Shown: positions 1 through 64,000 of the stretch, piece by piece
Numbering within the stretch: the first letter of the stretch is position 1
Layout: each line of letters starts with the position of its first letter
DNA from: Deltaproteobacteria bacterium
GTDB lineage: Bacteria > Desulfobacterota > Binatia > UBA9968 > JAJDTQ01
DNA length: 64,000 nt
NCBI GenBank assembly: GCA_028818755.1
Contig: JAPPNF010000170.1
Coordinates: forward strand, 53,352-117,351
Direction: 5' to 3'
Made by a program: the position numbers and the translations under genes
The notes under the pieces: generated by a model
Database searches by the model: none
What the model was told of the DNA's origin: nothing
Seen by the model: the letters and a program-made list of their open reading frames with translations, nothing else

Positions 1-124
1 TTTTTTTTGTCGCGGTCTCCCGCGCCCCTCCCCCCCCGGGGGGGGCGTCCTCGGGGTTTTTCCCGCCCCCCCCCCCCCCCCCCCAAACAAAAAAAAAAAA
101 AAATTTCCCCCCCCCCCCCCCCCA
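1..124. other. Low-complexity contig-edge sequence
   Basis: This stretch is runs of T, C, G and A, including C-runs of about 20 and an A-run of about 13, with no codon structure. It stops abruptly where normal sequence begins with the stop codon of the zinc-ribbon gene. It is best read as sequencing or assembly artefact at a contig end. No gene is supported here. Confidence 0.75.
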
Positions 125-844
125 CTAGCCGGGGGCGGGAGGGTTGTAGAAGAGGATCCTTTGGCAACTGGGGCACAGGTTCACGCGCTCGTTGCGCAGG
201 ACGTCGTTCCATAGCTGGGGCGGGATATTCATGTAGCAGGCCTGGCAAATGGCCGAGGACACGGACACCACCGCGGTGCCCCCGCGGCGATCGAACAGCA
301 GTTCATATTTCCCCATGAGATCATCGTTGAGACGCGACGCGGTTTCTTCGCGGGCCTGCCGCGTCTGGGCGATCTTGTCCTCGATCTCGGCGATCTCACC
401 CTCCAGGGGCCCCTTCCGCTCGGTCCATTCCGCCTGGAGGCCGCTCAACTCCTCCTCTTTCTGCTTCAGGACGCCTTCTTGTTCCTCCAGGTCGGTCATC
501 ACCTCGAGCAACTCCTCCTCGAGGATGGAGTTGGACTCCTTGATCTGTGCGATTTCCCGCTGAAGCGCCTGCAATTCCTTGATATTCTTGACGTGGCTCA
601 TGCGCATGCGCTTGTCCGTCGCCTTCCTGTTGGCATCCGTCACGGTCTGTTCCTTGCCGCGCCGAACCGCCTCCCTTTCCTGCCAGGCCTCCCTGAGCGT
701 CCTGACTTCCTTTGCCAGCCGGGCGATTTCGTTTTCACGCGTTGCGATTTCCTTGAGGTGTTCGGATTGCGCGTCCCTGTGTTTTTTCACTTCCAGATCA
801 ATGCCCTGAAGTACCGCCAAGGTCTCCAACTGCTCCCGCAACAC
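125..844 (-). CDS. C4-type zinc-ribbon coiled-coil protein (COG1579)
   Basis: A 239-aa protein with a long heptad-rich alpha-helical coiled coil over about residues 1-180. A C-terminal zinc ribbon follows, with CQAC about 20 residues before CPSC, so four cysteines can bind zinc. This matches the COG1579 family in layout and length; the family is predicted to bind nucleic acid and its precise role is unknown. I chose the GTG at 844 because GGGAGG lies 6 nt upstream. The longer frame to 889 would translate through a terminator-like hairpin and its T-run. The stop codon abuts the artefactual contig edge. Confidence 0.85.
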   Translation of the reverse strand: MLREQLETLAVLQGIDLEVKKHRDAQSEHLKEIATRENEIARLAKEVRTLREAWQEREAVRRGKEQTVTDANRKATDKRMRMSHVKNIKELQALQREIAQIKESNSILEEELLEVMTDLEEQEGVLKQKEEELSGLQAEWTERKGPLEGEIAEIEDKIAQTRQAREETASRLNDDLMGKYELLFDRRGGTAVVSVSSAICQACYMNIPPQLWNDVLRNERVNLCPSCQRILFYNPPAPG

Positions 845-877
845 GTTTACCCTCCCGTCGCCGGACACGAAACAAAA

Positions 878-907
878 AAAGAACCGCACCGGCGGGTGCA
901 GTTCTTT
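878..907 (-). terminator. Terminator-like hairpin in the leader of the zinc-ribbon gene
   Basis: Read on the minus strand, AAAGAAC-T-GCACC pairs with GGTGC-G-GTTCTTT around a short loop with one mismatch, and a run of seven T follows. It lies between a strong promoter and the GTG start 34 nt further on, so it would end or attenuate transcription before the gene. It could instead end a short leader RNA. Confidence 0.65.
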
Positions 908-968
908 CCATTACGGTCTCGGCTTTCTGATCGTGTCCGATAGTGCCCTACGTTCATGCTTGGATCGT

Positions 969-997
969 ATAGTATCGATATTCCTTTTGTTTGTCAA
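969..997 (-). promoter_or_regulatory. Sigma-70-type promoter for the zinc-ribbon gene
   Basis: On the minus strand a perfect TTGACA -35 box (992-997) stands 17 nt from a TACTAT -10 box (969-974). Transcription would start near 962, giving a leader of about 118 nt that contains the terminator-like hairpin. Confidence 0.75.
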
Positions 998-1039
998 AGG
1001 GGCCTGTGTCGTACCAGCCTGTTCGGTTTAATTCGGCGA

Positions 1040-2383
1040 TCACAGACCGAGCTTGCCGGGATTCATGATGCCGTTGGGGTCCAGGCAGCGCTTCAGCGAA
1101 CGCATCGCCTCCAGGGTGTCGCCGTGCTCACGGTCCATGAGCGGGGCCAGCTTGAGGCCGACGCCGTGGCAGTATTCCACCGATCCGCCGAAACGGTGAA
1201 CGGCTCGGAGCAAGGCCGAGACGGCGTCGCCCAACTCCGCCCGCGCCCCCTCGCCGCCCTCTCTGGACAGACGCAGAGAGAAGAGCTCCGGACCCGTCCA
1301 GAGCCCGCTCTCCCGGAAACGGACCCCGCGCTCGGCGGCCATGGCGATGGCCTCCTTCCTGAAGGCCAGCACCCGTGACGCCGGCAAGGCTACGTGCACC
1401 CAGTCCTGGTGCACCCCGCTCTCGCCGGGTCTTCGGCGCTCCCGGCGGTTGGCGGCGAAGCGCCGGGCGGAGGCGTGGCGCTCCCGCCAGAACCGTTGGG
1501 CCCTGTCGGGGTCCAACCTCTCGCCTTGCCGCTCCAGACACGCCTTCAGGGCCACGGCCTCCTCCGCGGCCACGACCTCCGCCTTTCCCTCGAACCCGAG
1601 GTAAAGGACGGAGGGTCCGCCGGGATCCTCCGCCTCGTCGCCGTAGTCCAGCAGGACCGGCCTCAGGCCGGCGGCAAAGAACGCCCGGACGGCATCGAAA
1701 CCGCGGTCAAAGGAGGGGAAACGAACGGCATGGAGCGTCCTCGCCTCGGGGACCGGGAATACCCGGAGGGTGGCCTCGGTGAGAATGCCGAAACATCCCT
1801 CGCCGCCGATGAACAGGTGGTTGAGGTTGATCCCGGTGGAGCTCTTGGCGACGCCGCGGGTGCGGCACACCTGGCCTTGGGGCAGCACCGCCTCCACCCC
1901 CAGCACCTGGTTCCCCATGGAGCCGTATTTTCCGCCGCGGTAGCCGAGGCTGTTGGTTGAGACGGCCCCGCCCACGGTCGCCACCGGCAGCGTCCAGGGG
2001 TCGTGGCCCAGCATCAGCCCGGTCCGTTGCAGCTCGGTGTCGAGAGCCTCCAGCACCGCGCCGGCCTGGACCCGGACCGTGAACGAGTCCGCGTCGATGT
2101 CCAGGACGGCGTTCATCCGCCTGAGGTCCACGACGATACCGGGGGTCAGCGAGACCGCCGCCCCCATGAGCCCGGAACCGCCGCCGTAGGGGACCAACGG
2201 CACCCGGTCCCGGTTCGCCACATCCACGACGGCCTGCACCTCGGCGGTGGATGCCGGGGTGCAGACGCACAGGGGTTGAACGGGAACGATGGGATGCGCG
2301 GGATGGATGCGGCCGTGGCTCAACGCATCCCAGGAATGCAGGTCCAGCTCGTCCGGATCGGTGAGGACGGAAGCCGCCCCCAA
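1040..2383 (-). CDS. FAD-binding oxidoreductase (GlcD / D-lactate dehydrogenase type)
   Basis: A 447-aa flavoprotein of the FAD_binding_4 plus FAD-oxidase C family (COG0277), which oxidises 2-hydroxy acids such as glycolate or D-lactate. The PCMH-type FAD domain spans about residues 35-215, with VPYGGGSGLMGAA, the VATVGGAVSTNSLG segment and GGEGCFGILTEATL. The C-terminal substrate domain carries the family H-G motif (EYCHGVGLKLAP) and ends in DPNGIMNPGKLGL. The TTG at 2383 is the only near start in frame and has no good Shine-Dalgarno, so the N-terminus is uncertain. It follows the SDR gene by about 80 nt on the same strand and may be co-transcribed. The exact substrate cannot be read. Confidence 0.85.
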   Translation of the reverse strand: MGAASVLTDPDELDLHSWDALSHGRIHPAHPIVPVQPLCVCTPASTAEVQAVVDVANRDRVPLVPYGGGSGLMGAAVSLTPGIVVDLRRMNAVLDIDADSFTVRVQAGAVLEALDTELQRTGLMLGHDPWTLPVATVGGAVSTNSLGYRGGKYGSMGNQVLGVEAVLPQGQVCRTRGVAKSSTGINLNHLFIGGEGCFGILTEATLRVFPVPEARTLHAVRFPSFDRGFDAVRAFFAAGLRPVLLDYGDEAEDPGGPSVLYLGFEGKAEVVAAEEAVALKACLERQGERLDPDRAQRFWRERHASARRFAANRRERRRPGESGVHQDWVHVALPASRVLAFRKEAIAMAAERGVRFRESGLWTGPELFSLRLSREGGEGARAELGDAVSALLRAVHRFGGSVEYCHGVGLKLAPLMDREHGDTLEAMRSLKRCLDPNGIMNPGKLGL

Positions 2384-2462
2384 CCGCTCGGCGAGGTGCT
2401 GGACAGTATCGGCGTGTGTGCCCGTAACTCCTCGAAAATACAGGGGTTCCGAACGGGAACCC

Positions 2463-3233
2463 TTAGTGCATGTTCTGACCCCCGTCGACCACCAGGGTCT
2501 GGCCGGTCATGAAATCGGCCAGCGGAGAGGACATGAACAGGACGCCGCCGACGAGGTCCTGGGGCACCTGCACCCGCTTGAGGGCGCGCGCGCCGAGGTT
2601 GCTCTGGCGCATCTTGAGGATCTCCTCGGTGGGGTTCTCCTCGGACAGGGTCGATCCCGGACACAGGATGTTGACCTGGATGTTGTCGTCGCCCACCTCG
2701 CGCGCCAGGGTGCGGCTGAATCCCATCACCCCGGCCTTGGAGGCGACGTAGTGGATGCGTCCCGGAGGTCCGTAGAGCGCCGTGCCGGAAGCGATGTTGA
2801 CGATCTTGCCGGACTTCTGCTGGCGCATCTGCGGCAGCACCGCGCGGCAGCAGAGGAACACGCCCTTGAGGTTCACGGACATGAGCTTGTCCCACTCCTC
2901 GATGCTGATCTCCTCGATGCGGCCACGGCTCATGGGAATGGTGGCGAAAATCGACGCGTTGTTGATGAGCACGTCCACCCGGCCGAAGCGCTCGACGGTC
3001 TTGGCCACCATCTGGTTGGCGGATTCCTCGTCGGACACGTCCACGGTCACCGCCATGGAGCCGGCCTCGCTCAGCTTGCCCATGTCAGCGGCCACCTTCT
3101 CCGCCGCCTCGCCGTCGATATCCGCGACCACCACCCGGGAACCCGACTTGGTAAATCCCTCGCAATATGCCTTGCCGATGCCGTGTCCCCCGCCCGTGAC
3201 GATCACAACCTTGCCCTGCAACCCTTCAATCAT
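2463..3233 (-). CDS. SDR-family NAD(P)-dependent oxidoreductase
   Basis: A 256-aa classical short-chain dehydrogenase. It has the Rossmann motif TGGGHGIG near the N-terminus, NNAS, the catalytic Ser of NIASG and the YVASK tyrosine-lysine pair, and it ends in a typical VVDGG segment. The start at 3233 is set by GGAGAGGAG just upstream; the frame open to 3362 has no such site. It is divergent from the hydantoinase operon and lies upstream of the FAD oxidase. The substrate is not predictable, but the setting suggests catabolism of a hydroxy or amide compound. Confidence 0.9.
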   Translation of the reverse strand: MIEGLQGKVVIVTGGGHGIGKAYCEGFTKSGSRVVVADIDGEAAEKVAADMGKLSEAGSMAVTVDVSDEESANQMVAKTVERFGRVDVLINNASIFATIPMSRGRIEEISIEEWDKLMSVNLKGVFLCCRAVLPQMRQQKSGKIVNIASGTALYGPPGRIHYVASKAGVMGFSRTLAREVGDDNIQVNILCPGSTLSEENPTEEILKMRQSNLGARALKRVQVPQDLVGGVLFMSSPLADFMTGQTLVVDGGQNMH

Positions 3234-3312
3234 GAATGCTCCTCTCCGGCCCGGCCGGTCGCCCGCTTGAACGCGGGTCGTGGCCGCGGCCGCGATACTT
3301 TCCTGGCACTGC

Positions 3313-3340
3313 TGTATCGGGAAACGCCGACCGCTGTCAA
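3313..3340 (-). promoter_or_regulatory. Candidate promoter for the SDR gene
   Basis: On the minus strand TTGACA (3335-3340) is followed after 16 nt by GATACA (3313-3318), about 80 nt before the SDR start. The -35 is perfect and the -10 is weak. Confidence 0.4.
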
Positions 3341-3437
3341 CCCGGCTCCGGCCGGCCTGCAACCCGCCTCGCGACCCGACGGCGCTGCCTGGAATGCCGA
3401 ATTGAACCCCCTGACGAATCGTGTTAACGCAACTCCG

Positions 3438-5507
3438 ATGGCGCGATATCGGGTAGCGGTGGACACCGGAGGGACCTTCTCCGACTTCGTATTCTTCAAC
3501 GAGGACAGCGGCGAGTTGAGCATCACCAAGGTGCCATCAACCCCCCGCGAGCCCTTCCAGGCGGTGCTCAACGGGGTGCGGGAGCTGCTCGACCAGGGCG
3601 TGCCGGCCGGGGACGTGAGCTTCTTCTCCCACGGCACCACCGTGGGCACCAACGCCCTGCTGGAAGAAAAGGGGGCGGTCACCGGACTGCTGGTGACCGA
3701 GGGTTTCCGCGGCATCTACGAGGTGATGGAGCAGAGCCGGGGCTACGGGCCGGTGACCTACGACCTCTTCTTCGAGAAGCCCCGGCTTTTGGCCACCCCA
3801 TACACCACCGAGGAAGTCCGGGAGCGGGTGGATTTCCAGGGCAACGCGCTCACTCCCGTGGACCTGGAGCAGGCGGCCGAGGCCGTCCGCCGCCTCAAGG
3901 CCAAGGGCGTCGAGTCCGTGGCGGTGTGCTTTCTGTTCTCCTTCCTCAACCTCGAGCACGAACTGGCGGTCAAGAAGATCATGGCCGAGGAGTTCCCGGA
4001 AGCGAGCCTGTCGCTATCATGCGAGGTGCTGCCGCAGATCCGCGAGTTCTACCGGATGAGCACCACGGTCATCAACGCCTACATCGCGCCGGTGATGAGC
4101 CGCTACCTGAACGCGCTGGAGGACCGCCTGCGGGGAATGGGGGTGACCACGCCTCAACTCTACATCATGCAGTCCAACGGCGGCGTGTCGACTTTCCGGA
4201 CCTCGGCCCGCATCCCGGTGGCCACGGTGCTCTCGGGACCGGCGGGCGGGGTGATCTCGTCGCTGGGGGCGAGCGGCAAGGTTGGCATCGACAACATCAT
4301 CACCTTCGACATGGGCGGCACCAGTTGCGACGTGGCGCTGATCCACCAGGGCCGCCCGGTGGTCACCACCCAGGGGCGCATCAGCCAGCGCCCCATCAGC
4401 CTGCCCATGCTCGACATCCACACCGTGAGCGCCGGCGGCGGCACCATCGCGCGAATCGACTCGGTGGGGGCGCTCCAGGTGGGGCCCGACAGCGCCGGCG
4501 CCGATCCCGGCCCCATCTGCTACGACCGGGGCGGCGAGAACGCCACCGTCACCGACGCCAACGTCATCCTGGGCGTGCTGGACCCCGACCACTTCCTCGG
4601 CGGGCGGCTCACGCTGGACAAAGGCAAGGCGGAGTCGCTGGTGGAGGAGAAGATCGCCAAACCGTTGGGGCTGAGCCTGCACGAGGCCGCCGACGGCATC
4701 CTCAAGATCATCAACGTCAAGATGGAGGAGGCCATCAAGGCGGTGTCGTCCCAGCGCGGCTACGACACCCGCGAGTTCACCCTGGTGGCCTTCGGCGGCG
4801 CGGGGCCCATGCACGCCGGCCGGCTGGCGCTGGACCTAGGGATCCCGACGCTGCTGGTGCCGCTGACGCCGGGGGTCAACTCGGCCCTGGGGCTGCTCAT
4901 GTCGGACGTGAAGCACGACCACGTGCGCTCCAAGCTGGCGCCGATGCAGGAGCTGGCGCCCGACGACATCAATTCGCTGTTCGACCAACTCGTGGAGCAG
5001 GCGCGGGAAGAGCTGTCCGGAGAGGGTTTTTCGGACGAGGACATCGTGCTGACGCCGTTCCTGGACCTGCGCTACGCCGGCCAGGGCTACGAACTGACGG
5101 TGCCGTGCCCCTCTCCGCCGCTCAAGCGCGAAGACATGGAGCTGGTACAGCAACGTTTCCACGAGGTCCACGAGCAGGCCCACGGCCACAAGGCCGAGTC
5201 CGAGCCGGTGGAGCTGGTGAGCGTGCGGCTGGTGTCCGAGGGACGGGTGCCGCAGACCCGGCTGTCCCCGTTCAAGGCCACCGGGAGCAGCGTGGACGAC
5301 GCCCGCACCGGCGAGCGCCGAATCTTTTTCGGCCGCGACCTTGGCTTCCACGACACTCCCATCTACGACCGGGACCGCCTGGAGCCGGGGCACGAGCTGG
5401 CCGGCCCGGCCGTCGTGGAGCAGATGGACACCACCACCGTGATTCATCCCGAGCAACAGGCGCGGGTGGACGACTACAGGAACTTGATCATCACGGCGAA
5501 GGAGTAG
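3438..5507 (+). CDS. hyuA: Hydantoinase/oxoprolinase family protein, A subunit
   Basis: A 689-aa member of the HyuA family (N-methylhydantoinase A, acetone carboxylase beta, 5-oxoprolinase), which performs ATP-dependent activation or hydrolysis of cyclic amides or carboxylation of ketones. The N-terminal actin-like ATPase half opens with AVDTGGTFSD and has FFSHGTTVGTNALLE. The central hydantoinase A domain has TFDMGGTSCDVALI and SAGGGTIARID, and GAGPMHA follows. The ATG at 3438 opens directly into this conserved start; the much longer upstream frame is only antisense to the SDR gene. It heads an operon with two HyuB subunits. Exact substrate unknown. Confidence 0.92.
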   Translation: MARYRVAVDTGGTFSDFVFFNEDSGELSITKVPSTPREPFQAVLNGVRELLDQGVPAGDVSFFSHGTTVGTNALLEEKGAVTGLLVTEGFRGIYEVMEQSRGYGPVTYDLFFEKPRLLATPYTTEEVRERVDFQGNALTPVDLEQAAEAVRRLKAKGVESVAVCFLFSFLNLEHELAVKKIMAEEFPEASLSLSCEVLPQIREFYRMSTTVINAYIAPVMSRYLNALEDRLRGMGVTTPQLYIMQSNGGVSTFRTSARIPVATVLSGPAGGVISSLGASGKVGIDNIITFDMGGTSCDVALIHQGRPVVTTQGRISQRPISLPMLDIHTVSAGGGTIARIDSVGALQVGPDSAGADPGPICYDRGGENATVTDANVILGVLDPDHFLGGRLTLDKGKAESLVEEKIAKPLGLSLHEAADGILKIINVKMEEAIKAVSSQRGYDTREFTLVAFGGAGPMHAGRLALDLGIPTLLVPLTPGVNSALGLLMSDVKHDHVRSKLAPMQELAPDDINSLFDQLVEQAREELSGEGFSDEDIVLTPFLDLRYAGQGYELTVPCPSPPLKREDMELVQQRFHEVHEQAHGHKAESEPVELVSVRLVSEGRVPQTRLSPFKATGSSVDDARTGERRIFFGRDLGFHDTPIYDRDRLEPGHELAGPAVVEQMDTTTVIHPEQQARVDDYRNLIITAKE

Positions 5508-5533
5508 GTCGGATTAGCGAAGCGTAATCCGAC
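5508..5533. repeat. Palindromic spacer repeat between hyuA and hyuB
   Basis: Perfect 9-bp arms GTCGGATTA and TAATCCGAC flank GCGAAGCG, directly after the hyuA stop codon. It may form a hairpin in the polycistronic RNA. The same kind of GTCGGATTA element is scattered in many GC-rich genomes. Confidence 0.7.
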
Positions 5534-5544
5534 AAGGACGACCC

Positions 5545-7347
5545 ATGGCACATCCCGAATCCAGCGCGGCAAACGCGGCCTCCGCAGACCCCATCACCCT
5601 CCAGGTGATCCAGGCGCGGCTGGCCGGCATCGTGCAGGAGATGCAGACCTCGCTCTTCCGCACCGGCTTCTCCACCATCATCCGGGAATCCCAGGACGCG
5701 AGCTGCGCGCTCCTCACCTGTGACGGCGAGGTGGCGGCACAGCACGTGGTGCTGCCGCTCCACATGGGCGCGTTCCCGGCCTGTGCCCAGGGGGTGCTGC
5801 GGAACTATTCGCCGGAGGAGATCCACGAGGGCGACGCCTACATCACCAACCATCCCTACCTCGGCGGCAGCCCCCATGCCCCGGACATGTGCGTGATGAC
5901 GCCGATCTTCTTCGACGGCGAGTGGGTGGGCTTCTCCGCCACCATGGCTCACAAGAGCGACATCGGCGGGCCGGTGCCCGGGAGCTGCTGGAGCCAAGCG
6001 CGGGAGGTCTATCAGGAGGGGCTCCAGGTGCCGCCGGTCAAGTACATCGACCGCTTCAGGACCAGCAAGGACATCGAGGAGATCATAGGCTGCAACAGCC
6101 GCACCCCCGAGCTGGTGGTGGGCGACATCCGCGGCCAGGTGGGGGCGGCACGCCTGGGCGAGCGGCGCTTCGGCGAGATGATGGCCAAGTACGGCCGCGA
6201 GGCCGTTCTGGCCTGCTACGACCGGCTGTTCCAGCTCACCGAGGAGCGGGTGCGCAACGAGATCGCCACCTGGCCCGACACGAGCGCCGAGGGCGAGCGC
6301 TTCCTGGACAGCGACGGCATCGACCTCGACAAGCCCGTGCGCATCCGGGTGCGCATCGACAAGAAAGAGGACCGGCTGCTGTTCGACTTCACCGGCAGCG
6401 CGGACCAGACCCGCGGCCCGGCCAACATCCGGCCGTCGGTGGTGCGGGCCGCGTGCTCCTACTGCCTCACGGCCCTCACCGACCCGGCGCTCCCCACCAA
6501 CCAGGGGCTGGCCCGGGTGGTGGAGGTGAACTGCCCCGAGGGAAGCGTGCTCAACCCACGCTTCCCGGCCCCGGTGAACACCTACAACCCCACCGTCCAC
6601 GCGCTGGTGGAGGCCCTGTTCGAAGCCCTGAGCCAGCTCACCCCGGTCAAGAAGATCGCCGACGGCTGCGCCAGCCGCTCCATCATCATCGGCGGGAAGA
6701 ATGAGAAGACCGGCCGCAGCTACGTCCAGTACGAGATCTTCGGCGGCGGCTCCGGCGCCCGAGGCAGCTCCGGCGCCCGCTCCGGCAAGGACGGGGTTTC
6801 CGGCACCAACGTCAACCAGTCCAACGCCCGTATCGCCCCCATCGAGATCATCGAGTCGGAGTTCGACACCCGCCTGCGCCGTTTCGAACTGGTGCGCGAC
6901 TCGGGCGGCCCCGGCAGGTTCCGCGGCGGCCTGGGTTTCGTCCGCGAGTACGAGTTCCTGAACCCCGAGGGCCGCTTCTCCCTCCGCTCCACCAAGCACG
7001 TGGTGGCTCCCAAGGGCGTGGAAGGCGGCGGCAACGGCCGCACCGGCAAGGGGGTCCTCAACCCCGGCTCCGAGGAAGAACGGGAGATCCCCTCCCGGTG
7101 CTCCGACATCCAGGTTCGTCAGGCCGACGTGTTCCGCCTGGAGACCCCCGGGGGCGGCGGCCTCGGCGAGCCCCTGGAACGCGACGCCGAAGCCGTGCTG
7201 AGGGACGTGAAGAACGGCTACGTCTCGGCGGAGTATGCCCTGGAGGCGTATGGGGTGGCCGTAGAGGAGGCCGACGGCGCGTTCGTGCTGGACGAGGCGC
7301 GGACCGAGGCCGTGCGTCGGGAGCGCAGGAAGGCGGCCCGATCCTAG
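5545..7347 (+). CDS. hyuB: Hydantoinase B/oxoprolinase family protein, first copy
   Basis: A 600-aa HyuB subunit, partner of HyuA in ATP-dependent hydrolysis of hydantoin-like or oxoproline-like substrates. Family landmarks are IVQEMQTSLFRTGFSTIIRE near the N-terminus, NHPYLGGSPHAPDM, HKSDIGGPVPGS, VGDIRGQVGAARLGERR and the glycine-rich C-terminal RLETPGGGGLGEP. Length is normal. It lies 37 nt after hyuA across a palindromic spacer, and only 9 nt before a second homologous B subunit. Confidence 0.92.
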   Translation: MAHPESSAANAASADPITLQVIQARLAGIVQEMQTSLFRTGFSTIIRESQDASCALLTCDGEVAAQHVVLPLHMGAFPACAQGVLRNYSPEEIHEGDAYITNHPYLGGSPHAPDMCVMTPIFFDGEWVGFSATMAHKSDIGGPVPGSCWSQAREVYQEGLQVPPVKYIDRFRTSKDIEEIIGCNSRTPELVVGDIRGQVGAARLGERRFGEMMAKYGREAVLACYDRLFQLTEERVRNEIATWPDTSAEGERFLDSDGIDLDKPVRIRVRIDKKEDRLLFDFTGSADQTRGPANIRPSVVRAACSYCLTALTDPALPTNQGLARVVEVNCPEGSVLNPRFPAPVNTYNPTVHALVEALFEALSQLTPVKKIADGCASRSIIIGGKNEKTGRSYVQYEIFGGGSGARGSSGARSGKDGVSGTNVNQSNARIAPIEIIESEFDTRLRRFELVRDSGGPGRFRGGLGFVREYEFLNPEGRFSLRSTKHVVAPKGVEGGGNGRTGKGVLNPGSEEEREIPSRCSDIQVRQADVFRLETPGGGGLGEPLERDAEAVLRDVKNGYVSAEYALEAYGVAVEEADGAFVLDEARTEAVRRERRKAARS

Positions 7348-7356
7348 CGTGGCTCC

Positions 7357-9099
7357 ATGACCCACACCGCCGACCCCATCACCGTCCAGGTCATCCGCGC
7401 CGCCCTCGACGGCATCGTACAGGAGATGCAGACCTCGCTCTTCCGCACCGGCTTCTCCACCATTATCCGGGAATCCCACGACGCCAGTTGCGCGATCCTG
7501 AACACCAATGCCGAGGTCATCGCCCAGCACGTGGTGCTGCCACTCCACATGGGCGCGTTCCCGGCCTGCGCCGAGGGATTGCTGGAACGGTATCCCGCGG
7601 ACGAGTTGCGGGAAGGCGACGCCTACATCGTCAACCACCCCTACCGCGGCGGCAGCCCCCACGCCCCGGACATGGGCGTCCTGACCCCTGTCTTCTACCA
7701 GGGAGAATGGGTTGGCTTCTGCGCCAGCATGGCCCACAAGAGCGACATCGGCGGCACCGTTCCCGGCAGCGGCTCGGGCACGGCCAGGGAGATCTTCCAG
7801 GAAGGGCTCCACCTGCCGGCCGTGAAGTTCATGGACGCAGGCCGCCCCGTTCGCGAGCTGGAGTGGTTCATTCATGCCAACAGCCGCACGCCCGAGGTAG
7901 TGGTGGGCGACATCCGCGGCCAAGTGGGGGCCAACCGGCTGGGCGAACGGCGGCTGGCCGAGCTGCTGGACAAGTACGGCAAGCCCACGGTCATGGCCTC
8001 CACCGAGGAGTTGGCAGGCCACGCCGAGCGCCGCCTGCGCCAAGTCATCGCCGCATGGCCCGACGGCCGCTACGAGGGCGAAGCCTGCGTAGACAACGAC
8101 GGCATCGACCTCGACAAGCCCGTGCGCATCCGCGTCACCGTGGAGAAGACCGGCGATCACATCCTGTTCGACTTCTCGGATTGCAGCCCGCAGACCACCG
8201 GACCCGCCAACATCCGCCCTCCCCTGGTGCGGGCGTGCTGCTACTACTGCCTCATCGCCCTCGTCGACCCGTTCCTGCCCATCAACCAGGGCCTGGCGCG
8301 GGTGGTGGAAACCCGCTTCCGCCAAGGCACCGTGGTCTGCCCCGACTACCCCGCCGCGGTGAACGCCTACATGCCCACCGCGCTGGTGGTGGCCGAGGCC
8401 GTGCTCCAGGCCATGAGCACCCTGGTCCCCGACAAGACCATCGCCGAAGGCTCCGGCAGCGGCGCCATCGCCCTGGGCGGCCGCGCCCGGGACGGCAAGC
8501 GCAGCTACGTCCAGTACGAGATCTTCGCCGGCGGCGTGGGCGGAAGGAACGGCAAGGACGGCGCCTCCGCCACCTCCTTCCACCTGAGCAACGGCAAAAT
8601 CGCCCCCGTGGAGATCATCGAGTCCGAGTTCCCCACCCGGGTCGAACGCTTCGAGCTGCTGCAAGACTCCGGCGGCCCCGGCCGCCACCGTGGCGGCCTC
8701 GGCTTCGTCCGCGAATACCGCGTCCTCCAGGACGAGGTCCGCTTCTCCATGCGCACCGACAAGCACGCCCTCGCCCCCCAGGGCATCGACGGCGGCCACC
8801 CGGGCGGCACCGGCGGCTGCATCATCAACCCCGGCGCCGACGACGAACGCAGCATGCCGTCCCGCTTCGGCGACCAGCGGCTGAAGACCGGCGACGTGCT
8901 GCGGGTGGAGAGGCCGGGGGGTGGAGGCGTGGGGGCGGCATTCGAGCGAAGCCCGGAGGCGGTGCTGGAAGACGTGCGGCAGGGGTATGTGTCGGTGGAG
9001 AGGGCGGGGAGTGACTACGGGGTGGCTTTACTAGGCATTGAGGACGAAGTCGTCCTCGATCGGGCCGCGACTCGGGAGATGCGCGGCAAACTAAAATGA
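7357..9099 (+). CDS. hyuB: Hydantoinase B/oxoprolinase family protein, second copy
   Basis: A 580-aa homologue of the preceding gene with the same landmarks (QEMQTSLFRTGFSTIIRES, NHPYRGGSPHAPDMG, HKSDIGGTVPGS, VGDIRGQVGANRLGERR, VERPGGGGVG). The two B subunits are very similar at the N-terminus and diverge more in the middle, so they look like a tandem duplication. One A subunit may pair with either B, giving two enzymes or a hetero-oligomer. No terminator is obvious downstream. Confidence 0.9.
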   Translation: MTHTADPITVQVIRAALDGIVQEMQTSLFRTGFSTIIRESHDASCAILNTNAEVIAQHVVLPLHMGAFPACAEGLLERYPADELREGDAYIVNHPYRGGSPHAPDMGVLTPVFYQGEWVGFCASMAHKSDIGGTVPGSGSGTAREIFQEGLHLPAVKFMDAGRPVRELEWFIHANSRTPEVVVGDIRGQVGANRLGERRLAELLDKYGKPTVMASTEELAGHAERRLRQVIAAWPDGRYEGEACVDNDGIDLDKPVRIRVTVEKTGDHILFDFSDCSPQTTGPANIRPPLVRACCYYCLIALVDPFLPINQGLARVVETRFRQGTVVCPDYPAAVNAYMPTALVVAEAVLQAMSTLVPDKTIAEGSGSGAIALGGRARDGKRSYVQYEIFAGGVGGRNGKDGASATSFHLSNGKIAPVEIIESEFPTRVERFELLQDSGGPGRHRGGLGFVREYRVLQDEVRFSMRTDKHALAPQGIDGGHPGGTGGCIINPGADDERSMPSRFGDQRLKTGDVLRVERPGGGGVGAAFERSPEAVLEDVRQGYVSVERAGSDYGVALLGIEDEVVLDRAATREMRGKLK

Positions 9100-9171
9100 C
9101 AACTCCTGTTGATCTGGCACCGTAGCCGTAAACGGTTGTTGGAACCCGAGATGTAAACTGCCTTACAGCAT

Positions 9172-9417
9172 ATGATTGACGACGAAGAGAAAGAGCTACG
9201 CGTGTATGTCGAACGGTGGAGGCTGGCTTCCACCAAATTCGAGGAACTGCGGCGCCAATACCTCCGCAACGTGAACGTGGCTGAGCATATCGAGGCCATG
9301 AACGGCGCCTTCGAGGCCGCGCTATCCACTCAGAAACGAAAAACATCCGGCCTCGTGGAACAACAGGCAATTTTCGCCAAACTACGCGATGCGCGATCTG
9401 TTCCTCCTGGCAAGTGA
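9172..9417 (+). CDS. Small hypothetical protein
   Basis: An 81-aa charged, predicted alpha-helical protein rich in Glu, Arg and Lys, with no recognised domain and no signal peptide. It has ordinary codon use and stands alone between the hydantoinase operon and the toxin-antitoxin pair. There is no strong Shine-Dalgarno. It may be a real small gene or a chance frame. Confidence 0.4.
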   Translation: MIDDEEKELRVYVERWRLASTKFEELRRQYLRNVNVAEHIEAMNGAFEAALSTQKRKTSGLVEQQAIFAKLRDARSVPPGK

Positions 9418-9524
9418 GGTCCAATCGTTCTGTCAGATCCGCAGGTGGTTCCGGCCCGTGACGTCCGCTGCCCAAGGTGGTACCGGATCATGGTGGTCTC
9501 GCCGCGACCTTTGTGAGGTGCTCC

Positions 9525-9554
9525 TTGCGTCTAACCTCTGTGCCACGCTAAAAT
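9525..9554 (+). promoter_or_regulatory. Candidate promoter of the toxin-antitoxin pair
   Basis: TTGCGT (9525-9530), an 18-nt spacer and TAAAAT (9549-9554) lie just before the antitoxin start at 9565. With so short a leader, translation might begin at the in-frame ATG at 9580. Confidence 0.4.
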
Positions 9555-9564
9555 ATCTTCCACA

Positions 9565-10203
9565 ATGGCGGAAACATTCATGCCGATAGGGTTGGCCAAG
9601 GAGTCATGGTCGGCGAATGAGGCATCGTGCGTTACCGGTGTCCCCTTAAAACAGGTACATCGGATCATTGATGCCGGTTTGCTGGGCGAAGCGGCGCAGA
9701 ACCGAGACGGTTCGCGCGTCGTTCTTGGAGCAGGCTTGATCGGGCTGAAACTCGCCTATCAGCTTGGAACGATCCTTACTCGCGAAGGACGACGCAGACT
9801 CATCCAGCGCCTGTTTGACGAGCCAGCAGCCGAGGCCGTGTATGACGAGCCCCTTTCGGTCGATTTGCGATTGATTTCGGAGGCTGTGTGTCGGCGTGTC
9901 AGCCTTCTGGCAGAGGCAAAGGGAATGGTCGAAACCGACGACAACGTGTTGGGTGGCACACCTTGTTTCAAGGGAACGCGAATCCCGGTCCATGATATCG
10001 CCGCCATGCTCGCGAACGGTGACTCCGTCGCCGCACTCCAGGCCAGCTATCCGAGATTGACGGAAGCACAGATCAGCGCTGCGCCAATATACGCCGAAGC
10101 ATATCCGCGCCGCGGTCGGCGCCGCAACGTGTCCCCGTCGCGAAGATCCGGGCCACGCACATCATTTGTGATCCACTTCGACGATCTCCCGCCTGCTTCG
10201 TGA
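9565..10203 (+). CDS. DUF433 antitoxin with N-terminal HTH-like region
   Basis: A 212-aa protein. Residues about 15-60 look like a MerR-type helix-turn-helix (SANEASCVTGVPLKQVHRII). Residues about 125-175 form a DUF433 domain (GTPCFKGTRIPVHDIAAMLANG, then LTEAQISAAPIYAEAYPRRGR). DUF433 proteins are VapB-like antitoxins that accompany DUF5615 PIN-like nucleases, which is exactly the next gene. The stop codon overlaps the toxin GTG by 4 nt, so the two are probably translationally coupled. The antitoxin would bind its own promoter and neutralise the toxin. An alternative start is the ATG at 9580. Confidence 0.82.
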   Translation: MAETFMPIGLAKESWSANEASCVTGVPLKQVHRIIDAGLLGEAAQNRDGSRVVLGAGLIGLKLAYQLGTILTREGRRRLIQRLFDEPAAEAVYDEPLSVDLRLISEAVCRRVSLLAEAKGMVETDDNVLGGTPCFKGTRIPVHDIAAMLANGDSVAALQASYPRLTEAQISAAPIYAEAYPRRGRRRNVSPSRRSGPRTSFVIHFDDLPPAS

Positions 10204-10589
10204 AGTTCCTGATCGACGAGTGCCTGAGTCCTGAACTCGCCATGGACGCGCGCAGCAGGGGATTCTTTGAATCCGTGCACGTAACGTGGCTCGGTCTGGG
10301 TTCAAAGGCAGACTGGGCGATCGTCCAGCGCGCCATAGAGGATGGCTATGTGCTTGTCACCAACAATACGACAGACTTCAAGCGCCTCGTTGGACGTGAG
10401 GCCATACACCCAGGACTCGTCTGCCTAAACGTGGCGCATGAAGTCATGGGTCTTGCGGTGCAGAAACGGTTGTTCAGCCTCGCCCTCGACCACTTGGCTC
10501 AGGACGACCCTATTGACGAAGTGCTCGAAATCACGATGACGCGCGACAGAAGCGTCCGAGTGAATCGGTCGACTTTATCCGCCCTTTGA
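10200..10589 (+). CDS. DUF5615 PIN-like toxin
   Basis: A 129-aa PIN-like protein, predicted RNA-cleaving toxin of a VapBC-type pair. Acidic motifs typical of the family are visible: FLIDECLSPELA at the N-terminus, DWAIVQRA, and VLVTNNTTDFKRL in the middle, where the Asp residues would bind metal. It starts with GTG inside the antitoxin stop codon. The gene is convergent with purF, with only about 26 nt between the two stops. Confidence 0.82.
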   Translation: MKFLIDECLSPELAMDARSRGFFESVHVTWLGLGSKADWAIVQRAIEDGYVLVTNNTTDFKRLVGREAIHPGLVCLNVAHEVMGLAVQKRLFSLALDHLAQDDPIDEVLEITMTRDRSVRVNRSTLSAL

Positions 10590-10615
10590 CGGCGAAACCG
10601 TCAAGGATGAACACC

Positions 10616-12043
10616 TCACCGCCGGTTCACCGCCTCGAACAAATGTAACTGCGGCGTCTTGCCGTTGTCGTCCGCCAGGACGGGGTAGTTGGCGGTGAAG
10701 CAGGCGTCGCAGTAGCCGGTGGTGTCGCCCTTGAAGAAGGTGTAGAGGCCCTCGCGGCTGAGGTAGGCGAGGGAGTCGGCGCCGATGAAGGCGCGGATGC
10801 CTTCGACGGAGTGGACGGAGGCGATGAGCTCCTTGTGGGTGGGGGTGTCGATGCCGTAGTAGCAGGGACTGATGGTGGGGGGTGAGCTGATGCGGACGTG
10901 GACCTCGGCGGCCCCCGCCTCGCGCAGCATGCGGATGATCTTCTGGCTGGTGGTGCCGCGGACGATGGAGTCGTCCACCACCACCACGCGCTTGCCCTGG
11001 AGCACCTCGCGCATGGCGTTGAGCTTGATCTTGACGCCGAAGTTGCGGATGTGCTGCTGCGGTTCGATGAAGGTGCGGCCGACGTAGTGGTTGCGGATCA
11101 GGGCGAGGTCGAGCGGGATGCCGGACTGCTCGGCGTAGCCGATGGCGGCGGGCACGCCGGAGTCGGGCACCGGAGTCACCAGGTCGGCGTCCACGTGGCT
11201 CTCCCGTGCGAGCTGGCGGCCCAGCTCCTTGCGGTACTGGTAGACGCTGTGGCCGTAGACGTTGCTGTCGGGCCTGGAGAAGTAGATGGATTCGAAGATA
11301 CACCGGGCGGGAGGAACCTCCGGGAAGGGCTTGACGGACTCCATGCCGCCGGGGCCGAGGACCAGCACTTCCCCCGGCTCCACCTCGCGAACGTACTCGG
11401 CTTCGATGAGGTCGAGCACGCAGGTTTCCGACGCCACCACGTAGGAGTCGGACTTGTCGGCTCGCGGGAAGCGGCCCAGGATCAACGGCCGAAAGCCTAC
11501 CGGGTCGCGGGCGGCGATCATGGTGTCGGCGGTCAGGAACACCAGCGAGTAGGAGCCTTTGACCTGACGGAGCGCGTCGATGACCCGGGCCGTCAGGGTG
11601 GTCTCCTTCGAGGTGGCGATAAGGTGGATGATCACCTCGGTGTCGGAAGTGGACTGGAAGATGGAGCCAGACTCCTCGAGCTGCTCCCGGAGCTGGTTGG
11701 CGTTGATCAGGTTGCCGTTGTGCGAGACCGCGATGGGTCCGTTTGCGTACTCCACCACGAACGGCTGGGCGTTCTTGATGTCGGTTTGTCCGCTGGTGGA
11801 ATAGCGGTTGTGGCCGATGGCCGAGGTGCCCTGCAGGTTCTTGATGATATCTTCGTTGAAGACATCCGCCACCAGACCCATCTGGCGGTGCGAGATGAGC
11901 GCGCCGCCGTCGGACGACACGATACCTGAGGACTCCTGGCCGCGGTGCTGCAGCGCGTAGAGCCCCAAGTACACCATGTTGGCGGCTTCGGAGTGGCCGT
12001 GGACTCCGACCACCGCGCATTCTTCATGGAACTTGTCGAACAT
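10616..12043 (-). CDS. purF: Amidophosphoribosyltransferase
   Basis: A 475-aa glutamine PRPP amidotransferase, first step of de novo purine synthesis. The N-terminal Ntn glutaminase begins MFDKFHEECAVVG; Cys9 should become the catalytic N-terminal Cys after removal of the short propeptide. LYALQHRGQESSGI and the PRPP-binding site VVVVDDSIVRGTT lie in the usual order. The ATG at 12043 reproduces the usual PurF N-terminus; the frame open to 12079 runs into an intergenic palindrome. Last gene of the pur run; the spacer to purL holds a palindrome. Confidence 0.96.
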   Translation of the reverse strand: MFDKFHEECAVVGVHGHSEAANMVYLGLYALQHRGQESSGIVSSDGGALISHRQMGLVADVFNEDIIKNLQGTSAIGHNRYSTSGQTDIKNAQPFVVEYANGPIAVSHNGNLINANQLREQLEESGSIFQSTSDTEVIIHLIATSKETTLTARVIDALRQVKGSYSLVFLTADTMIAARDPVGFRPLILGRFPRADKSDSYVVASETCVLDLIEAEYVREVEPGEVLVLGPGGMESVKPFPEVPPARCIFESIYFSRPDSNVYGHSVYQYRKELGRQLARESHVDADLVTPVPDSGVPAAIGYAEQSGIPLDLALIRNHYVGRTFIEPQQHIRNFGVKIKLNAMREVLQGKRVVVVDDSIVRGTTSQKIIRMLREAGAAEVHVRISSPPTISPCYYGIDTPTHKELIASVHSVEGIRAFIGADSLAYLSREGLYTFFKGDTTGYCDACFTANYPVLADDNGKTPQLHLFEAVNRR

Positions 12044-12079
12044 GACGTCCCTGTCAGAGCGAGGAGTCAGCCCGAACAC

Positions 12080-12100
12080 GGGCGGGTTTGAAACCCGCCC
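12080..12100. repeat. Palindrome family A, copy 1 (perfect)
   Basis: Arms GGGCGGGTTT and its exact reverse complement around a single G, followed by CTACG, in the purL-purF spacer. One of seven copies of the same palindrome in the window, always outside or at the edge of genes. Confidence 0.9.
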
Positions 12101-12146
12101 CTACGACCTATTCGGCCTGCCAAGGGCTGCTCCATCGGTACAAGTT

Positions 12147-14416
<2,270 letters not shown>

Positions 14417-14420
<4 letters not shown>

Positions 14421-15121
14421 GAGCCGCTCCCGCGCCGGATCTCGTCGACCATGGACGAAAAGATCTTGAGGCCGCTCTCTCCCCCGAGCACGGCTTCGGT
14501 GGCGTCCTCGGGATGGGGCATCAGGCCGAACACGTTGCGCGCGCGGTTGCAGATGCCGGCGATGCCTTCCACCGAGCCGTTGGGGTTGGCCTCTGCCGTG
14601 ACCTCGCCCGCCGCGTCCGCGTAGCGCAGCAGCACCTGTCCGTTGTCGTCGAGTTGTTTCAGGGTGGCGGGGTCGGCGTAATAGCGGCCCTCGCCGTGTT
14701 TGACGGGCATCTCCAGCAGCTCTCCGGGGCTAGCCAGCCGCGTGAACGGGGAGCGGTTGTCCTCGACCAGGAGGTGCACCCGCCGGCACACGAACCGCAG
14801 CGAGGCGTTGCGGGTGAGCGCCCCGGGGAGCAGCCCCGATTCGCAAAGGATCTGGAAGCCGTTGCAGATGCCGAGCACCAACCCTCCCGACTCGGCGAAG
14901 TCGACGATGCCCTGCATGACCGGCGAGAAACGCGCCATGGCGCCGGCCCGCAGGTAGTCGCCGTAGGAGAAGCCGCCGGGCAGCACCACGCCGTCGCAGC
15001 CGCCGGGGAACGGGTCCTTGTGCCAGAGGGTGCGGACTTCCTGCCCGAGCACGTGGCGCAGGCAGTGGACGACGTCGTCGTCGTCGCAGGAACCGGGAAA
15101 GACGGCCACTCCCCAACGCAT
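14417..15121 (-). CDS. purQ: Phosphoribosylformylglycinamidine synthase, PurQ subunit
   Basis: A 234-aa class I glutamine amidotransferase that supplies ammonia to PurL. The nucleophile Cys is in [11 protein letters not shown], the oxyanion region is [15 protein letters not shown], and the catalytic His sits in the C-terminal MPHPED. It lies between purS (4-nt gap) and purL (4-nt overlap), forming the PurSQL complex that converts FGAR to FGAM. Confidence 0.96.
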
Positions 15122-15125
15122 GCCG

Positions 15126-15368
15126 CTATTCCGCGATCTCGAAGCGGTAGTCTTCGATGACGGGGTTGGCGAGGAGCTTGTCGCACATGCGCCGGGCCTG
15201 CTGTTCGGCGTCCTCGGCCGCGGCCACGTCCATGTGGAGCTCCAGGTACTTGCCGACGCGGACGTCCTGCACCGCGCCGAAGCCGAGGCTGTGGAGGGAG
15301 TTCTGGACCGCCTTGCCCTGCGGGTCCAGAACTCCCTCCTTGAGGGTCACGAAGACTTTGACGAGCAT
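15126..15368 (-). CDS. purS: Phosphoribosylformylglycinamidine synthase, PurS subunit
   Basis: An 80-aa PurS, the small structural subunit bridging PurQ and PurL. The sequence MLVKVFVTLKEGVLDPQGKA and the later SLGFGAVQDVRVGKYLEL are typical. I start at the ATG at 15368, because the 21 extra residues of the longer frame have no PurS character. It is 4 nt from purQ and separated from purC by a spacer carrying a family B repeat. Confidence 0.92.
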   Translation of the reverse strand: MLVKVFVTLKEGVLDPQGKAVQNSLHSLGFGAVQDVRVGKYLELHMDVAAAEDAEQQARRMCDKLLANPVIEDYRFEIAE

Positions 15369-15431
15369 GGGTTCAATCGTCGGCGAAGCGTCTCCCGCGC
15401 CTTCATCCAGTGGGCTGCTGGCGCTGAACAC

Positions 15432-15465
15432 CCCTCACCCCAACCCTCTCCCGGTGGGAGAGGGG
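15432..15465. repeat. Palindrome family B, copy 1
   Basis: CCCTCACCC followed by CCCTCTCCC and an inverted GGGAGAGGG, in the purC-purS spacer. Member of a dispersed family whose consensus is CCCTCACCC...CCCTCTCCC-AGA-GGGAGAGGG. Confidence 0.75.
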
Positions 15466-15489
15466 GTCTCGTGGCGCGAACGCGCGGCC

Positions 15490-16197
15490 TTACGAACCGG
15501 TGACCCGGCGGCAGACCTCCTGGTAGGCGTCCTCGACGCCGCCCAGGTCACGGCGGAAACGGTCCTTGTCCATCTTCTCGAGGGAGCCCTTCTGCCAGAA
15601 GCGGCAGGTGTCCGGACAGATCTCGTCGGCCAGGACGACCTGGCCTTCGCGCTTGCCGAACTCGAGCTTGAAGTCCACCAGGATCAGGTCGCGCTCGTCG
15701 AAGAACGCCGTCATCAGCTCGTTGATGCGGAAGGTGAGACGCTTGATCTCCGCCAGCTCCTCCGCCGTGGCATAGCCCAGGGCGAGGATATGGTAGTCGT
15801 TGATGATCGGGTCGTCGAGCTCGTCACACTTGTAGCAGAACTCCAGGATGGTGGTGGATAGCGACTGCCCCTCCTCCAGCCCCAGGCGCTTGGCCATGCT
15901 GCCGGCGACGATGTTCCGGATGATGACCTCGATGGGGAGCATGTCCAGCTTCCACACCAGCATCTCCCGCTCGTCGAGGCGCTCCAGGAAGTGCGTCGGC
16001 ACGCCGTTGTCTTCCAGGTGCTTGAACAGCACCTCGGAGATGGCGTTGTTGACGATCCCCTTGGAGGTGACGGTGCCGAGCTTCTTCTTGTTGAAGGCGC
16101 TGGCGTCGTCCTTGAAATACTGGATCATCTTGGCGGGGTCGTCGGTGGCGTAGAGCTTCTTCGCCTTGCCCTCATACATGAAGTCGCGCTTTTCCAT
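15490..16197 (-). CDS. purC: Phosphoribosylaminoimidazole-succinocarboxamide synthase
   Basis: A 235-aa SAICAR synthetase, which joins CAIR and aspartate with ATP. It has the canonical start MEKRDFMYEGKAKKLYATDD, EVIIRNIVAGSMAKR, and the signature LILVDFKLEFGK and LADEICPDTCRFW. Length is normal. It sits between purB and purS in the minus-strand purine run. The spacer to purB holds a short GC-rich palindrome of the form CGCCCGCGGGCG. Confidence 0.96.
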   Translation of the reverse strand: MEKRDFMYEGKAKKLYATDDPAKMIQYFKDDASAFNKKKLGTVTSKGIVNNAISEVLFKHLEDNGVPTHFLERLDEREMLVWKLDMLPIEVIIRNIVAGSMAKRLGLEEGQSLSTTILEFCYKCDELDDPIINDYHILALGYATAEELAEIKRLTFRINELMTAFFDERDLILVDFKLEFGKREGQVVLADEICPDTCRFWQKGSLEKMDKDRFRRDLGGVEDAYQEVCRRVTGS

Positions 16198-16254
16198 GGC
16201 TCTCCTCGTGCGCCCGCGGGCGCGTGTTGAATCCCGTCCGGCGCAGCCGCCGCT

Positions 16255-17553
16255 TCACGCTTCGCCGAACACACGGTCAAAGATCGCGTCCACGTGCCTG
16301 AAGCAATCCTTGAGGTCCCAGATTTCGTCGATCTCGCCGGCGGTGAGGTTCTCCATTACCGTCGGGTCTTCGAGCAGTTCCTGCTTGAGGTCCTTCCCCT
16401 CCTTGGCGGCCACCAGACCGTGCCGCTGCACGATCTTGTAGGCCTCGTCGCGGGACATGCCCTTCTCCACCAGCCGCAGGAGGACGCCCTGCGAGAACAC
16501 CGCGCCGCCGCTCAGCGCGAGGTTGCGCTCCATGTTCTCGGGATAGACGCATAAGTTCCGGATCACGTGGGTCACCCGGTAAAGCATGAAGTCCAGCACG
16601 ATGGTGGCGTCCGGGCCGATGACTCGTTCCACCGAGGAGTGGCTGATGTCGCGCTCGTGCCAGAGCGCGACGTTCTCCAGGGCCGAGACCGAATACGAGC
16701 GCACAAGCCGCGCCAGCCCACAGACGTTCTCGGTCAGGATCGGGTTGCGCTTGTGGGGCATGGCCGACGACCCCATCTGCGTGGCCGCGAACGGCTCCTC
16801 GGCTTCCAGCACCTCGGTGCGCTGGAGATGGCGGATCTCCAGCGCGAACTTCTCGATGGAGCTCGCCAGCACCGCCAGGACGCTGAAGAAGTAGGCGTGG
16901 CGGTCGCGCTGGATGATCTGGTTCGACACCGGATCGGGGGTGATGCCCGCGGCCTTGCACACGTAGGCTTCCACTTCCGGCGGGACCTGCGCGTAGGTGC
17001 CCACCGCGCCGGAGATGATGCCGCAACTGATCTCGCCGGCGGCGCCCTCCAGCCGCGCCAGGTTCCGGCGCATCTCCTCGTGCCACAGGGCCATCTTCAG
17101 GCCGAAGGTGATGGGCTCTGCGTGGATCCCGTGGGTGCGGCCCATCATCGGCGTGTCCTTGTAGCGGAACGCCTGCTCGCGCAACACCGACAGCAGCTCG
17201 CGCACATCCTCCACCAGGAGCGCGCTGGCGTCCTTGAGCTGCAGCGAGAACCCCGTGTCCATGACGTCCGACGAGGTCATGCCGACGTGCACGAAGCGGG
17301 CGTCGTCGCCGATGGACTCGGCCAGGCAGCGCAGGAACGCGATCACCTCGTGATGGACCTCGCGCTCGATCTCGCGGATCCGCGCGACGTCAATCGCGGC
17401 GTTCCTCCGGATGCGCGCCGGCGCGTCCACGGGCACCTTGCCCATCTCGGCCAGGGCCTCGGTGGCGAGGATCTCGATCTCCAGCCACTTGGCGAAGCGG
17501 TTCTCCTCCGACCATATCCGCGCCATCGCGGGGCGTGTGTAGCGTTCGATCAT
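16255..17553 (-). CDS. purB: Adenylosuccinate lyase
   Basis: A 432-aa fumarase-superfamily lyase acting twice in purine synthesis (SAICAR to AICAR, adenylosuccinate to AMP). It opens MIERYTRPAMARIWSEENRF and contains VGMTSSDVMDTG, MGRTHGIHAEP and the signature MGSSAMPHKRNPI, which carries the catalytic serine loop. The ATG at 17553 gives the usual N-terminus and lies 1 nt after the dut stop codon, so the two genes are tightly coupled. Confidence 0.96.
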   Translation of the reverse strand: MIERYTRPAMARIWSEENRFAKWLEIEILATEALAEMGKVPVDAPARIRRNAAIDVARIREIEREVHHEVIAFLRCLAESIGDDARFVHVGMTSSDVMDTGFSLQLKDASALLVEDVRELLSVLREQAFRYKDTPMMGRTHGIHAEPITFGLKMALWHEEMRRNLARLEGAAGEISCGIISGAVGTYAQVPPEVEAYVCKAAGITPDPVSNQIIQRDRHAYFFSVLAVLASSIEKFALEIRHLQRTEVLEAEEPFAATQMGSSAMPHKRNPILTENVCGLARLVRSYSVSALENVALWHERDISHSSVERVIGPDATIVLDFMLYRVTHVIRNLCVYPENMERNLALSGGAVFSQGVLLRLVEKGMSRDEAYKIVQRHGLVAAKEGKDLKQELLEDPTVMENLTAGEIDEIWDLKDCFRHVDAIFDRVFGEA

Positions 17554-17554
17554 T

Positions 17555-18034
17555 TCACTTCGATGTGTGGCCGAAGCCTCCGGCGTCGCGCGCGGATGCC
17601 GGAAGCTCGTCCACCTCTTCCCAGCCGACCCGGGCGACGCGCTGGACGACCATTTGGGCAATCCGGTCGCCGCGACGGATGGTCACCGGCTCAGAGCCCA
17701 AGTTGATCATAGCCAGTTGAACCTCGCCCCGGTAGTCGGAATCGATGGTGCCGGGGCTGTTCACCAGGGTAACGCCGTGTTTGAGCGCCAAGCCACTCCG
17801 CGGACGGATCTGGGCTTCGAATCCCGCGGGCAGCGCCAGCGCGAAGCCCGCCGGTATGAGCACCCGCTCCAGCGGCGCCAGCACGACGTCGTCTTCGATC
17901 GCCGCGGCGACATCCAGGCCCGCCGAGCCCTCGGTCATGTACCGGGGTAGCGGAACCGCCGGCTCGCCGTGCCGAACCCGCTTGATCGCGACCTTGACTT
18001 CGGCCGTGAACTCCGGCGTCGTTTTCGCGCCCAA
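17555..18034 (-). CDS. dut: dUTP diphosphatase
   Basis: A 159-aa trimeric dUTPase that hydrolyses dUTP to dUMP and keeps uracil out of DNA. Family motifs are visible in order: [45 protein letters not shown] and the C-terminal GGFGHTSK. I chose the TTG at 18034 because GGAGGAG lies 6 nt upstream; the longer frame to 18139 would read through a family A palindrome. It overlaps nothing and is followed after 1 nt by purB. Confidence 0.92.
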
Positions 18035-18061
18035 GCGGCTCTCCTCCGCGGGTACCGACAC

Positions 18062-18081
18062 GGGCGGGTTGAAGCCCGCCC
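18062..18081. repeat. Palindrome family A, copy 2 (imperfect)
   Basis: GGGCGGG and CCCGCCC around TTGAAG, in the spacer between the M16 protease and dut genes. It lies inside the apparent N-terminal extension of dut, which argues against that extension. Confidence 0.8.
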
Positions 18082-18122
18082 TATGGTTCTTCGAATCGAT
18101 CAGCGGATCCGGCAAGCTGCCG

Positions 18123-18140
18123 GAAGCCTGTCCGAGCAAT
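18123..18140. repeat. Fragment of the MITE terminal repeat
   Basis: GAAGCCTGTCCGAGCAAT resembles the terminal repeat of the element at 36794-36956, which begins TAGGAGCCTGTCCGAGTAAT. It abuts the M16 protease stop codon. It looks like a solo, degenerate end. Confidence 0.5.
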
Positions 18141-19435
18141 CAGGAATCGATTGCGGATGCAGCCGCCGAGGGCTGCACGGGATTGCCAAACGGTAGCCCG
18201 TCGACGCTGTGTCCGTCAAGGTCGCCCAGCACGGTGGCGGTCAGGGATCCAGCGACGAAGCACTCGCGGGCCAGGGCCTCGACGGCGTCGAGGGAGACGG
18301 CGCGGACGCCCTCGGCGATCTCGTCCAGCGATATCTGCCTGCCGTGGTGCATCTCGCACCGGGTCATGTGACTCATCCAGGAGTCGGCGGACTCGAGGCC
18401 CAGCAGGGTATTGCCGATGAGCTGGTTCCGCGCCCGCGCAAGCTCCGCCTCGGTCACATCCCCGTTCGCCACCTTGAACATCTCCTCGACGGCCAGGTCG
18501 ACGACCTCCCGGGTCCATTCCGCCTTGGTGCCGACGTAGACGCCGAGGTAGCCCACGTCCCGGTACGAGGACAGAAAGGAATAGACCGAGTAGGCCTTGC
18601 CGCGCCGCTCGCGGATCTCCTGGAAGAGGCGTGAGCTCATGCCGCCGCCCAGCAGCGTGTTGAGCACGTGCGCGACGTAGTGCCGCGGATCGCCGTGAGG
18701 CAGTCCCGGCGCTCCGAGACAGATGTGCACCTGCCCCAGCTCCCTGAGGTGCTGGAACAGGCCGTGGCCGATCTCGGGAGGAAGGTCCGCGCCTTCCAAC
18801 GACCCGGACGGAAGCGCGCCGAACTCGCCGGCCACGGCTTCCACCAGTTCCGCGTGCGAGAGGTTGCCGGCGCCGGCGATGATCACCCGGCCCGGGAGAT
18901 ACCGCTCCGCCATGAAGCCGACCAGGTCGTCGCGGGTGAAACCGTTGACCGTTTCCGCTTCCCCGCTGATCGGCCGGCCCAGCGGGTGGTCGCCGAAATA
19001 GTCGCGGCTGAACAGGTCGTGGACAAAGTCCTCGGGGTTCTCGTCCGCGGAGGCGATCTCCTGGAGTATCACCGTCCGCTCCCGCTCGATCTCGTCGGGA
19101 TCGAACACCGAGTTGAGAAAGATATCCTTCAGGACGTCCACCGCCAGCGGCAGATGCTCGTCCACCACCTTGGCGTAGTAACAGGTGGTTTCCCTGCCGG
19201 TGAAGGCGTTGATGAAGCCGCCGACGGAGTCCATTTCCTCGGCGATCCGTTGCGCGCTGCGCCTCTCGGTTCCCTTGAACAGCAGGTGTTCGACGAAATG
19301 TGACAGTCCGCCCTGCCGGCGTTCCTCGTGGCGGGAGCCGTTCTGCACCCAGACGCCCAGGCTCACCGCCCGGGTCCCGGTGCGCTGCTCCGTCAGAATC
19401 CTGATGCCGTTGTCGAGAACGGTCTTGTCGAACAT
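18140..19435 (-). CDS. M16-family zinc peptidase
   Basis: A 431-aa pitrilysin/mitochondrial-processing-peptidase-like protein. It has the inverted zinc motif HxxEH as HFVEHLLFKG near residue 46, the downstream Glu region ETTCYYAKVVDEHLP, and the C-terminal M16 half with LNTLLGGGMSSRLFQEIRE and GKAYSVYSF. In many bacteria this gene sits between pnp and dut, as here. The substrate is unknown; a role in peptide or envelope protein turnover is likely. The spacer to pnp holds two family A palindromes. Confidence 0.93.
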   Translation of the reverse strand: MFDKTVLDNGIRILTEQRTGTRAVSLGVWVQNGSRHEERRQGGLSHFVEHLLFKGTERRSAQRIAEEMDSVGGFINAFTGRETTCYYAKVVDEHLPLAVDVLKDIFLNSVFDPDEIERERTVILQEIASADENPEDFVHDLFSRDYFGDHPLGRPISGEAETVNGFTRDDLVGFMAERYLPGRVIIAGAGNLSHAELVEAVAGEFGALPSGSLEGADLPPEIGHGLFQHLRELGQVHICLGAPGLPHGDPRHYVAHVLNTLLGGGMSSRLFQEIRERRGKAYSVYSFLSSYRDVGYLGVYVGTKAEWTREVVDLAVEEMFKVANGDVTEAELARARNQLIGNTLLGLESADSWMSHMTRCEMHHGRQISLDEIAEGVRAVSLDAVEALARECFVAGSLTATVLGDLDGHSVDGLPFGNPVQPSAAASAIDS

Positions 19436-19454
19436 TGAAAGTGAATACGGACAC

Positions 19455-19524
19455 GGGCGGGTTCGAGACCCGCCCCTACGAAATCTGTGGAACCGCCCGC
19501 GACGGGCGGCTTCGGAACCCGCCC
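19455..19524. repeat. Palindrome family A, copies 3 and 4 in tandem
   Basis: Copy 3 (19455-19475) has GGGCGGG and CCCGCCC arms around TTCGAGA and is followed by CTACG. Copy 4 (19504-19524) is a more degenerate version whose right arm runs into the pnp stop codon. Together they fill most of the M16-pnp spacer and could shield the 3' end of the pnp message. Confidence 0.8.
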
Positions 19525-21623
19525 TACACCCGCTCGGACTGCTGCTCTTCCTTGAGGGCCTCTTTGCGGCTGAGCCGGATCTTGCCTTGGCGGTCCACGT
19601 CCAGCACCTTGACCATCAGCTCGTCGCCCTCGTTGAGCACGTCTCTCACGCGGCGCACGTGGTCGTCGGCGATCTGCGAGATGTGCACCAGCCCGTCGGT
19701 GCCCGGAAGGATCTCCACGAACGCGCCGAAGTCCATCACGCGCCGGACCGTGCCCTTGTAGATCCTGCCGATCTCCACCTCGGCGGCGATGCCCTCGATC
19801 ATGTCGATGGCTCTGCGGCTTCCCGCCTCGTCGACGGCCGCCACGGTCACGGTGCCGTCGTCCTGCACGTCGATCTTGGTGCCGGTGGCCTCGACGATGC
19901 CGCGGATGACCTTGCCTCCCGGTCCAATGATGTCGCGGATCTTGTCCGGCCGGACCTTGATGGTGGTGATCCGCGGCGCATGGCGGGAAACATCGTTGCG
20001 CGCTTCCGCCAGCGTGGCGTCCATGATGTCCAGGATGTGCAACCGCCCTTCGCGGGCCTGGTAGAGGGCTTCCTGCATGATTTCCCGGGTGACGCCGGTG
20101 ATCTTGATGTCCATCTGCAGCGCAGTGATGCCGTCACGGGTGCCGGCCACCTTGAAATCCATGTCGCCCAGGTGGTCCTCGTCGCCCAGGATGTCCGTCA
20201 GCACCCGCACCTCGTCGCCGTCCTTGATCAGCCCCATGGCGATGCCCGCCACCGACGCCTTGATCGGCACGCCGGCGTCCATCAGCGACAGCGAACCGCC
20301 GCAGACGCTGGCCATGGAGGTGGAGCCGTTGGACGACAGGATCTCCGCAACCACGCGCAACGTGTAAGGGAACTCGTCCTCTTCGGGAAGGACCGCCGCC
20401 AGCGCCCGCTCCGCCAGGGCGCCGTGGCCGATCTCGCGCCGGCCCGGACTGCGCAGGAACTTGACCTCGCCGGTGCTGTAGGGCGGGAAGTTGTAATGCA
20501 GCATGAACTTCTTGAACTGTTCGCCGTTGAGCGCGTCGATCCGTTGCACGTCGGCGGCCGTGCCGAGGGTGGCCACCACCAGGCCCTGGGTCTCGCCGCG
20601 CGTGAACAGCGCCGAGCCGTGCGTGCGCGGCAGCAGCCCGACCTCGCAGGTAATGGGGCGCACGTCCTTGAGCCCGCGCCCGTCGATGCGCTTGCGCTGC
20701 TGCAGCACGAGGTCCCGGAGCTGGAACTTCTCGAGGGCCTTGAAGGCGCCCTTGACCTCCTTCTCACGGCCGGGAAACTCTTCCGATCCGGCCGTCATGA
20801 CCTCGCCGCCCACCTCGCTGATGCGGGCGTTGCGTTCCTTCTTGTCGGCGATGGTCACCGCCTCCTTGACCTTTTCCTGGGCGAGATCCCGAACCCGAGC
20901 CGCCAGCGACTCGTCCTTTTCCTCGGGGGGCGGTACGCGCTTGGTCTTGCCAAGCTGGTCCTTGAGCTTCTGCTGCAGGTCGATGAGCGGCTGGATCGCC
21001 TCGTGTCCCTTGAACAGCGCCTCCAGCACACCCTCCTCGGGCACCATGGACGCGCCGCCCTCCACCATCACGATGCTTTCCCGGGTCCCCGAGAGGAAGA
21101 TGTTGACATCGCTTCGGGAGATCTCGCTCACGAGCGGGTTCATGACCCACTCGCCGTCGATCCTGCCCACCCGGACGCCCGCCAGCGGGCCCTGAAAGGG
21201 TATGTCGGATATCTCCACCGCCAGCGAAGCGGCGAACATCGACACCACGTCGGTGTCGTTCTCGCCGTCAGCGGAGAGCACGGTGACGATGATTTGCGTC
21301 TCGGCTTTGAGCCCGCCCGCGAACAGCGGGCGAACGGATCGGTCGATCAGCCGGCAGGTGAGGATCTCCTTTTCCGACGGGCGGCCCTCACGCTTGAAGA
21401 AGCCGCCGGGGATGCGTCCCGCGGCGAACGTCTTTTCCTGGTAGTCGACGGTGAGCGGAAAGAAGTCGATGTCTTCCCGGACATCCTTGGAGGCCACGGC
21501 CGTGGCCAGGACCACGGTCTCGCCGAAGCGTACGAGCGCGGCGCCGTCGGCCTGTCCGGCGACCTTCCCCAGGTCGATACACAGAGGCCGGCCGCAATAA
21601 TCCAACTCTATCTTTGTGTGCAT
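19524..21623 (-). CDS. pnp: Polyribonucleotide nucleotidyltransferase (PNPase)
   Basis: A 699-aa phosphorolytic 3'-5' exoribonuclease and degradosome component. Two RNase PH-like domains are visible (RSVRPLFAGGLKAETQI in the first; RDGITALQMDIKITG, with catalytic Asp residues, in the second). They are followed by a KH domain with GPGGKVIRGIVEATG and an S1 domain ending RIYKGTVRRVMDFGAFVEI...GLVHIS. Length and order are normal. It lies downstream of rpsO, the standard arrangement in which PNPase expression follows rpsO. Confidence 0.97.
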   Translation of the reverse strand: MHTKIELDYCGRPLCIDLGKVAGQADGAALVRFGETVVLATAVASKDVREDIDFFPLTVDYQEKTFAAGRIPGGFFKREGRPSEKEILTCRLIDRSVRPLFAGGLKAETQIIVTVLSADGENDTDVVSMFAASLAVEISDIPFQGPLAGVRVGRIDGEWVMNPLVSEISRSDVNIFLSGTRESIVMVEGGASMVPEEGVLEALFKGHEAIQPLIDLQQKLKDQLGKTKRVPPPEEKDESLAARVRDLAQEKVKEAVTIADKKERNARISEVGGEVMTAGSEEFPGREKEVKGAFKALEKFQLRDLVLQQRKRIDGRGLKDVRPITCEVGLLPRTHGSALFTRGETQGLVVATLGTAADVQRIDALNGEQFKKFMLHYNFPPYSTGEVKFLRSPGRREIGHGALAERALAAVLPEEDEFPYTLRVVAEILSSNGSTSMASVCGGSLSLMDAGVPIKASVAGIAMGLIKDGDEVRVLTDILGDEDHLGDMDFKVAGTRDGITALQMDIKITGVTREIMQEALYQAREGRLHILDIMDATLAEARNDVSRHAPRITTIKVRPDKIRDIIGPGGKVIRGIVEATGTKIDVQDDGTVTVAAVDEAGSRRAIDMIEGIAAEVEIGRIYKGTVRRVMDFGAFVEILPGTDGLVHISQIADDHVRRVRDVLNEGDELMVKVLDVDRQGKIRLSRKEALKEEQQSERV

Positions 21624-21693
21624 ACAGGTATCCCCTCAAGGGTAGTGGGGGCTGAAGAGAAGAACGCGGGAAGGGACGCCAGCAGCGGGTATT

Positions 21694-21963
21694 CTAGCGG
21701 CGAATACCCAGACGCTGGATCAAAGTCTGATACCTCTGAACATCCCTCTTCTTGAGATAATCCAGAAGCCGCCGCCTTTTTCCGACGAGCTTGAGCAGGC
21801 CCATCCGCGTGTGATGGTCCTTTTTGTGAGTTCTCAGATGCTCTGTCAGGTAAGCGATGCGGTGGCTGTGAATGGCGACCTGCACCTCAGGCGAACCGGT
21901 GTCGGTGTCGTGGAGTCTGAATTTCTTGACCGTCTCGCTGGTCTGCTCCCGAGCTGATTCCAT
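21694..21963 (-). CDS. rpsO: 30S ribosomal protein S15
   Basis: An 89-aa protein with canonical S15 segments: [34 protein letters not shown] and [11 protein letters not shown]. It binds 16S rRNA helices 20-22 early in 30S assembly. It precedes pnp by about 70 nt and follows truB by about 80 nt. Confidence 0.97.
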
Positions 21964-22004
21964 CTGACCCTTTTCTTTCTCCCTTTTTCTCGTATTTCAC
22001 ATGG

Positions 22005-22034
22005 TTTGTAGCATACGGGTCCGGCGCCTGTAAA
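22005..22034 (-). promoter_or_regulatory. Candidate rpsO promoter
   Basis: On the minus strand TTTACA (22029-22034) is followed after 18 nt by TACAAA (22005-22010), about 40 nt before the rpsO start. The match is moderate. An internal promoter here would fit the separate rpsO-pnp transcript known in other bacteria. Confidence 0.35.
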
Positions 22035-22043
22035 GCTGCCCGG

Positions 22044-22949
22044 TCAGGGACGATCTTCGAAAACCCGCAGGAGCCGCCAAGCCGCGGCCGCCTTCTCCCA
22101 GCCTATCAGCGCCACCAGATGACCCTCCGGATCCACCACCCGGCGGGTGGTCTCGGCGGCCGCAGGCTCGGCGACCTCCGCCAGGGCGCCCTGGATGCCG
22201 CGCCGGAGCCGATCCGCCGCCTCCGCCCCCAGCACGGCGCAATCCAGGTGCGCCAGGGCATCGTTCAACGGCACCAGAGGAACGGCATCGCCGTCCTCGA
22301 GCGCCTCAAGGTCGTCCAGGAGCACGGCGTCGGCGATCCGGAACCGGCCGGACGCCACCCGGCGGAGACGGCTCAGGTAGGCGCCGCACCCCAGGGTGCG
22401 GCCGATATCGGCCGCCAGGGTCCTCACGTAGGTCCCCTTGGAACACGTGAGCTCGAACTCCAACTCGGCGGGGCTCACCTGCTCCAGCCGGGTGAGATCG
22501 ATCCGGACGGGGCGGGGCTCCCGTCCCACCTCCAGCCCCTTGCGCGCCAGCTCGTAGAGCCGGGAACCGTCCTTCTTGAGCGCCGAATACATGGGCGGTA
22601 CCTGTTGGAGCGAACCGCTGAACTCGCGGCGCAAGGACTCGAGCTCCGCCGTACCGAGCCGCGGCGGCTCGCGCCGGGAGAGGAAGTTGCCGGTGCGGTC
22701 CTGGGTGTCGGTCTCGGCTCCCAGCGTGATCACGCCGCTGTAGCCTTTGTCCGCGTCCAGGAAATACTGCGCGATCTTGGTCCCTTCGTTGACCGCCAGC
22801 GGCAGGAGGCCGGAGGCGAACGGGTCCAGGGTGCCGAGGTGGCCGACCTTCCGCGCCCCGGTGATCCGCTTGACAGCGGCCACGACCCGGGCCGAGGAAG
22901 GGCCTTCCGGCTTGTCCACCAGCAGGATGCCGCTCCTGACCAGTTTCAT
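22044..22949 (-). CDS. truB: tRNA pseudouridine(55) synthase
   Basis: A 301-aa TruB, which makes pseudouridine 55 in the T loop of tRNAs. It starts MKLVRSGILLVDKPEGPSS, and the catalytic Asp is in GHLGTLDPFASGLLP. CSKGTYVRTLAADIG is the conserved tRNA-contact segment. A C-terminal PUA-like part (residues about 240-300) closes the protein. It lies 11 nt after rbfA in the nusA-infB operon. Confidence 0.95.
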   Translation of the reverse strand: MKLVRSGILLVDKPEGPSSARVVAAVKRITGARKVGHLGTLDPFASGLLPLAVNEGTKIAQYFLDADKGYSGVITLGAETDTQDRTGNFLSRREPPRLGTAELESLRREFSGSLQQVPPMYSALKKDGSRLYELARKGLEVGREPRPVRIDLTRLEQVSPAELEFELTCSKGTYVRTLAADIGRTLGCGAYLSRLRRVASGRFRIADAVLLDDLEALEDGDAVPLVPLNDALAHLDCAVLGAEAADRLRRGIQGALAEVAEPAAAETTRRVVDPEGHLVALIGWEKAAAAWRLLRVFEDRP

Positions 22950-22960
22950 GATTGCCCGCC

Positions 22961-23326
22961 TTACTCTTTCGGCGCCACGTCCTTGAGGATGTCGTCGATG
23001 CGGCGGGCCACGTCCGGCGCCTCGTCGTAGACGAACTCCAAGGCCGGGACGTAACGAAGCTTCAGGTCGGCGGCGATGCGGCCGCGGATGAAGCCGGCGG
23101 CCCCGCGCAGGCCGGCGAGCGCTTCTTCCTTCGACGAAGCGCCGTCGCGCACCGTGAAGAATATCCTGGCGTGCTTCAGGTCGGGTCTGACGTCCACGCC
23201 GGTGAGCGTCACCCCCTGCACCCGTGAATCATCCAGCGTGCGAGCGAGCAGCCGCGAGACGAACTCGATCAACAACTCGCCGACCCGCTGCGAGCGGGAG
23301 CCTTCTGTCTTTTTTCGATTCCTCAT
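22961..23326 (-). CDS. rbfA: 30S ribosome-binding factor A
   Basis: A 121-aa KH-like protein needed for late 30S maturation and 16S processing. RSQRVGELLIEFVSRLLARTLDDSRV, the VRPDLKHARIFFTV strand-helix and the terminal RIDDILKDVA are typical. I start at the ATG at 23326; upstream residues in the frame derive from a family A palindrome and the preceding gene. Confidence 0.93.
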   Translation of the reverse strand: MRNRKKTEGSRSQRVGELLIEFVSRLLARTLDDSRVQGVTLTGVDVRPDLKHARIFFTVRDGASSKEEALAGLRGAAGFIRGRIAADLKLRYVPALEFVYDEAPDVARRIDDILKDVAPKE

Positions 23327-23358
23327 GAAATTCGTCGGCCGGCGTGGGAGCCGGGCAC

Positions 23359-23379
23359 GGGCAGGTTTGAAGCCCGCCC
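23359..23379. repeat. Palindrome family A, copy 5
   Basis: GGGCAGGTTT and AGCCCGCCC arms, followed by CTAC, in the ylxP-rbfA spacer. The repeat overlaps the stop codon of the DUF503 gene by one base. Confidence 0.8.
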
Positions 23380-23666
23380 TACTCGTGCAGGATCCGGATG
23401 TCCGACTCGCCGAGCTCGGCAAGCCCCAGCCGGTCCACGAACTCCACCACCTGCCGAAGCGTGGCCTCGACGATCCTGGCGTTGCTGCCGACGACGCCGA
23501 AGCCCAGCAGCGCGCGCTGCCACAGTTCCTGGTCGCCGCACTCCGTTACCGAGATGTTGAACTTGTTGGAAACCCGGGCCTGGATCTTCCGCAGGACCGA
23601 TCTCTTGCCCTTGAGGGAATGGTTCTCCGGCAGGATCAACGCGATCTTGAGAACGCCGACCACCAT
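23379..23666 (-). CDS. ylxP: DUF503 family protein (YlxP-like)
   Basis: A 95-aa protein with the DUF503 pattern: MVVGVLKIALILPENHSLKGKR at the start, then FNISVTECGDQELWQRALLGF. The family lies between infB and rbfA in many bacteria and is thought to assist ribosome maturation; its biochemical role is not settled. Position here is exactly the conserved one. Confidence 0.9.
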   Translation of the reverse strand: MVVGVLKIALILPENHSLKGKRSVLRKIQARVSNKFNISVTECGDQELWQRALLGFGVVGSNARIVEATLRQVVEFVDRLGLAELGESDIRILHE

Positions 23667-23674
23667 GACGCTGA

Positions 23675-23723
23675 CGTCCTTCGACTTTGCGCCGCTTGCG
23701 CGGCGCTACGCTCAGGACGAACG
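23675..23723. repeat. Dispersed repeat family C, copy 1
   Basis: GTCCTTCGACTTTGCGCCGC, then GCGCTACGCTCAGGACGAACGG, an imperfect stem in the infB-ylxP spacer. The same motif forms a long hairpin near 40570. Confidence 0.65.
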
Positions 23724-23729
23724 GGAGCG

Positions 23730-26609
23730 TTACCGGTCCGCCGAGAGCTGGGCGCCGCCGTCCACTCGCGCGGCTCCCCGCGCGATGGGGATCTTCTCGA
23801 ATCCTTCGATGACGTCGCCTACCTTGACGTCCTGGTAGCCGTCGAGGGCGATGCCGCACTCGTAACCCGTTCCCACCTCGCGCACGTCGTCCTTGAACCG
23901 CTTCAGGCTCGCGAGCCGGCCCTCGTGCACGACCACCTGGTCGCGCAGGAGGCGTATCATGCTCGACCGCATGATCTTGCCGTCGGTGACCGCACAACCC
24001 GCGATGGTGCCCACGCCGCGGATGTTGAACACCTCCCGGACCTGGATGCGGGCGTGGAACTCCTCGCGGAAGACCGGTTCCAGGAGACCTTCCATGGCCG
24101 AGCGGATGTCGTCGATGACCTCGTAGATGATGGTGTAGAGGCGCACGTCCACGCCCTGCTGCATCGCGAGGTTCGTGGCCTTGGGCTCCGGCCGCACGTT
24201 GAAGCCGATGACGATGGCGTTGGAGGCGCTGGCCAGGAGCACGTCGCTCTCGGTGATGCCGCCCACCGAACCGTGGATCACCCGGATCTTCACCTCGTCG
24301 GTGGAGAGCCGTGTCACCGCCTCGTTCAGGGCCTCCACGGAGCCGTGGACGTCGCCCTTGACCACGACCCGCAGCTCCTTGACCTCGTTGGCCTTGATCT
24401 GGTCGTAGAACTCTTCGAGGGACACCTTGCTGGTCTTGGCCAGCTCGGCCTCCCGCTGCTGCGTCTCCCGGAACTCGGCGAACTGTCTGGCCGTGGCCTC
24501 GTCGGTGAGCGCCGAGAAGCCCTCGCCGGCCTGCGGCACCCCCTGAAGGCCCAGGATCTCCACCGGTATGGACGGCGTCGCGCTGTCGACCTTGCGTCCC
24601 TGGTCGTCGATCATGGCCCGCACCTTGCCGTGATGGGGTCCGGCGAAGATGGGGTCCCCCACCTTGAGCGTCCCTTCCTGGACCAGCACGGTGGACACCG
24701 GGCCGCGGCCCCGCTCCAGCTTGGCCTCGACGACCGCGCCGCGGGCCAGCTTGTTGGGGTTGGCCTTGAGCTCCAGCAGGTCCGCCTGAAGCAGCAGCAT
24801 CTCCATCAGGCCGGGCAATCCCTCGTGGGTCACGGCCGAAACCGGTACGAAGATGGTGTCGCCGCCCCACGCTTCGGGCACCAGGCCATGATCGGACAGG
24901 CCGCGCTGGACGCGCTCGGGGTCGGCGTCGGGACGGTCCATCTTGTTCACGGCCACGATGATCGGGACCTCGGCCGCGCGGGCGTGGTCCACCGCCTCGA
25001 TGGTCTGCGGCATGACGCCGTCATCGGCGGCCACCACCAGCACGACGATGTCGGTGACCTTGGCGCCCCGCGCGCGCATGGCGGTAAAGGCTTCGTGTCC
25101 GGGCGTGTCGAGGAAGGTCACTCCCCTGCCGTCGAGCCGTACGTGGTAGGCGCCGATGTGCTGGGTGATCCCGCCCGCCTCGGCGTCGGTCACGTTGGTG
25201 CTGCGGATGGCGTCCAGCAACGACGTCTTGCCGTGGTCTACGTGGCCCATGATGGTGACCACCGGGGGCCTCGGCTCCCGCGCCTCCTCGGGATCGGTGA
25301 CCTCGTGCTGGTCCTGGAGCGCGGTCTCGACGTCGAAGCCGACGTTCTCGACCTGGTAGTCGAACTCGTTGGCAACCAGGGTCGCGGTGTCGTAATCCAG
25401 CACCTGGTTGATGGTGGCCATCATGCCGAGGCCCATGAGCTTCTTGATCACCTCGCCGGCCTTGATGCCCATGTCCTTGGCCATGTCGCCCACGGTGATG
25501 GCCTCGTCCATGCGGATGACCCGCTTGCGGGCCGCGGGCACCGTGATCTCGGTCTTCTTCTGCTCCTTGCCGGGCAGGGCGCGCTTCTTCCGGAGCACCC
25601 GGCCGCGCGGAGACCGGAACTCGCGCTCCTTGAGCTCGATGACTTCCTGCTTCCGGATGACCCGTTTCTTGCCCTTGGCGCCCTTGCCGGCCTTGTCCTG
25701 TCCCTCGGCTTCAGCCGGCTGCTGCCCGTCGCGCGCCGTCGCCGGAGCCGCCGTCTTGGTGGGCGCGGACTTTGCCGGCGCCGGTGTCGCCTTCCGGCTC
25801 AAGTCGATGCGGCCGAGTATCCGCGGCCCGGTCACGGTTGGTTGCCCCGGCGTTGCCTCGGCGTCCTCTTCCGCGGGGGCGGCTGCGCCGTTGGCGCCGC
25901 TGGCGGCCGCCTCGGTCGCCTCCGGCTCAAGCTCCCCTACCGGGGCCGGCGACGCCGGTTCCTCCGCGCCTGCCTCCCGCCCGGTCTCCGCCTGAACCTC
26001 TGCGGCGCCCGGAGCTTCGGCCTCGGCCGCATCCTCCACGTCGACGGCGGCGGGCGGAGCATCGACCTGCTCGGCGGCGGGCGCCTCGACCTCGATTTCA
26101 GCGGGCGCGGCTTCCGCGGGAGCTCCCTCGGATGGGGCGACCTCCGCCGCCTCGCGAGGCGTGGGTTCGGTAACCGGTGTTTCAGGGGCGGCGGCTTCCG
26201 CGGACGCTGCCTCGACGGCCGCCTCAGCGGCTTCCTCGGCCTCCGCTTCCGGCTCCTCCCGCTCCACCGGATGAATGGGCTTGCGAGTGACCAGCTCGAC
26301 CGTGCTTCTGCGGCGCCGGATGACGTTGGCGCGGACGCGGCGCTCGACCACCTTCTCGTGCGCCTGCACCTCGCCCATGTCCTGGTCCTCGGCCGTGATC
26401 GTGCGATCGACGACGACGCGTTCCTCGCCAACGGTGACCTTCGGCTTCTCCATGGCGGCGAGGGCCGCCTTGACCGCCTCGACTTCCGACTCCTCGAGGG
26501 AGCTCTGAGGCTTCTTGCCGCGGACCCGGATCTTTTCGAGTTGGGCGATGAGATCCTTCGGCTCGATCTCGAGCTGCTTGGCCAGTTGGTGCACTCTCAC
26601 TTTGCTCAT
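23730..26609 (-). CDS. infB: Translation initiation factor IF-2
   Basis: A 959-aa GTPase that brings initiator tRNA to the 30S subunit. The N-terminal IF2_N module begins [20 protein letters not shown] long Ala/Glu/Pro-rich linker follows (about residues 110-330). The G domain has [15 protein letters not shown] (G1), DTPGHEAF (G3) and NKMDRPDAD (G4), and the C-terminal beta-barrels follow. The ATG at 26609 overlaps the ylxR stop by 4 nt. The upstream longer frame is antisense-like and lacks similarity. Confidence 0.97.
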
Positions 26610-26869
26610 TTCCCACTCCGTTGGGCCCGAAGCCTTCCCAACAGTTCCTCCCGATTCTTGCGGGGCAGATCGCGACGGAACGCGCGATAGACACTCTTCC
26701 GTTTCAGGAAAGCTCGCCAACAATCCTCGCTGTTATGCAGGTAGCCTCCTCGTCCCCCGAAATCTTCCGGTTGCAGGCCGTCCTCCGTCACCGTGATCCG
26801 CCGCAAGACAGCCTTGTCGTCGCGCTGACCGCAACCCAGACAGGTCCGTACCGGCGAACGGGCGCTCAT
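26606..26869 (-). CDS. ylxR: YlxR family RNA-binding protein (DUF448)
   Basis: An 87-aa small basic protein with the DUF448 signature [18 protein letters not shown] and [19 protein letters not shown]. YlxR sits between nusA and infB across bacteria and is proposed to be an RNA-binding or RNase P-modulating factor. Its stop overlaps the infB start by 4 nt. Confidence 0.93.
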
Positions 26870-26884
26870 CCCCGGCGCGCCGCT

Positions 26885-28414
26885 TCAAGCCCCCTGCCGG
26901 GAGCTCGACTCCGCCTCCTCCTCATCCGAGGCCGCGGCCGGCTCCTCCACGGCTTCCCCCGCCGAGGCGGTCTCCGCGGCCGTCGGCGCGATTTCTTCCA
27001 CCGTCTCCAGGGATTCGCCTTCCGCCGCCACGGTTTCGTCCGCCGTGTCCACGGGATCGCCTTCCGTCTCGCCGGATGCGCCTTCCATCTCCACCGCTTC
27101 GCCGGCCTCGGCTGCCGCCGCTGCCTCCTCGGCCGCCTGCGCGGCCTCTTCCGCCTCCCGGGCCAACCGCTCGCGCTCTTCCTCCACGTGCTGCGCGGCC
27201 GCCTCCAGGATCGCCGAGGCCTTCTCCAGCTCGATTCCGGTGATCTCGTTGATGGTGGCCGGCTCGGCCTCCGACAGGTCCTCCGCGGACTTGAACCCCG
27301 ACTGGTAGAGCAGCTCCGCCATCACCTCGCTGACTCCCGGGATCGCGGACAGGGACTGCCTCGCCACCCGGCTTTCCTCGTCCGCCTCCGACTCGCTGCG
27401 GGCGTCGATGCCCCAACCGGTGAGGCGAGACGCCAGCCGGACGTTCTGACCCTTGCGGCCGATGGCGAGCGAGAGCTGCTCGTCCGGCACGATGACCTCC
27501 ATGGTGTGGGCGTCGTCGTCCAGCAGGATCTTGGTGACCTTGGCCGGGGCCAGCGCTCGGCAGACATACTCCGCCTGCTCGGGGATCCAGTGGACGATGT
27601 CGATCTTCTCTCCCCGCAACTCCTGAACCACCGACTGCACCCGGGTCCCCTTCATGCCCACGCAGGCGCCCACCGGATCCACGTCGGGGTCGTTGGAGGT
27701 CACGGCGATCTTCGCCCGGCCGCCCGGCTCGCGGGCCGCTCCCTTGACCTCGACGATGCCTTCGTAGATCTCCGGGACCTCCTGCTCGAACAGCTTGATC
27801 AGCATGCCGGGGTGGGTGCGCGAAAGAACGATCTGCGGGCCGCGGCTGGTCATCTCGACGCTGACGATGTAGGCGCGGATGCGATCACCCTGCCGGTAGC
27901 GTTCCCGCGGCACCTGCTCCTTTTCCGGCAGGATCGCGTTGGTCCTGCCGAGGTTCACGATGATGTTGTTCTTCTCGAAGCGCTGCACGATGCCGTGCAC
28001 CAACTCGCCCTGGCGGTCCTTGAACTCGTTGAAGATGATCTCGCGCTCGACGTCCCGCACCCGCTGCACGATGTTCTGCTTGGCCGCCTGGGCGGCGATG
28101 CGGCCGAACACCGTGGTGTCGATCTTCATCAGCAACTCGTCGCCCAGCTCCACGTCCGGATCCAGCGTTTCGCGGGCCTCGTCGAGATCGATCTCGAGAT
28201 CGGGGTCGGCGACGTCGTCCACCACCACCTTGGCCTCGAAAATCTCCACCTCCCCGATATCGGGGTTGTACTGAGCCTCGAAGGTCCGCTCCGCTCCGAA
28301 CATCTTCTTGGCCGCCGACACCATGGCCGACTCGATGGCTTCGACGAGGATCTCCTTGTCGATGCCCTTTTCCTTCGTCACCTGCTCAATGGTTCGAACC
28401 AGATCCTGCTGCAT
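26885..28414 (-). CDS. nusA: Transcription termination/antitermination factor NusA
   Basis: A 509-aa NusA. The N-terminal RNAP-binding domain is followed by an S1 domain (about 130-200), two KH domains with VGACVGMKGTRVQSVVQEL and LSLAIGRKGQNVRLASRLTG, and a helix-hairpin-helix-like C-terminal repeat. A Glu/Ala-rich acidic tail of about 90 residues ends the protein; such a tail is longer than in compact NusA proteins. It is co-linear with rimP and ylxR. Confidence 0.96.
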   Translation of the reverse strand: MQQDLVRTIEQVTKEKGIDKEILVEAIESAMVSAAKKMFGAERTFEAQYNPDIGEVEIFEAKVVVDDVADPDLEIDLDEARETLDPDVELGDELLMKIDTTVFGRIAAQAAKQNIVQRVRDVEREIIFNEFKDRQGELVHGIVQRFEKNNIIVNLGRTNAILPEKEQVPRERYRQGDRIRAYIVSVEMTSRGPQIVLSRTHPGMLIKLFEQEVPEIYEGIVEVKGAAREPGGRAKIAVTSNDPDVDPVGACVGMKGTRVQSVVQELRGEKIDIVHWIPEQAEYVCRALAPAKVTKILLDDDAHTMEVIVPDEQLSLAIGRKGQNVRLASRLTGWGIDARSESEADEESRVARQSLSAIPGVSEVMAELLYQSGFKSAEDLSEAEPATINEITGIELEKASAILEAAAQHVEEERERLAREAEEAAQAAEEAAAAAEAGEAVEMEGASGETEGDPVDTADETVAAEGESLETVEEIAPTAAETASAGEAVEEPAAASDEEEAESSSRQGA

Positions 28415-28429
28415 CTCTATCCCCTAGGG

Positions 28430-28500
28430 CCCTCACCCGGCCTTCGGCCACCCTCTCCCAGAGAGAGAGAGGTTGTATTTGATCACTCGGACAGGCTCCT
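28430..28500. repeat. Family B copy 2 plus solo MITE end
   Basis: In the nusA-rimP spacer, CCCTCACCCGGCCTTCGGCC then CCCTCTCCC with an imperfect inverted GAGAGAGAGG (28430-28472). At 28485-28500, ACTCGGACAGGCTCCT matches the inner end of the 36794-36956 element exactly. Confidence 0.7.
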
Positions 28501-28517
28501 GACCACGCTTTACCGGA

Positions 28518-29012
28518 TCACCTTGATGACGCCCAATCGTACTCGACGTTGGCCTTGACGATAAGGCCGAACGGGATAAATACCTCGCGCCCGTCCTGCA
28601 GCACCACGACCCCGTCTCCGGCGGCGTCGTGCAGCGGTCCGAGAAATTTTCTCCGGCCGCCGATCATCTCGCCGGTATGGACCCGGACCCTCTGCCCGAC
28701 GCACCGGGCGAAATGCTCCGGTTTCCTGAGCGGCCGGTTGATGCCGGGCGAAGAGACCTCCAGGGTGTAGGAACCTTCCACCACGTCATAGACGTCGAGG
28801 ATATCGCTCAGCTCCCTGCTGACCCGGCTCAACTCGTCCACGCCGGGCACCTCGTCTTCGTGCCGCTTCTCGAGTCGGTCCAGATAAACGCGCAGCACGC
28901 GGCCCGATCTCCCCTCGTGCCGAAGCTCGATGTCCACCACCTCCAATCCCTCGCCCGCGGCCAGCGGATCCACCAACTCCCAGAGACGGTCCAGCGTCTC
29001 GCTTCTCGCCAT
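28518..29012 (-). CDS. rimP: Ribosome maturation factor RimP
   Basis: A 164-aa RimP needed for 30S maturation. EGLEVVDIELRHEGRSGRVLRVYLD and YTLEVSSPGINRPLRKPEHFARCVG match the family core, and an SH3-like C-terminal domain follows. The start at 29012 has GAGGTG a few nt upstream. It heads the rimP-nusA-ylxR-infB-ylxP-rbfA-truB operon. Confidence 0.94.
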   Translation of the reverse strand: MARSETLDRLWELVDPLAAGEGLEVVDIELRHEGRSGRVLRVYLDRLEKRHEDEVPGVDELSRVSRELSDILDVYDVVEGSYTLEVSSPGINRPLRKPEHFARCVGQRVRVHTGEMIGGRRKFLGPLHDAAGDGVVVLQDGREVFIPFGLIVKANVEYDWASSR

Positions 29013-29023
29013 CGGCACCTCAA

Positions 29024-29048
29024 ATAAAAAAGCGGGCAAGGCGCCCAC
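29024..29048 (-). terminator. Terminator-like hairpin in the rimP leader
   Basis: On the minus strand GTGGGC pairs with GCCCGC (one G-U pair) around a 5-nt loop, then six T and ATTT. It ends about 12 nt before the rimP ATG. It could attenuate the operon or, if transcription starts at the adjacent promoter candidate, cap the 5' end as a stem. Confidence 0.5.
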
Positions 29049-29059
29049 TGATGCCTATT

Positions 29060-29089
29060 CTTTTACAACAATGACGCGCCCCAATGCAA
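29060..29089 (-). promoter_or_regulatory. Candidate rimP operon promoter
   Basis: On the minus strand TTGCAT (29084-29089) stands 18 nt from TAAAAG (29060-29065). Transcription from it would begin almost at the terminator-like hairpin, so an additional upstream promoter is also possible. Confidence 0.35.
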
Positions 29090-29104
29090 ACCAGGAGTTC
29101 CCGC

Positions 29105-29146
29105 GGGCCCTTTCGCGGAGGGCCCGGGCGGGTTTGAAACCCGCCC
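29105..29146. repeat. Palindrome family A, copy 6 (perfect), with an adjoining hairpin
   Basis: 29126-29146 is the perfect 21-bp version, identical to copy 1. Just left, GGGCCC TTTCGCGGA GGGCCC forms a second small stem (29105-29125). Both lie in the divergent space between rimP and the NtrB-like kinase. Confidence 0.85.
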
Positions 29147-29181
29147 CCGCACGGGCTATCATCCCGTGTCTGAAGCCACCC

Positions 29182-30303
29182 ATGTTGAAGCCTCGGCCCA
29201 TGTCCACCGCAACGCACCCAAGCGACGTTTCGGCGGCGGTTTCCTGGCAGGACGTCCTCACCAGCCTGGAAGACGCCGTCATGGTGGTGGACCTGTCACA
29301 CGCCGTCTCTTTCGTGAACCAGGCCGCGGAAACCCTTACCGGGCTCTCGGCGCGCAAGCTGCTGGCGAGGGCTTCCGACGACCTCTTCGGCGCCAACCGA
29401 TGGCTGCTGGACATGATCGACAACAGCCTCGGCCCCAACGAAAGCACCAGCCGGGCGGAGAACGAGTTCGTCAAGCCGCGGGGAAAGAACGTACCCGTGA
29501 GCGCCCTGGTGTCGCCCCTCCGGGATCCGGACGGCCGGCTCGCCGGCAGCGTGCTGCTCCTCCGCGACCGGACCTTGAGGCAGGCCATGGAGGAAGACCT
29601 GCGGCGCTCGGACCGGCTGGCTCTGCTGGGCAAGCTGGCGGCGGGCCTGGCGCACGAGATCAAGAACCCTCTGGGGGGGATCAAGGGAGCGGCCCAACTG
29701 ATCCGCGCCGAGGTGGCGCACGACGCCTCGCTGCTGGAAAACACCGACATCATGATCCGGGAGGTGGACCGGGTGAATCAGCTCCTGGACCAGCTCCTGG
29801 ACCTGGCGCGTCCCGCCGGGCTCCAGGTGGAGCCGCTGAACGTCCACGAGCTGCTGGAGCACGTCCTGGGGCTGGAGGTCCACGCGGCGACCGCCGCCAA
29901 GGTCCGCGTCCAACGTTTCTTCGACCCCAGCCTGCCGATGATCATCGGAGACCGCAGCCGGCTGATTCAGGTGTTCCTGAACCTGGTGGAGAACGCGCTC
30001 CAGGCCAAGCCCACCCGTGTCGCCGTCACCACCCGCATCGAGACGGACTTTTTTCTCCGCACCGGCCAGTCCAGCGCCACCAAGTTCGTCAGCGTGGACT
30101 TCCGGGACGACGGTTCGGGCATTGACGAGGACGACCTGCCCGACATCTTCTCGCCTTTCTTCACCAGGAAGCGCCGCGGCACCGGCCTCGGGTTGGCCAT
30201 CTGCGACCGCACCATCAAGGAGCACGGGGGCCGCCTGGGAGTGGAAAGCCAACTGGGAGAAGGATCGGTGTTCAGGGTGTCGCTGCCCGCTCAACCCGAT
30301 TAG
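29182..30303 (+). CDS. NtrB-like two-component sensor histidine kinase
   Basis: A 373-aa cytosolic kinase without membrane segments, like NtrB/GlnL. A PAS domain (about residues 20-120, LEDAVMVVDLSHAVSFVNQAAE) leads to the dimerisation domain with the phospho-accepting His in LAAGLAHEIKNPLGGIKGAA. The HATPase domain follows, with N-box NLVENALQA, FRDDGSGI, FSPFFTRKRRGTGLGLAIC and GEGSVFRV. The start may be 29182 or 29200; neither has a clear Shine-Dalgarno. It is 5 nt from its NtrC-like partner, so the pair probably senses nitrogen state or a related signal. Confidence 0.9.
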   Translation: MLKPRPMSTATHPSDVSAAVSWQDVLTSLEDAVMVVDLSHAVSFVNQAAETLTGLSARKLLARASDDLFGANRWLLDMIDNSLGPNESTSRAENEFVKPRGKNVPVSALVSPLRDPDGRLAGSVLLLRDRTLRQAMEEDLRRSDRLALLGKLAAGLAHEIKNPLGGIKGAAQLIRAEVAHDASLLENTDIMIREVDRVNQLLDQLLDLARPAGLQVEPLNVHELLEHVLGLEVHAATAAKVRVQRFFDPSLPMIIGDRSRLIQVFLNLVENALQAKPTRVAVTTRIETDFFLRTGQSSATKFVSVDFRDDGSGIDEDDLPDIFSPFFTRKRRGTGLGLAICDRTIKEHGGRLGVESQLGEGSVFRVSLPAQPD

Positions 30304-30308
30304 TTGCC

Positions 30309-31781
30309 ATGGAACAGGGCCGTATCCTGCTGGTGGAAGACGACGAGTCCCTGAGCCGCGTGCTCAGGAAGGCGCTCGAGGGCCAGGGATACTGGGTGGC
30401 GGCCACCGCGACGGGAGCGGAGGCTCGGCAAATGATGGAGGAGGCCGCTACCGCCACCAACACTTGGCCGCGCCTCGGGTTCGACGCCGTGGTGCTGGAC
30501 ATCGGCCTGCCGGATATCGAGGGGCTCGCGCTCCTGGACTTCGCCAAGGAATCCGGCCTGCAAACGCCGTTCATCGTCATGACCGCGCAGAACACCATGC
30601 GCAACGCCATCGACGCCATGAAGGCCGGCGCCTTCGACTACCTCACGAAGCCGTTCGACCTCGATGTCCTGATGGTGGTGGTGGAACGGGCGCTGGACCG
30701 GCGCCAACTGACCCGGGAACTCAGCGATCTCAAGAAGGAGGTCAAGAAACAGTACGAGCCCGGCGTCAACATGATCGGCACCAGCGCGGCCATGCAACAG
30801 GTCTTCAAGACCATCGGACAGGTGGCCGGCACCGACACCACGATCCTGATCCACGGCGAGAGCGGCACCGGCAAGGAACTGGTGGCGAAGACGATCCACT
30901 ACAACTCGCCGCGCTGGGACAAACCCTTCGTGCCCGTGAACTGCGCGGCGATTCCCAGGGACCTGCTCGAATCCGAGCTGTTCGGCCACGAGAAGGGCGC
31001 GTTCACCGGGGCGCTGGAACGGCATCTCGGGACCTTCGAGCTGGCCCAGGGCGGAACGCTTTTCCTCGACGAGATCGGCGAGCTTCCACTCGAGCTTCAG
31101 ACCAAGCTGCTGCGGGTGCTGCAGGACGGCTCGTACCGGCGGGTGGGCGGAAAGGACATGCTCCAGTCCGACGCCCGGCTGCTGGCGGCGACCAACCAGG
31201 ACCTGGAGAAGGCGGTGCACGAGAACCGTTTCCGGGACGACCTCTACTTCCGCCTGAACGTCATACCGCTCCACATCCCGCCGTTGCGGGAGCGGAGCAC
31301 CGATCTCCCTTCCCTGGTGGACTTCTTCATCGCCAAGGTCAACAGCGACATGGGCACGCAGGTGTCGGGGGTTTCGCCGGACGCGTTGAAGGAGCTTCAG
31401 CAATACGACTGGCCCGGCAACGTGCGCGAGCTGGAGAACGTGATCATCCGCGCGGCGGTGCTGTCGCCGGGACCGATCCTGTCGTCGAGGGACTTCGCCC
31501 TGTCGAGCGCGCCCGAGCCGGCGTCCAATGACTACGACAGCCTGTCGCTGGAGGAGATCATCCGCGGCAAGCTCGCGGACTACTTCCGGCGCACTCGCGG
31601 CGTCCAGGTGGAGAACCTCTATTCCGTGGTCATGGCGCGGGTGGAGCGGCCCCTCATCGAGCTGACCCTGCAGGCTACCCGGGGCAACCAGATACGCGCC
31701 GCCCAGCTCCTCGGCATCAACCGCAACACCCTGCGGAAGAAGATTACGGACCACAAGATCACCGTGAAGCGGGAGCCATGA
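30309..31781 (+). CDS. NtrC-family sigma-54-dependent response regulator
   Basis: A 490-aa activator. The receiver domain (1-125) has the acidic pair VEDD, phospho-acceptor Asp in VVLDIGLPD, and the KPF lysine. The AAA+ domain (about 155-395) has Walker [12 protein letters not shown], the sigma-54-contacting loop [15 protein letters not shown], Walker [12 protein letters not shown], and [12 protein letters not shown] Fis-type HTH ([19 protein letters not shown]) ends it. It should activate sigma-54 promoters when phosphorylated by the upstream kinase. Its stop overlaps the thiE start by 4 nt. Confidence 0.94.
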
Positions 31782-32407
31782 GCGTTCTTCCGTCGAGACT
31801 CTACGCCATCCTGGACCCCGACCAGACCGGCGACCGTCCGTTCGCGCCGGTCCTCGACGCCATGCTCGCCGGGGGCGTCTCGGTGCTCCAGTTGAGAGTG
31901 AAGGAACGGCCGGCGGACGAGTTCCTGCGGCTGGCCCTGACCGCCCGCGAACGCACCTCCCGCGCCGGTTGCCTCTTCATCGTCAACGACCGGGTGGACA
32001 TCGCCCTTGCCGCCGGCGCCGACGGCGTGCACCTGGGACAGGAAGACCTGCCGCTGGAAGCGGCGCGGCCGCTGGTGGGGGAAAGGCTCATCGGCGTCTC
32101 GACCCACAGCGTGGAGCAGGCCGAGGAGGCGGAACGAAACGGCGCCGACTACATCGGCTTCGGGCCCATGTTTCCCACCCGCACCAAGGAGACCGGCTAC
32201 GAGACCCGCGGCCTCGCGATGCTGGCGTCCGTGCGGCGGCGGGTGAGCCTGCCCATCGTCGCCATCGGCGGCATCACCGCCGGAAACGTCGCGCAGACGT
32301 GGAGCAGCGGCGCGGACGCCGCCGCCATGATCAGCTACCTGACCCGCGGCGGCGACGTCGCCGCGCGGGTGAAGGAGATTCTAGCCATACGACAAGAGCA
32401 GGGTTAG
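31778..32407 (+). CDS. thiE: Thiamine-phosphate synthase
   Basis: A 209-aa TIM-barrel enzyme that joins HMP-PP and thiazole phosphate. Signatures are LQLRVKERPADEFLRLA, FIVNDRVDIALAAGADGVHLGQEDLP, IGVSTHS, DYIGFGPMFPTRTK and IVAIGGITAGN. The ATGA overlap with the NtrC-like gene is unusual company for a thiamine gene and implies shared transcription. No other thiamine gene is in the window. Confidence 0.93.
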   Translation: MSVLPSRLYAILDPDQTGDRPFAPVLDAMLAGGVSVLQLRVKERPADEFLRLALTARERTSRAGCLFIVNDRVDIALAAGADGVHLGQEDLPLEAARPLVGERLIGVSTHSVEQAEEAERNGADYIGFGPMFPTRTKETGYETRGLAMLASVRRRVSLPIVAIGGITAGNVAQTWSSGADAAAMISYLTRGGDVAARVKEILAIRQEQG

Positions 32408-32414
32408 CCGCGCG

Positions 32415-32531
32415 CCCTCACCCGGCCTTTGGCCACCCTCTCCCAGAGGGAGAGGGGCTTGTGCCGCTCGTTTCCCCTTCGAATCGCAGCCTCCGACACC
32501 CTCTCCCCCTGGGAGAGGGTCGGGGTGAGGG
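32415..32531. repeat. Family B, copies 3 and 4 as an inverted pair
   Basis: Copy 3 (32415-32457) reads CCCTCACCC...CCCTCTCCC-AGA-GGGAGAGGGG. Copy 4 (32498-32531) is in reverse orientation and ends GGGGTGAGGG. The pair lies between the convergent thiE and dnaB genes and could act as a bidirectional terminator-like stem, though no T-runs follow. Confidence 0.8.
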
Positions 32532-32542
32532 CCACACGCCAA

Positions 32543-33913
32543 CTACGACTGTTCCGCGTCCGAGTAGCCTTCGTCGTCGCGCCCGGAGTAGTCCTCGAAG
32601 CGGGTGTATTCCTTCAGGAAAGTCAGCTTGAGAGTGTCCACCGGGCCGTTGCGCTGCTTGGCGATGATGATCTCGGCCAAGCCGGGGTTCTTGGTGGCGT
32701 CGTAGGCCTCGTCGCGGTAGACGAACATGATCACGTCGGCGTCCTGCTCGATGGCGCCGGACTCCCTGAGATCCGCCATCACGGGATGCTTGTCGCCGCG
32801 TTCCTCCACCCGCCGGTTGAGCTGCGACAGCGCCACCACCGGAACCTGCAGCTCCTTGGCCAGGGCCTTGAGGGAACGCGATATCTCCGAGATCTCCTGC
32901 TCGCGGTTGGGCGAGTCGCGGTGCGCGCGCATGAGCTGCAGGTAGTCGACAACCACGAGGCCGATCTTGCGGCTTCGGTCGCGCACCAGCCGCCGGGTCT
33001 TGGCGCGAACCTCCAGCACCGTCACCGCCGGGGTATCGTCGATGTAGACCGGCGCGTCTCCCAGCCGCCCGGCCGCCTTCACCAGCGCGGGGAACTCGGT
33101 GTCCCTGAGGTAACCGGTGCGGAGCCTGGAGTGGTCCACCCGCGCTTCGGAGCAGAGCATCCGGAGAACGAGCTGCTCCATCGCCATCTCGAGGGAGAAG
33201 ACGGCCACGCCGATGCCCCGCAATGCCGCGTTCACGGCGATGTTGAGGGCGAACGCGGTCTTCCCCATGCCCGGACGGCCGGCGACGATCAGCAGGTCCG
33301 AGGGCTGGAACCCCGCGGTGAGCCGGTCGAGGTCGCGATAGCCCGTGGCCACGCCGGTGACCATCTCCTTGCGCTGGTAGAGCTCGTCGACCTTCCTGAT
33401 GGTCTCGGTCATGACGTCGCCGACCCGGACGAAGGACGAGCTGATGCGCTTTTCCGCGATGTCGAAGATGGCCTGCTCCGCGTCGTCGAGGAAGTCGTCG
33501 ACGTCGCCGCGTTCCTCCAGACCGCGGGAGGCGATGTCGGTGGATGCACGAATCAGGTGGCGGAGGATCGCCTTCTCGCGCACGATGCGCGCGTAGTAGG
33601 CGATGTTGGCGGCTGTGGGGACCTGGCTCGCGAGCTCCGCGAGATAGGCGGAGCCGCCCACCGCTTCGAGGTCGCCGTTGGCCTTGAGCTGGTCGCTCAG
33701 GGTGATGAGGTCCACCGGCTCGTTGCGGTCCCAGAGATCCACCATGGCGCGGAAAATCTTGCGGTGCGACTCCCGGTAGAGATCCTCGGCGTTGACCAGC
33801 TCCAGCACCGTGTTGATGGCCTCGTTCTCGAGCAGCACGCCGCCGAGAATGGAAGCCTCGGCCTCCAGGTTCTGGGGTGGGAGCTTGTGTAGGCTTCCCG
33901 TCACGTCCGCCAT
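32543..33913 (-). CDS. dnaB: Replicative DNA helicase DnaB
   Basis: A 456-aa hexameric 5'-3' helicase. The N-terminal domain begins LPPQNLEAEASILGGVLLEN. The RecA-like motor has Walker A VAGRPGMGKTAFALN, the FSLEMAMEQLVLRM segment, VVDYLQLM (Walker B) and LSQLNRRVEERGDK, then IEQDADVIMFVYRDE. Length is normal. It is 3 nt downstream of queF. Confidence 0.97.
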   Translation of the reverse strand: MADVTGSLHKLPPQNLEAEASILGGVLLENEAINTVLELVNAEDLYRESHRKIFRAMVDLWDRNEPVDLITLSDQLKANGDLEAVGGSAYLAELASQVPTAANIAYYARIVREKAILRHLIRASTDIASRGLEERGDVDDFLDDAEQAIFDIAEKRISSSFVRVGDVMTETIRKVDELYQRKEMVTGVATGYRDLDRLTAGFQPSDLLIVAGRPGMGKTAFALNIAVNAALRGIGVAVFSLEMAMEQLVLRMLCSEARVDHSRLRTGYLRDTEFPALVKAAGRLGDAPVYIDDTPAVTVLEVRAKTRRLVRDRSRKIGLVVVDYLQLMRAHRDSPNREQEISEISRSLKALAKELQVPVVALSQLNRRVEERGDKHPVMADLRESGAIEQDADVIMFVYRDEAYDATKNPGLAEIIIAKQRNGPVDTLKLTFLKEYTRFEDYSGRDDEGYSDAEQS

Positions 33914-33916
33914 GGG

Positions 33917-34306
33917 TCACTCCCCGCCGGGTCCTCGCCCGGGGTCCCCCGGCGCCGTTCCGTGTTCCGCGGTCACCACCGTGTGGATGCCGCCTCGCAC
34001 GTTGAAGTCGCCGGTGACGCTCATGTACTTGGGCGAACAGGCGGCCACCAGGTCGTCGAGGATGCGGTTCACCACGTCTTCGTGAAAAGCGCCCTCTTCG
34101 CGGAACGACCACAGATAGAGCTTGAGCGACAGCAGCTCGATGCAGCGCGGACCGGGAACGTAGCGGATGCGAATAGTGGCGAAGTCCGGCTGCCCGGTCT
34201 TGGGGCACACGCAGGTGAACTCCGGACACTCCATGGCCACCTCGTAGTCCCGGTCCTCACGCGGGTTGGCTATGGTTTCTATCTGCTTGCTGGGTTGCGT
34301 TGGCAC
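33917..34306 (-). CDS. queF: NADPH-dependent 7-cyano-7-deazaguanine reductase
   Basis: A 129-aa type I QueF, which reduces preQ0 to preQ1 for queuosine in tRNA. The catalytic Cys and Asp lie in [17 protein letters not shown], and the QueF motif is [20 protein letters not shown]. The short form has the T-fold domain only. No other queuosine gene is near; it is coupled to dnaB. Confidence 0.94.
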
Positions 34307-34381
34307 GGTGCCCCGCCTTTCATCCGCGGCGTGTCGACCGGTTCTCGGCGCGGACGCTCAGGCCCCGCTCGATCCGGACGC

Positions 34382-34402
34382 GGGCGGGTTCAGAACCCGC
34401 CC
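34382..34402. repeat. Palindrome family A, copy 7
   Basis: GGGCGGGTT and AACCCGCCC arms around CAG, followed by CTAC, in the divergent space between queF and the small plus-strand gene. Confidence 0.85.
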
Positions 34403-34461
34403 CTACATCCGTTCCACCCTCCGCCTTGACTTGGCCCCGCCCGGACGCAAGACTCACGCCC

Positions 34462-34710
34462 ATGAAACTCGACATCCACGTTCCTTCCATCGACGGCGTC
34501 GTCAGGGTCGAGATACGATCGGTCGAGGAAAACGGCTCCTGGGCCGCCTACCCCGTCCTCATCGGCGGCGCCGCGCTGGACGATGCCTGCCTCGTGCTTG
34601 CGCGCTCGGGCATGCCGCTTCGTTTCAGCGGCGAGAGCGCCGCCACGGCCGAAACCACGGCCAAAGAGTACGTCCAGGCCCACTACCGGGTCCAGCGCAT
34701 GATCTGGTGA
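34462..34710 (+). CDS. Small hypothetical protein
   Basis: An 82-aa acidic protein starting MKLDIHVPSIDGVVRVEIRS. It has alternating beta-strand and helix character, no signal peptide, no cysteine pair and no family I recognise. Codon use resembles the neighbours. It stands alone between divergent queF and convergent agmatine deiminase. Confidence 0.6.
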   Translation: MKLDIHVPSIDGVVRVEIRSVEENGSWAAYPVLIGGAALDDACLVLARSGMPLRFSGESAATAETTAKEYVQAHYRVQRMIW

Positions 34711-34781
34711 AAGCCGCGCCGAAGGCCCCGCCCGACGACACGCGCCATGACACAGGACACTAGAAACACGCGGGCGGCGTG

Positions 34782-35840
34782 TCAAGTCGCGGGCTGTTGC
34801 TGGGTCACGCAGTGGATTCCGCCGAGGCCGAGGATCAGCGCGCGCGCGTCGATGCCCGCCACCCGTCGGCCCGGGAAGAGCCCTGCCAGCGTGTCCAGCG
34901 CGACACCGTCCTTCGGGCCGCCGTAGAGCGGCACCAGCACCACGCCGTTGGCGATGTAGAAATTGGCGTAGCTCGCCGGCAGTCGCGATCCTCCGGCCGT
35001 CAACGGATCAGGCTGCGGCAGCGGAACGACGTTCAAACGCCGCCCCCCCGCATCGGCGGCTGACTCGATGCAGCGGTAGTTTTCCTGAAGGGCGCGATGG
35101 TTCTCGTCTAGCGGATCCTCCTCGACCACGCACACGACGGTCTCCGTGTCGACGAAGCGCGCGAGGTTGTCGATGTGCCCGTCGGTATCGTCCCCCGCCA
35201 TGCCCGCCGGCAGCCAGACGATGCGCCGGAGCCCCAGCGCCGATCGCAGCAGCGCTTCGATATCCTCCCTGCCGCGGCCGCGGTTACGGTTGGGATTGAG
35301 CAGACACTGCTCGGTTACAAGACAGCAACCTGCGCCGTTGACCTCGATGGAGCCCCCTTCCAGAACGATCTCGGGCGAGAACGCCGGCAGGGCCAGGGAC
35401 TCGTTGATTCGTAGCGGCACGGCGTCGTCCGCCACGTAGTCGGGGTACTTCAGTCCCCAGGCGTTGAACCGCCAGTTGACGAAGGCCAATGCCGCCGAGA
35501 GTTCCGCGCGGGTGATGAAGGTCGGCCCGTAGTCCCGTATCCACACGTCGACGGTCGGAATGCGGTGGAAGACCACGCGGCCCGCGTCGACTCCGCCTTG
35601 CCGGAGGCGCGCCGCCGCCGCGGCCTCGGAGGATGCGTCGTTGACCAGGAGGTTGACGGTCTCGCCCGCGACCAGCGCACGGATCATCTCCGACCAAGTC
35701 CCCCGCACCCGCTCCAGATCGGCCGGCCAGGTGTCGAGGTTGTGCGGCCATGCAAGCCACGTGGCGGCGTGAGGCTCCCACTCCGCCGGCATGCGATAGC
35801 CCGCGCCCCGCGGATCCGCCAACCGGACATCCCGTCCCAC
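34782..35840 (-). CDS. aguA: Agmatine deiminase (peptidyl-arginine deiminase family)
   Basis: A 352-aa guanidino-group-modifying enzyme converting agmatine to N-carbamoylputrescine and ammonia. Visible active-site segments are DVWIRDYGPTF, EGGSIEVNGAG, DDTDGHIDNLARF and the catalytic Cys in LGLGGIHCVTQQ close to the C-terminus. MPAEWEPHAATWLAWPHN is the usual N-terminus; a start at that internal Met is possible. It lies 3 nt downstream of the carbamoylputrescine amidase gene, completing the agmatine route to putrescine. Confidence 0.93.
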   Translation of the reverse strand: MGRDVRLADPRGAGYRMPAEWEPHAATWLAWPHNLDTWPADLERVRGTWSEMIRALVAGETVNLLVNDASSEAAAAARLRQGGVDAGRVVFHRIPTVDVWIRDYGPTFITRAELSAALAFVNWRFNAWGLKYPDYVADDAVPLRINESLALPAFSPEIVLEGGSIEVNGAGCCLVTEQCLLNPNRNRGRGREDIEALLRSALGLRRIVWLPAGMAGDDTDGHIDNLARFVDTETVVCVVEEDPLDENHRALQENYRCIESAADAGGRRLNVVPLPQPDPLTAGGSRLPASYANFYIANGVVLVPLYGGPKDGVALDTLAGLFPGRRVAGIDARALILGLGGIHCVTQQQPAT

Positions 35841-35843
35841 GGG

Positions 35844-36713
35844 TCAATCCAGCAAGTGCTTGGTGAGGCCGCCGTAGGCGTCGATGCGCCGGTCCCGCAG
35901 GAACGGCCAGTTCTGCCGGGATTCGGCGATGGCTCGGAGATCGCAGTCCACCAGCAAGGTCTCGGGCTTGTTGGTCCCGGCCTGGGCCAGGACCCGGCCG
36001 GCGGGATCCGCGGCGAAGGAGCTGCCCCAGAAGGTGATCTTCCCCTCGCGTCCCACCCGGTTGACGGCGGCCACGTAGACGCCGTTGGTCACCGCGTGAG
36101 ACCGCTGTACCAACTCCCAGGCCTCGCGCTGGGTCCGGCGGTCGGCCCGGGTCTCGCCGGCGCCCCAGCCGATGGCGGTGGGATAGAAGATGATCTCGGC
36201 TCCGCCCAGGGACGCCAGCCGCGCCGCTTCCGGGAACCACTGGTCCCAGCATATGAGCACGGCGACTCGCGCATGGCGGGTCTGGAACGTACGGAAACCC
36301 AGGTCGCCGGGAGTGAAGTAGAATTTCTCGTAGAAGCCCGGATCGTCCGGTATGTGCATCTTGCGGTACCGGCCCACGATCTCCCCGTCCGCGTCGATGA
36401 CCAGGGCGGTGTTGTGGTAGACGCCGGGCGCGCGGGCCTCGAACACCGAAGCCACGATCACCACCTCCAACTCCCGCGCCAGGGGACACAGCCGCTCGGT
36501 GGTGGGGCCGGGAACGGGTTCGGCCAGGGAAAAGGCCGCCGTGTCCTCGGCTTGCGGAAAATACCGGGAGCGGAACAGTTCCTGGACGCAGACGATCCGT
36601 GCGCCTCCGTCGGCGGCCAGGCGGATGCGCCGGGCGGCGGCGGCCAAGTTGCGGTCCGGGTCTGCGACCGCCCGTGACTGGATCAACCCCAGGGTCACGC
36701 GGTTTTGGGTCAT
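35844..36713 (-). CDS. aguB: N-carbamoylputrescine amidase (nitrilase family)
   Basis: A 289-aa carbon-nitrogen hydrolase giving putrescine, CO2 and ammonia. The Glu-Lys-Cys triad is visible in VCVQELFRSRYF, GRYRKMHIPDDPGF and VLICWDQWFPEAAR. The FYEKFYFTPGD and FYPTAIGW segments are typical of AguB. I start at the ATG at 36713 (MTQNRVTLGL); the 56 extra residues of the open frame upstream have no family similarity and run through a MITE-like element. Confidence 0.92.
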   Translation of the reverse strand: MTQNRVTLGLIQSRAVADPDRNLAAAARRIRLAADGGARIVCVQELFRSRYFPQAEDTAAFSLAEPVPGPTTERLCPLARELEVVIVASVFEARAPGVYHNTALVIDADGEIVGRYRKMHIPDDPGFYEKFYFTPGDLGFRTFQTRHARVAVLICWDQWFPEAARLASLGGAEIIFYPTAIGWGAGETRADRRTQREAWELVQRSHAVTNGVYVAAVNRVGREGKITFWGSSFAADPAGRVLAQAGTNKPETLLVDCDLRAIAESRQNWPFLRDRRIDAYGGLTKHLLD

Positions 36714-36793
36714 GGGTTCATTCGCGCGGGGCGGAGGAATCGGTTGGCAGGCAAACGCCGGCCGCGGAAAGGTCGGCGGTCCGCCGCGCGTCC

Positions 36794-36956
36794 TAGGAGC
36801 CTGTCCGAGTAATACGTCGGCGAATCTGCTTGTCCTTCTTGCCGTCGGCTGCGTTGCTCCTCCTTGCGTGGGGGTAGCCACTGCTCGTCGTCGCGCCTTG
36901 CCGACAACAAGAATTCCTGCGCATCTTCACCAACGTATTACTCGGACAGGCTCCTA
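36794..36956. mobile_element. 163-bp MITE-like element with 24-bp perfect inverted ends
   Basis: The ends (36794-36817 and 36933-36956) are exact reverse complements beginning TAGGAGCCTGTCCGAGTAAT. The inner sequence continues as an imperfect palindrome (CTTGCCGTCGGC against GTTGTCGGCAAG). No coding capacity. It lies between gltA and aguB. Its last three bases (CTA on plus) are the TAG stop codon of gltA. Solo end fragments occur at 18123 and 28485, and part of its body at 49211. This is a non-autonomous element or large REP-type repeat; no target-site duplication is evident. Confidence 0.75.
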
Positions 36957-38249
36957 TGCCGCCTGCCGGCGGTTCATGGGCACGTAGTCGCGGACGTCCG
37001 AGCCGAGGTAGAGCTGGCGCGGCCGGGCGAGCTTCTGCTCGGGGTCCTCCAGCATCTCTATCCATTGGGCGAGCCAGCCGGAGGTCCGGGCGATGGCGAA
37101 CAGCACGGGGAACATGCTCACGGGCAGTCCCATGGACTGGTAGATCAGCCCGGAGTAGAAGTCGACGTTCGGGTAGAGCTTCCGCTGGATGAAGTAGTCG
37201 TCCTCCAGGGCGATGCGCTCGAGCTCCAGGGCGATGTCCAGCAACGGATTGCGCCCGGTCACCTCGAACACCTGGTCCGCGATCCTCTTGATGACCTTGG
37301 CCCGGGGGTCGTAGTTCTTGTAGACGCGGTGCCCGAAGCCCATGAGGCGCCCTTCGCCCGCCTTCACCCCCTTTATGAAGGCCGGAACCTTGTCCGTGGA
37401 GCCGATCTCCGCCAGCATCCGCAGCACCATCTCGTTGGCGCCGCCGTGAAGCGGCCCGTAGAGCGCGGCGGCGGCGCCGGCCAAGGCGGAGTAGGGATCG
37501 GTCTGGGAGCTGCCGACGCTGCGCATGGCGTTGGTGCTGCAGTTCTGTTCGTGGTCGGCGTGGAGGATGAAGAGCACGTCCAGCGCCTTCTCCAGCACCG
37601 GATCCGGCGTATACTTCAGCTCGGTCATCTTGTACAGCATGTTGAGGAAATTGCCGGTGTAGCTGAGATCGTTGTCGGGGTAGGCGTAGGGCAGTCCTAT
37701 GGCGTGGCGGTAGACGAAGGCCGCCACGGTGGGAATCTTGCCCATCAGGCGAAAGACCTGCTTGCGCTGGGACTCCGGGTCGAAGATGTTCTTGGAGTCG
37801 GGATAGAAGGTCGACAGCGCCGCGATGGAGCTCACCAGCGTTCCCATGGGGTGGGCGTCGTACTTGAAGCCGTCGATGAACTTCTTGATGTTCTCGTGGA
37901 GCAGCGTGTGGTGGTTGATGTTCCAGCTCCAGTCTTCCAGCTCCGCCGCCGTGGGCAGTTCGCCGTGGAAGATCAGGTAGGTGGTCTCCAGGTAGGTGCT
38001 CTCCTCCGCCAACTGCTCGATGGGGTAGCCGCGGTAGCGCAGAATGCCCACGTCGCCGTCGATGTAGGTGATGCGGCTGTGGCACGATGCCGTGTTCAGG
38101 AAGCCCGGGTCATAGCTCATCAGGCCGAAATCGCCCTCGGAAGCCTTGATCTGGCGAAGGTGGGAAGCATTGATGGCGCCGTTCTCGATGGGGATCTCGT
38201 AGGACGTCCCCGTCCGGTTATCCGTCACCGTTAAAGTGTCTGCCGTCAT
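36954..38249 (-). CDS. gltA: Citrate synthase
   Basis: A 431-aa type II citrate synthase joining oxaloacetate and acetyl-CoA. The N-terminal beta-rich part begins MTADTLTVTDNRTGTSYEIP; catalytic regions include FMLHADHE-like ILHADHEQNCSTNAMRSVGSS, GPLHGGANEMVLRML, MGFGHRVYKNYDPRAKVIK and the terminal YLGSDVRDYVPMNRRQAA. The TAG stop is the first codon of the MITE-like inverted repeat, so the last residues may have been set by its insertion. The start at 38249 gives the usual N-terminus. Confidence 0.95.
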   Translation of the reverse strand: MTADTLTVTDNRTGTSYEIPIENGAINASHLRQIKASEGDFGLMSYDPGFLNTASCHSRITYIDGDVGILRYRGYPIEQLAEESTYLETTYLIFHGELPTAAELEDWSWNINHHTLLHENIKKFIDGFKYDAHPMGTLVSSIAALSTFYPDSKNIFDPESQRKQVFRLMGKIPTVAAFVYRHAIGLPYAYPDNDLSYTGNFLNMLYKMTELKYTPDPVLEKALDVLFILHADHEQNCSTNAMRSVGSSQTDPYSALAGAAAALYGPLHGGANEMVLRMLAEIGSTDKVPAFIKGVKAGEGRLMGFGHRVYKNYDPRAKVIKRIADQVFEVTGRNPLLDIALELERIALEDDYFIQRKLYPNVDFYSGLIYQSMGLPVSMFPVLFAIARTSGWLAQWIEMLEDPEQKLARPRQLYLGSDVRDYVPMNRRQAA

Positions 38250-38286
38250 ACCTCGTTCCTCTCCATTCACGATTTCGAAAGTAGCA

Positions 38287-38315
38287 CTCTTAGACTATCC
38301 CCGGTGAGGGGTCAA
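38287..38315 (-). promoter_or_regulatory. Candidate gltA promoter
   Basis: On the minus strand TTGACC (38310-38315), a 17-nt spacer and TAAGAG (38287-38292) lie about 40 nt before the gltA start. The remaining space up to 38446 shows nothing further. Confidence 0.45.
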
Positions 38316-38446
38316 GCCATATCGGGAGGCCATTCCGCTTGACATTTTGGGCGGAGTTCGTTCCAGGAAACGGCCCCTGGAAGGGGTTTTTGGAGGGATT
38401 CCGGCACCGAATCGCGGGCGTCGGCGGGACCCCTCGGGGATCGGAC

Positions 38447-39199
38447 TCACGCCCCGGTGAGCCGCATGCCGCCGTCCACCGGCAGGATGGCGGCGGTGAC
38501 GTGGGAGGCGGCGTCGGACGCCAGATACACGGCCGCCGCGGCCACGTCCTCGGGCTCTCCGATGCGGCCCAGCGGCACCCGGATGGCGTACCGGGCGAGC
38601 TTTTCCGGGGTCGACGTGTCCACCATGGGAGTGCGGTTGGGGCCGGGGCAGATGCAGTTGACACGGATGTTCTGGCGGGCGTGGTCCTCGGCCATGGCCT
38701 CGGTCAGCCGGACCATGCCGCCCTTGGAGGCGCAGTACGCGGCGCGCCCCGCCTGCCCCATCATCCCCGACCGGGCGGCGATGGTGATGACGACGCCGCC
38801 GCCGCGTTTGACCATCTCCGGGATGGCGTGGCGGCAGACGTTGAAGACGCCCTTCAGGTTGGTGTCGAGGGTGCGGTCCCAGTCCTCCTCGGTGATCTCC
38901 GTCACCGCGCCGTTGGTGCGGACCCCGGCGCTGTGGACCACGATGTCCAGGCCGCCGTAGCGTTCCACCGCGGCGGCCACCACCGCCGCCATCTCGTCGT
39001 GCCGCCGGACGTCGGCGGACGTGAACATGGCGTCGCCCCCCTCGGCGCGAATGAGCGCCAGGGTCTCCTCGCCCTTGCTCGCGGTGGTAGAGGTCCCCGC
39101 GACCGCGCAGCCCTCGCGGGCGAAGGCCACCGAGATGGCGCGCCCCAGACCCGAGCCGAATCCCGTCACCAGAGCCACCTTGCCTTCGAGTTGGTGCAT
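38447..39199 (-). CDS. SDR-family oxidoreductase
   Basis: A 250-aa classical SDR: TGFGSGLGRAIS cofactor loop, HSAGV in place of NNAG, catalytic Ser in TIAARSG, YCASK, and CPGPNRTPM. I start at MHQLEGKVALVTG (39199). It resembles 3-oxoacyl-ACP reductase-like or sugar dehydrogenase SDRs, but the substrate cannot be told. It precedes the gltA promoter region on the same strand and follows an enolase-superfamily gene across family B repeats, so a sugar-acid role is possible. Confidence 0.88.
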   Translation of the reverse strand: MHQLEGKVALVTGFGSGLGRAISVAFAREGCAVAGTSTTASKGEETLALIRAEGGDAMFTSADVRRHDEMAAVVAAAVERYGGLDIVVHSAGVRTNGAVTEITEEDWDRTLDTNLKGVFNVCRHAIPEMVKRGGGVVITIAARSGMMGQAGRAAYCASKGGMVRLTEAMAEDHARQNIRVNCICPGPNRTPMVDTSTPEKLARYAIRVPLGRIGEPEDVAAAAVYLASDAASHVTAAILPVDGGMRLTGA

Positions 39200-39230
39200 G
39201 ACTTCGTCCTTTCCGCGTGTCAAAAAACCA

Positions 39231-39357
39231 CTCCCTCTCCCTCTGGGAGAGGGTTGGGGTGAGGGCGTCCTGGCGCCAGCAGCCTCCCACGGAGGGGCAG
39301 GACCGCCGCGCAGCCCTCACCCGGCCTTCGGCCACCCTCTCCCAGAGGGAGAGGGGT
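39231..39357. repeat. Family B, copies 5 and 6 as an inverted pair
   Basis: Copy 5 (39231-39265) reads CTCCCTCTCCCTCTGGGAGA...GGGGTGAGGG. Copy 6 (39313-39357) reads the other way, CCCTCACCCGGCC...GGGAGAGGGG. They fill the spacer between the enolase-superfamily gene and the SDR. Confidence 0.8.
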
Positions 39358-39413
39358 TTGACGCAGCCTCTTCTCCGGAATGACGATACGCACGTGCACG
39401 CCTTTCCCGGCGT

Positions 39414-40538
39414 TCAGCTCCGGGTGTATTCCCGCACCGCGTCGTCGTTCAGCACCATCCCGTGCCCCGGGGTTTCCGGCAGCGTCACCCAGCCGTCCTC
39501 GGGCTCGGGCGGGTCCTTGTAAAGGGTCCTGGCCATGTGCCAGTCGTTCACGTGGAACTCGGTGCGCCAGCCGTTGGGCACGGCGGCGTGCAGGTTCATG
39601 TCGTAGTAGGCGCCGTTGCCAATGGGCAGGTCGAAGGCTTGGGCGACGGCCGCCGCCTTCATGCCCATGGTGAAGCCGCCCACGGAGCCCACCTGGATGT
39701 TCAGGAAGTCCACGGCCTCGGCCCGCGCCAAGCCCGCCAGCCCGTAGAAGTCCTCCCACTGGCCGGCGGCGATGGGAATGGAGGTCTGGCGCCGCAGCGC
39801 CGCCAGCTTGGCCGGATCGTTGCGCAGGAGGGGCTCCTCGAACCACATGAGGTTGTAGGGCTCCAGCCGCTTGCACCAGCGGAGCGCCGCATCGTAGCGC
39901 AGCAGGCAGGCGGCATCCACCATGAGCTCGACCTCGTCCCCCACGGCTTCCCGAACCGCCCGCACCCGGCGCTCGTCCTCCGACGGGTCGTCCTCCCGGT
40001 GCGCTCCGCTGGCGCCGCGCATGTCGATCTCGCCGTGGACGTTGACCCGTCCGACCATCAGCTTGAGACGCTTGTGGCCGCGCTCCACCCAATGCCGCGC
40101 CGCCTCCACCAGGGCATCACGGTCGTAGCTCCTGACGCCGAAGGTGAAGTAGCAGGGGACCGACTTCTGCGCCCCTCCGAGCAGACGCCACACCGGCAAC
40201 TCGTAGAGCTTTCCCTTGATGTCCCACAACGCCACGTCGATGGCGCTCACCGCGGCGTTCCACACACCCGGCTCGGCCCGGGGGTTGAAGCGCCAGCGCA
40301 TCTCGTGCATGAGGCGCTCGTTCTCCAGCGGGTCCCGGCCCTGGAGGAACGGAGTCAGGTCGGCCTCGATGAACCGCAGGATGGCGGATCCGGGACCATG
40401 GCCGATCTCCGCCGTACCGGTCAGCCCCTGGTCGGTTTCCACCCACACGAGGTCGACGGAGGCGGTCCGGCGTTCGTGGAACGGCAGGTCCAGGGGAATG
40501 TTCGCGAGCCGCGCGGTCTTGATGGCGCTGATCTTCAT
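39414..40538 (-). CDS. Mandelate racemase/muconate lactonizing enzyme family protein
   Basis: A 374-aa enolase-superfamily enzyme of the mandelate racemase subgroup, which removes the alpha-proton of a carboxylate substrate, often a sugar acid. The capping domain is N-terminal. The barrel has the Lys motif KRLKLMVG (about 156-163), metal ligands Asp208 (MVDAAC) and Glu234 (WFEEP), and at the third ligand position IAAGQW, with Gln260 where Glu is usual. The start MKISAIKT at 40538 is the normal N-terminus. Exact reaction unknown. Confidence 0.87.
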   Translation of the reverse strand: MKISAIKTARLANIPLDLPFHERRTASVDLVWVETDQGLTGTAEIGHGPGSAILRFIEADLTPFLQGRDPLENERLMHEMRWRFNPRAEPGVWNAAVSAIDVALWDIKGKLYELPVWRLLGGAQKSVPCYFTFGVRSYDRDALVEAARHWVERGHKRLKLMVGRVNVHGEIDMRGASGAHREDDPSEDERRVRAVREAVGDEVELMVDAACLLRYDAALRWCKRLEPYNLMWFEEPLLRNDPAKLAALRRQTSIPIAAGQWEDFYGLAGLARAEAVDFLNIQVGSVGGFTMGMKAAAVAQAFDLPIGNGAYYDMNLHAAVPNGWRTEFHVNDWHMARTLYKDPPEPEDGWVTLPETPGHGMVLNDDAVREYTRS

Positions 40539-40570
40539 GGTGTCGGGGCCTCCGTTCATGTCAGGGGAAC

Positions 40571-40664
40571 GTCCTTCGACTTCGCTCCGCTACGCTCAGG
40601 ACGAACGGGAATTCGTGCACCTTCACCGTTCGTCCTGAGCGTAGCGGAGCGGAGTCGAAGGACG
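40571..40664. repeat. Long hairpin, repeat family C (inverted pair)
   Basis: Two 38-39-bp arms (GTCCTTCGACTTCGCTCCGC... and its reverse complement, one mismatch) flank about 17 nt. It lies between the macro-domain gene and the enolase-superfamily gene. The arm sequence is related to 23675-23723. Confidence 0.85.
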
Positions 40665-40676
40665 CGGTTTCAACCG

Positions 40677-41249
40677 CTAGTTGTCCTCCGCATCGAAAAC
40701 CTGATGGCGCACGAACACCTCCGCATCCTGGGGCAGAAAGAACACGAGCCGGACTTCCTCAACGGAGGGGTTGGAACGGAGGGCATCCTGGATGGCTTGG
40801 GACGACACTGCGGCGGCCTCATCCATGGGATAGCCGTAGATGCCGGTGGAGATGGCCGGGAAGGCAACGGTGGCCAATCCTGCCTCAACGGCGATGCTGA
40901 GGGAATTGCGGTAGCACTGAGCCAGCATTTCCGCCTTGTCCGGACCGCCGCTGCCGTACACCGGACCCACGGTGTGGATCACGTGGCGTGCCGGCATCCT
41001 GCCTGCCGTGGTAAGGACCGCGCCGCCGGTGGGAAGTCCGTCGGGGTAGCGCGTGGCCCTAATGTTCCTGCACTCCTCCAGGATGGCCGGACCGCCGGCG
41101 CGGTGGATCGCCCCGTCCACGCCGCCACCGCCCAGCAGCGTGCCATTGGCGGCATTCACCACCGCGTCCACCGCCTCCTGCGTGATGTCGCCCATCTTGA
41201 CGACCACCCGGCCGTCAAGGAAGCTCGGAAAGGTCGTGGATTCGCTCAT
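40677..41249 (-). CDS. Macro-domain protein (O-acetyl-ADP-ribose deacetylase type)
   Basis: A 190-aa macro domain with VVKMGDITQEAVDAVVNAAN, GGGGVDGAIHRAGG, TGGAVLTTAGRMPARHVIHTVGP and FPAISTGIYGYPMDEAA, the binding loops for ADP-ribose. MacroD/YmdB-type members remove acetyl from O-acetyl-ADP-ribose or ADP-ribose from proteins. It is a single-gene unit between two repeat clusters, with no linked ADP-ribosyltransferase. Confidence 0.93.
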   Translation of the reverse strand: MSESTTFPSFLDGRVVVKMGDITQEAVDAVVNAANGTLLGGGGVDGAIHRAGGPAILEECRNIRATRYPDGLPTGGAVLTTAGRMPARHVIHTVGPVYGSGGPDKAEMLAQCYRNSLSIAVEAGLATVAFPAISTGIYGYPMDEAAAVSSQAIQDALRSNPSVEEVRLVFFLPQDAEVFVRHQVFDAEDN

Positions 41250-41278
41250 GTGTCCTCATACTCCCCGGCCCCAGATCC

Positions 41279-41373
41279 GTCATTCCCGCGAAAGCGGGAA
41301 TCCAGGCGGGGTGCGGTTGGGATTACGTTCGGCCCCTCCCCACCCCTGGATTCCCCACTTTTGCGGGAATGAC
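41279..41373. repeat. Inverted repeat family D (GTCATTCCCGC type)
   Basis: GTCATTCCCGCGAAAGCGGG at the left and its counterpart TTGCGGGAATGAC at the right enclose about 40 nt. Both ends also carry smaller stems. This resembles the ATTCCC...GGGAAT repeats scattered in many proteobacterial genomes. Confidence 0.75.
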
Positions 41374-41443
41374 GAAACGTCGTGCGGAACGGTGCCAATC
41401 GAAGTGGAGTAAACGGCGCCGATCGGATCGCCGACCCCCACGC

Positions 41444-42589
41444 CTACCCCCACACCTGCCACGCCGTCTCCACCACCCGCTCGAGCTTCCGCTTCTGGTC
41501 GTCCGGCGTGATGAGATTGCCGACCACATCCGAAGAGAAGCCGCACTGCGGGCTGATGGCCAGTTGCTCCAGCGGCAGGAAACGGGCGGCGTCATCGATA
41601 CGCCGTTTCAGTTCGTCCACGCTCTCCAACTCGGGCACCTTGGTGCTCACCAGGCCCAGCACCACCACCGTGCCCTTGGGGACGAACCGCAGCGGCTCGA
41701 AACCGCCGGCGCGTTCGGAATCGTACTCCAGCAGCAGCCGGCGGTGCTTCAGTCCGCCGAACAAGCGCTCCGCCACCGCATCGTAGGAGCCCTCCCGGTG
41801 CCACATGCTGCGCTGGTTGCCGCGGCACAGGTGGATGCCGGACACGGCGTCGCCGAAGGCTTCGAGGATACGGTTGTCGGAGGCGATGGATCGCTCCAGG
41901 TTCGCGTCCGGGTCCTCGCCCCGCTGCCGCATGGCCTCCAACGACGGTTCGTCGACGTAGGCCGTGTAGCCCGGCGCGTCAATCTGGACGTAGCGGCAGC
42001 CGGCCTCCACCAGGCTTGCCACCATGGTCTTCTCGATGGCCACGACGTCGGCAAGGAAATCGTCCACTGTGGGGTAGACGGCGCGCGAGTTCTCGTGGTC
42101 GAAACGCTGGCTGATGCGGTCCGGGCCGATGAGCGTGACCTTGGCCGGGACGCGGGCCACGCCGCTGACGTGGCGGTACTCGTCGAGGGGTAGGTTACGC
42201 GCAAGGCGCAGCCGCTCCGCCGCCGGCAGCCGGTGCCAGACGGGTACCCCGGCCTCCACGTCGCGGTGGACGTCCCAGCGCTGCAGCGCCTTTCCGTGCC
42301 GGGACTGATTCTCCAGAGTCTCAATGCGGGCCGCTACCGAACGGAACCCCTCGACACAGGCGCCGAAACTGTCCTGGAAGTTCAGCCTGCGGAACTCGCC
42401 GTCGGTGACCACCTCCAGGCCCGAGTCTTGCTGCAACGCCACCGCCTCCCGAATGCACTCATCCTCCACCGCCCGCAACTCCGCATCGTCCGCCTCCCCC
42501 GCATCGAAGCGGTGCCGGGTCTGCTTGAGCCGCTCCGGACGCAGCAGGCTGCCGATCACGTCGGTTCTCATGGTTGCCAGGTCGCTCAT
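41444..42589 (-). CDS. MetE-like methionine synthase II family protein
   Basis: A 381-aa stand-alone homologue of the catalytic barrel of cobalamin-independent methionine synthase (COG0620). It has IGSLLRPERLKQTR at the start, VVTDGEFRRLNF, YVQIDAPGYTAYVD, IHLCRGN (family His/Cys zinc region), LLEYDSERAGGFEPLRFVPKG and PQCGFSSDV with the last zinc Cys. Short proteins like this often act as methyltransferases on other thiols or in degradation routes rather than as true MetE. Alone on its transcript, next to ligase relics. Confidence 0.85.
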   Translation of the reverse strand: MSDLATMRTDVIGSLLRPERLKQTRHRFDAGEADDAELRAVEDECIREAVALQQDSGLEVVTDGEFRRLNFQDSFGACVEGFRSVAARIETLENQSRHGKALQRWDVHRDVEAGVPVWHRLPAAERLRLARNLPLDEYRHVSGVARVPAKVTLIGPDRISQRFDHENSRAVYPTVDDFLADVVAIEKTMVASLVEAGCRYVQIDAPGYTAYVDEPSLEAMRQRGEDPDANLERSIASDNRILEAFGDAVSGIHLCRGNQRSMWHREGSYDAVAERLFGGLKHRRLLLEYDSERAGGFEPLRFVPKGTVVVLGLVSTKVPELESVDELKRRIDDAARFLPLEQLAISPQCGFSSDVVGNLITPDDQKRKLERVVETAWQVWG

Positions 42590-42804
42590 TCCGGTCTCCG
42601 CCCACCCGCAAGATACTGCGGGCTCACCTGAAGGTCGTTGAAACCGCCTCCACCCCCGCCTCCGGTAGCACGCAAAAGGTGGGCCGGTCCGGCCGTCTCA
42701 ATCCGCTGCAAGAACTCCGTCTGCTCCATGAGCATGGCGTCTGTCAAGTCCTTGAAGGTGTTGTCCGGTTCCAGCCAGAGATCCAAGGTAAAGGGATCGC
42801 TCAC
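42586..42804 (-). pseudogene. Relic of an ATP-dependent DNA ligase (C-terminal piece)
   Basis: The frame reads FTLDLW, then NTFKDLTDAMLMEQTEFLQR, then a Gly run, then FNDLQVSPQYLAGG. This follows the C-terminus of the intact ligase at 52929-54467 (HTLDLV; KTFKGLTDAMLREQTEILQR; FNDLQASPQYPAGL), with internal deletion between the blocks and no catalytic domain. It is therefore a decayed ligase copy, not a functional gene. Confidence 0.8.
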
Positions 42805-42874
42805 CCTTGACTCCTGGGAAAGGAATCTGGGAAAGAGAAGGGAGAACCCCCCCTGACGGCGGCCCTAAGACATC

Positions 42875-42964
42875 ATGTTTTTCATCACCGCGTACATCGA
42901 CAGCGGCTACCGCGATTGGGAAGGGTTGCCGTGTAACGACCGGCTGGGGGAGTCACAACGGTGA
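42875..42964 (+). pseudogene. Relic of a DUF3891 gene
   Basis: A 29-residue frame reading MFFITAYIDSGYRDWEGLP. It matches the internal MVFATTYHDSGYREWEGVP segment of the intact DUF3891 protein at 55845-56663, at both protein and DNA level. With the ligase relic beside it in the same relative orientation, it is the remnant of a second copy of that neighbourhood. It overlaps the start of the TRAP permease gene. Confidence 0.75.
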
Positions 42965-44883
42965 ACGAAACCCAAGGCGGATCTGAAACCCCCGGCAATC
43001 GGACCCTTATCGGTCTCTTGATCGCTGGCTTGTCGTTGTTCCTCGCCCTTTTCCACCTGTACACGGGTGTGTTCGGCACTCTGAATGCGATGCTGCAACG
43101 CAGCATTCATTTGGGGGTCGCCCTGGTGCTGGTTTTCCTGATTTACCCCGCGAAAAAGGGGGCCAAGGGCACGCCGGGCGTCTCCAACTACGTTTGCCTG
43201 GCGCTCACGATCGTGTCCATGGGCTATCTCTATTGGAATGTCGAGTATCTGACCCAGGAACGCATCTCCATGTTGACGCCGGCCACCTTGGTCGAGACGG
43301 TCCTCTGCATTTGCCTGATAGCGGTTGTGCTCGAAGGCGTGCGAAGAACGCTCGGGATGCCTCTGGCCATCGTCGTTGCCGTGTTCATCCTCTACTACAT
43401 CGTCGGTCCGTATTTCCCGTCCGACGGCATCGGCTATGCGGCGCTCGGCTACGAAGTCTTTATCGACAATCAATACCTGTCGCTGGCCGGCATGTTCGGC
43501 CTGGCCCTGGGCATCTCGGCCACGTTCCTGCCGCTGTTCATCATCTTCGGACGCATCATGCACGCCACCGGTTTCGGCGGGTTCCTGACCGACTTCGCCA
43601 TGGGCGTTGCCGGGCGCACCCGGGGCGGGCCGGCGAAAGTCGCGATCATTTCCAGCGCGCTCTTCGGCACAATCAACGGCAGCGCCACGGCGAATGCGCT
43701 GACCACGGGCAATTTTACCATCCCGCTGATGAAGCGGTCCGGCTACTCGAGTCACTTTTCCGCCGGGGTCGAGGCCTCGGCCTCCACGGGCGGCCAGATA
43801 ATGCCGCCGATCATGGGAGCGGCTGCCTTCCTGATGGCCGAGTTTGCCAGGATCCCCTACGTCACCATCATGCAGTACGCGATCTTTCCGGCGATCCTCT
43901 TCTTCCTGGGTATCTTCGTCACGGTCGACCTGGAGGCCAAGAAGCTGCGGCTCAGGGGCCTTGAGAGCGACGAGCTGCCGGACTGGAAATCCCAGGTGCC
44001 GAAATATCTCCATTTGCTGCTACCCATCGGACTCCTGGTATGGCTGATCGTCCAGAACCGCTCGCTGATGTACTCGATAACGGTTTCGATCATCGCCTTG
44101 TTCGTTCTTGCCTATTTGCGCAGCGCGACCCGCATGGGCTGGGGGGCGCTGTTCGACGCCCTAGTCGCATCGAGCCGCGACATTCTCGGGGTGGCCATGG
44201 CGACGGCGGCGGTTGGAATCATCGTCGGGATCGTCGGCTTGACGGGGTTGGGGATCAAGCTCTCTTCCCTGATGGTGGACCTCAGCGTCGGCAATCTGTT
44301 GGCGTCGCTGCTGCTCGCGTTCCTGGGCGCGATGGTCCTCGGAATGACCATGAACACCTCGGCGGTCTATCTGCTGCTGGTGGCGCTGATCATACCGGGG
44401 TTGCTCAAGGTCGGCCTCGCGGTGCCGCAGGCGCACTTCTTCGGCTTCTACTTCGGCGTGCTGGCCCAGGTCACCCCTCCCGTGGCAGTGACCGCCTATG
44501 CGGCCGCGGGTCTTGCCCAGGCCGACCTGAACAAGACGGGCTATGCAGCGATCAAGCTGTGCGCATCGGGCTTCGTGGTCCCGTTCATGTTCGCGTACTC
44601 ACCCGAATTGATGTTGATCGGCTCCTGGCAGGATATCGCCATCGCCGTACCGTCCGCCCTGATCGGCGTCTACGTGGTGTCGGTGGTGGCGTCGGCGTAC
44701 TGGCTGACGCACATGCGCTGGTACGAACGCCTGGTGGCGTTGGGTGGCGCCCTTCTGAGCATCTTCCCCGGAATCTGGTCCGATATCATCGGCCTCGCGC
44801 TGATCGCGCTCGTGTTGGCCGGCCAGTTCAAGCGCGTCCGGGACGAAGACGTGCGTGCCGACGCCCGGGAACCGTCGGAATAG
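42961..44883 (+). CDS. TRAP transporter fused 4TM/12TM permease (TAXI type)
   Basis: A 640-aa inner-membrane protein with about 16 hydrophobic segments, the small and large TRAP permease subunits in one chain. The DctM-like part includes FGTINGSATANALTTGNFTIP and ASASTGGQIMPPIMGAAAF, and later FLGAMVLGMTMNTSAVYLL. Such fusions pair with TAXI binding proteins, and one follows about 110 nt downstream. It uses an ion gradient to import an organic acid or similar solute. It starts with GTG at 42961, with GGGGGAG 8 nt upstream. Confidence 0.93.
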   Translation: MNETQGGSETPGNRTLIGLLIAGLSLFLALFHLYTGVFGTLNAMLQRSIHLGVALVLVFLIYPAKKGAKGTPGVSNYVCLALTIVSMGYLYWNVEYLTQERISMLTPATLVETVLCICLIAVVLEGVRRTLGMPLAIVVAVFILYYIVGPYFPSDGIGYAALGYEVFIDNQYLSLAGMFGLALGISATFLPLFIIFGRIMHATGFGGFLTDFAMGVAGRTRGGPAKVAIISSALFGTINGSATANALTTGNFTIPLMKRSGYSSHFSAGVEASASTGGQIMPPIMGAAAFLMAEFARIPYVTIMQYAIFPAILFFLGIFVTVDLEAKKLRLRGLESDELPDWKSQVPKYLHLLLPIGLLVWLIVQNRSLMYSITVSIIALFVLAYLRSATRMGWGALFDALVASSRDILGVAMATAAVGIIVGIVGLTGLGIKLSSLMVDLSVGNLLASLLLAFLGAMVLGMTMNTSAVYLLLVALIIPGLLKVGLAVPQAHFFGFYFGVLAQVTPPVAVTAYAAAGLAQADLNKTGYAAIKLCASGFVVPFMFAYSPELMLIGSWQDIAIAVPSALIGVYVVSVVASAYWLTHMRWYERLVALGGALLSIFPGIWSDIIGLALIALVLAGQFKRVRDEDVRADAREPSE

Positions 44884-44995
44884 CGTTGATGCGAGTGTCA
44901 CGAAGTGAGAAAGGAGGACAATAGCCACACCCTTTGGAATGCGTTCAATGACACGGCCCATATCCGCTGACCGTCAATACCAAGGAGGAAATGTG

Positions 44996-45973
44996 ATGAA
45001 CAAAGGGAAATCGGCGGCGCTCTTCGCCGCGGCTGTCCTGATCTCGATTTCGGTCGTGTTCTCCGGCATCCAGAGCGCGGCCGCACAGAGCAAGACGGTT
45101 GACTTCTTCCTGGCCACCTCCGGCCCGGGCAGTTCGTTCTATCCGCTTTCGGTGGCCCTCGCGGAGGTGTGGAAGAAAAACATTCCCGGACTCAATGTCA
45201 GCCTGGCGCCGGGCGGTGGCGTCGGATCGGTGGTCGCCACCGGCACGGCCAAGGCTCATGTCGGCATGACGCTCTCCAGCGCCGCCGTGGACGGGATAAA
45301 GGGCAGGCCTCCCTTTCCGCAACCGCATCCGGATGTGCGCGCCCTGGCATCGCTCGACCCGCAAGCCTTTCAGTTCCTCGCCTACAAGCGGTCGGGGCTC
45401 AGCAAGTTTGAAGAGCTGGCCGGCAAGCGTGTCTACGTCAAGCCGAAGAGATTTGCCGCCCATGCCATCAATCTGCTGGTGCTGAAGGTGCACGGAATGA
45501 CGCTCAAGAGCCTCTCGAAGGCCGAGACGGTGTCCAAACCCGACGCAGTCAACCTGTTCAAGGACGGCCACGTCGATGCGATGATGTGGATGGGGCCGGT
45601 TCCGGACTCGCTCATCATGAACGCCTCGCTCAACCGTCCCATCAATCTTCTGCGGATATCCGATGCGAAGAAGCAGGAGCTTCGGAAGATCAACCCGGGC
45701 ATCGTTCCGCTCGCGCTGCCCAAGGGGCTTTACCCCGGCGTGGAGGCGGATTTCCAGACCCTGTCCGTGCCGCGCGTGCTGGTCATGAGCAAGAACGTTT
45801 CGGATGACAGGGCCTACAGCCTGGCGAAGGTCCTGGTCGAGAAATGGGAAGACCTGAAACTGGCGGATCCGGGGCTCAAGCTGGTGAAGGTCGAAAGCAC
45901 CGCAACCGACTTCGGCGTCACCTATCATCCGGGCGCCGCCAAGTACTACAAGGAACGGGGTTGGATGAAATAG
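44996..45973 (+). CDS. TAXI-family TRAP transporter solute-binding protein
   Basis: A 325-aa periplasmic protein with a Sec signal peptide (MNKGKSAALFAAAVLISISV, cleavage likely after AAA near residue 30). The mature part starts with the TAXI pattern FFLATSGPGSSFYPLSVALAEVW and has KRVYVKPKRFAAHAINLLVL and the C-terminal TDFGVTYHPGAAKYYKERGW. AGGAGG lies 7 nt before the ATG. It captures the substrate for the permease upstream. The ligand is unknown. Confidence 0.92.
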   Translation: MNKGKSAALFAAAVLISISVVFSGIQSAAAQSKTVDFFLATSGPGSSFYPLSVALAEVWKKNIPGLNVSLAPGGGVGSVVATGTAKAHVGMTLSSAAVDGIKGRPPFPQPHPDVRALASLDPQAFQFLAYKRSGLSKFEELAGKRVYVKPKRFAAHAINLLVLKVHGMTLKSLSKAETVSKPDAVNLFKDGHVDAMMWMGPVPDSLIMNASLNRPINLLRISDAKKQELRKINPGIVPLALPKGLYPGVEADFQTLSVPRVLVMSKNVSDDRAYSLAKVLVEKWEDLKLADPGLKLVKVESTATDFGVTYHPGAAKYYKERGWMK

Positions 45974-46069
45974 GACCATTGGGTGGACCAAGGGATCGAT
46001 CCCGTTCGCCGGGTCTCCGCCCGGCGCGGCGGGGTCGGTCCGCTTCGTCGCTGCACACTACTCACCAGA

Positions 46070-47116
46070 ATGGAAGGGAAGACATTGCCGGCACTTGAGT
46101 CCATGAAGGACAGATTCGAACGAATGCTCCTGATCCGTCGCTTCGAAGAGGGCATGTTGCGCCTGCACGGGCGGGGGATCCTGCCGTGCCACTTTCACGT
46201 TTCCATCGGGCAGGAAGCCACGGCGGTTGCGGTCTGCCGCGCCGCCGAGGAGCAGGACGTGCTCTTTACCAACCACCGCAGCAACGGCCACCTGATCGCC
46301 CGCGGGGCGGATCCGGAATGGATGTTCGCGGAGCAGTTGGGCCGCGTCGGCGGCAACACCAACGGCAAGGGCGGAACGCTGCACATGATCGCGCCCGAGC
46401 TGGGGATGCCGTGGACGACCTCGCTGGTGGGGTGCGGCGTCCCGATGGCGGTGGGCGCGGCCCTGGTCCACAAGCAGCAGCGCCGGCCCGGGGTGGTCAT
46501 TGCCTTCTTTGGCGACGGGGTCATGGAGGAGGGTGCCTTTTACGAGGGGATCAACCTGGCCGCATTGTGGCAGGTGCCGCTTGTTTGCGTCTGCGAGAAC
46601 AACGGCGTGCCGGCCGAGTTGCGGGGGCTCGACACCACGCAGCCCTCCACGTTTCGGGCCAGACGCCTCGCCGACATACCGTCCGCTTTCGGCATCCCCT
46701 CCGCCACCATCGACGGGGCGGACGTGGAGGGGCTGTTCGAGCTGATGGCGGAGGTGGTCGGCACGGTGCGGCGCAACCTCGCCCCGTATTTCGTCGAGGT
46801 CCGCACCACCCGCTATCCGGGCAACCGGGCCCTGTGGCCAAGGCTGGCGGGGGCGGAAACCGACCTCGGCTGGGCCTGGGACGAAGGTGAGCCGCCCGAG
46901 GAACTGGCCGCCTGGAGCCGGCACAGCGATCCACTGATGGGCTTTCTTCGCAAGCTCCTGGACCAGGGCGCGATCTCCCGCGATGAGGTGACCCGGATCG
47001 ACGCCGCCATCGCCGCCCGCATCGATGAGGCGATGGAGTCAGCCATCCGCAGCCCGCAGCCGCCGCCCGATAGCGCCTACACGGATGTCTGGGCCGCTCG
47101 GGAGGGCTCGTCATGA
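46070..47116 (+). CDS. TPP-dependent dehydrogenase E1 component, alpha subunit
   Basis: A 348-aa alpha subunit of the pyruvate/acetoin/2-oxoacid dehydrogenase E1 family. HVSIGQEATAVAVC, FTNHRSNGHLIARGADPEWM, GKGGTLHM and the TPP-Mg motif GDGVMEEGAFYEG ... ENNG are present. It decarboxylates a 2-oxo acid or cleaves acetoin-like substrates with its beta subunit. The start may be 46070 or the ATG at 46103. Its end overlaps the beta gene by 4 nt. No E2 or E3 gene is linked. Confidence 0.9.
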   Translation: MEGKTLPALESMKDRFERMLLIRRFEEGMLRLHGRGILPCHFHVSIGQEATAVAVCRAAEEQDVLFTNHRSNGHLIARGADPEWMFAEQLGRVGGNTNGKGGTLHMIAPELGMPWTTSLVGCGVPMAVGAALVHKQQRRPGVVIAFFGDGVMEEGAFYEGINLAALWQVPLVCVCENNGVPAELRGLDTTQPSTFRARRLADIPSAFGIPSATIDGADVEGLFELMAEVVGTVRRNLAPYFVEVRTTRYPGNRALWPRLAGAETDLGWAWDEGEPPEELAAWSRHSDPLMGFLRKLLDQGAISRDEVTRIDAAIAARIDEAMESAIRSPQPPPDSAYTDVWAAREGSS

Positions 47117-48111
47117 AGATGTCGTACCTGCAAGGCCTGGCGCTCGCCATCGACGAGGCCATGGCGGCCGACCCCAGGGTCATTGTGATGGGCTCTCGCA
47201 TGGGGGGCCACCTCACCGCGCAGGAAAACGAGGCCTTCGCCGCCGTGCTGGAACGCCACGCGGAGCGGATCTTCATGAGCGTGCCGATCGCGGAGTTCGG
47301 ACTCGCGGGCGCCGCGGTCGGCGCCTCCCTGGCGGGCGGGCGGCCGCTGCTGAGTTTCAACATCGCCAGTTTCATGCTGCATGGCTTCCCGCCGATAGTG
47401 AACGAGGCCCCCAATGTCCACTACACCACCGGCGGACAGTGCATCGCGCCGGTGACATGTTACGCACTGGGCGGCATCCGGGGGGGCGGTTCGTCCCAGC
47501 ATTCGCACCGGTTGCAGGCGATGCTGGGCAACGTTCCGGGGCTGCAGATCTTTGCGCCGGCAACGACCGGCGACGCCTATGGGCTGCTCAAGTGGTGCCT
47601 GCTCGAAAGCCGGAACCCGACGGTCTTCTTCGCGCACACCGCTTTGCTCCTGTCCGAGGACGAGATCGATCGGACGTCGCCCATGCTGCCCGTCGGGTCC
47701 GCCCGCATCAGCAGGGCCGGGCACGACATAACCCTGATCGCGCATTCCGTGACCGTGCCGAGGGCCCTCGAGGCAGCCGACGCCCTGGCGGCGGATCACG
47801 ACGTTTCCGCCGAAGTGATCGATCTGCGGACGCTGGCCCCACTCGACGCGGCGACCGTGGTCGACTCCGTCAGGAAGACCGGGCACGCCGTGGTCGTCGA
47901 CGAGTGCCACAAGAGCTTCGGCGTCAACGCCGAGATCGCGGCCACGCTGGCGGAAGCGGCCTTGTCGTATCTGAAGGCGCCCATTGGACGCGTGGCCACG
48001 GCCGACGTGCCGGTCCCCTACAACCTGAACCTGGAGCGCGAGATCAGCGTGACCCCGGACGAGATCGTCCGGGGGACCATGGCGACGCTGGAGGGTCGCG
48101 CGTCGGGTTGA
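47113..48111 (+). CDS. TPP-dependent dehydrogenase E1 component, beta subunit
   Basis: A 332-aa transketolase-like beta subunit. It opens MSYLQGLALAIDEAMAADPR, and VPIAEFGLAGAAVGASLAGG, NEAPNVHYTTGGQ, GGGSSQHSHRL and VIDLRTLAPLDAATVVDSVRKTGHAVVVDE match the family, with the C-terminal transketolase domain intact. It forms the alpha2beta2 E1 with the preceding gene. Confidence 0.92.
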   Translation: MKMSYLQGLALAIDEAMAADPRVIVMGSRMGGHLTAQENEAFAAVLERHAERIFMSVPIAEFGLAGAAVGASLAGGRPLLSFNIASFMLHGFPPIVNEAPNVHYTTGGQCIAPVTCYALGGIRGGGSSQHSHRLQAMLGNVPGLQIFAPATTGDAYGLLKWCLLESRNPTVFFAHTALLLSEDEIDRTSPMLPVGSARISRAGHDITLIAHSVTVPRALEAADALAADHDVSAEVIDLRTLAPLDAATVVDSVRKTGHAVVVDECHKSFGVNAEIAATLAEAALSYLKAPIGRVATADVPVPYNLNLEREISVTPDEIVRGTMATLEGRASG

Positions 48112-48186
48112 CGAAAATACGAGACACTTCCGGAACGGCTTCGCCAAATGTGGCGGATCCGATCCGTCGAAGAGCAGGTGGCGGAC

Positions 48187-49167
48187 ATGAAAGCGATGGT
48201 CGTTGTTCAGAGAAACGGGCGCGGAGAGCTGGTGCTGGAAGATGTCCCCGATCCCGTTGCGGGCGAGGGGCAGGTGGCGATCCGCATGGAGGGAACCGCC
48301 GCCAGTTTCGGCGACATCGAGATGCGCCGGGGGAATTACCATACCCCTCGCAAGCCGCCCTTCATTCCCGGACACGACGTCGTCGGCACTGTGGTCGCGC
48401 TGGGCCCCGGCACGGCCGGTTTCCGCATCGGCGAGCGGGTGACGGCGATCTCGCTCACGGGGACCTACGCCGAGCTCGTCGTGGCGCCCGCCGCCATAAC
48501 CTGGGCGCTGCCGGACGAGATCGACATCATCTCGGCCGCGGCCTTCCCCACCAATGGCGTCACGTCATACAACCTGCTCACCATGGCCGGACGCCTGGCG
48601 GCGGGCGAAACGGTGTTGATCCACGCGGCGGCGGGCGGCGTGGGGACAACTACGACCCAGTTGGCCAAGCTGCTCGGCGCGGGCACGGTCATCGGCACCG
48701 TCGGTGACGAAGCCAAGGCTGACTTGGCCCGCAGCCTCGGCTGCGATCACGTCATCCTGTACCGGACCGAACCCATCGCTTCCCGGGTCATGTCCATCAC
48801 GGGCGGCAAGGGCGCCGATGTGATTCTCGATTCGATAGGGGGTTGGGTGACGGAGCAGAACCTTGCATGCCTGGCCCCCTGGGGCCGCATTGTCGCCTGC
48901 GGCAAGTCGAGTGGGACCGCCGGTCAGATCCCGACCGATCTTCTGCACGCAGGAAACAAGGCCGCAATCGGCTACAGCACCGGCGGGCACCGTTATGAAA
49001 GGCCGGAAGCGTTGCGGCCGGCTGGCGACGCCGTGCTTGGCTACCTGCGCTCGAAGCAACTGAAAATAGTGGTGAGCGCCCGGTTTCCCCTCAGCGAGGC
49101 CAACGCGGCCCTGGACCTGGTGGCAAGCCGCAAGAGCACCGGAAGGGTCGTGCTGACCAGCTCTTGA
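48187..49167 (+). CDS. Zinc-type alcohol dehydrogenase/quinone reductase family protein (MDR)
   Basis: A 326-aa medium-chain dehydrogenase/reductase of the quinone oxidoreductase or enoyl reductase type. The N-terminal catalytic fold has PPFIPGHDVVGTVVALGPG, and the Rossmann motif is HAAAGGVGTTTTQLAK. The structural-zinc cysteine cluster is absent, as in zinc-free members. The start at 48187 (MKAMVVVQRN) follows AGGTGG. About 75 nt after the E1 beta gene, so it is probably in the same operon and may reduce the E1 product or an unsaturated intermediate. Confidence 0.88.
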   Translation: MKAMVVVQRNGRGELVLEDVPDPVAGEGQVAIRMEGTAASFGDIEMRRGNYHTPRKPPFIPGHDVVGTVVALGPGTAGFRIGERVTAISLTGTYAELVVAPAAITWALPDEIDIISAAAFPTNGVTSYNLLTMAGRLAAGETVLIHAAAGGVGTTTTQLAKLLGAGTVIGTVGDEAKADLARSLGCDHVILYRTEPIASRVMSITGGKGADVILDSIGGWVTEQNLACLAPWGRIVACGKSSGTAGQIPTDLLHAGNKAAIGYSTGGHRYERPEALRPAGDAVLGYLRSKQLKIVVSARFPLSEANAALDLVASRKSTGRVVLTSS

Positions 49168-49210
49168 CGCGTGGTGCCCGCCACATAGGTTGACCGCCGG
49201 TCGCCCCGAC

Positions 49211-49252
49211 AAGTCATCGCGCCTGGCCGACGACAAGAATTCTGCGCAACCT
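49211..49252. repeat. Diverged partial copy of the MITE body
   Basis: TCATCGCGCCTGGCCGACGA, then CAAGAATTCTGCGCA, matches the right half of the element at 36794-36956 (TCGTCGCGCCTTGCCGACAA, CAAGAATTCCTGCGCA). No clear inverted ends. It lies just before the dimethylformamidase-like gene. Confidence 0.6.
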
Positions 49253-49297
49253 GTTACAGGTTCTTACGGGACACGACACCAGCCAAGGAGACCGGAA

Positions 49298-51505
49298 ATG
49301 CTTCCCATCACCGCCTATGCCGACCGCTACTCGGTAGCCCCCGGCCAGACCATCGCGTTCAAGGTGAGCTCGACCGCGTCCGAGGACTACGAGGCGCGCC
49401 TGGTGCGCGTCATCAGCGGCGACCCCAACCCGGACGGGCCCGGCATCCGTGAGGAGCCCGTCGACGCCGCCTTTGCCGGGCGTTACCCGTCGCGGATGCA
49501 GCCGATCCACAGCGGCTCGTATGTCCGGGTCGCCGGCGCCGCGGCCCTGGACGCCCTGGGGAGCTTCACGGTGACAGCGATCATCTGGCCGACCCTGCCG
49601 GTCCTCCCCCGCCGACAGGCCCTCGTGTCACGGGTTGATACCGCCACCGGCGCGGGCTTCACCCTTGAAATCGACGAAGAGGGCTCGCTCGCCGCCACCT
49701 TGAGCGACGGCACCACCACGGGCAACGCAAGCGTCGGCAAGGAGTTGCGCGCACGCGCCTGGTACCGGGTCTTCCTCAGCTACGACGCGGACCGGGGTGA
49801 ACTGGCGCTCGGCCAGCAGCCATTCGCTTCGGCGATGATGATCGACGACTCGGGCGCCCTCACCACCGCCGCCGCGTTCGCGGGAAGCTGCGCGGGGAGC
49901 GGCGATTTCCTGTTCGCGGCGCGGGCGGGCTCGCCCCCTTGCGACCATTACAACGGTAAGCTCGAAGCGCCACGGGTACTGGGGACGGCCTTGGGCGCGG
50001 ACGCGGCGTTCCGCGCCGCGGGCGAGGCTCCCGGCTCCGGCGCGGCGGTGGTCGGGGCGTGGGACTTCTCCCACGAGATGTCGTCGGCGCGCATCATCGA
50101 CGCCGGCCCCCACGCCATGCACGGCGAGACCGTGAACCTGCCGACGCGCGCCATGAAGGGCTCGCGGTGGACGGGCGAGGAGATGTGCTGGCGCCATGCC
50201 CCGGAGCACTACGGGGCGATTCACTTCCACGACGACGACCTTTACGACTGCGGCTGGGAGACCGACTTCAGCTTCGAGGTGCCGGAGGACTTCAGGAGCG
50301 GCGTCTACGCCGTGCGCCTGCGCGCGGGCGGGGATGAGGACATGGTGCCCTTCTTCGTGCGCGCCGCCCCGGGGCGGCCCAAGTCGAGCGCCTGCGTGCT
50401 CATCCCCACCTTCACCTACATCGTCTATGCCAACTCCGTCCGCGACAGGGCCAACGACGCCTACCGCGAGCACGTCGCGCGCTGGGGGGCGAGCCCCTGG
50501 ACGCCGGACGAGCATCCCGAGTACGGCATCTCCACCTACAACTTCCACCCAGACGGCAGCGGGGTGAGCTATTCGTCGCGGCTCCGTCCCATCCTGAACC
50601 AGCGCTCCGGCTACTTGTCCTACGCGGACCCCAAGGCCGGCTCCGGCCTGCGCCATTTCCCCGCCGACACCCACCTGCTGGCGTGGCTGGAGGCGCTGGG
50701 CCACGACTTCGACGTCATCACCGACGAGGACCTCGACGCCGACGGCGTCGACGCCATCGCGCCGTACAAGGTGGTGATGACCACCACGCACCCCGAGTAC
50801 CACACCCCGCGCTCGCTCGACGCCCTGGCCGACTACACCGGGCAAGGCGGGCGCCTGATGTACCTCGGGGGCAACGGCTTCTACTGGCACGTCGCGGTCA
50901 GTCCGGAGTTCCCCGGCGCGGTGGAGATCCGCCGGGGCGAAACCGGCATCCGCGCCTGGGCGGCGGAGCCCGGGGAGTACTACAACGCCTTCGACGGCTG
51001 CTACGGCGGGCTGTGGCGGAGCAGCGGCCGCGCTCCCCAGCGCCTGGCGGGAGTCGGGTTCATATCACAGGGCGACTTTCGCGGCACCTGTTACCGGCGC
51101 CTGCCCGCTTCCCACGATTCCCGCGCCGCCTGGATCTTCGAGGGTATCGACGAAGAGGTCCTCGGCGACTTCGGACTGAGCGGCGGGGGCGCGGCCGGCT
51201 TCGAGCTCGACCGGCTGGACACGAACCTGGGATCTCCGCCCCACGCCCTCGTGCTCGCCCGCTCGGAGGAGCCGGACGACAGCTTCACGCTGGTCCCGGA
51301 GGAGATCGTGGCCCTCTACCGTAGACGTCCCCACCTCGTGCGGGATCTCCTCCGCGCCGAGATCGTGTTCTTCGAGACGCCCAACGGCGGCGCGGTGTTC
51401 TCGGTGGGCTCGATCACGTTCTGCGGCAGCCTCCCCCACAACGACTTCGACAACAACATCTCGCGCATGGTCGATAACGTGTTGCGGCGGTTTCGGAGCG
51501 ACTGA
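49298..51505 (+). CDS. N,N-dimethylformamidase large (beta) subunit-like protein
   Basis: A 735-aa protein of the DmfA2 family, slightly shorter than the about 760-aa characterised enzyme, which cleaves dimethylformamide to dimethylamine and formate. The N-terminal part (about 60-280) looks like a LamG/concanavalin-like beta-sandwich. The C-terminal part carries the family core, with SACVLIPTFTYIVYANS, HPEYGISTYNFHPDG, RPILNQRSGY, HLLAWLEALGHDFDVITDED and GGRLMYLGGNGFYW. Start supported by AAGGAG 8 nt before the ATG. No small DmfA1 subunit is evident. In this operon it may hydrolyse an amide imported by the TRAP system. Confidence 0.88.
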   Translation: MLPITAYADRYSVAPGQTIAFKVSSTASEDYEARLVRVISGDPNPDGPGIREEPVDAAFAGRYPSRMQPIHSGSYVRVAGAAALDALGSFTVTAIIWPTLPVLPRRQALVSRVDTATGAGFTLEIDEEGSLAATLSDGTTTGNASVGKELRARAWYRVFLSYDADRGELALGQQPFASAMMIDDSGALTTAAAFAGSCAGSGDFLFAARAGSPPCDHYNGKLEAPRVLGTALGADAAFRAAGEAPGSGAAVVGAWDFSHEMSSARIIDAGPHAMHGETVNLPTRAMKGSRWTGEEMCWRHAPEHYGAIHFHDDDLYDCGWETDFSFEVPEDFRSGVYAVRLRAGGDEDMVPFFVRAAPGRPKSSACVLIPTFTYIVYANSVRDRANDAYREHVARWGASPWTPDEHPEYGISTYNFHPDGSGVSYSSRLRPILNQRSGYLSYADPKAGSGLRHFPADTHLLAWLEALGHDFDVITDEDLDADGVDAIAPYKVVMTTTHPEYHTPRSLDALADYTGQGGRLMYLGGNGFYWHVAVSPEFPGAVEIRRGETGIRAWAAEPGEYYNAFDGCYGGLWRSSGRAPQRLAGVGFISQGDFRGTCYRRLPASHDSRAAWIFEGIDEEVLGDFGLSGGGAAGFELDRLDTNLGSPPHALVLARSEEPDDSFTLVPEEIVALYRRRPHLVRDLLRAEIVFFETPNGGAVFSVGSITFCGSLPHNDFDNNISRMVDNVLRRFRSD

Positions 51506-51607
51506 ACCTCCCTATTGTGTCGCCGGACCACCGGTGTCCCGCCCCGTGCGCAACTCCTCCTTGAGGCCCCCCCAATCTTGGGGAGGACCATGAAACCATA
51601 GAGCGCT

Positions 51608-51629
51608 ATACTGTTTCGATACTGTTTCG
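51608..51629 (+). repeat. Tandem 11-bp direct repeat upstream of hydrolase 1
   Basis: ATACTGTTTCG occurs twice with no gap, about 115 nt before the first DUF900 hydrolase. CTGAGACA also recurs at about 51640 and 51698. A possible regulator site; it does not resemble the palindrome upstream of the second hydrolase. Confidence 0.5.
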
Positions 51630-51744
51630 ACACGAGACTGAGACATTCTGGGGAACGAGTAGCAGAAGAGGCTCCAACGAGTTGTCTCTAGCTCATGCTG
51701 AGACACCACGGGGATTGCTCATGACTTCCCTGGAGTCACTGCTA

Positions 51745-52908
51745 ATGGCGACGACGCAACTCTACTACGCGACCAACCGGCACCACCGCGGAAGAGAGCG
51801 CTGGAAACCGACAGGATATGGTCCGGAACCGAGTGAGGACGGCACCGAGAACCTCCGGTTCGGGCTCGTAACCATCCGCTACGACCACGCAAAGGTCACC
51901 GGGTACCTGGAGGAAGACTGTGGATTCGGCGCCGGGAACGGCGAGAAGCTCTCGAGGTACTTCTACGACCAGAGGAACAAGGCAACCATCAATGCCTTCA
52001 CCGAAGAGCTCTCTAAGGAAGCCAACGAATCCGACCAGCCGCGGGGGAAGCTCGGTTCCAGCCGGGCGTTCTCCGAGTTGCAGGCAAAGATGAACAGTGG
52101 CGACCACGTCCTCATCTTCGTCCACGGTCCCAACATGAACTGGTGGCAGGCGGTTGCGTCCGCCCTCAGCCTGCAATGCATGCTGAACCGGCACCACGGA
52201 GGCGAGGCGTCCCCGGATCAGCCGCCGCGGGTTCACGTCGTCTTGTTCGCGTGGCCGTCAGGCGACCGGGAAGTCCCGCACTGGTCCTATTATTCCGACC
52301 ACACCGACGCCAAGGTGTGCGGTTATGCCCTCGGACGCGGCCTCCTCAAGCTTCGGGACTACCTCCTCCATGCACGGAACCTCGCGCGTCTGAATGGCGA
52401 GTTCCTTTCCGGACAGCCGATACACCTTCTCTGCCACTCCATGGGGAACTACGTCCTGCAGAACGCCCTGGAGCGAACCGCGAAGTTCTCCGTCGGCGGC
52501 AGGCTGCCGCGCATCTTTCAACAGATCTTCCTGTGCGCCGCGGATGTCGCTGCCGACGTGTTCCAGCCCGGAGAGCCCTTCCACAAGCTGTCGGAGATGG
52601 CGGAAGCCGTCACCATCTACCATAACAGGCGTGACCCCACATTGCCGTCTTCCGACTACGCAAAGGGCGCCGCCGACAGACTTGGGTGGGACGGTGCCGA
52701 ATGGCCCGCGTATCTGCCCGACCGTGTCCATCAGGTCGATTGCAGCCGGCTCGTGAGCGGTCTCATCGAGCACAGCTACTACCACTGCGGCGCGGTCAAC
52801 GACGACATTCGCCAAAGCATCGAGGGGATGCCGCAGGACTCGCGCGACCGCACCCGTGAACCCACCCGTCACGGCTGGCCGAATGTCTGGCGTCTCGTAG
52901 ACGGTTAG
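51745..52908 (+). CDS. DUF900 alpha/beta hydrolase, paralogue 1
   Basis: A 387-aa cytosolic alpha/beta hydrolase of the DUF900 family, function unknown. It begins MATTQLYYATNRHHRG. The oxyanion-like loop is LIFVHGPNMNWW, the nucleophile elbow is LLCHSMGNYVL (CHSMG), the acid is in YHNRRDPTLPSS and the catalytic His in PDRVHQVDCSRL. The start at 51745 aligns with the second paralogue; ATGs at 51682 and 51721 are in frame. Base composition is lower in G+C than the neighbours. About 240 nt of upstream space suggests its own promoter. Confidence 0.85.
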   Translation: MATTQLYYATNRHHRGRERWKPTGYGPEPSEDGTENLRFGLVTIRYDHAKVTGYLEEDCGFGAGNGEKLSRYFYDQRNKATINAFTEELSKEANESDQPRGKLGSSRAFSELQAKMNSGDHVLIFVHGPNMNWWQAVASALSLQCMLNRHHGGEASPDQPPRVHVVLFAWPSGDREVPHWSYYSDHTDAKVCGYALGRGLLKLRDYLLHARNLARLNGEFLSGQPIHLLCHSMGNYVLQNALERTAKFSVGGRLPRIFQQIFLCAADVAADVFQPGEPFHKLSEMAEAVTIYHNRRDPTLPSSDYAKGAADRLGWDGAEWPAYLPDRVHQVDCSRLVSGLIEHSYYHCGAVNDDIRQSIEGMPQDSRDRTREPTRHGWPNVWRLVDG

Positions 52909-52928
52909 GGAGCCGGAACCGACGGTCC

Positions 52929-54467
52929 CTATTCGGCTACGGCCGCGTAGATCGCTCGCACGGTCTCGATGGTGTCAGCCTGTTCGGCGCGCTTGTCGGG
53001 CCGGTACCGCTTGACCCGGGCGAAGCGCAACGCCAACCCGGCGGGGTACTGCGGGCTCGCCTGAAGGTCGTTGAAGGCCACCTCCACCACCACCTCCGGT
53101 TGCACGTAGACCGTGTGCCGGTCCCGGGCGGTCTCAAGCCGCTGCAGGATCTCCGTCTGCTCTCTGAGCATGGCGTCCGTCAAGCCCTTGAAGGTCTTGC
53201 CCAGCATGACGAACGAGCCGCCGGACGGATCCCGGGCGCCCAGGTGCAGGTTGCTGAGCCACCCCCTGCGGCGGCCGTGGCCCCACTCGGCGGCGAGGAC
53301 CACCAGGTCCAGGGTGTGCACGCGCTTGATCTTGAGCCAGCTCCGGCCGCGCTCGCCCGCCTCGTAGAGGCCGTCCGGGGCCTTGGCCATGACTCCCTCG
53401 TGGCCGGCCGAGACGGCCGCGGCGAAGAAGGCCTCGGCCGCTGCCGGGCTGTCGGTGATCATCCGGGGCATCCGCAGGGCCGCCGGCACCTTCGTGGCCA
53501 GGGCCTCGATGCGTTCCCGTGCAGGCGCGTCGAGAAGGGTATCGCCCTCCACGTAGAGGCAGTCGAAGAAGTACGGCGTCAACGGCAGTTCGTGGCGCAG
53601 CTCGGCGACGTCGAGCTTGCGGCCGAAACGCCGCATGGTGGTCTGGAACGGGTGGGGCTTGCCATCCGCCCGGAAGGTCAGCACCTCGCCGTCCAGGATC
53701 AGATCCCCGGCGCCTAACCCGCGCACAGTCTCCACCAGCTCGGGCACGGCCGCCGCCACGTCCCTCAGTCCCCGGGTGAACACCGCCACTTCCGACCCGA
53801 CCTTGTGGACCTGCACACGCGCCCCGTCCATCTTGTACTCCAGGGCGGCGGTTCCGAGCTGTCGCATCGCGTCGGCGACATCGTCGCAGGGTTGCGCGAG
53901 CGCCGGCAGGATGGGCCGCCCCGGTGTCAGTCGGAAACCACTCAGGCCGGCTTCTCCCTGGATCAACGCAACCGAGGCCACCTGCCCGAGGGAACCGTTG
54001 ACGAAGTAGGCCCGCCGCACGGCGCGGGACGGCAGCCCCGACGCCCTGGCCACCGCCTCCATCATGACCCCCTCCAGGACGCCGTGGCGCATCTCTCCCA
54101 TTACCAGGCGTTGCAGGAACTCCCGTTCCGTTTCCGAGGCCCGCCCGAGCAGCCCGGCCAGGATCTTCGTCCGCCGCGCGCTCGATCCGGAGCCCGTGGT
54201 CCGGCGCACATTTTCGAAACACGCGTCCGCATCCGCCAGGGTCAGGACGCCGCCTTCGGAAGGCCCGCCCGCCAGCGCGTCCTTCAGCATGGACCAACCA
54301 ATGCCGATCTTCCCCTGGGGCAGCTCACCGCACAGGTACGCTACCGCGACGGGGATCTCCGCCGGCTCCAGACGCCGCAGGCACTCGGCCAAGTGTCCGA
54401 TCTTGGCCAGCCGGCCGGCGCTCCGGGTTACCCGGACGGAGAGGTCGGCGAGTTCCTGAAGCTTCAT
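52929..54467 (-). CDS. ATP-dependent DNA ligase
   Basis: A 512-aa LigB-type ligase that seals nicks with ATP. The N-terminal DNA-binding domain spans about 1-180. The nucleotidyltransferase core has the active-site Lys212 in EYKMDGARVQVHK, DLILDGEVLTF, FDCLYVEGDTLLD, HEGVMAKAPDGLYEAGERG and WLKIKRVHTLDLVVLAAEWG. The OB-fold is C-terminal. The ATG at 54467 (with GAGG upstream) is preferred to the TTG before it. It lies 15 nt after a phosphodiesterase-like gene, so the two probably form an operon. Confidence 0.94.
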   Translation of the reverse strand: MKLQELADLSVRVTRSAGRLAKIGHLAECLRRLEPAEIPVAVAYLCGELPQGKIGIGWSMLKDALAGGPSEGGVLTLADADACFENVRRTTGSGSSARRTKILAGLLGRASETEREFLQRLVMGEMRHGVLEGVMMEAVARASGLPSRAVRRAYFVNGSLGQVASVALIQGEAGLSGFRLTPGRPILPALAQPCDDVADAMRQLGTAALEYKMDGARVQVHKVGSEVAVFTRGLRDVAAAVPELVETVRGLGAGDLILDGEVLTFRADGKPHPFQTTMRRFGRKLDVAELRHELPLTPYFFDCLYVEGDTLLDAPARERIEALATKVPAALRMPRMITDSPAAAEAFFAAAVSAGHEGVMAKAPDGLYEAGERGRSWLKIKRVHTLDLVVLAAEWGHGRRRGWLSNLHLGARDPSGGSFVMLGKTFKGLTDAMLREQTEILQRLETARDRHTVYVQPEVVVEVAFNDLQASPQYPAGLALRFARVKRYRPDKRAEQADTIETVRAIYAAVAE

Positions 54468-54482
54468 CAAGAGGCCTCGGGA

Positions 54483-55724
54483 TCATAGGCGCAGAGCGTA
54501 GAGCGGTACATACACCTCATCGGACGACAGCCCGCCGTGGTTGCCCTTGTGGACCCGGGCCTTGGTCTGGGAAGCCGCAACCTGAAATGCGTAGTCGTCA
54601 CGGGCCAACAGAACATAGTCGCCCACTCGGCTCCGCAGGGCCGGATGGGGTTGGCCCGGCCCCAGGAGCCCGCTCTCCAGTAGCTCCTCTCCGGTGATGC
54701 ACACGCACGCGTCGGCCAGATGCCGGGCCAACACCTCGCGGAACCGCCCGACTCGCCCCGGTCGGACGAAGCACGACACCTGCCGGCCATCCCCCGCGGG
54801 AAGCATGGCGAGGCAGTCAAGCAGCCCCGGCACCGCAGCCAGATCGATCCGCTTGGGGGGAGGCGAGTCCACCACACCGTGGTCCGCGGTCACCAGGAGA
54901 AGGGTCCCGGTACCGGCGAGCTGGCTCGTGAGACGGCCGAGGGAGGCGTCGATCTCGGCCAGATGACGCCTCGTCTCCCGGGCCTGGACGCCCTTGCGGT
55001 GACAGAGGGTATCGTAAAGCGGCCAGTAGACATAGGCGAGGCCGGGTCGTCCCTGCCGGGCGAAGCGCGCCGTCTGCCGCTCCATTCCCCTCAGCGTGTT
55101 GTAGGCTCCGTACCCGTTCCAGCGGGTGCCCGCGTTGGAATAGGGGCTCCGTCCCAAGGTGCCGAAGGACAGCAGCCGCTTGTGGCGGCGCACCGACGAG
55201 AGGTACGACGGCAGGCCGAGGTAGCGCCTGAGATTGAAGTCGCTGCCTGCCAGCGGCGTTCCGGTGAGTGTCTTCCCCGGCAAGACCGCGCCGACCAAGC
55301 CCAGGTCGTGGAGGTGCAGATGCCAGCTCAAGAGGCCATGCTCGGCAGGGGTGGCGCCGGTGGAAAGGGTGGTCACCGCCGCAGCGGTGGTGGAGGGGAA
55401 CACCGTCGTGATGCGCTCGAAGGGATGCCGGGAGAAGAAGTGACTGCCGCCGCCCGCGCCCATGAACCGGTCCAGTTGCTCGTAGCCCACGCCGTCGAGG
55501 ACAAGGTAGGTGATGCGCCGGACGCCGTTGAGCGTGGTTTCGTCCAGCGCGCGCAGCCCGAGGTGAGGAGAGATCCCGCCCAACGCCCGGATGATGGACG
55601 AGAGCAGGTTCACGAGAGAGCCGCCCCGGTAGTCCGGGAAATGGAAGCCCCCGGCCGTCCGGAGGCGGTCGAGGATGCGGGCACTCTGGTCGGCGCTGCT
55701 GTCAACGGCCGTTCGCACCCTCAA
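54483..55724 (-). CDS. Alkaline phosphatase-superfamily (nucleotide pyrophosphatase/phosphodiesterase-like) protein
   Basis: About 413 aa. Metal and nucleophile motifs of the type I phosphodiesterase family are visible: YLVLDGVGYEQLD, then the Thr region FPSTTAAAVTTLSTGATPAE HG, LLVTADHGVVDSP and the terminal NHGGLSSDEVYVPLYALR. It should hydrolyse a phosphodiester or phosphomonoester. The start is uncertain: TTG at 55724 and GTG at 55718 are in frame, and the frame stays open much further upstream, but there it is antisense to the DUF3891 gene. Cotranscribed with the ligase, perhaps in DNA end or nucleotide processing. Confidence 0.75.
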   Translation of the reverse strand: MRVRTAVDSSADQSARILDRLRTAGGFHFPDYRGGSLVNLLSSIIRALGGISPHLGLRALDETTLNGVRRITYLVLDGVGYEQLDRFMGAGGGSHFFSRHPFERITTVFPSTTAAAVTTLSTGATPAEHGLLSWHLHLHDLGLVGAVLPGKTLTGTPLAGSDFNLRRYLGLPSYLSSVRRHKRLLSFGTLGRSPYSNAGTRWNGYGAYNTLRGMERQTARFARQGRPGLAYVYWPLYDTLCHRKGVQARETRRHLAEIDASLGRLTSQLAGTGTLLLVTADHGVVDSPPPKRIDLAAVPGLLDCLAMLPAGDGRQVSCFVRPGRVGRFREVLARHLADACVCITGEELLESGLLGPGQPHPALRSRVGDYVLLARDDYAFQVAASQTKARVHKGNHGGLSSDEVYVPLYALRL

Positions 55725-55844
55725 ACGATAGAACAGGGACAACCGCCGGGCAACCAACCGTCGCCCCTGACGCCCCGAGACCTTGACTCCGCCGAAGGGA
55801 ATTTGAGATGAGGAATACAGTCCGCGGTCAAAGGAGGACCGACC

Positions 55845-56663
55845 ATGGTGATACGTGAAGTCGCTGACGGTTCCACCTACGTAAGCACGCAGGAAGAGCA
55901 CGCCGAGCTCTCGGCGCAGTTCGCCGCGCACTGGGGCAACGACCGGTTCGAGCGCCTCCGGCCCTACGACACCATGGTCTTCGCCACCACGTACCACGAC
56001 AGCGGCTACCGCGAATGGGAAGGAGTGCCGCCGATGGACGCGGCAAAGGGGCGGCCCTACGGCCATCGCGAGCGGATCCCGGACTTCGAGGCCACCGAGT
56101 TGACCGCCTACCGGCGAAACGTGGACTGGGTGCGTGGCCACGATCTTTACGCAGGCGTGCTGGTTTCCATGCACCGCACCGGCCTGTGGCGCGGCCGCTA
56201 CGACGTCCTTACCAGCCCCAAGCCGCGGGTGCGCGAGCTGAGCGCCTCGGTGCAGGCAGCGCTGGATGGCCTCGAAGCACAGCAGCGACAGGACAAGGCC
56301 ACGCTCGCCCCCGGCAACGCCGGTTTCGAAGAGGAGTTGTGGATCAACTACCGCATGCTTCAGCTCTTCGACCTGCTGTCCCTCTACTTCTGCTGCGACG
56401 GCTACCGCGACAACGGCTTCAAGGAAGAGTGCCTCGCACCCATTCCCGCAGGCTACGCACCCGACAACAGCGTCGACCTGCGCATCACCCCGAACCCGGA
56501 CGGTTCGGTGCGGATGGATCCCTACCCCTTCGACATCGCGCCGCTCCAGGTTACGGTGCGCGCGCGGCGTATGCCGGCCGGTCAGTATGACTCGGAGGCG
56601 GACGCCCGCGCCGCGTACTACAAGACGCCTGCCGGACTGCTGCAATTCCAGGTCAGCAACTGA
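55845..56663 (+). CDS. DUF3891 family protein
   Basis: A 272-aa protein of the DUF3891 family, biochemical role unknown. Conserved His/Asp/Tyr-rich motifs suggest a metal-dependent hydrolase-like, HD-type fold: HAELSAQFAAHWGNDRF, FATTYHDSGYREWEG, VSMHRTGLWRGRY, and LWINYRMLQLFDLLSLYFCC. AAAGGAGG lies 8 nt upstream of the ATG. It is divergent from the phosphodiesterase-ligase pair. A fragment of a second copy lies at 42875-42964. Confidence 0.85.
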   Translation: MVIREVADGSTYVSTQEEHAELSAQFAAHWGNDRFERLRPYDTMVFATTYHDSGYREWEGVPPMDAAKGRPYGHRERIPDFEATELTAYRRNVDWVRGHDLYAGVLVSMHRTGLWRGRYDVLTSPKPRVRELSASVQAALDGLEAQQRQDKATLAPGNAGFEEELWINYRMLQLFDLLSLYFCCDGYRDNGFKEECLAPIPAGYAPDNSVDLRITPNPDGSVRMDPYPFDIAPLQVTVRARRMPAGQYDSEADARAAYYKTPAGLLQFQVSN

Positions 56664-56687
56664 CCACCGTCGCTCTCTAAAAAATTC

Positions 56688-56716
56688 TTGACAGACCGCT
56701 ACGCTTGTGGTTTATC
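56688..56716 (+). promoter_or_regulatory. Sigma-70 promoter of the hydrolase-kinase operon
   Basis: A perfect TTGACA (56688-56693), a 17-nt spacer and TTTATC (56711-56716). The predicted start of transcription, near 56723, falls inside the 30-bp palindrome that follows. Confidence 0.75.
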
Positions 56717-56720
56717 ACAA

Positions 56721-56750
56721 CCCTAACCGTACCCATGGGTACGGTTAGGG
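56721..56750. promoter_or_regulatory. 30-bp perfect palindrome, likely repressor operator
   Basis: The left half CCCTAACCGTACCCA is followed directly by its exact reverse complement. It contains the 9-4-9 motif AACCGTACC-N4-GGTACGGTT (56725-56746), which recurs before the protease gene and, weakly, before tetR. Its position on the start site fits a repressor operator. It could also form a 5' mRNA stem. Confidence 0.75.
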
Positions 56751-56786
56751 ACTCGAACAAAGGAGCGGTCACCGGACCTTCAAACC

Positions 56787-57968
56787 ATGGATGCAGCAGC
56801 CCAGCCTATGGACCGCATCCACGTCTACTATGCGACCAATCGGCGTCACCGCGGACTCGACCGCTGGCAGCCGACCGGATACGGCATCGAACCGAGCAAG
56901 GACGGCACCGAGAACCTGCGGTTCGGCATGGTGACGCTCCCCTGTGACGGCAGGAAGGTCGCCGAATGCCTCGAAGCGGACTGTGGATTCGGAACCGGCG
57001 ACGGCATTCGGCTCGAAAAATACCTCATTCAACAGCGGCGCATCGCCACCATCGAGGCGTTCCGCGAAGATCTTCGGAAGGAACAAAACGAGTCCACCCA
57101 ACCGCGAAAGAGCCTCGGCTCGACGCATGCCTTCTCTGAACTACGCGACAAGATGGTCGCCGGCGACCATGTCCTCATCTACGTCCACGGTTTCAACGTT
57201 TCTTGGTGGGAGGCCGTCGCATCCGCCGCCAGCCTGCAATGCATGCTGAACCGCCATTGCAGCCCCGACCCCGCAAACGATTCGACGCCGGTGCACGTCG
57301 TCCTGTTTACTTGGCCTTCCGACGGCCGCGCGATCCCCTACTGGTCCTACTTCTCCGACCGCAGCGACGCCAAGGTCTCCGGGTACGCTTTCGGCCGCGG
57401 TCTCCTCAAACTCAGAGACTATCTCATCGACACACGCCGCCTCCGTCGCCACAGGGGCGAACCGTCCTGCCGCCGGTCCGTATACCTGCTGTGCCATTCC
57501 ATGGGCAACTACGTCCTGTTGAACGCTCTGGAACGACTCACCAGCTACTCGATAGGGGGCCGCTTGCCCCGAATCTTCGAGCACATCTTCCTCTGCGCCG
57601 CCGATGTCGCTGCCGACGTGTTCCAGCCCGGAGAGCCCTTCCATCGACTTCCTCAAATGGCAAAGGGGGTCACCATCTACCACAACCGCGGCGACCTCAC
57701 CATGCCCGTTTCCGACTACACCAAGGGAAACACCGACCGTCTCGGTTGGGACGGCGCCGAATGGCCGGCCTATCTTCCCGACCGCGTGCATCAAGTCGAT
57801 TGTAGCCGTCTCGTCAGCGGGATTGTCGAGCACAGCTACTACAACTGCGGTGCGGTTAATGACGACATACGCCACTGCATCGACGGGCTGCCGCCCGACT
57901 CCCGGGACCGCACACGCGAGCCGGTACGGCATGGGTGGCCGAATGTGTGGAGGCTTGTAGACAACTAG
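56787..57968 (+). CDS. DUF900 alpha/beta hydrolase, paralogue 2
   Basis: A 393-aa paralogue of the 51745 gene, clearly similar along its full length. Motifs: YYATNRRHRG, VLIYVHGFNVSWWEAVAS, nucleophile elbow LLCHSMGNYVLLNAL, YHNRGDLTMPVSDY and DRVHQVDCSRLVSG. The ATG at 56808 aligns with the start of paralogue 1 and may be the true start. First gene of an operon with the 263-aa protein (73-nt gap) and the kinase. Controlled by a strong promoter and palindrome. Substrate unknown. Confidence 0.85.
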   Translation: MDAAAQPMDRIHVYYATNRRHRGLDRWQPTGYGIEPSKDGTENLRFGMVTLPCDGRKVAECLEADCGFGTGDGIRLEKYLIQQRRIATIEAFREDLRKEQNESTQPRKSLGSTHAFSELRDKMVAGDHVLIYVHGFNVSWWEAVASAASLQCMLNRHCSPDPANDSTPVHVVLFTWPSDGRAIPYWSYFSDRSDAKVSGYAFGRGLLKLRDYLIDTRRLRRHRGEPSCRRSVYLLCHSMGNYVLLNALERLTSYSIGGRLPRIFEHIFLCAADVAADVFQPGEPFHRLPQMAKGVTIYHNRGDLTMPVSDYTKGNTDRLGWDGAEWPAYLPDRVHQVDCSRLVSGIVEHSYYNCGAVNDDIRHCIDGLPPDSRDRTREPVRHGWPNVWRLVDN

Positions 57969-58041
57969 TCATCGAACGCCCAGCAACTGCGCTCCACAAA
58001 GTCGTGCGGGCACCGGCGGTGTCCCAAGGAGTCCAACTACC

Positions 58042-58833
58042 ATGGATTTCGAGCATTTGTTGTTTCTCCTGACGCGGTTCCTCCTCTGCCATAGGGCCAT
58101 CCGCATACAAGATACCGGGCCCGCCCCGAGCCTTTTCGGCCTAAACTTCAACTTCACCGATGCCAGAGTGATGCACATCGCCAATTTCACCATTAATGTC
58201 GACAATCATCGCCTCTCCTCGGAGCGTACACCGGTCCTGCCGTTGACCATCGAGACCCGCGACGGAGCGAAGTTTGATCTTCAGATTGCCGAGACAACAC
58301 CCCTTATCCAATCATCGCCATCACGTGAAGAAGTTCACGAAGAGCCCATGCATTACCACCTCGAACCCCATCTCGTCTTCGATCGTCCGGTTGAGGGACT
58401 CGACGAGTTCAAGGTCGCCGACCGCGCCAAAATACTGTTGTCTCGCAAGGCACCTACCATGGACTTCGTGCGCTGTGACGGCCTCGAAACAACACAACGG
58501 CTCTACCTCGACGCAGATCAACATTCGCGACCGATCGCTCTGAGGCTCGGGGGTCGCCGCATTCCGTTCAACCGCCGAACGCTCACCTGGGGCACGACCA
58601 AAAAGCAGCGTTGGACCTTCAAGCCCTTCTCTTTGAATCGACCTCAACGGATCGAAACGGATCCCCGCAATCCAACATTGCCCCAGACCCTGATTTCCGT
58701 TTTGGGGGATGTCTATGACGCCGCTTGGATGCTCACTCAACGCGACCTGCATCCCCCCGGCACGTTCCCGGAGCACTACCTGCTGCTTCACCAAAAGGAA
58801 AACGGAGACGACGATGCCCAGTCCGGACTATAG
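58042..58833 (+). CDS. Hypothetical protein between hydrolase and kinase
   Basis: A 263-aa protein I do not recognise. A hydrophobic N-terminal helix (MDFEHLLFLLTRFLLCHRAI) is followed by alternating strands typical of a beta-sandwich (FGLNFNFTDARVMHIANFTI, VLPLTIETRDGAKFDLQIAE) and a His-rich MHYHLEPH. No catalytic signature stands out. AAGGAG lies upstream of the ATG. Its end overlaps the kinase start by 20 nt, so the two are translationally coupled and it may be a regulatory or substrate-recognition partner of the kinase. Confidence 0.75.
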   Translation: MDFEHLLFLLTRFLLCHRAIRIQDTGPAPSLFGLNFNFTDARVMHIANFTINVDNHRLSSERTPVLPLTIETRDGAKFDLQIAETTPLIQSSPSREEVHEEPMHYHLEPHLVFDRPVEGLDEFKVADRAKILLSRKAPTMDFVRCDGLETTQRLYLDADQHSRPIALRLGGRRIPFNRRTLTWGTTKKQRWTFKPFSLNRPQRIETDPRNPTLPQTLISVLGDVYDAAWMLTQRDLHPPGTFPEHYLLLHQKENGDDDAQSGL

Positions 58834-61480
58834 CTTTGTCGCAACAACTTCCGATGCTGAGAACAGTGCGCCTATCGAGTACCGCTTTGTCGTGGATGAT
58901 GACGGCCAGCCTCGTAAACTGGGTGACGGTACATACGGCGTCGTATTCGAAGCCCAAGGTGCAGGCGATGAAAGGTGCGCGGTGAAGATTTTCTATCCTT
59001 TCGCCGAAAACTCCCCGTCAGCCGAACGCACCGCCGCCGAAATGAGGTCCGGCGTTACTGTGCTGGAAGCGCTCCGCATCACCAACGAGGAAAACTTGAT
59101 ATCGAATCTGGTCCTTTCAAAGGCATGGACGGAGCATTTTCTGAGCAGCCCCGCGTATGACAACCTCCAGGACGCGTTCGGTCAGCTCAACATCAAGGTG
59201 TCCAACAACGCGTTGGTGATGCCGCACTACGAGTGCACCTTAAAGGACGTCCTTGAGGCGGGAGCTCCCGCCAACCGCTTGGTGCGGGGCAACCCCTATC
59301 GCGACCACGGGACACCCGGTTATGACATCCTCCGAAGCCTCGCCGTAAGCGAGCGCGAGCGCCACGTGATCGGCATCGTCAGTCAGGTTGTCACCGGCCT
59401 GCGTGCCCTCCATGCCGCCAATCTCTTCCACCACGATATAAAGCCGTCGAACGTGATGTTGCGAAGCACTCAATTCCATGTGGATGTCGCTCTCGCAGAT
59501 TTCGGTTTTCTGAAGCCCACCGTCGACCGCGGAGACGGAGGCTATCCGGCACAATTTCCCTTCGGCACGCGCCACTACCGCTCACCGGAACAGAAGGACT
59601 ACTTCGACGTTTGTGATGTGACCGTATTTCCCAGCAGGGACAAGGAGCATCTGGTCTTGGAAACCCTGGACAGGAAGTTTCGCGACACGCTCATCGAGAC
59701 CGGGGACATCGCTCGCTTTTCCAAGGAACTCGACGGTCCCGGATACCAAGTACGCCACGTCGAGCACCTTCCCGAGCGGAAATCACTCATCTACCTGCGC
59801 CCGGAACGCGCTACGGAGGCGGAGGATGCACGAACGCAAGTGATGTTTTACAAGAAACCATCGCTCCGTACCGACGTATTCGGCGTAGGAGCCTTGCTCT
59901 TCGACCTCCTTACCACCGGGCGGTCCCCTGAGTGCTTCTACGACTACCTGCGTCCATTCGACCGCACCGACCAGAACCAGGTTCCCGCCGTGAGCCTGAT
60001 CGTGGAGCGATATCGCGCCACCGCCAGCGCCAACTCCACATCATCCGATCTCGCGCCGCTCTTCGAGCAGATTCGCGACAATCTCCAGGGGCGCTTTCCG
60101 TCCGCCGAGATAGTAACCGTACTCCTGCGATGCATGCTTTCTCAAGCACCCGATTCATACTATTGCACCGCCCTGGCGGATGACGGCGTCGTGGACCGCA
60201 AAAAACTCTTCTCCGCCATTCAAGACGATCTATCGCACCTCGGAGGCAGCAGTGAAGTTCCGATCATGGTCAATACCAACCCCATCTGGGCCGGCGAACG
60301 CCTGGAAAGCGAAACGAGCGAAGCGGCCACCACGTTCCTCCGTGACATGCATGATTCCTTGAAACTCACAGGCCGAAAACGCATCGTGAAAGCCGCCTTG
60401 AGGTGGCGCCAACTCGTTCAAATGATCGGTAGAATCAGGAACCACGGCAAGTTCTTTGCGGATCTCAGTCCCAGCAACCTTCGATTCGAGCAAAGCGGCA
60501 GCGAAGTTACCTCCGTGGTGGAAAGTTACAAGTCCGAACAAGACTACCTGCTCGCTGCCCAGACCGGGTCGGCGTGGCGCCTCGAAACCACTGGCGACAC
60601 GGACAACTACGTCCCGGTTTGCCGACGCTTCGACGTGCGATCCGTCGAGGTGATGATGCCGCCGACAAAATACGGTGGACACGATGTTATTTCGGCCAAG
60701 GCGCGCTACACGGAGTCACTTCCGGTCTGGCGCAACAACCGGCCGGGGGATCTGCTTAGAACCATTGACGGCCGTGGGCGCTCAAGGCTTTTTCGTATTG
60801 TGACCATCGACACCGTGGGCGCGTGGCAACAGATGATGATTCAAGAGGTGACTTTCGGCAACACCGACACCGACGCGCCAAACCAGCGAGATGAGCAGGA
60901 AGGCGGCGCTGAAGCGGTTGCTGAAGAGCATTCGGGAATGGAAAAGGTGATCGGCTCCTTGATTCATCGCCTTTTTCCCATGAACTATTATTTGTCCATA
61001 ATGGCAACGTATCTTCACCACCTCTTCTTCGTCGATGGATCGACCGATGACGGGACGATTCCCCAGGCGGTGTGGTCGGTGCTTCAATCGGGGGCTTCCG
61101 GGCGCGAACATAGCTTCGTGGAGAGGCATGGTGGCGCGTCATTGAAGCGGCTTTGGTCCCGAAACGCGGAAGTTCCGGCAAGCGATGTACGATCATTGGC
61201 GGCGGGGATTTATCTGGATCTAATTTCCGCGGCCGAGGCTCGGGAAGGAACCGGGGATCCCGACGAGAGAGCCCTGTACGTGCAACTCTCCAACCTCAAT
61301 GATATCCTGGATGATGCGGTCACCCGTCTGTGTGGCTTCCGCGACCCCGGCGAACTCAGGGCGCTCCGTATCTCCGATATAGAGAGTATGTCCGACGATG
61401 CGGATGAAGCCGACACCAGGACGTTCTCCGACTATCTCCAGGTGCACCTCGACCGTAGACGTGGGTTCTTCTCCAAGTGA
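58814..61480 (+). CDS. Large eukaryotic-like Ser/Thr protein kinase with atypical features
   Basis: An 888-aa soluble protein. The kinase domain (about 33-400) has the Gly loop LGDGTYGVVF (36-45), Lys58 in CAVK, the catalytic loop HHDIKPSN (206-213, a His in place of the usual Arg), ADFG (228-231) and GTRHYRSPE (251-259). About 80 extra residues lie between that segment and the conserved TDVFGVG (353-359). The C-terminal 500 residues match nothing I know; they include ADLSPSNLRF, which resembles a second degenerate catalytic loop. No transmembrane or PASTA region. It is third in the hydrolase operon. All key catalytic residues are present, so it is probably active. Confidence 0.85.
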   Translation: MPSPDYSFVATTSDAENSAPIEYRFVVDDDGQPRKLGDGTYGVVFEAQGAGDERCAVKIFYPFAENSPSAERTAAEMRSGVTVLEALRITNEENLISNLVLSKAWTEHFLSSPAYDNLQDAFGQLNIKVSNNALVMPHYECTLKDVLEAGAPANRLVRGNPYRDHGTPGYDILRSLAVSERERHVIGIVSQVVTGLRALHAANLFHHDIKPSNVMLRSTQFHVDVALADFGFLKPTVDRGDGGYPAQFPFGTRHYRSPEQKDYFDVCDVTVFPSRDKEHLVLETLDRKFRDTLIETGDIARFSKELDGPGYQVRHVEHLPERKSLIYLRPERATEAEDARTQVMFYKKPSLRTDVFGVGALLFDLLTTGRSPECFYDYLRPFDRTDQNQVPAVSLIVERYRATASANSTSSDLAPLFEQIRDNLQGRFPSAEIVTVLLRCMLSQAPDSYYCTALADDGVVDRKKLFSAIQDDLSHLGGSSEVPIMVNTNPIWAGERLESETSEAATTFLRDMHDSLKLTGRKRIVKAALRWRQLVQMIGRIRNHGKFFADLSPSNLRFEQSGSEVTSVVESYKSEQDYLLAAQTGSAWRLETTGDTDNYVPVCRRFDVRSVEVMMPPTKYGGHDVISAKARYTESLPVWRNNRPGDLLRTIDGRGRSRLFRIVTIDTVGAWQQMMIQEVTFGNTDTDAPNQRDEQEGGAEAVAEEHSGMEKVIGSLIHRLFPMNYYLSIMATYLHHLFFVDGSTDDGTIPQAVWSVLQSGASGREHSFVERHGGASLKRLWSRNAEVPASDVRSLAAGIYLDLISAAEAREGTGDPDERALYVQLSNLNDILDDAVTRLCGFRDPGELRALRISDIESMSDDADEADTRTFSDYLQVHLDRRRGFFSK

Positions 61481-61505
61481 GGCACCGAGAAGACGGACCG
61501 GCTCC

Positions 61506-62111
61506 CTAGACTCCGTAGAGCCGGACAAAAATCTCGGCTGCTCGCGTTGCCCTCCCCTCAACTTCGGCTTCACAAGGCGTGCCAACATAACCCAAAAGCC
61601 GCCGAATCTGGACATCGCCGAGCAATAGCCCAACGAACGTATCAACGGCCTGATCCGTGTCTTCGACATCGAGAAGGCCGCGCGCGTGACACTGCTCCAG
61701 ATACTGGACGAAGGCGCGGCGAATCGGCTCGCGACCCACTGTGGCAAGGCTGTGGGCCAGCGCAGGTCCGGAGCACGCTTCGGAGATTGCGGCGCGGTTG
61801 ATGGAGACAGCGTTATCGCAGAGGAGGTGGGTGGCCAGTGCCCGGCCGAAGTCGGTGAGCGCGGTTTCGACCGAGGTGTCGCTGTCCAGGTGGCCGTTCA
61901 GGGCTACGCGGACCCGGACGGCGTTTCGGCGGATGACGGCCTCGAAGAGGCCCAGCTTGTCTCCGAACGAGGTATACAAGGTTTCCTTGGATGCCGAAGC
62001 TCGTTTTGCTACCTCGAGCATGGTGGTGTCGCGATATCCGCGCTCGGACAGAACCTCGGCCGCGACGTCGAGGATATGACCCCGGCGCGGTGTGCGGGAT
62101 GACTTTTTCAC
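61506..62111 (-). CDS. TetR/AcrR-family repressor
   Basis: A 201-aa one-component regulator. The N-terminal HTH is typical: RRGHILDVAAEVLSERGYRDTTMLEVAKRASASKETLYTSFGDKLGLFEAVI. The C-terminal ligand and dimer domain resembles the AefR-like group. It starts with GTG at 62111, with GGAGG 8 nt upstream. It is convergent with the kinase gene. The shared 9-4-9 palindrome in front of the hydrolase operon, the protease gene and, weakly, its own gene makes it the natural candidate regulator. The effector is unknown. Confidence 0.92.
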   Translation of the reverse strand: MKKSSRTPRRGHILDVAAEVLSERGYRDTTMLEVAKRASASKETLYTSFGDKLGLFEAVIRRNAVRVRVALNGHLDSDTSVETALTDFGRALATHLLCDNAVSINRAAISEACSGPALAHSLATVGREPIRRAFVQYLEQCHARGLLDVEDTDQAVDTFVGLLLGDVQIRRLLGYVGTPCEAEVEGRATRAAEIFVRLYGV

Positions 62112-62182
62112 TCACGCTTCCCTCCGGCAACGCCTAGATCCTCCCGGACCAACTCTAGCAGAACCCGTACGTGTGTCAATAT

Positions 62183-62204
62183 TCCCGTACTCTCAGGTAC
62201 TCTG
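62183..62204. promoter_or_regulatory. Weak tetR operator candidate
   Basis: TCCCGTACT-CTCA-GGTACTCTG has the same 9-4-9 spacing as the strong palindrome and matches each half at about six of nine positions. It lies about 75 nt upstream of tetR, where an autoregulatory site is expected. Confidence 0.4.
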
Positions 62205-62460
62205 GAAGGCGACCCCCACCGCCAGGCTGGTCACACGCCCCGCGTTCATCACCATGACCCGGTCCGACAACGCGAGGATCTCGTCCAGGTCGGCGGAGAC
62301 GAGCAGGATGGCGCAGCCTTGCCGCCTGAGCGAGAGGATCCGGGCGTGGATGAACTCGATGTCCAGCATGAAATGCTGATGGACCATGCCGATGCCGTAG
62401 GTGATGGCGTCGGCGGGCGCGGCGATGGCCGAGGGCCGGCCGTCGATCTCGATCCAGTCG
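62193..62460 (-). pseudogene. Relic of an ABC sugar/nucleoside importer ATPase
   Basis: In one frame: [20 protein letters not shown] then [11 protein letters not shown] joined directly to [14 protein letters not shown] then [20 protein letters not shown]. The Q-loop region and the H-loop region of an RbsA/NupO-like ATPase are fused, and Walker A, the signature motif and Walker B are missing. This is the product of an internal deletion. Confidence 0.75.
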
Positions 62461-62523
62461 TCCTTCGATCAGTTTCGAAAGGTACCTGCGCGTACGCATC
62501 GATCCCGGTACTCTCTTCGCCAT
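62455..62523 (-). pseudogene. Possible N-terminal relic of an IS256-type transposase
   Basis: After GGAGG and ATG the frame reads [20 protein letters not shown] then GRLD, like the first residues of some IS256-family transposases, and then shifts into the ABC relic. The family link is from memory and tentative. It would mark the deletion junction. Confidence 0.35.
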
Positions 62524-62660
62524 GGGCTGCCTCCTTGTAGCGCCAGCCTCTACCGGCGCCGGTTGGTGAATCCTCGACCAGGATGCACTCCCCTACCAAT
62601 TTCCAGCAAATTCAGGACTTCACCCTAACGCGATTTCCGCACTTGACTGGGCGAGGCCAC

Positions 62661-62696
62661 TTGGTGTACGCACAAGTCGTACCGTATGGTACGGTT
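62661..62696 (+). promoter_or_regulatory. Protease promoter with shared operator
   Basis: TTGGTG (62661-62666), an 18-nt spacer and TATGGT (62685-62690) form a plausible promoter. Across its -10 lies AGTCGTACC-GTAT-GGTACGGTT (62675-62696). The right half is identical to that of the 56721-56750 palindrome and the left half matches seven of nine bases. The space 62524-62660 shows nothing else. Confidence 0.6.
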
Positions 62697-62730
62697 AGAA
62701 TGCGGGGATCTGTAAGGAAGTAGGCTCTTC

Positions 62731-63843
62731 GTGGAACCATTCACCAGGACAACAAGGCTCGGCCTGGTATCTGTTTCGTTGTTCGTATTTGTCGCGCTAA
62801 GCCCTGCGTCCCCGTTACGGGCGGGTATCGTCGGCCTGAGCGATGCTCATCTGGCCGTGTGGAGACTACACAACGACGAACCAATACAGAACCCGAAATT
62901 TGCAAAATATGAGGTGTCAACGGTTTTTGCCGTGAGCCCTAGGCATTTCGTGGGCACCGCCCACGGTTTCCGGGCCTTGAGCGTCGACAGGGCGGTTCCC
63001 ATACCGGGGCTCGTGGTTACTCGGGGTCAAGGTTCTACGGCCGTCATTCTACGCATCGATAGGGTATTGCGTGTATCGGAGATTCATGACTTGGCGTTGT
63101 TCACAACCACGAAAAGGGTCAAACACTGGCTGAGATTGGCCCCTAGTTCACAGAGGCTCGCGCACCTCACCGCAATCGGCTACCCCGGAGGGAGCAAACA
63201 AAGAACAATGCGACCAGTCGGACGGGCAAGCAGGGACCGCTTTGGTTGGGAATTCCAGTTGCCGGTCGATGTGGCCGAGCTCAAGTCAGGCAGCGGGTCT
63301 CCTGTATTGGATGCTCGCGGGCGGGTAGTCGGCGTATTTTTTCGAGCCTTTTCCAATATGGCTACAGCACTATCCGTAGAGAGTCTCAGGCCGTTCGGAT
63401 GGACCCGAGAGGACACGAGATGGGTCTCGTGCGGCGACAGATCCTTCAGACGTTGTCACGAAGCGGCGTTGGAAAATGTCCGGGAACGCGCGAGGAAAAA
63501 GGACCCGATCGCCCAGGGCAGGCAATGGCTACTATACACTCAAGGTGTGATAAACGGAAACCGCGCGTTCCTCGACTCCCTGAAGGAAGCAGCGGAGCAG
63601 AATGTCCGTTTCGCTCAACTCCAACTTGCTTTTGCGTATCACGAGGGAGATTTCGTCGCACCAAGCCGAAGCAAACGTGATCTCTGGTATCGACGGGCCA
63701 CGCGGGAGGGCAGTCCTCTCGCCGAATACAACCTGGCGCTCACTATCCGGCGGTCCGATCCAACCCGTGCCCGGGCGATGCTGCAGCGTCTCGCCGAGCG
63801 AGGTCTCGTTCTTGCAAGGGAGCGCTTGGAGGAATCGCGATAG
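62731..63843 (+). CDS. Secreted trypsin-like serine protease with Sel1-like repeats
   Basis: A 370-aa protein with a Sec signal peptide (about residues 1-31, hydrophobic LGLVSVSLFVFVALSP, ending LRAG). A chymotrypsin-fold protease follows, with the catalytic triad visible as FVGTAHGF (His), EIHDLALF (Asp) and KSGSGSPVLD (Ser). The C-terminal third has Sel1-like helical repeats (FAQLQLAFAYHEGDFV, LWYRRATREGSPLAEYNLAL). The GTG at 62731 is the start, with AAGGAAG upstream. The shared palindrome links it to the TetR regulon. Target unknown. Confidence 0.82.
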   Translation: MEPFTRTTRLGLVSVSLFVFVALSPASPLRAGIVGLSDAHLAVWRLHNDEPIQNPKFAKYEVSTVFAVSPRHFVGTAHGFRALSVDRAVPIPGLVVTRGQGSTAVILRIDRVLRVSEIHDLALFTTTKRVKHWLRLAPSSQRLAHLTAIGYPGGSKQRTMRPVGRASRDRFGWEFQLPVDVAELKSGSGSPVLDARGRVVGVFFRAFSNMATALSVESLRPFGWTREDTRWVSCGDRSFRRCHEAALENVRERARKKDPIAQGRQWLLYTQGVINGNRAFLDSLKEAAEQNVRFAQLQLAFAYHEGDFVAPSRSKRDLWYRRATREGSPLAEYNLALTIRRSDPTRARAMLQRLAERGLVLARERLEESR

Positions 63844-63914
63844 AAGCGTGAGAGGCTACCGTGCACCACCACGTGGAATACGGCAAAGGGACTTCATCCG
63901 CAAGAAGGACGTCC

Positions 63915-64000
63915 ATGGGCTCGTATGACAGCATATCCCTCTGGAAGCACACCTCCAGGACAATCCTCATCATAATTTGCACAGCGTGGACGATCGCCCA
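63915..64000 (+). CDS. Partial gene, N-terminus only
   Basis: AAGGA lies 6 nt before an ATG. The 28 visible residues begin MGSYDSISLWKHTSRT and then turn hydrophobic (ILIIICTAWTIA), like a signal peptide or first membrane helix. The gene is cut by the window end and cannot be identified. Confidence 0.4.
   Translation, partial: MGSYDSISLWKHTSRTILIIICTAWTIA

What the first reader, a model, noticed from the sequence alone, without database searches (positions are those of the whole stretch)
56721..62696. A small regulon marked by a shared 9-4-9 palindrome and a TetR repressor
A perfect 30-bp palindrome sits on the predicted start site of the hydrolase-263 aa-kinase operon. Its core AACCGTACC-N4-GGTACGGTT recurs across the -10 of the protease gene (62675-62696) and weakly before tetR (62183-62204). 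The regulator and all sites lie within 6 kb. This joins a DUF900 hydrolase, an unknown protein, a large Ser/Thr kinase and a secreted protease under one probable switch. I know of no such described set.
Basis: partly seen in the sequence, partly recalled or inferred. Interest (0 to 1): 0.78.

Follow-up and report, generated by a model that had tools for sequence, protein, structure and literature searches.

The report
TetR switch with conserved dispersed operators
An uncultured bacterium has a repressor gene whose DNA landing site, conserved in distant bacteria, sits on the start of several unrelated operons; it looks like a real but fairly ordinary gene switch whose controlled genes differ strikingly between close relatives.

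Summary
A perfect 30-bp palindrome (56721-56750) lies on the predicted start of the hydrolase operon. Its core recurs at the protease promoter (62675-62696, 2 mismatches) and, degenerate, before tetR (62183-62204).

The guess that this TetR binds it is now strongly supported. In 22 of 22 TetR homologue loci outside the genus (47-60% identity), two tandem copies lie upstream of tetR. In those genomes 14 of 15 perfect core matches lie upstream of tetR. Within the genus the operator stands before the hydrolase in 4 of 4 orthologues and, degenerate, before tetR1 in 5 of 5.

"A small regulon within 6 kb" is not right. TTGACA-plus-operator promoters also precede three other genes or operons in this genome, and other genes in sister species: tyrosinase, a MotA/ExbB set, a DUF4189 protein. 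The cargo is not conserved: the 263-aa protein and the kinase were found in none of 57 related genomes.

Best reading: a TetR repressor, possibly sensing an aromatic compound, with a dispersed regulon of fast turnover. Binding, repression and ligand are untested.

The parts
56688..56716 (+). promoter of the hydrolase operon: TTGACA, 17 nt, TTTATC
   Evidence: Sequence; TTGACA conserved in 4 of 4 orthologous promoters; the -10 is inferred
56721..56750 (.). perfect 30-bp palindrome; operator core 56725-56746 over the predicted start site
   Evidence: half-sites conserved with variable N4 in G000, G004, G005, G008
56787..57968 (+). DUF900 alpha/beta hydrolase, 393 aa
   Evidence: Pfam PF05990 E 1e-23; orthologues 88-94% in G004, G005, G008
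58042..58833 (+). 263-aa protein without Pfam or NCBIfam match, found in no other of 58 genomes
   Evidence: single-sequence model uninformative, pLDDT 30.6
58814..61480 (+). 888-aa protein with Ser/Thr protein kinase core, overlaps the 263-aa gene by 20 nt
   Evidence: Pkinase PF00069 E 2.4e-16; no match in 57 related genomes at E<=1e-10 nor in 296 others drawn from the phylum at E<=1e-15
61506..62111 (-). TetR-family regulator (TetR1), TetR_N + TetR_C_7, 201 aa
   Evidence: orthologues 84-87% in G004, G005, G008
62152..62179 (-). tetR promoter: TTGACA, 16 nt, TAGAGT
   Evidence: TATTGACACAC in 5 of 5 tetR1 upstream regions, G005 with two extra bases behind it
62183..62204 (.). degenerate operator just upstream of the tetR -35 (GTACTCTCAGGTAC at 62187-62200)
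   Evidence: GTACY-N4-AGTACG (read towards tetR) in 5 of 5 tetR1 upstream regions
62643..62670 (+). protease promoter: TTGACT, 16 nt, TGTACG
   Evidence: relatives have TATACG/TATACA at about this place; the -10 is inferred
62675..62696 (.). operator of the protease gene, just downstream of the -10-like hexamer
   Evidence: a like site in 3 of 3 aligned protease promoters, the one of the paralogue with a changed right half
62731..63843 (+). trypsin-like protease, probably secreted, 370 aa
   Evidence: Trypsin_2 PF13365 E 3.7e-8; Sel1 0.047, below cut-off; signal peptide judged by eye

Best explanation
The palindrome is the operator of the TetR-family protein at 61506-62111. As in other TetR repressors, a dimer (possibly two, since the site is 22-30 bp long) binds it. 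At the hydrolase operon and the protease it covers the start site and blocks RNA polymerase; at tetR it sits just upstream of the -35 and tunes the regulator's own level. A small molecule releases it. By fold similarity to FrrA, MexL and NalC the ligand may be an aromatic or phenolic compound. The regulon is larger than the window: the same promoter-plus-operator module stands before three other genes or operons in this genome, and before other, lineage-specific genes in sister species. SHOWN by computation: operator identity by footprinting across species, conservation at the three window promoters, dispersal, cargo turnover. INFERRED: physical binding, repression rather than activation, ligand class, co-transcription of the three-gene operon.
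For: 22 of 22 homologue loci outside the genus carry two tandem copies within 200 bp upstream of tetR: 45 sites in 4,400 bp against 13 in the other 304,608 bp; these loci were found by protein sequence, not by the motif. In their genomes 14 of 15 perfect core matches and 20 of 21 composite matches are at tetR. Residues ASKETLY of the recognition helix are invariant in 21 aligned members. In the genus: operator kept with changing N4 in 4 of 4 hydrolase promoters, 5 of 5 tetR1 (degenerate), 3 of 3 protease promoters. TTGAC-N(12-40)-GTACY-N4-RGTAC: 16 matches in six genomes judged to have the system, 2 in 13 others (binomial 1.2e-7 by length, 5e-6 if G006 is moved). The genus members without an intact TetR1 (G001 none, G003 a fragment, G007 only a 58% homologue) have no composite match. 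TetR fold model pLDDT 92.4; nearest solved structures 3bhq, MexL 8wrf, 3c2b, FrrA 6g8h/6g8g/6g87, NalC 8ke8.
Against: No binding or expression data. This genome's TetR1 reads LYTSF where all 30 correctly read homologues have LYxWF, so its affinity may be changed; paralogue TetR2 keeps the consensus. TetR3 proteins share the recognition helix, yet no operator was found before their genes. With one mismatch allowed the core is rarer than its reversed control (36 against 123 in 19 genomes, perfect ones included), and composite totals hardly exceed controls (18 against 13; 21 against 20): the argument rests on location, not raw number. One of the 16 genus matches (G005:C210) lies inside an open frame that looks coding. 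G006 is counted as having the system although no tetR was found; its contig ends next to the place. In G002 only a 36-residue start of tetR1 at a contig end supports it. Several of the 16 matches are orthologous promoters, so they are not independent.
Confidence: 0.78

Rival explanations
1. The operators are real, but in this genome they are read mainly by the paralogue TetR2 (G000:C109:122857, 5.5 kb beyond the window), TetR1 being altered in its recognition helix.
For: TetR2 is 72% identical with consensus LYAWF; TetR1 has LYTSF. TetR2 sits beside a protease paralogue with its own variant site AGGCGTACCCATGCGTACGCCC.
Against: G004, G005 and G008 have a TetR1 with the consensus helix and the same operators, and one search lists no TetR2-like copy in them; TetR1 here has kept its open frame. 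Both may act.
Confidence: 0.15
2. One reading: a small local regulon of three promoters within 6 kb; the other genomic sites are chance.
For: Of the three places in the genome with at most 2 mismatches to the 22-mer, two are here. Distant sites have weaker half-sites.
Against: Three distant sites have TTGACA at promoter spacing and genes after them; sister genomes show the same at other operons, some with 0-mismatch cores. In the 13 genomes without the system such composites total 2.
Confidence: 0.15
3. The protein activates rather than represses (as FasR, a TetR-like activator by the abstract of PMC7382501, does).
For: At tetR the site is upstream of the -35, where activators often bind.
Against: At the hydrolase and protease promoters the site covers the likely start, where a bound protein blocks polymerase; in many homologues the tandem sites interleave with TTGACA boxes of both directions.
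Confidence: 0.06
4. The palindrome is not an operator but another element (recombination or replication site, transcript hairpin).
For: A perfect 30-bp palindrome in the 5' untranslated region could also form a hairpin.
Against: Its place upstream of tetR homologues and its half-site conservation with free N4.
Confidence: 0.03

Closest known systems
FrrA of Bradyrhizobium (PDB 6g87, 6g8g, 6g8h)
   Same: TetR family, same fold; sequence match E 2e-12 over residues 12-180, named FrrA; autoregulation with paired palindromes is recalled, not checked
   Different: 24-25% identity in the fold alignment; stands beside the pump genes FreCAB and may control them (passages of PMC4070704), whereas no pump adjoins this tetR; the operator paper (PMC3347051) is not held, so operators could not be compared
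NalC and MexL of Pseudomonas aeruginosa (8ke8, 8wrf)
   Same: TetR fold, among the nearest solved relatives
   Different: 26-27% identity; NalC acts on efflux through ArmR and responds to chlorinated phenols (passages of PMC6018408); MexL as efflux regulator is recalled
Pfam TetR_C_7 (AefR-like) repressors
   Same: PF14246 E 5e-22 and TetR_N PF00440 E 3.7e-15
   Different: No characterised member with this operator turned up in the paper searches made
SAV576/SAV577 of Streptomyces avermitilis
   Same: Adjacent similar TetR genes; operator CCRTACRVYGTATGS shares CCGTAC (passages of PMC4051647)
   Different: 15-bp site with other spacing; other gene set

Membership tests
TetR-family one-component regulator | N-terminal TetR helix-turn-helix | tested here: met
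   PF00440 E 3.7e-15, above cut-off
TetR-family one-component regulator | all-helical TetR fold with ligand-binding C-terminal domain | tested here: met
   PF14246 E 5e-22; model pLDDT 92.4; the first 12 PDB rows are TetR proteins, TM 0.65-0.84
TetR-family one-component regulator | palindromic operator at its own promoter | tested here: met
   Degenerate site in 5 of 5 tetR1 genes of the genus and tandem sites in 22 of 22 other loci; binding itself not tested
TetR-family one-component regulator | ligand-released repression | not testable with these tools
   needs protein and DNA
FrrA/MexL/NalC-type efflux repressor | efflux pump genes next to the regulator | tested here: not met
   Immediate neighbours are the hydrolase-kinase operon and the protease
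Anti-phage kinase systems (PD-T4-6, MADS mad6) | match to the defence protein beyond the kinase core | tested here: not met
   The 25 PADLOC rows shown (of 33) cover residues 172-262 of 888, mad6 34-260

The most novel reading that the evidence does not exclude
In this genus of uncultured Candidatus Binatia relatives a TetR switch, strictly local in distant homologues, has become a portable promoter-plus-operator module under which lineage-specific, compositionally atypical envelope and secreted cargo (proteases, tyrosinase, hydrolases, kinase, MotA/ExbB complex) is captured and exchanged, so that one chemical signal from host or community opens a different arsenal in each species.
Probability: 0.3. 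Interest if true: 0.62.

Novelty: new member of a known kind. Interest (0 to 1): 0.42.

Why it matters
It gives a TetR subfamily, for which the searches made here found no described operator, a precise, conserved DNA target, which makes its regulon predictable in uncultured bacteria. It also offers a clean case of regulon turnover: operator and regulator conserved, cargo replaced between sister species.

Tried and rejected
Raw motif counts as proof: rejected, since reversed controls are as frequent or more frequent; location was used instead. Matches set aside as probable chance: C36:2905 and G005:C210, both in open frames; C20:114562, C50, C114, C123 and C109:52977, the two G033 matches and the one off-tetR match each were not examined. 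Defence-system reading of the kinase: only the kinase core matches. Fold of the 263-aa protein: pLDDT 30.6, meaningless, not searched further. Operator before TetR3 genes: none at the threshold used. Literature: ten paper searches, eight on the regulator or motif, one on regulon acquisition (73), one on the organism (49); none showed this operator with a TetR, but most subscription papers are not held. The recalled lead that FrrA and EmrR have paired palindromes could not be checked. On recheck I found that the phylum sample lists no member of the genus, so I searched the kinase again in 58 relatives; the result was the same.

Full report
OBSERVATION. The palindrome exists as stated: 56721-56750, 15 of 15 pairs. 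The core AACCGTACC-N4-GGTACGGTT matches at 56725-56746 (0 mismatches) and 62675-62696 (2), plus an unrelated 3-mismatch place at 882; 0.02 matches are expected. The tetR site at 62183-62204 has 6 mismatches. GTAC-N6-GTAC occurs only four times in the window: at these three sites and at 62482. In the whole genome (4.94 Mb) the 22-mer occurs at 9 places with up to 3 mismatches against 4 for the reversed pattern, and at 3 places with up to 2.

PROMOTERS. The hydrolase operon has TTGACA (56688), 17 nt, TTTATC, then the palindrome from 56721, over the likely start. The protease has TTGACT (62643), 16 nt, TGTACG, then the operator from 62675. On the minus strand tetR has TTGACA (62179) and TAGAGT, with the operator just upstream of the -35. 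The hydrolase and 263-aa genes lie 73 nt apart, the 263-aa and kinase genes overlap by 20 nt, and no terminator-like site was called between them on the plus strand. The -10 hexamers are my reading; no transcript data exist.

GENES. TetR: TetR_N and TetR_C_7. Hydrolase: DUF900. Kinase: a Pkinase core. Protease: Trypsin_2 with a sub-threshold Sel1 match. The 263-aa protein has no family. PADLOC rows shown for the 888-aa protein (25 of 33) cover essentially the kinase core.

OPERATOR IDENTITY. TetR homologues were collected from titled genome records by peptide pattern, blind to the motif (26 loci; four were left out of this count as belonging to the genus: L057, L058, L059, L061). All 22 others have two tandem copies within 200 bp upstream of tetR, 27-29 bp apart, in 16 of 22 at 83-86 and 55-58 bp before the match start. 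That makes 45 sites in 4,400 bp against 13 in the remaining 304,608 bp (up to 2 mismatches in the 12-base core). By record title 20 loci are alphaproteobacterial, one Anaerolineae and one Rubrobacteraceae; the Anaerolineae contig (L081) shares gene order with an alphaproteobacterial one (L077) and may be misbinned. In their 22 genomes, 14 of 15 perfect CCGTACYNNNNRGTACGG matches (reversed control 8) and 20 of 21 TTGAC-N(12-40)-GTACYNNNNRGTAC matches (reversed control 20) lie at tetR; I checked these places by coordinate arithmetic. In 15 of the 22 loci a protein like the 132-aa one of L074 is encoded divergently, its match starting 103-209 bp before the tetR match; it looks like a small membrane protein and has no Pfam or NCBIfam match. 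At L063 an anthrone-oxygenase-like match was seen further upstream. Residues ASKETLY of the recognition helix are invariant in 21 aligned members.

WITHIN THE GENUS. Contigs of G005 and G008 equal in length and tetR position JAJDXX010000240.1 ('Candidatus Binatia bacterium') and JAPOQB010000450.1 ('Deltaproteobacteria bacterium'), so the window is probably from a Candidatus Binatia relative (inference). The operator stands before the hydrolase in 4 of 4 genomes with the orthologue (G000, G004, G005, G008), with half-sites kept and N4 free. A degenerate GTACY-N4-AGTACG stands before tetR1 in 5 of 5; in G002 only the start of tetR1 is on the contig. A site stands before the protease in 3 of 3 aligned cases: two paralogues here and G006. 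All 8 perfect cores in 19 genomes lie in G000, G002, G004, G005, G006 and G008, on the contig of tetR1 or, in G006, of its conserved neighbourhood; none lies in G001, G003, G007 or the ten outgroup genomes. With one mismatch allowed, some genomes without the system have as many matches as those with it, and the total is below the reversed control (36 against 123), so only perfect or promoter-anchored matches were trusted.

DISPERSAL. The promoter-anchored pattern gives 18 matches in 19 genomes (reversed control 13): G000 5, G005 4, G008 3, G006 2, G002 1, G004 1, and 2 in G033; none in the other 12. One of the 16 (G005:C210) lies inside an open frame that looks coding. In G000 the three sites outside the window precede a 413-aa membrane-like protein (C35:4634, gene 253 nt on), a 423+277-aa pair (C20:83587) and a PhoD-like phosphatase, 202-aa and GMC-oxidoreductase set (C20:55843; the listed frame runs over the site, so its true start must lie further in). 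In relatives they precede a tyrosinase (G002), a six-gene set of mostly secreted-looking proteins (G005), a six-gene set with a MotA/ExbB protein (G008), an HTH-cupin gene about 290 nt on (G008:C905), a DUF4189 protein (G006), and the hydrolase followed by a papain-like protease (G005) or by a peptidoglycan-binding protein among others (G004). 'Secreted-looking' and 'membrane-like' are judged by eye.

CARGO TURNOVER. Between hydrolase and tetR the four genomes differ: 263-aa plus kinase here, two other genes in G005, two or three in G004, none in G008. The 263-aa protein is in 1 of 58 genomes and the kinase in 1 of 58 at E<=1e-10 and 1 of 297 of the phylum at E<=1e-15, each time only this genome. 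The predicted cargo has lower GC at third positions (median 0.68, 34 genes) than other genes of the same loci (0.86, 88 genes; p 1e-13); the cargo list is mine and the gene caller simple. Proteases of the same family in G007 (best 37%) stand in a genome without TetR1 and without any composite match.

MECHANISM. An operator over the start implies block of initiation; the site upstream of the -35 at tetR implies autoregulation. The fold model (pLDDT 92.4) is closest to 3bhq, MexL, 3c2b, FrrA and NalC. FrrA is solved with genistein and naringenin (titles) and NalC responds to chlorinated phenols (passages of PMC6018408). Hence the guess of an aromatic ligand; it is only a guess.

PAPERS. Passages only: PMC4051647, PMC11596240, PMC7382501, PMC6821364, PMC6018408, PMC12421961, PMC9999580, PMC4070704. 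Others were seen as search listings. The statement that the operator seems undescribed rests, in a library without most subscription journals. Habitat: several isolate codes recall sponge microbiomes to me; this was not checked.

VERDICT. The set it proposed is not a conserved functional unit, and the regulon reaches beyond the window. As a kind it is a TetR repressor regulon; the interest lies in the conserved operator with exchanged cargo.

Noticed in passing
window 62232-62504: Remnant of an ABC-transporter ATPase gene between tetR and the protease: 130 bp 98% and 92 bp 84% identical to an intact copy downstream (L045:12122-13648); the tetR1-protease block is a diverged duplicate of tetR2-protease2 (tetR DNA 75%, protease DNA 79%).
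   Followed up: partly
window 51682-52908: Paralogue of the DUF900 hydrolase (70% identical) without an operator found here, while G005 and G006 have TTGACA plus operator in the corresponding upstream interval.
   Followed up: partly
window 62478-62499: Fourth GTAC-N6-GTAC in the window (AAAGGTACCTGCGCGTACGCAT), in the remnant region; no promoter assigned.
   Followed up: no
window 61506-62111, residues 45-49 of the protein: Recognition-helix end reads LYTSF where 30 homologues have LYxWF.
   Followed up: no
window 63861-64000 and on (L045:9212-9829): A DUF4189 gene follows the protease; another DUF4189 protein stands directly behind an operator in G006.
   Followed up: no
L074:7498-7896 and equivalents: A small protein of about 132 aa, membrane-like by eye, without Pfam family, is divergent from tetR in 15 of 22 homologue loci.
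   Followed up: partly
L049:6820-13029: Six-gene set behind an operator in G008 with a MotA/ExbB protein; no NCBIfam match for the two proteins tested.
   Followed up: no
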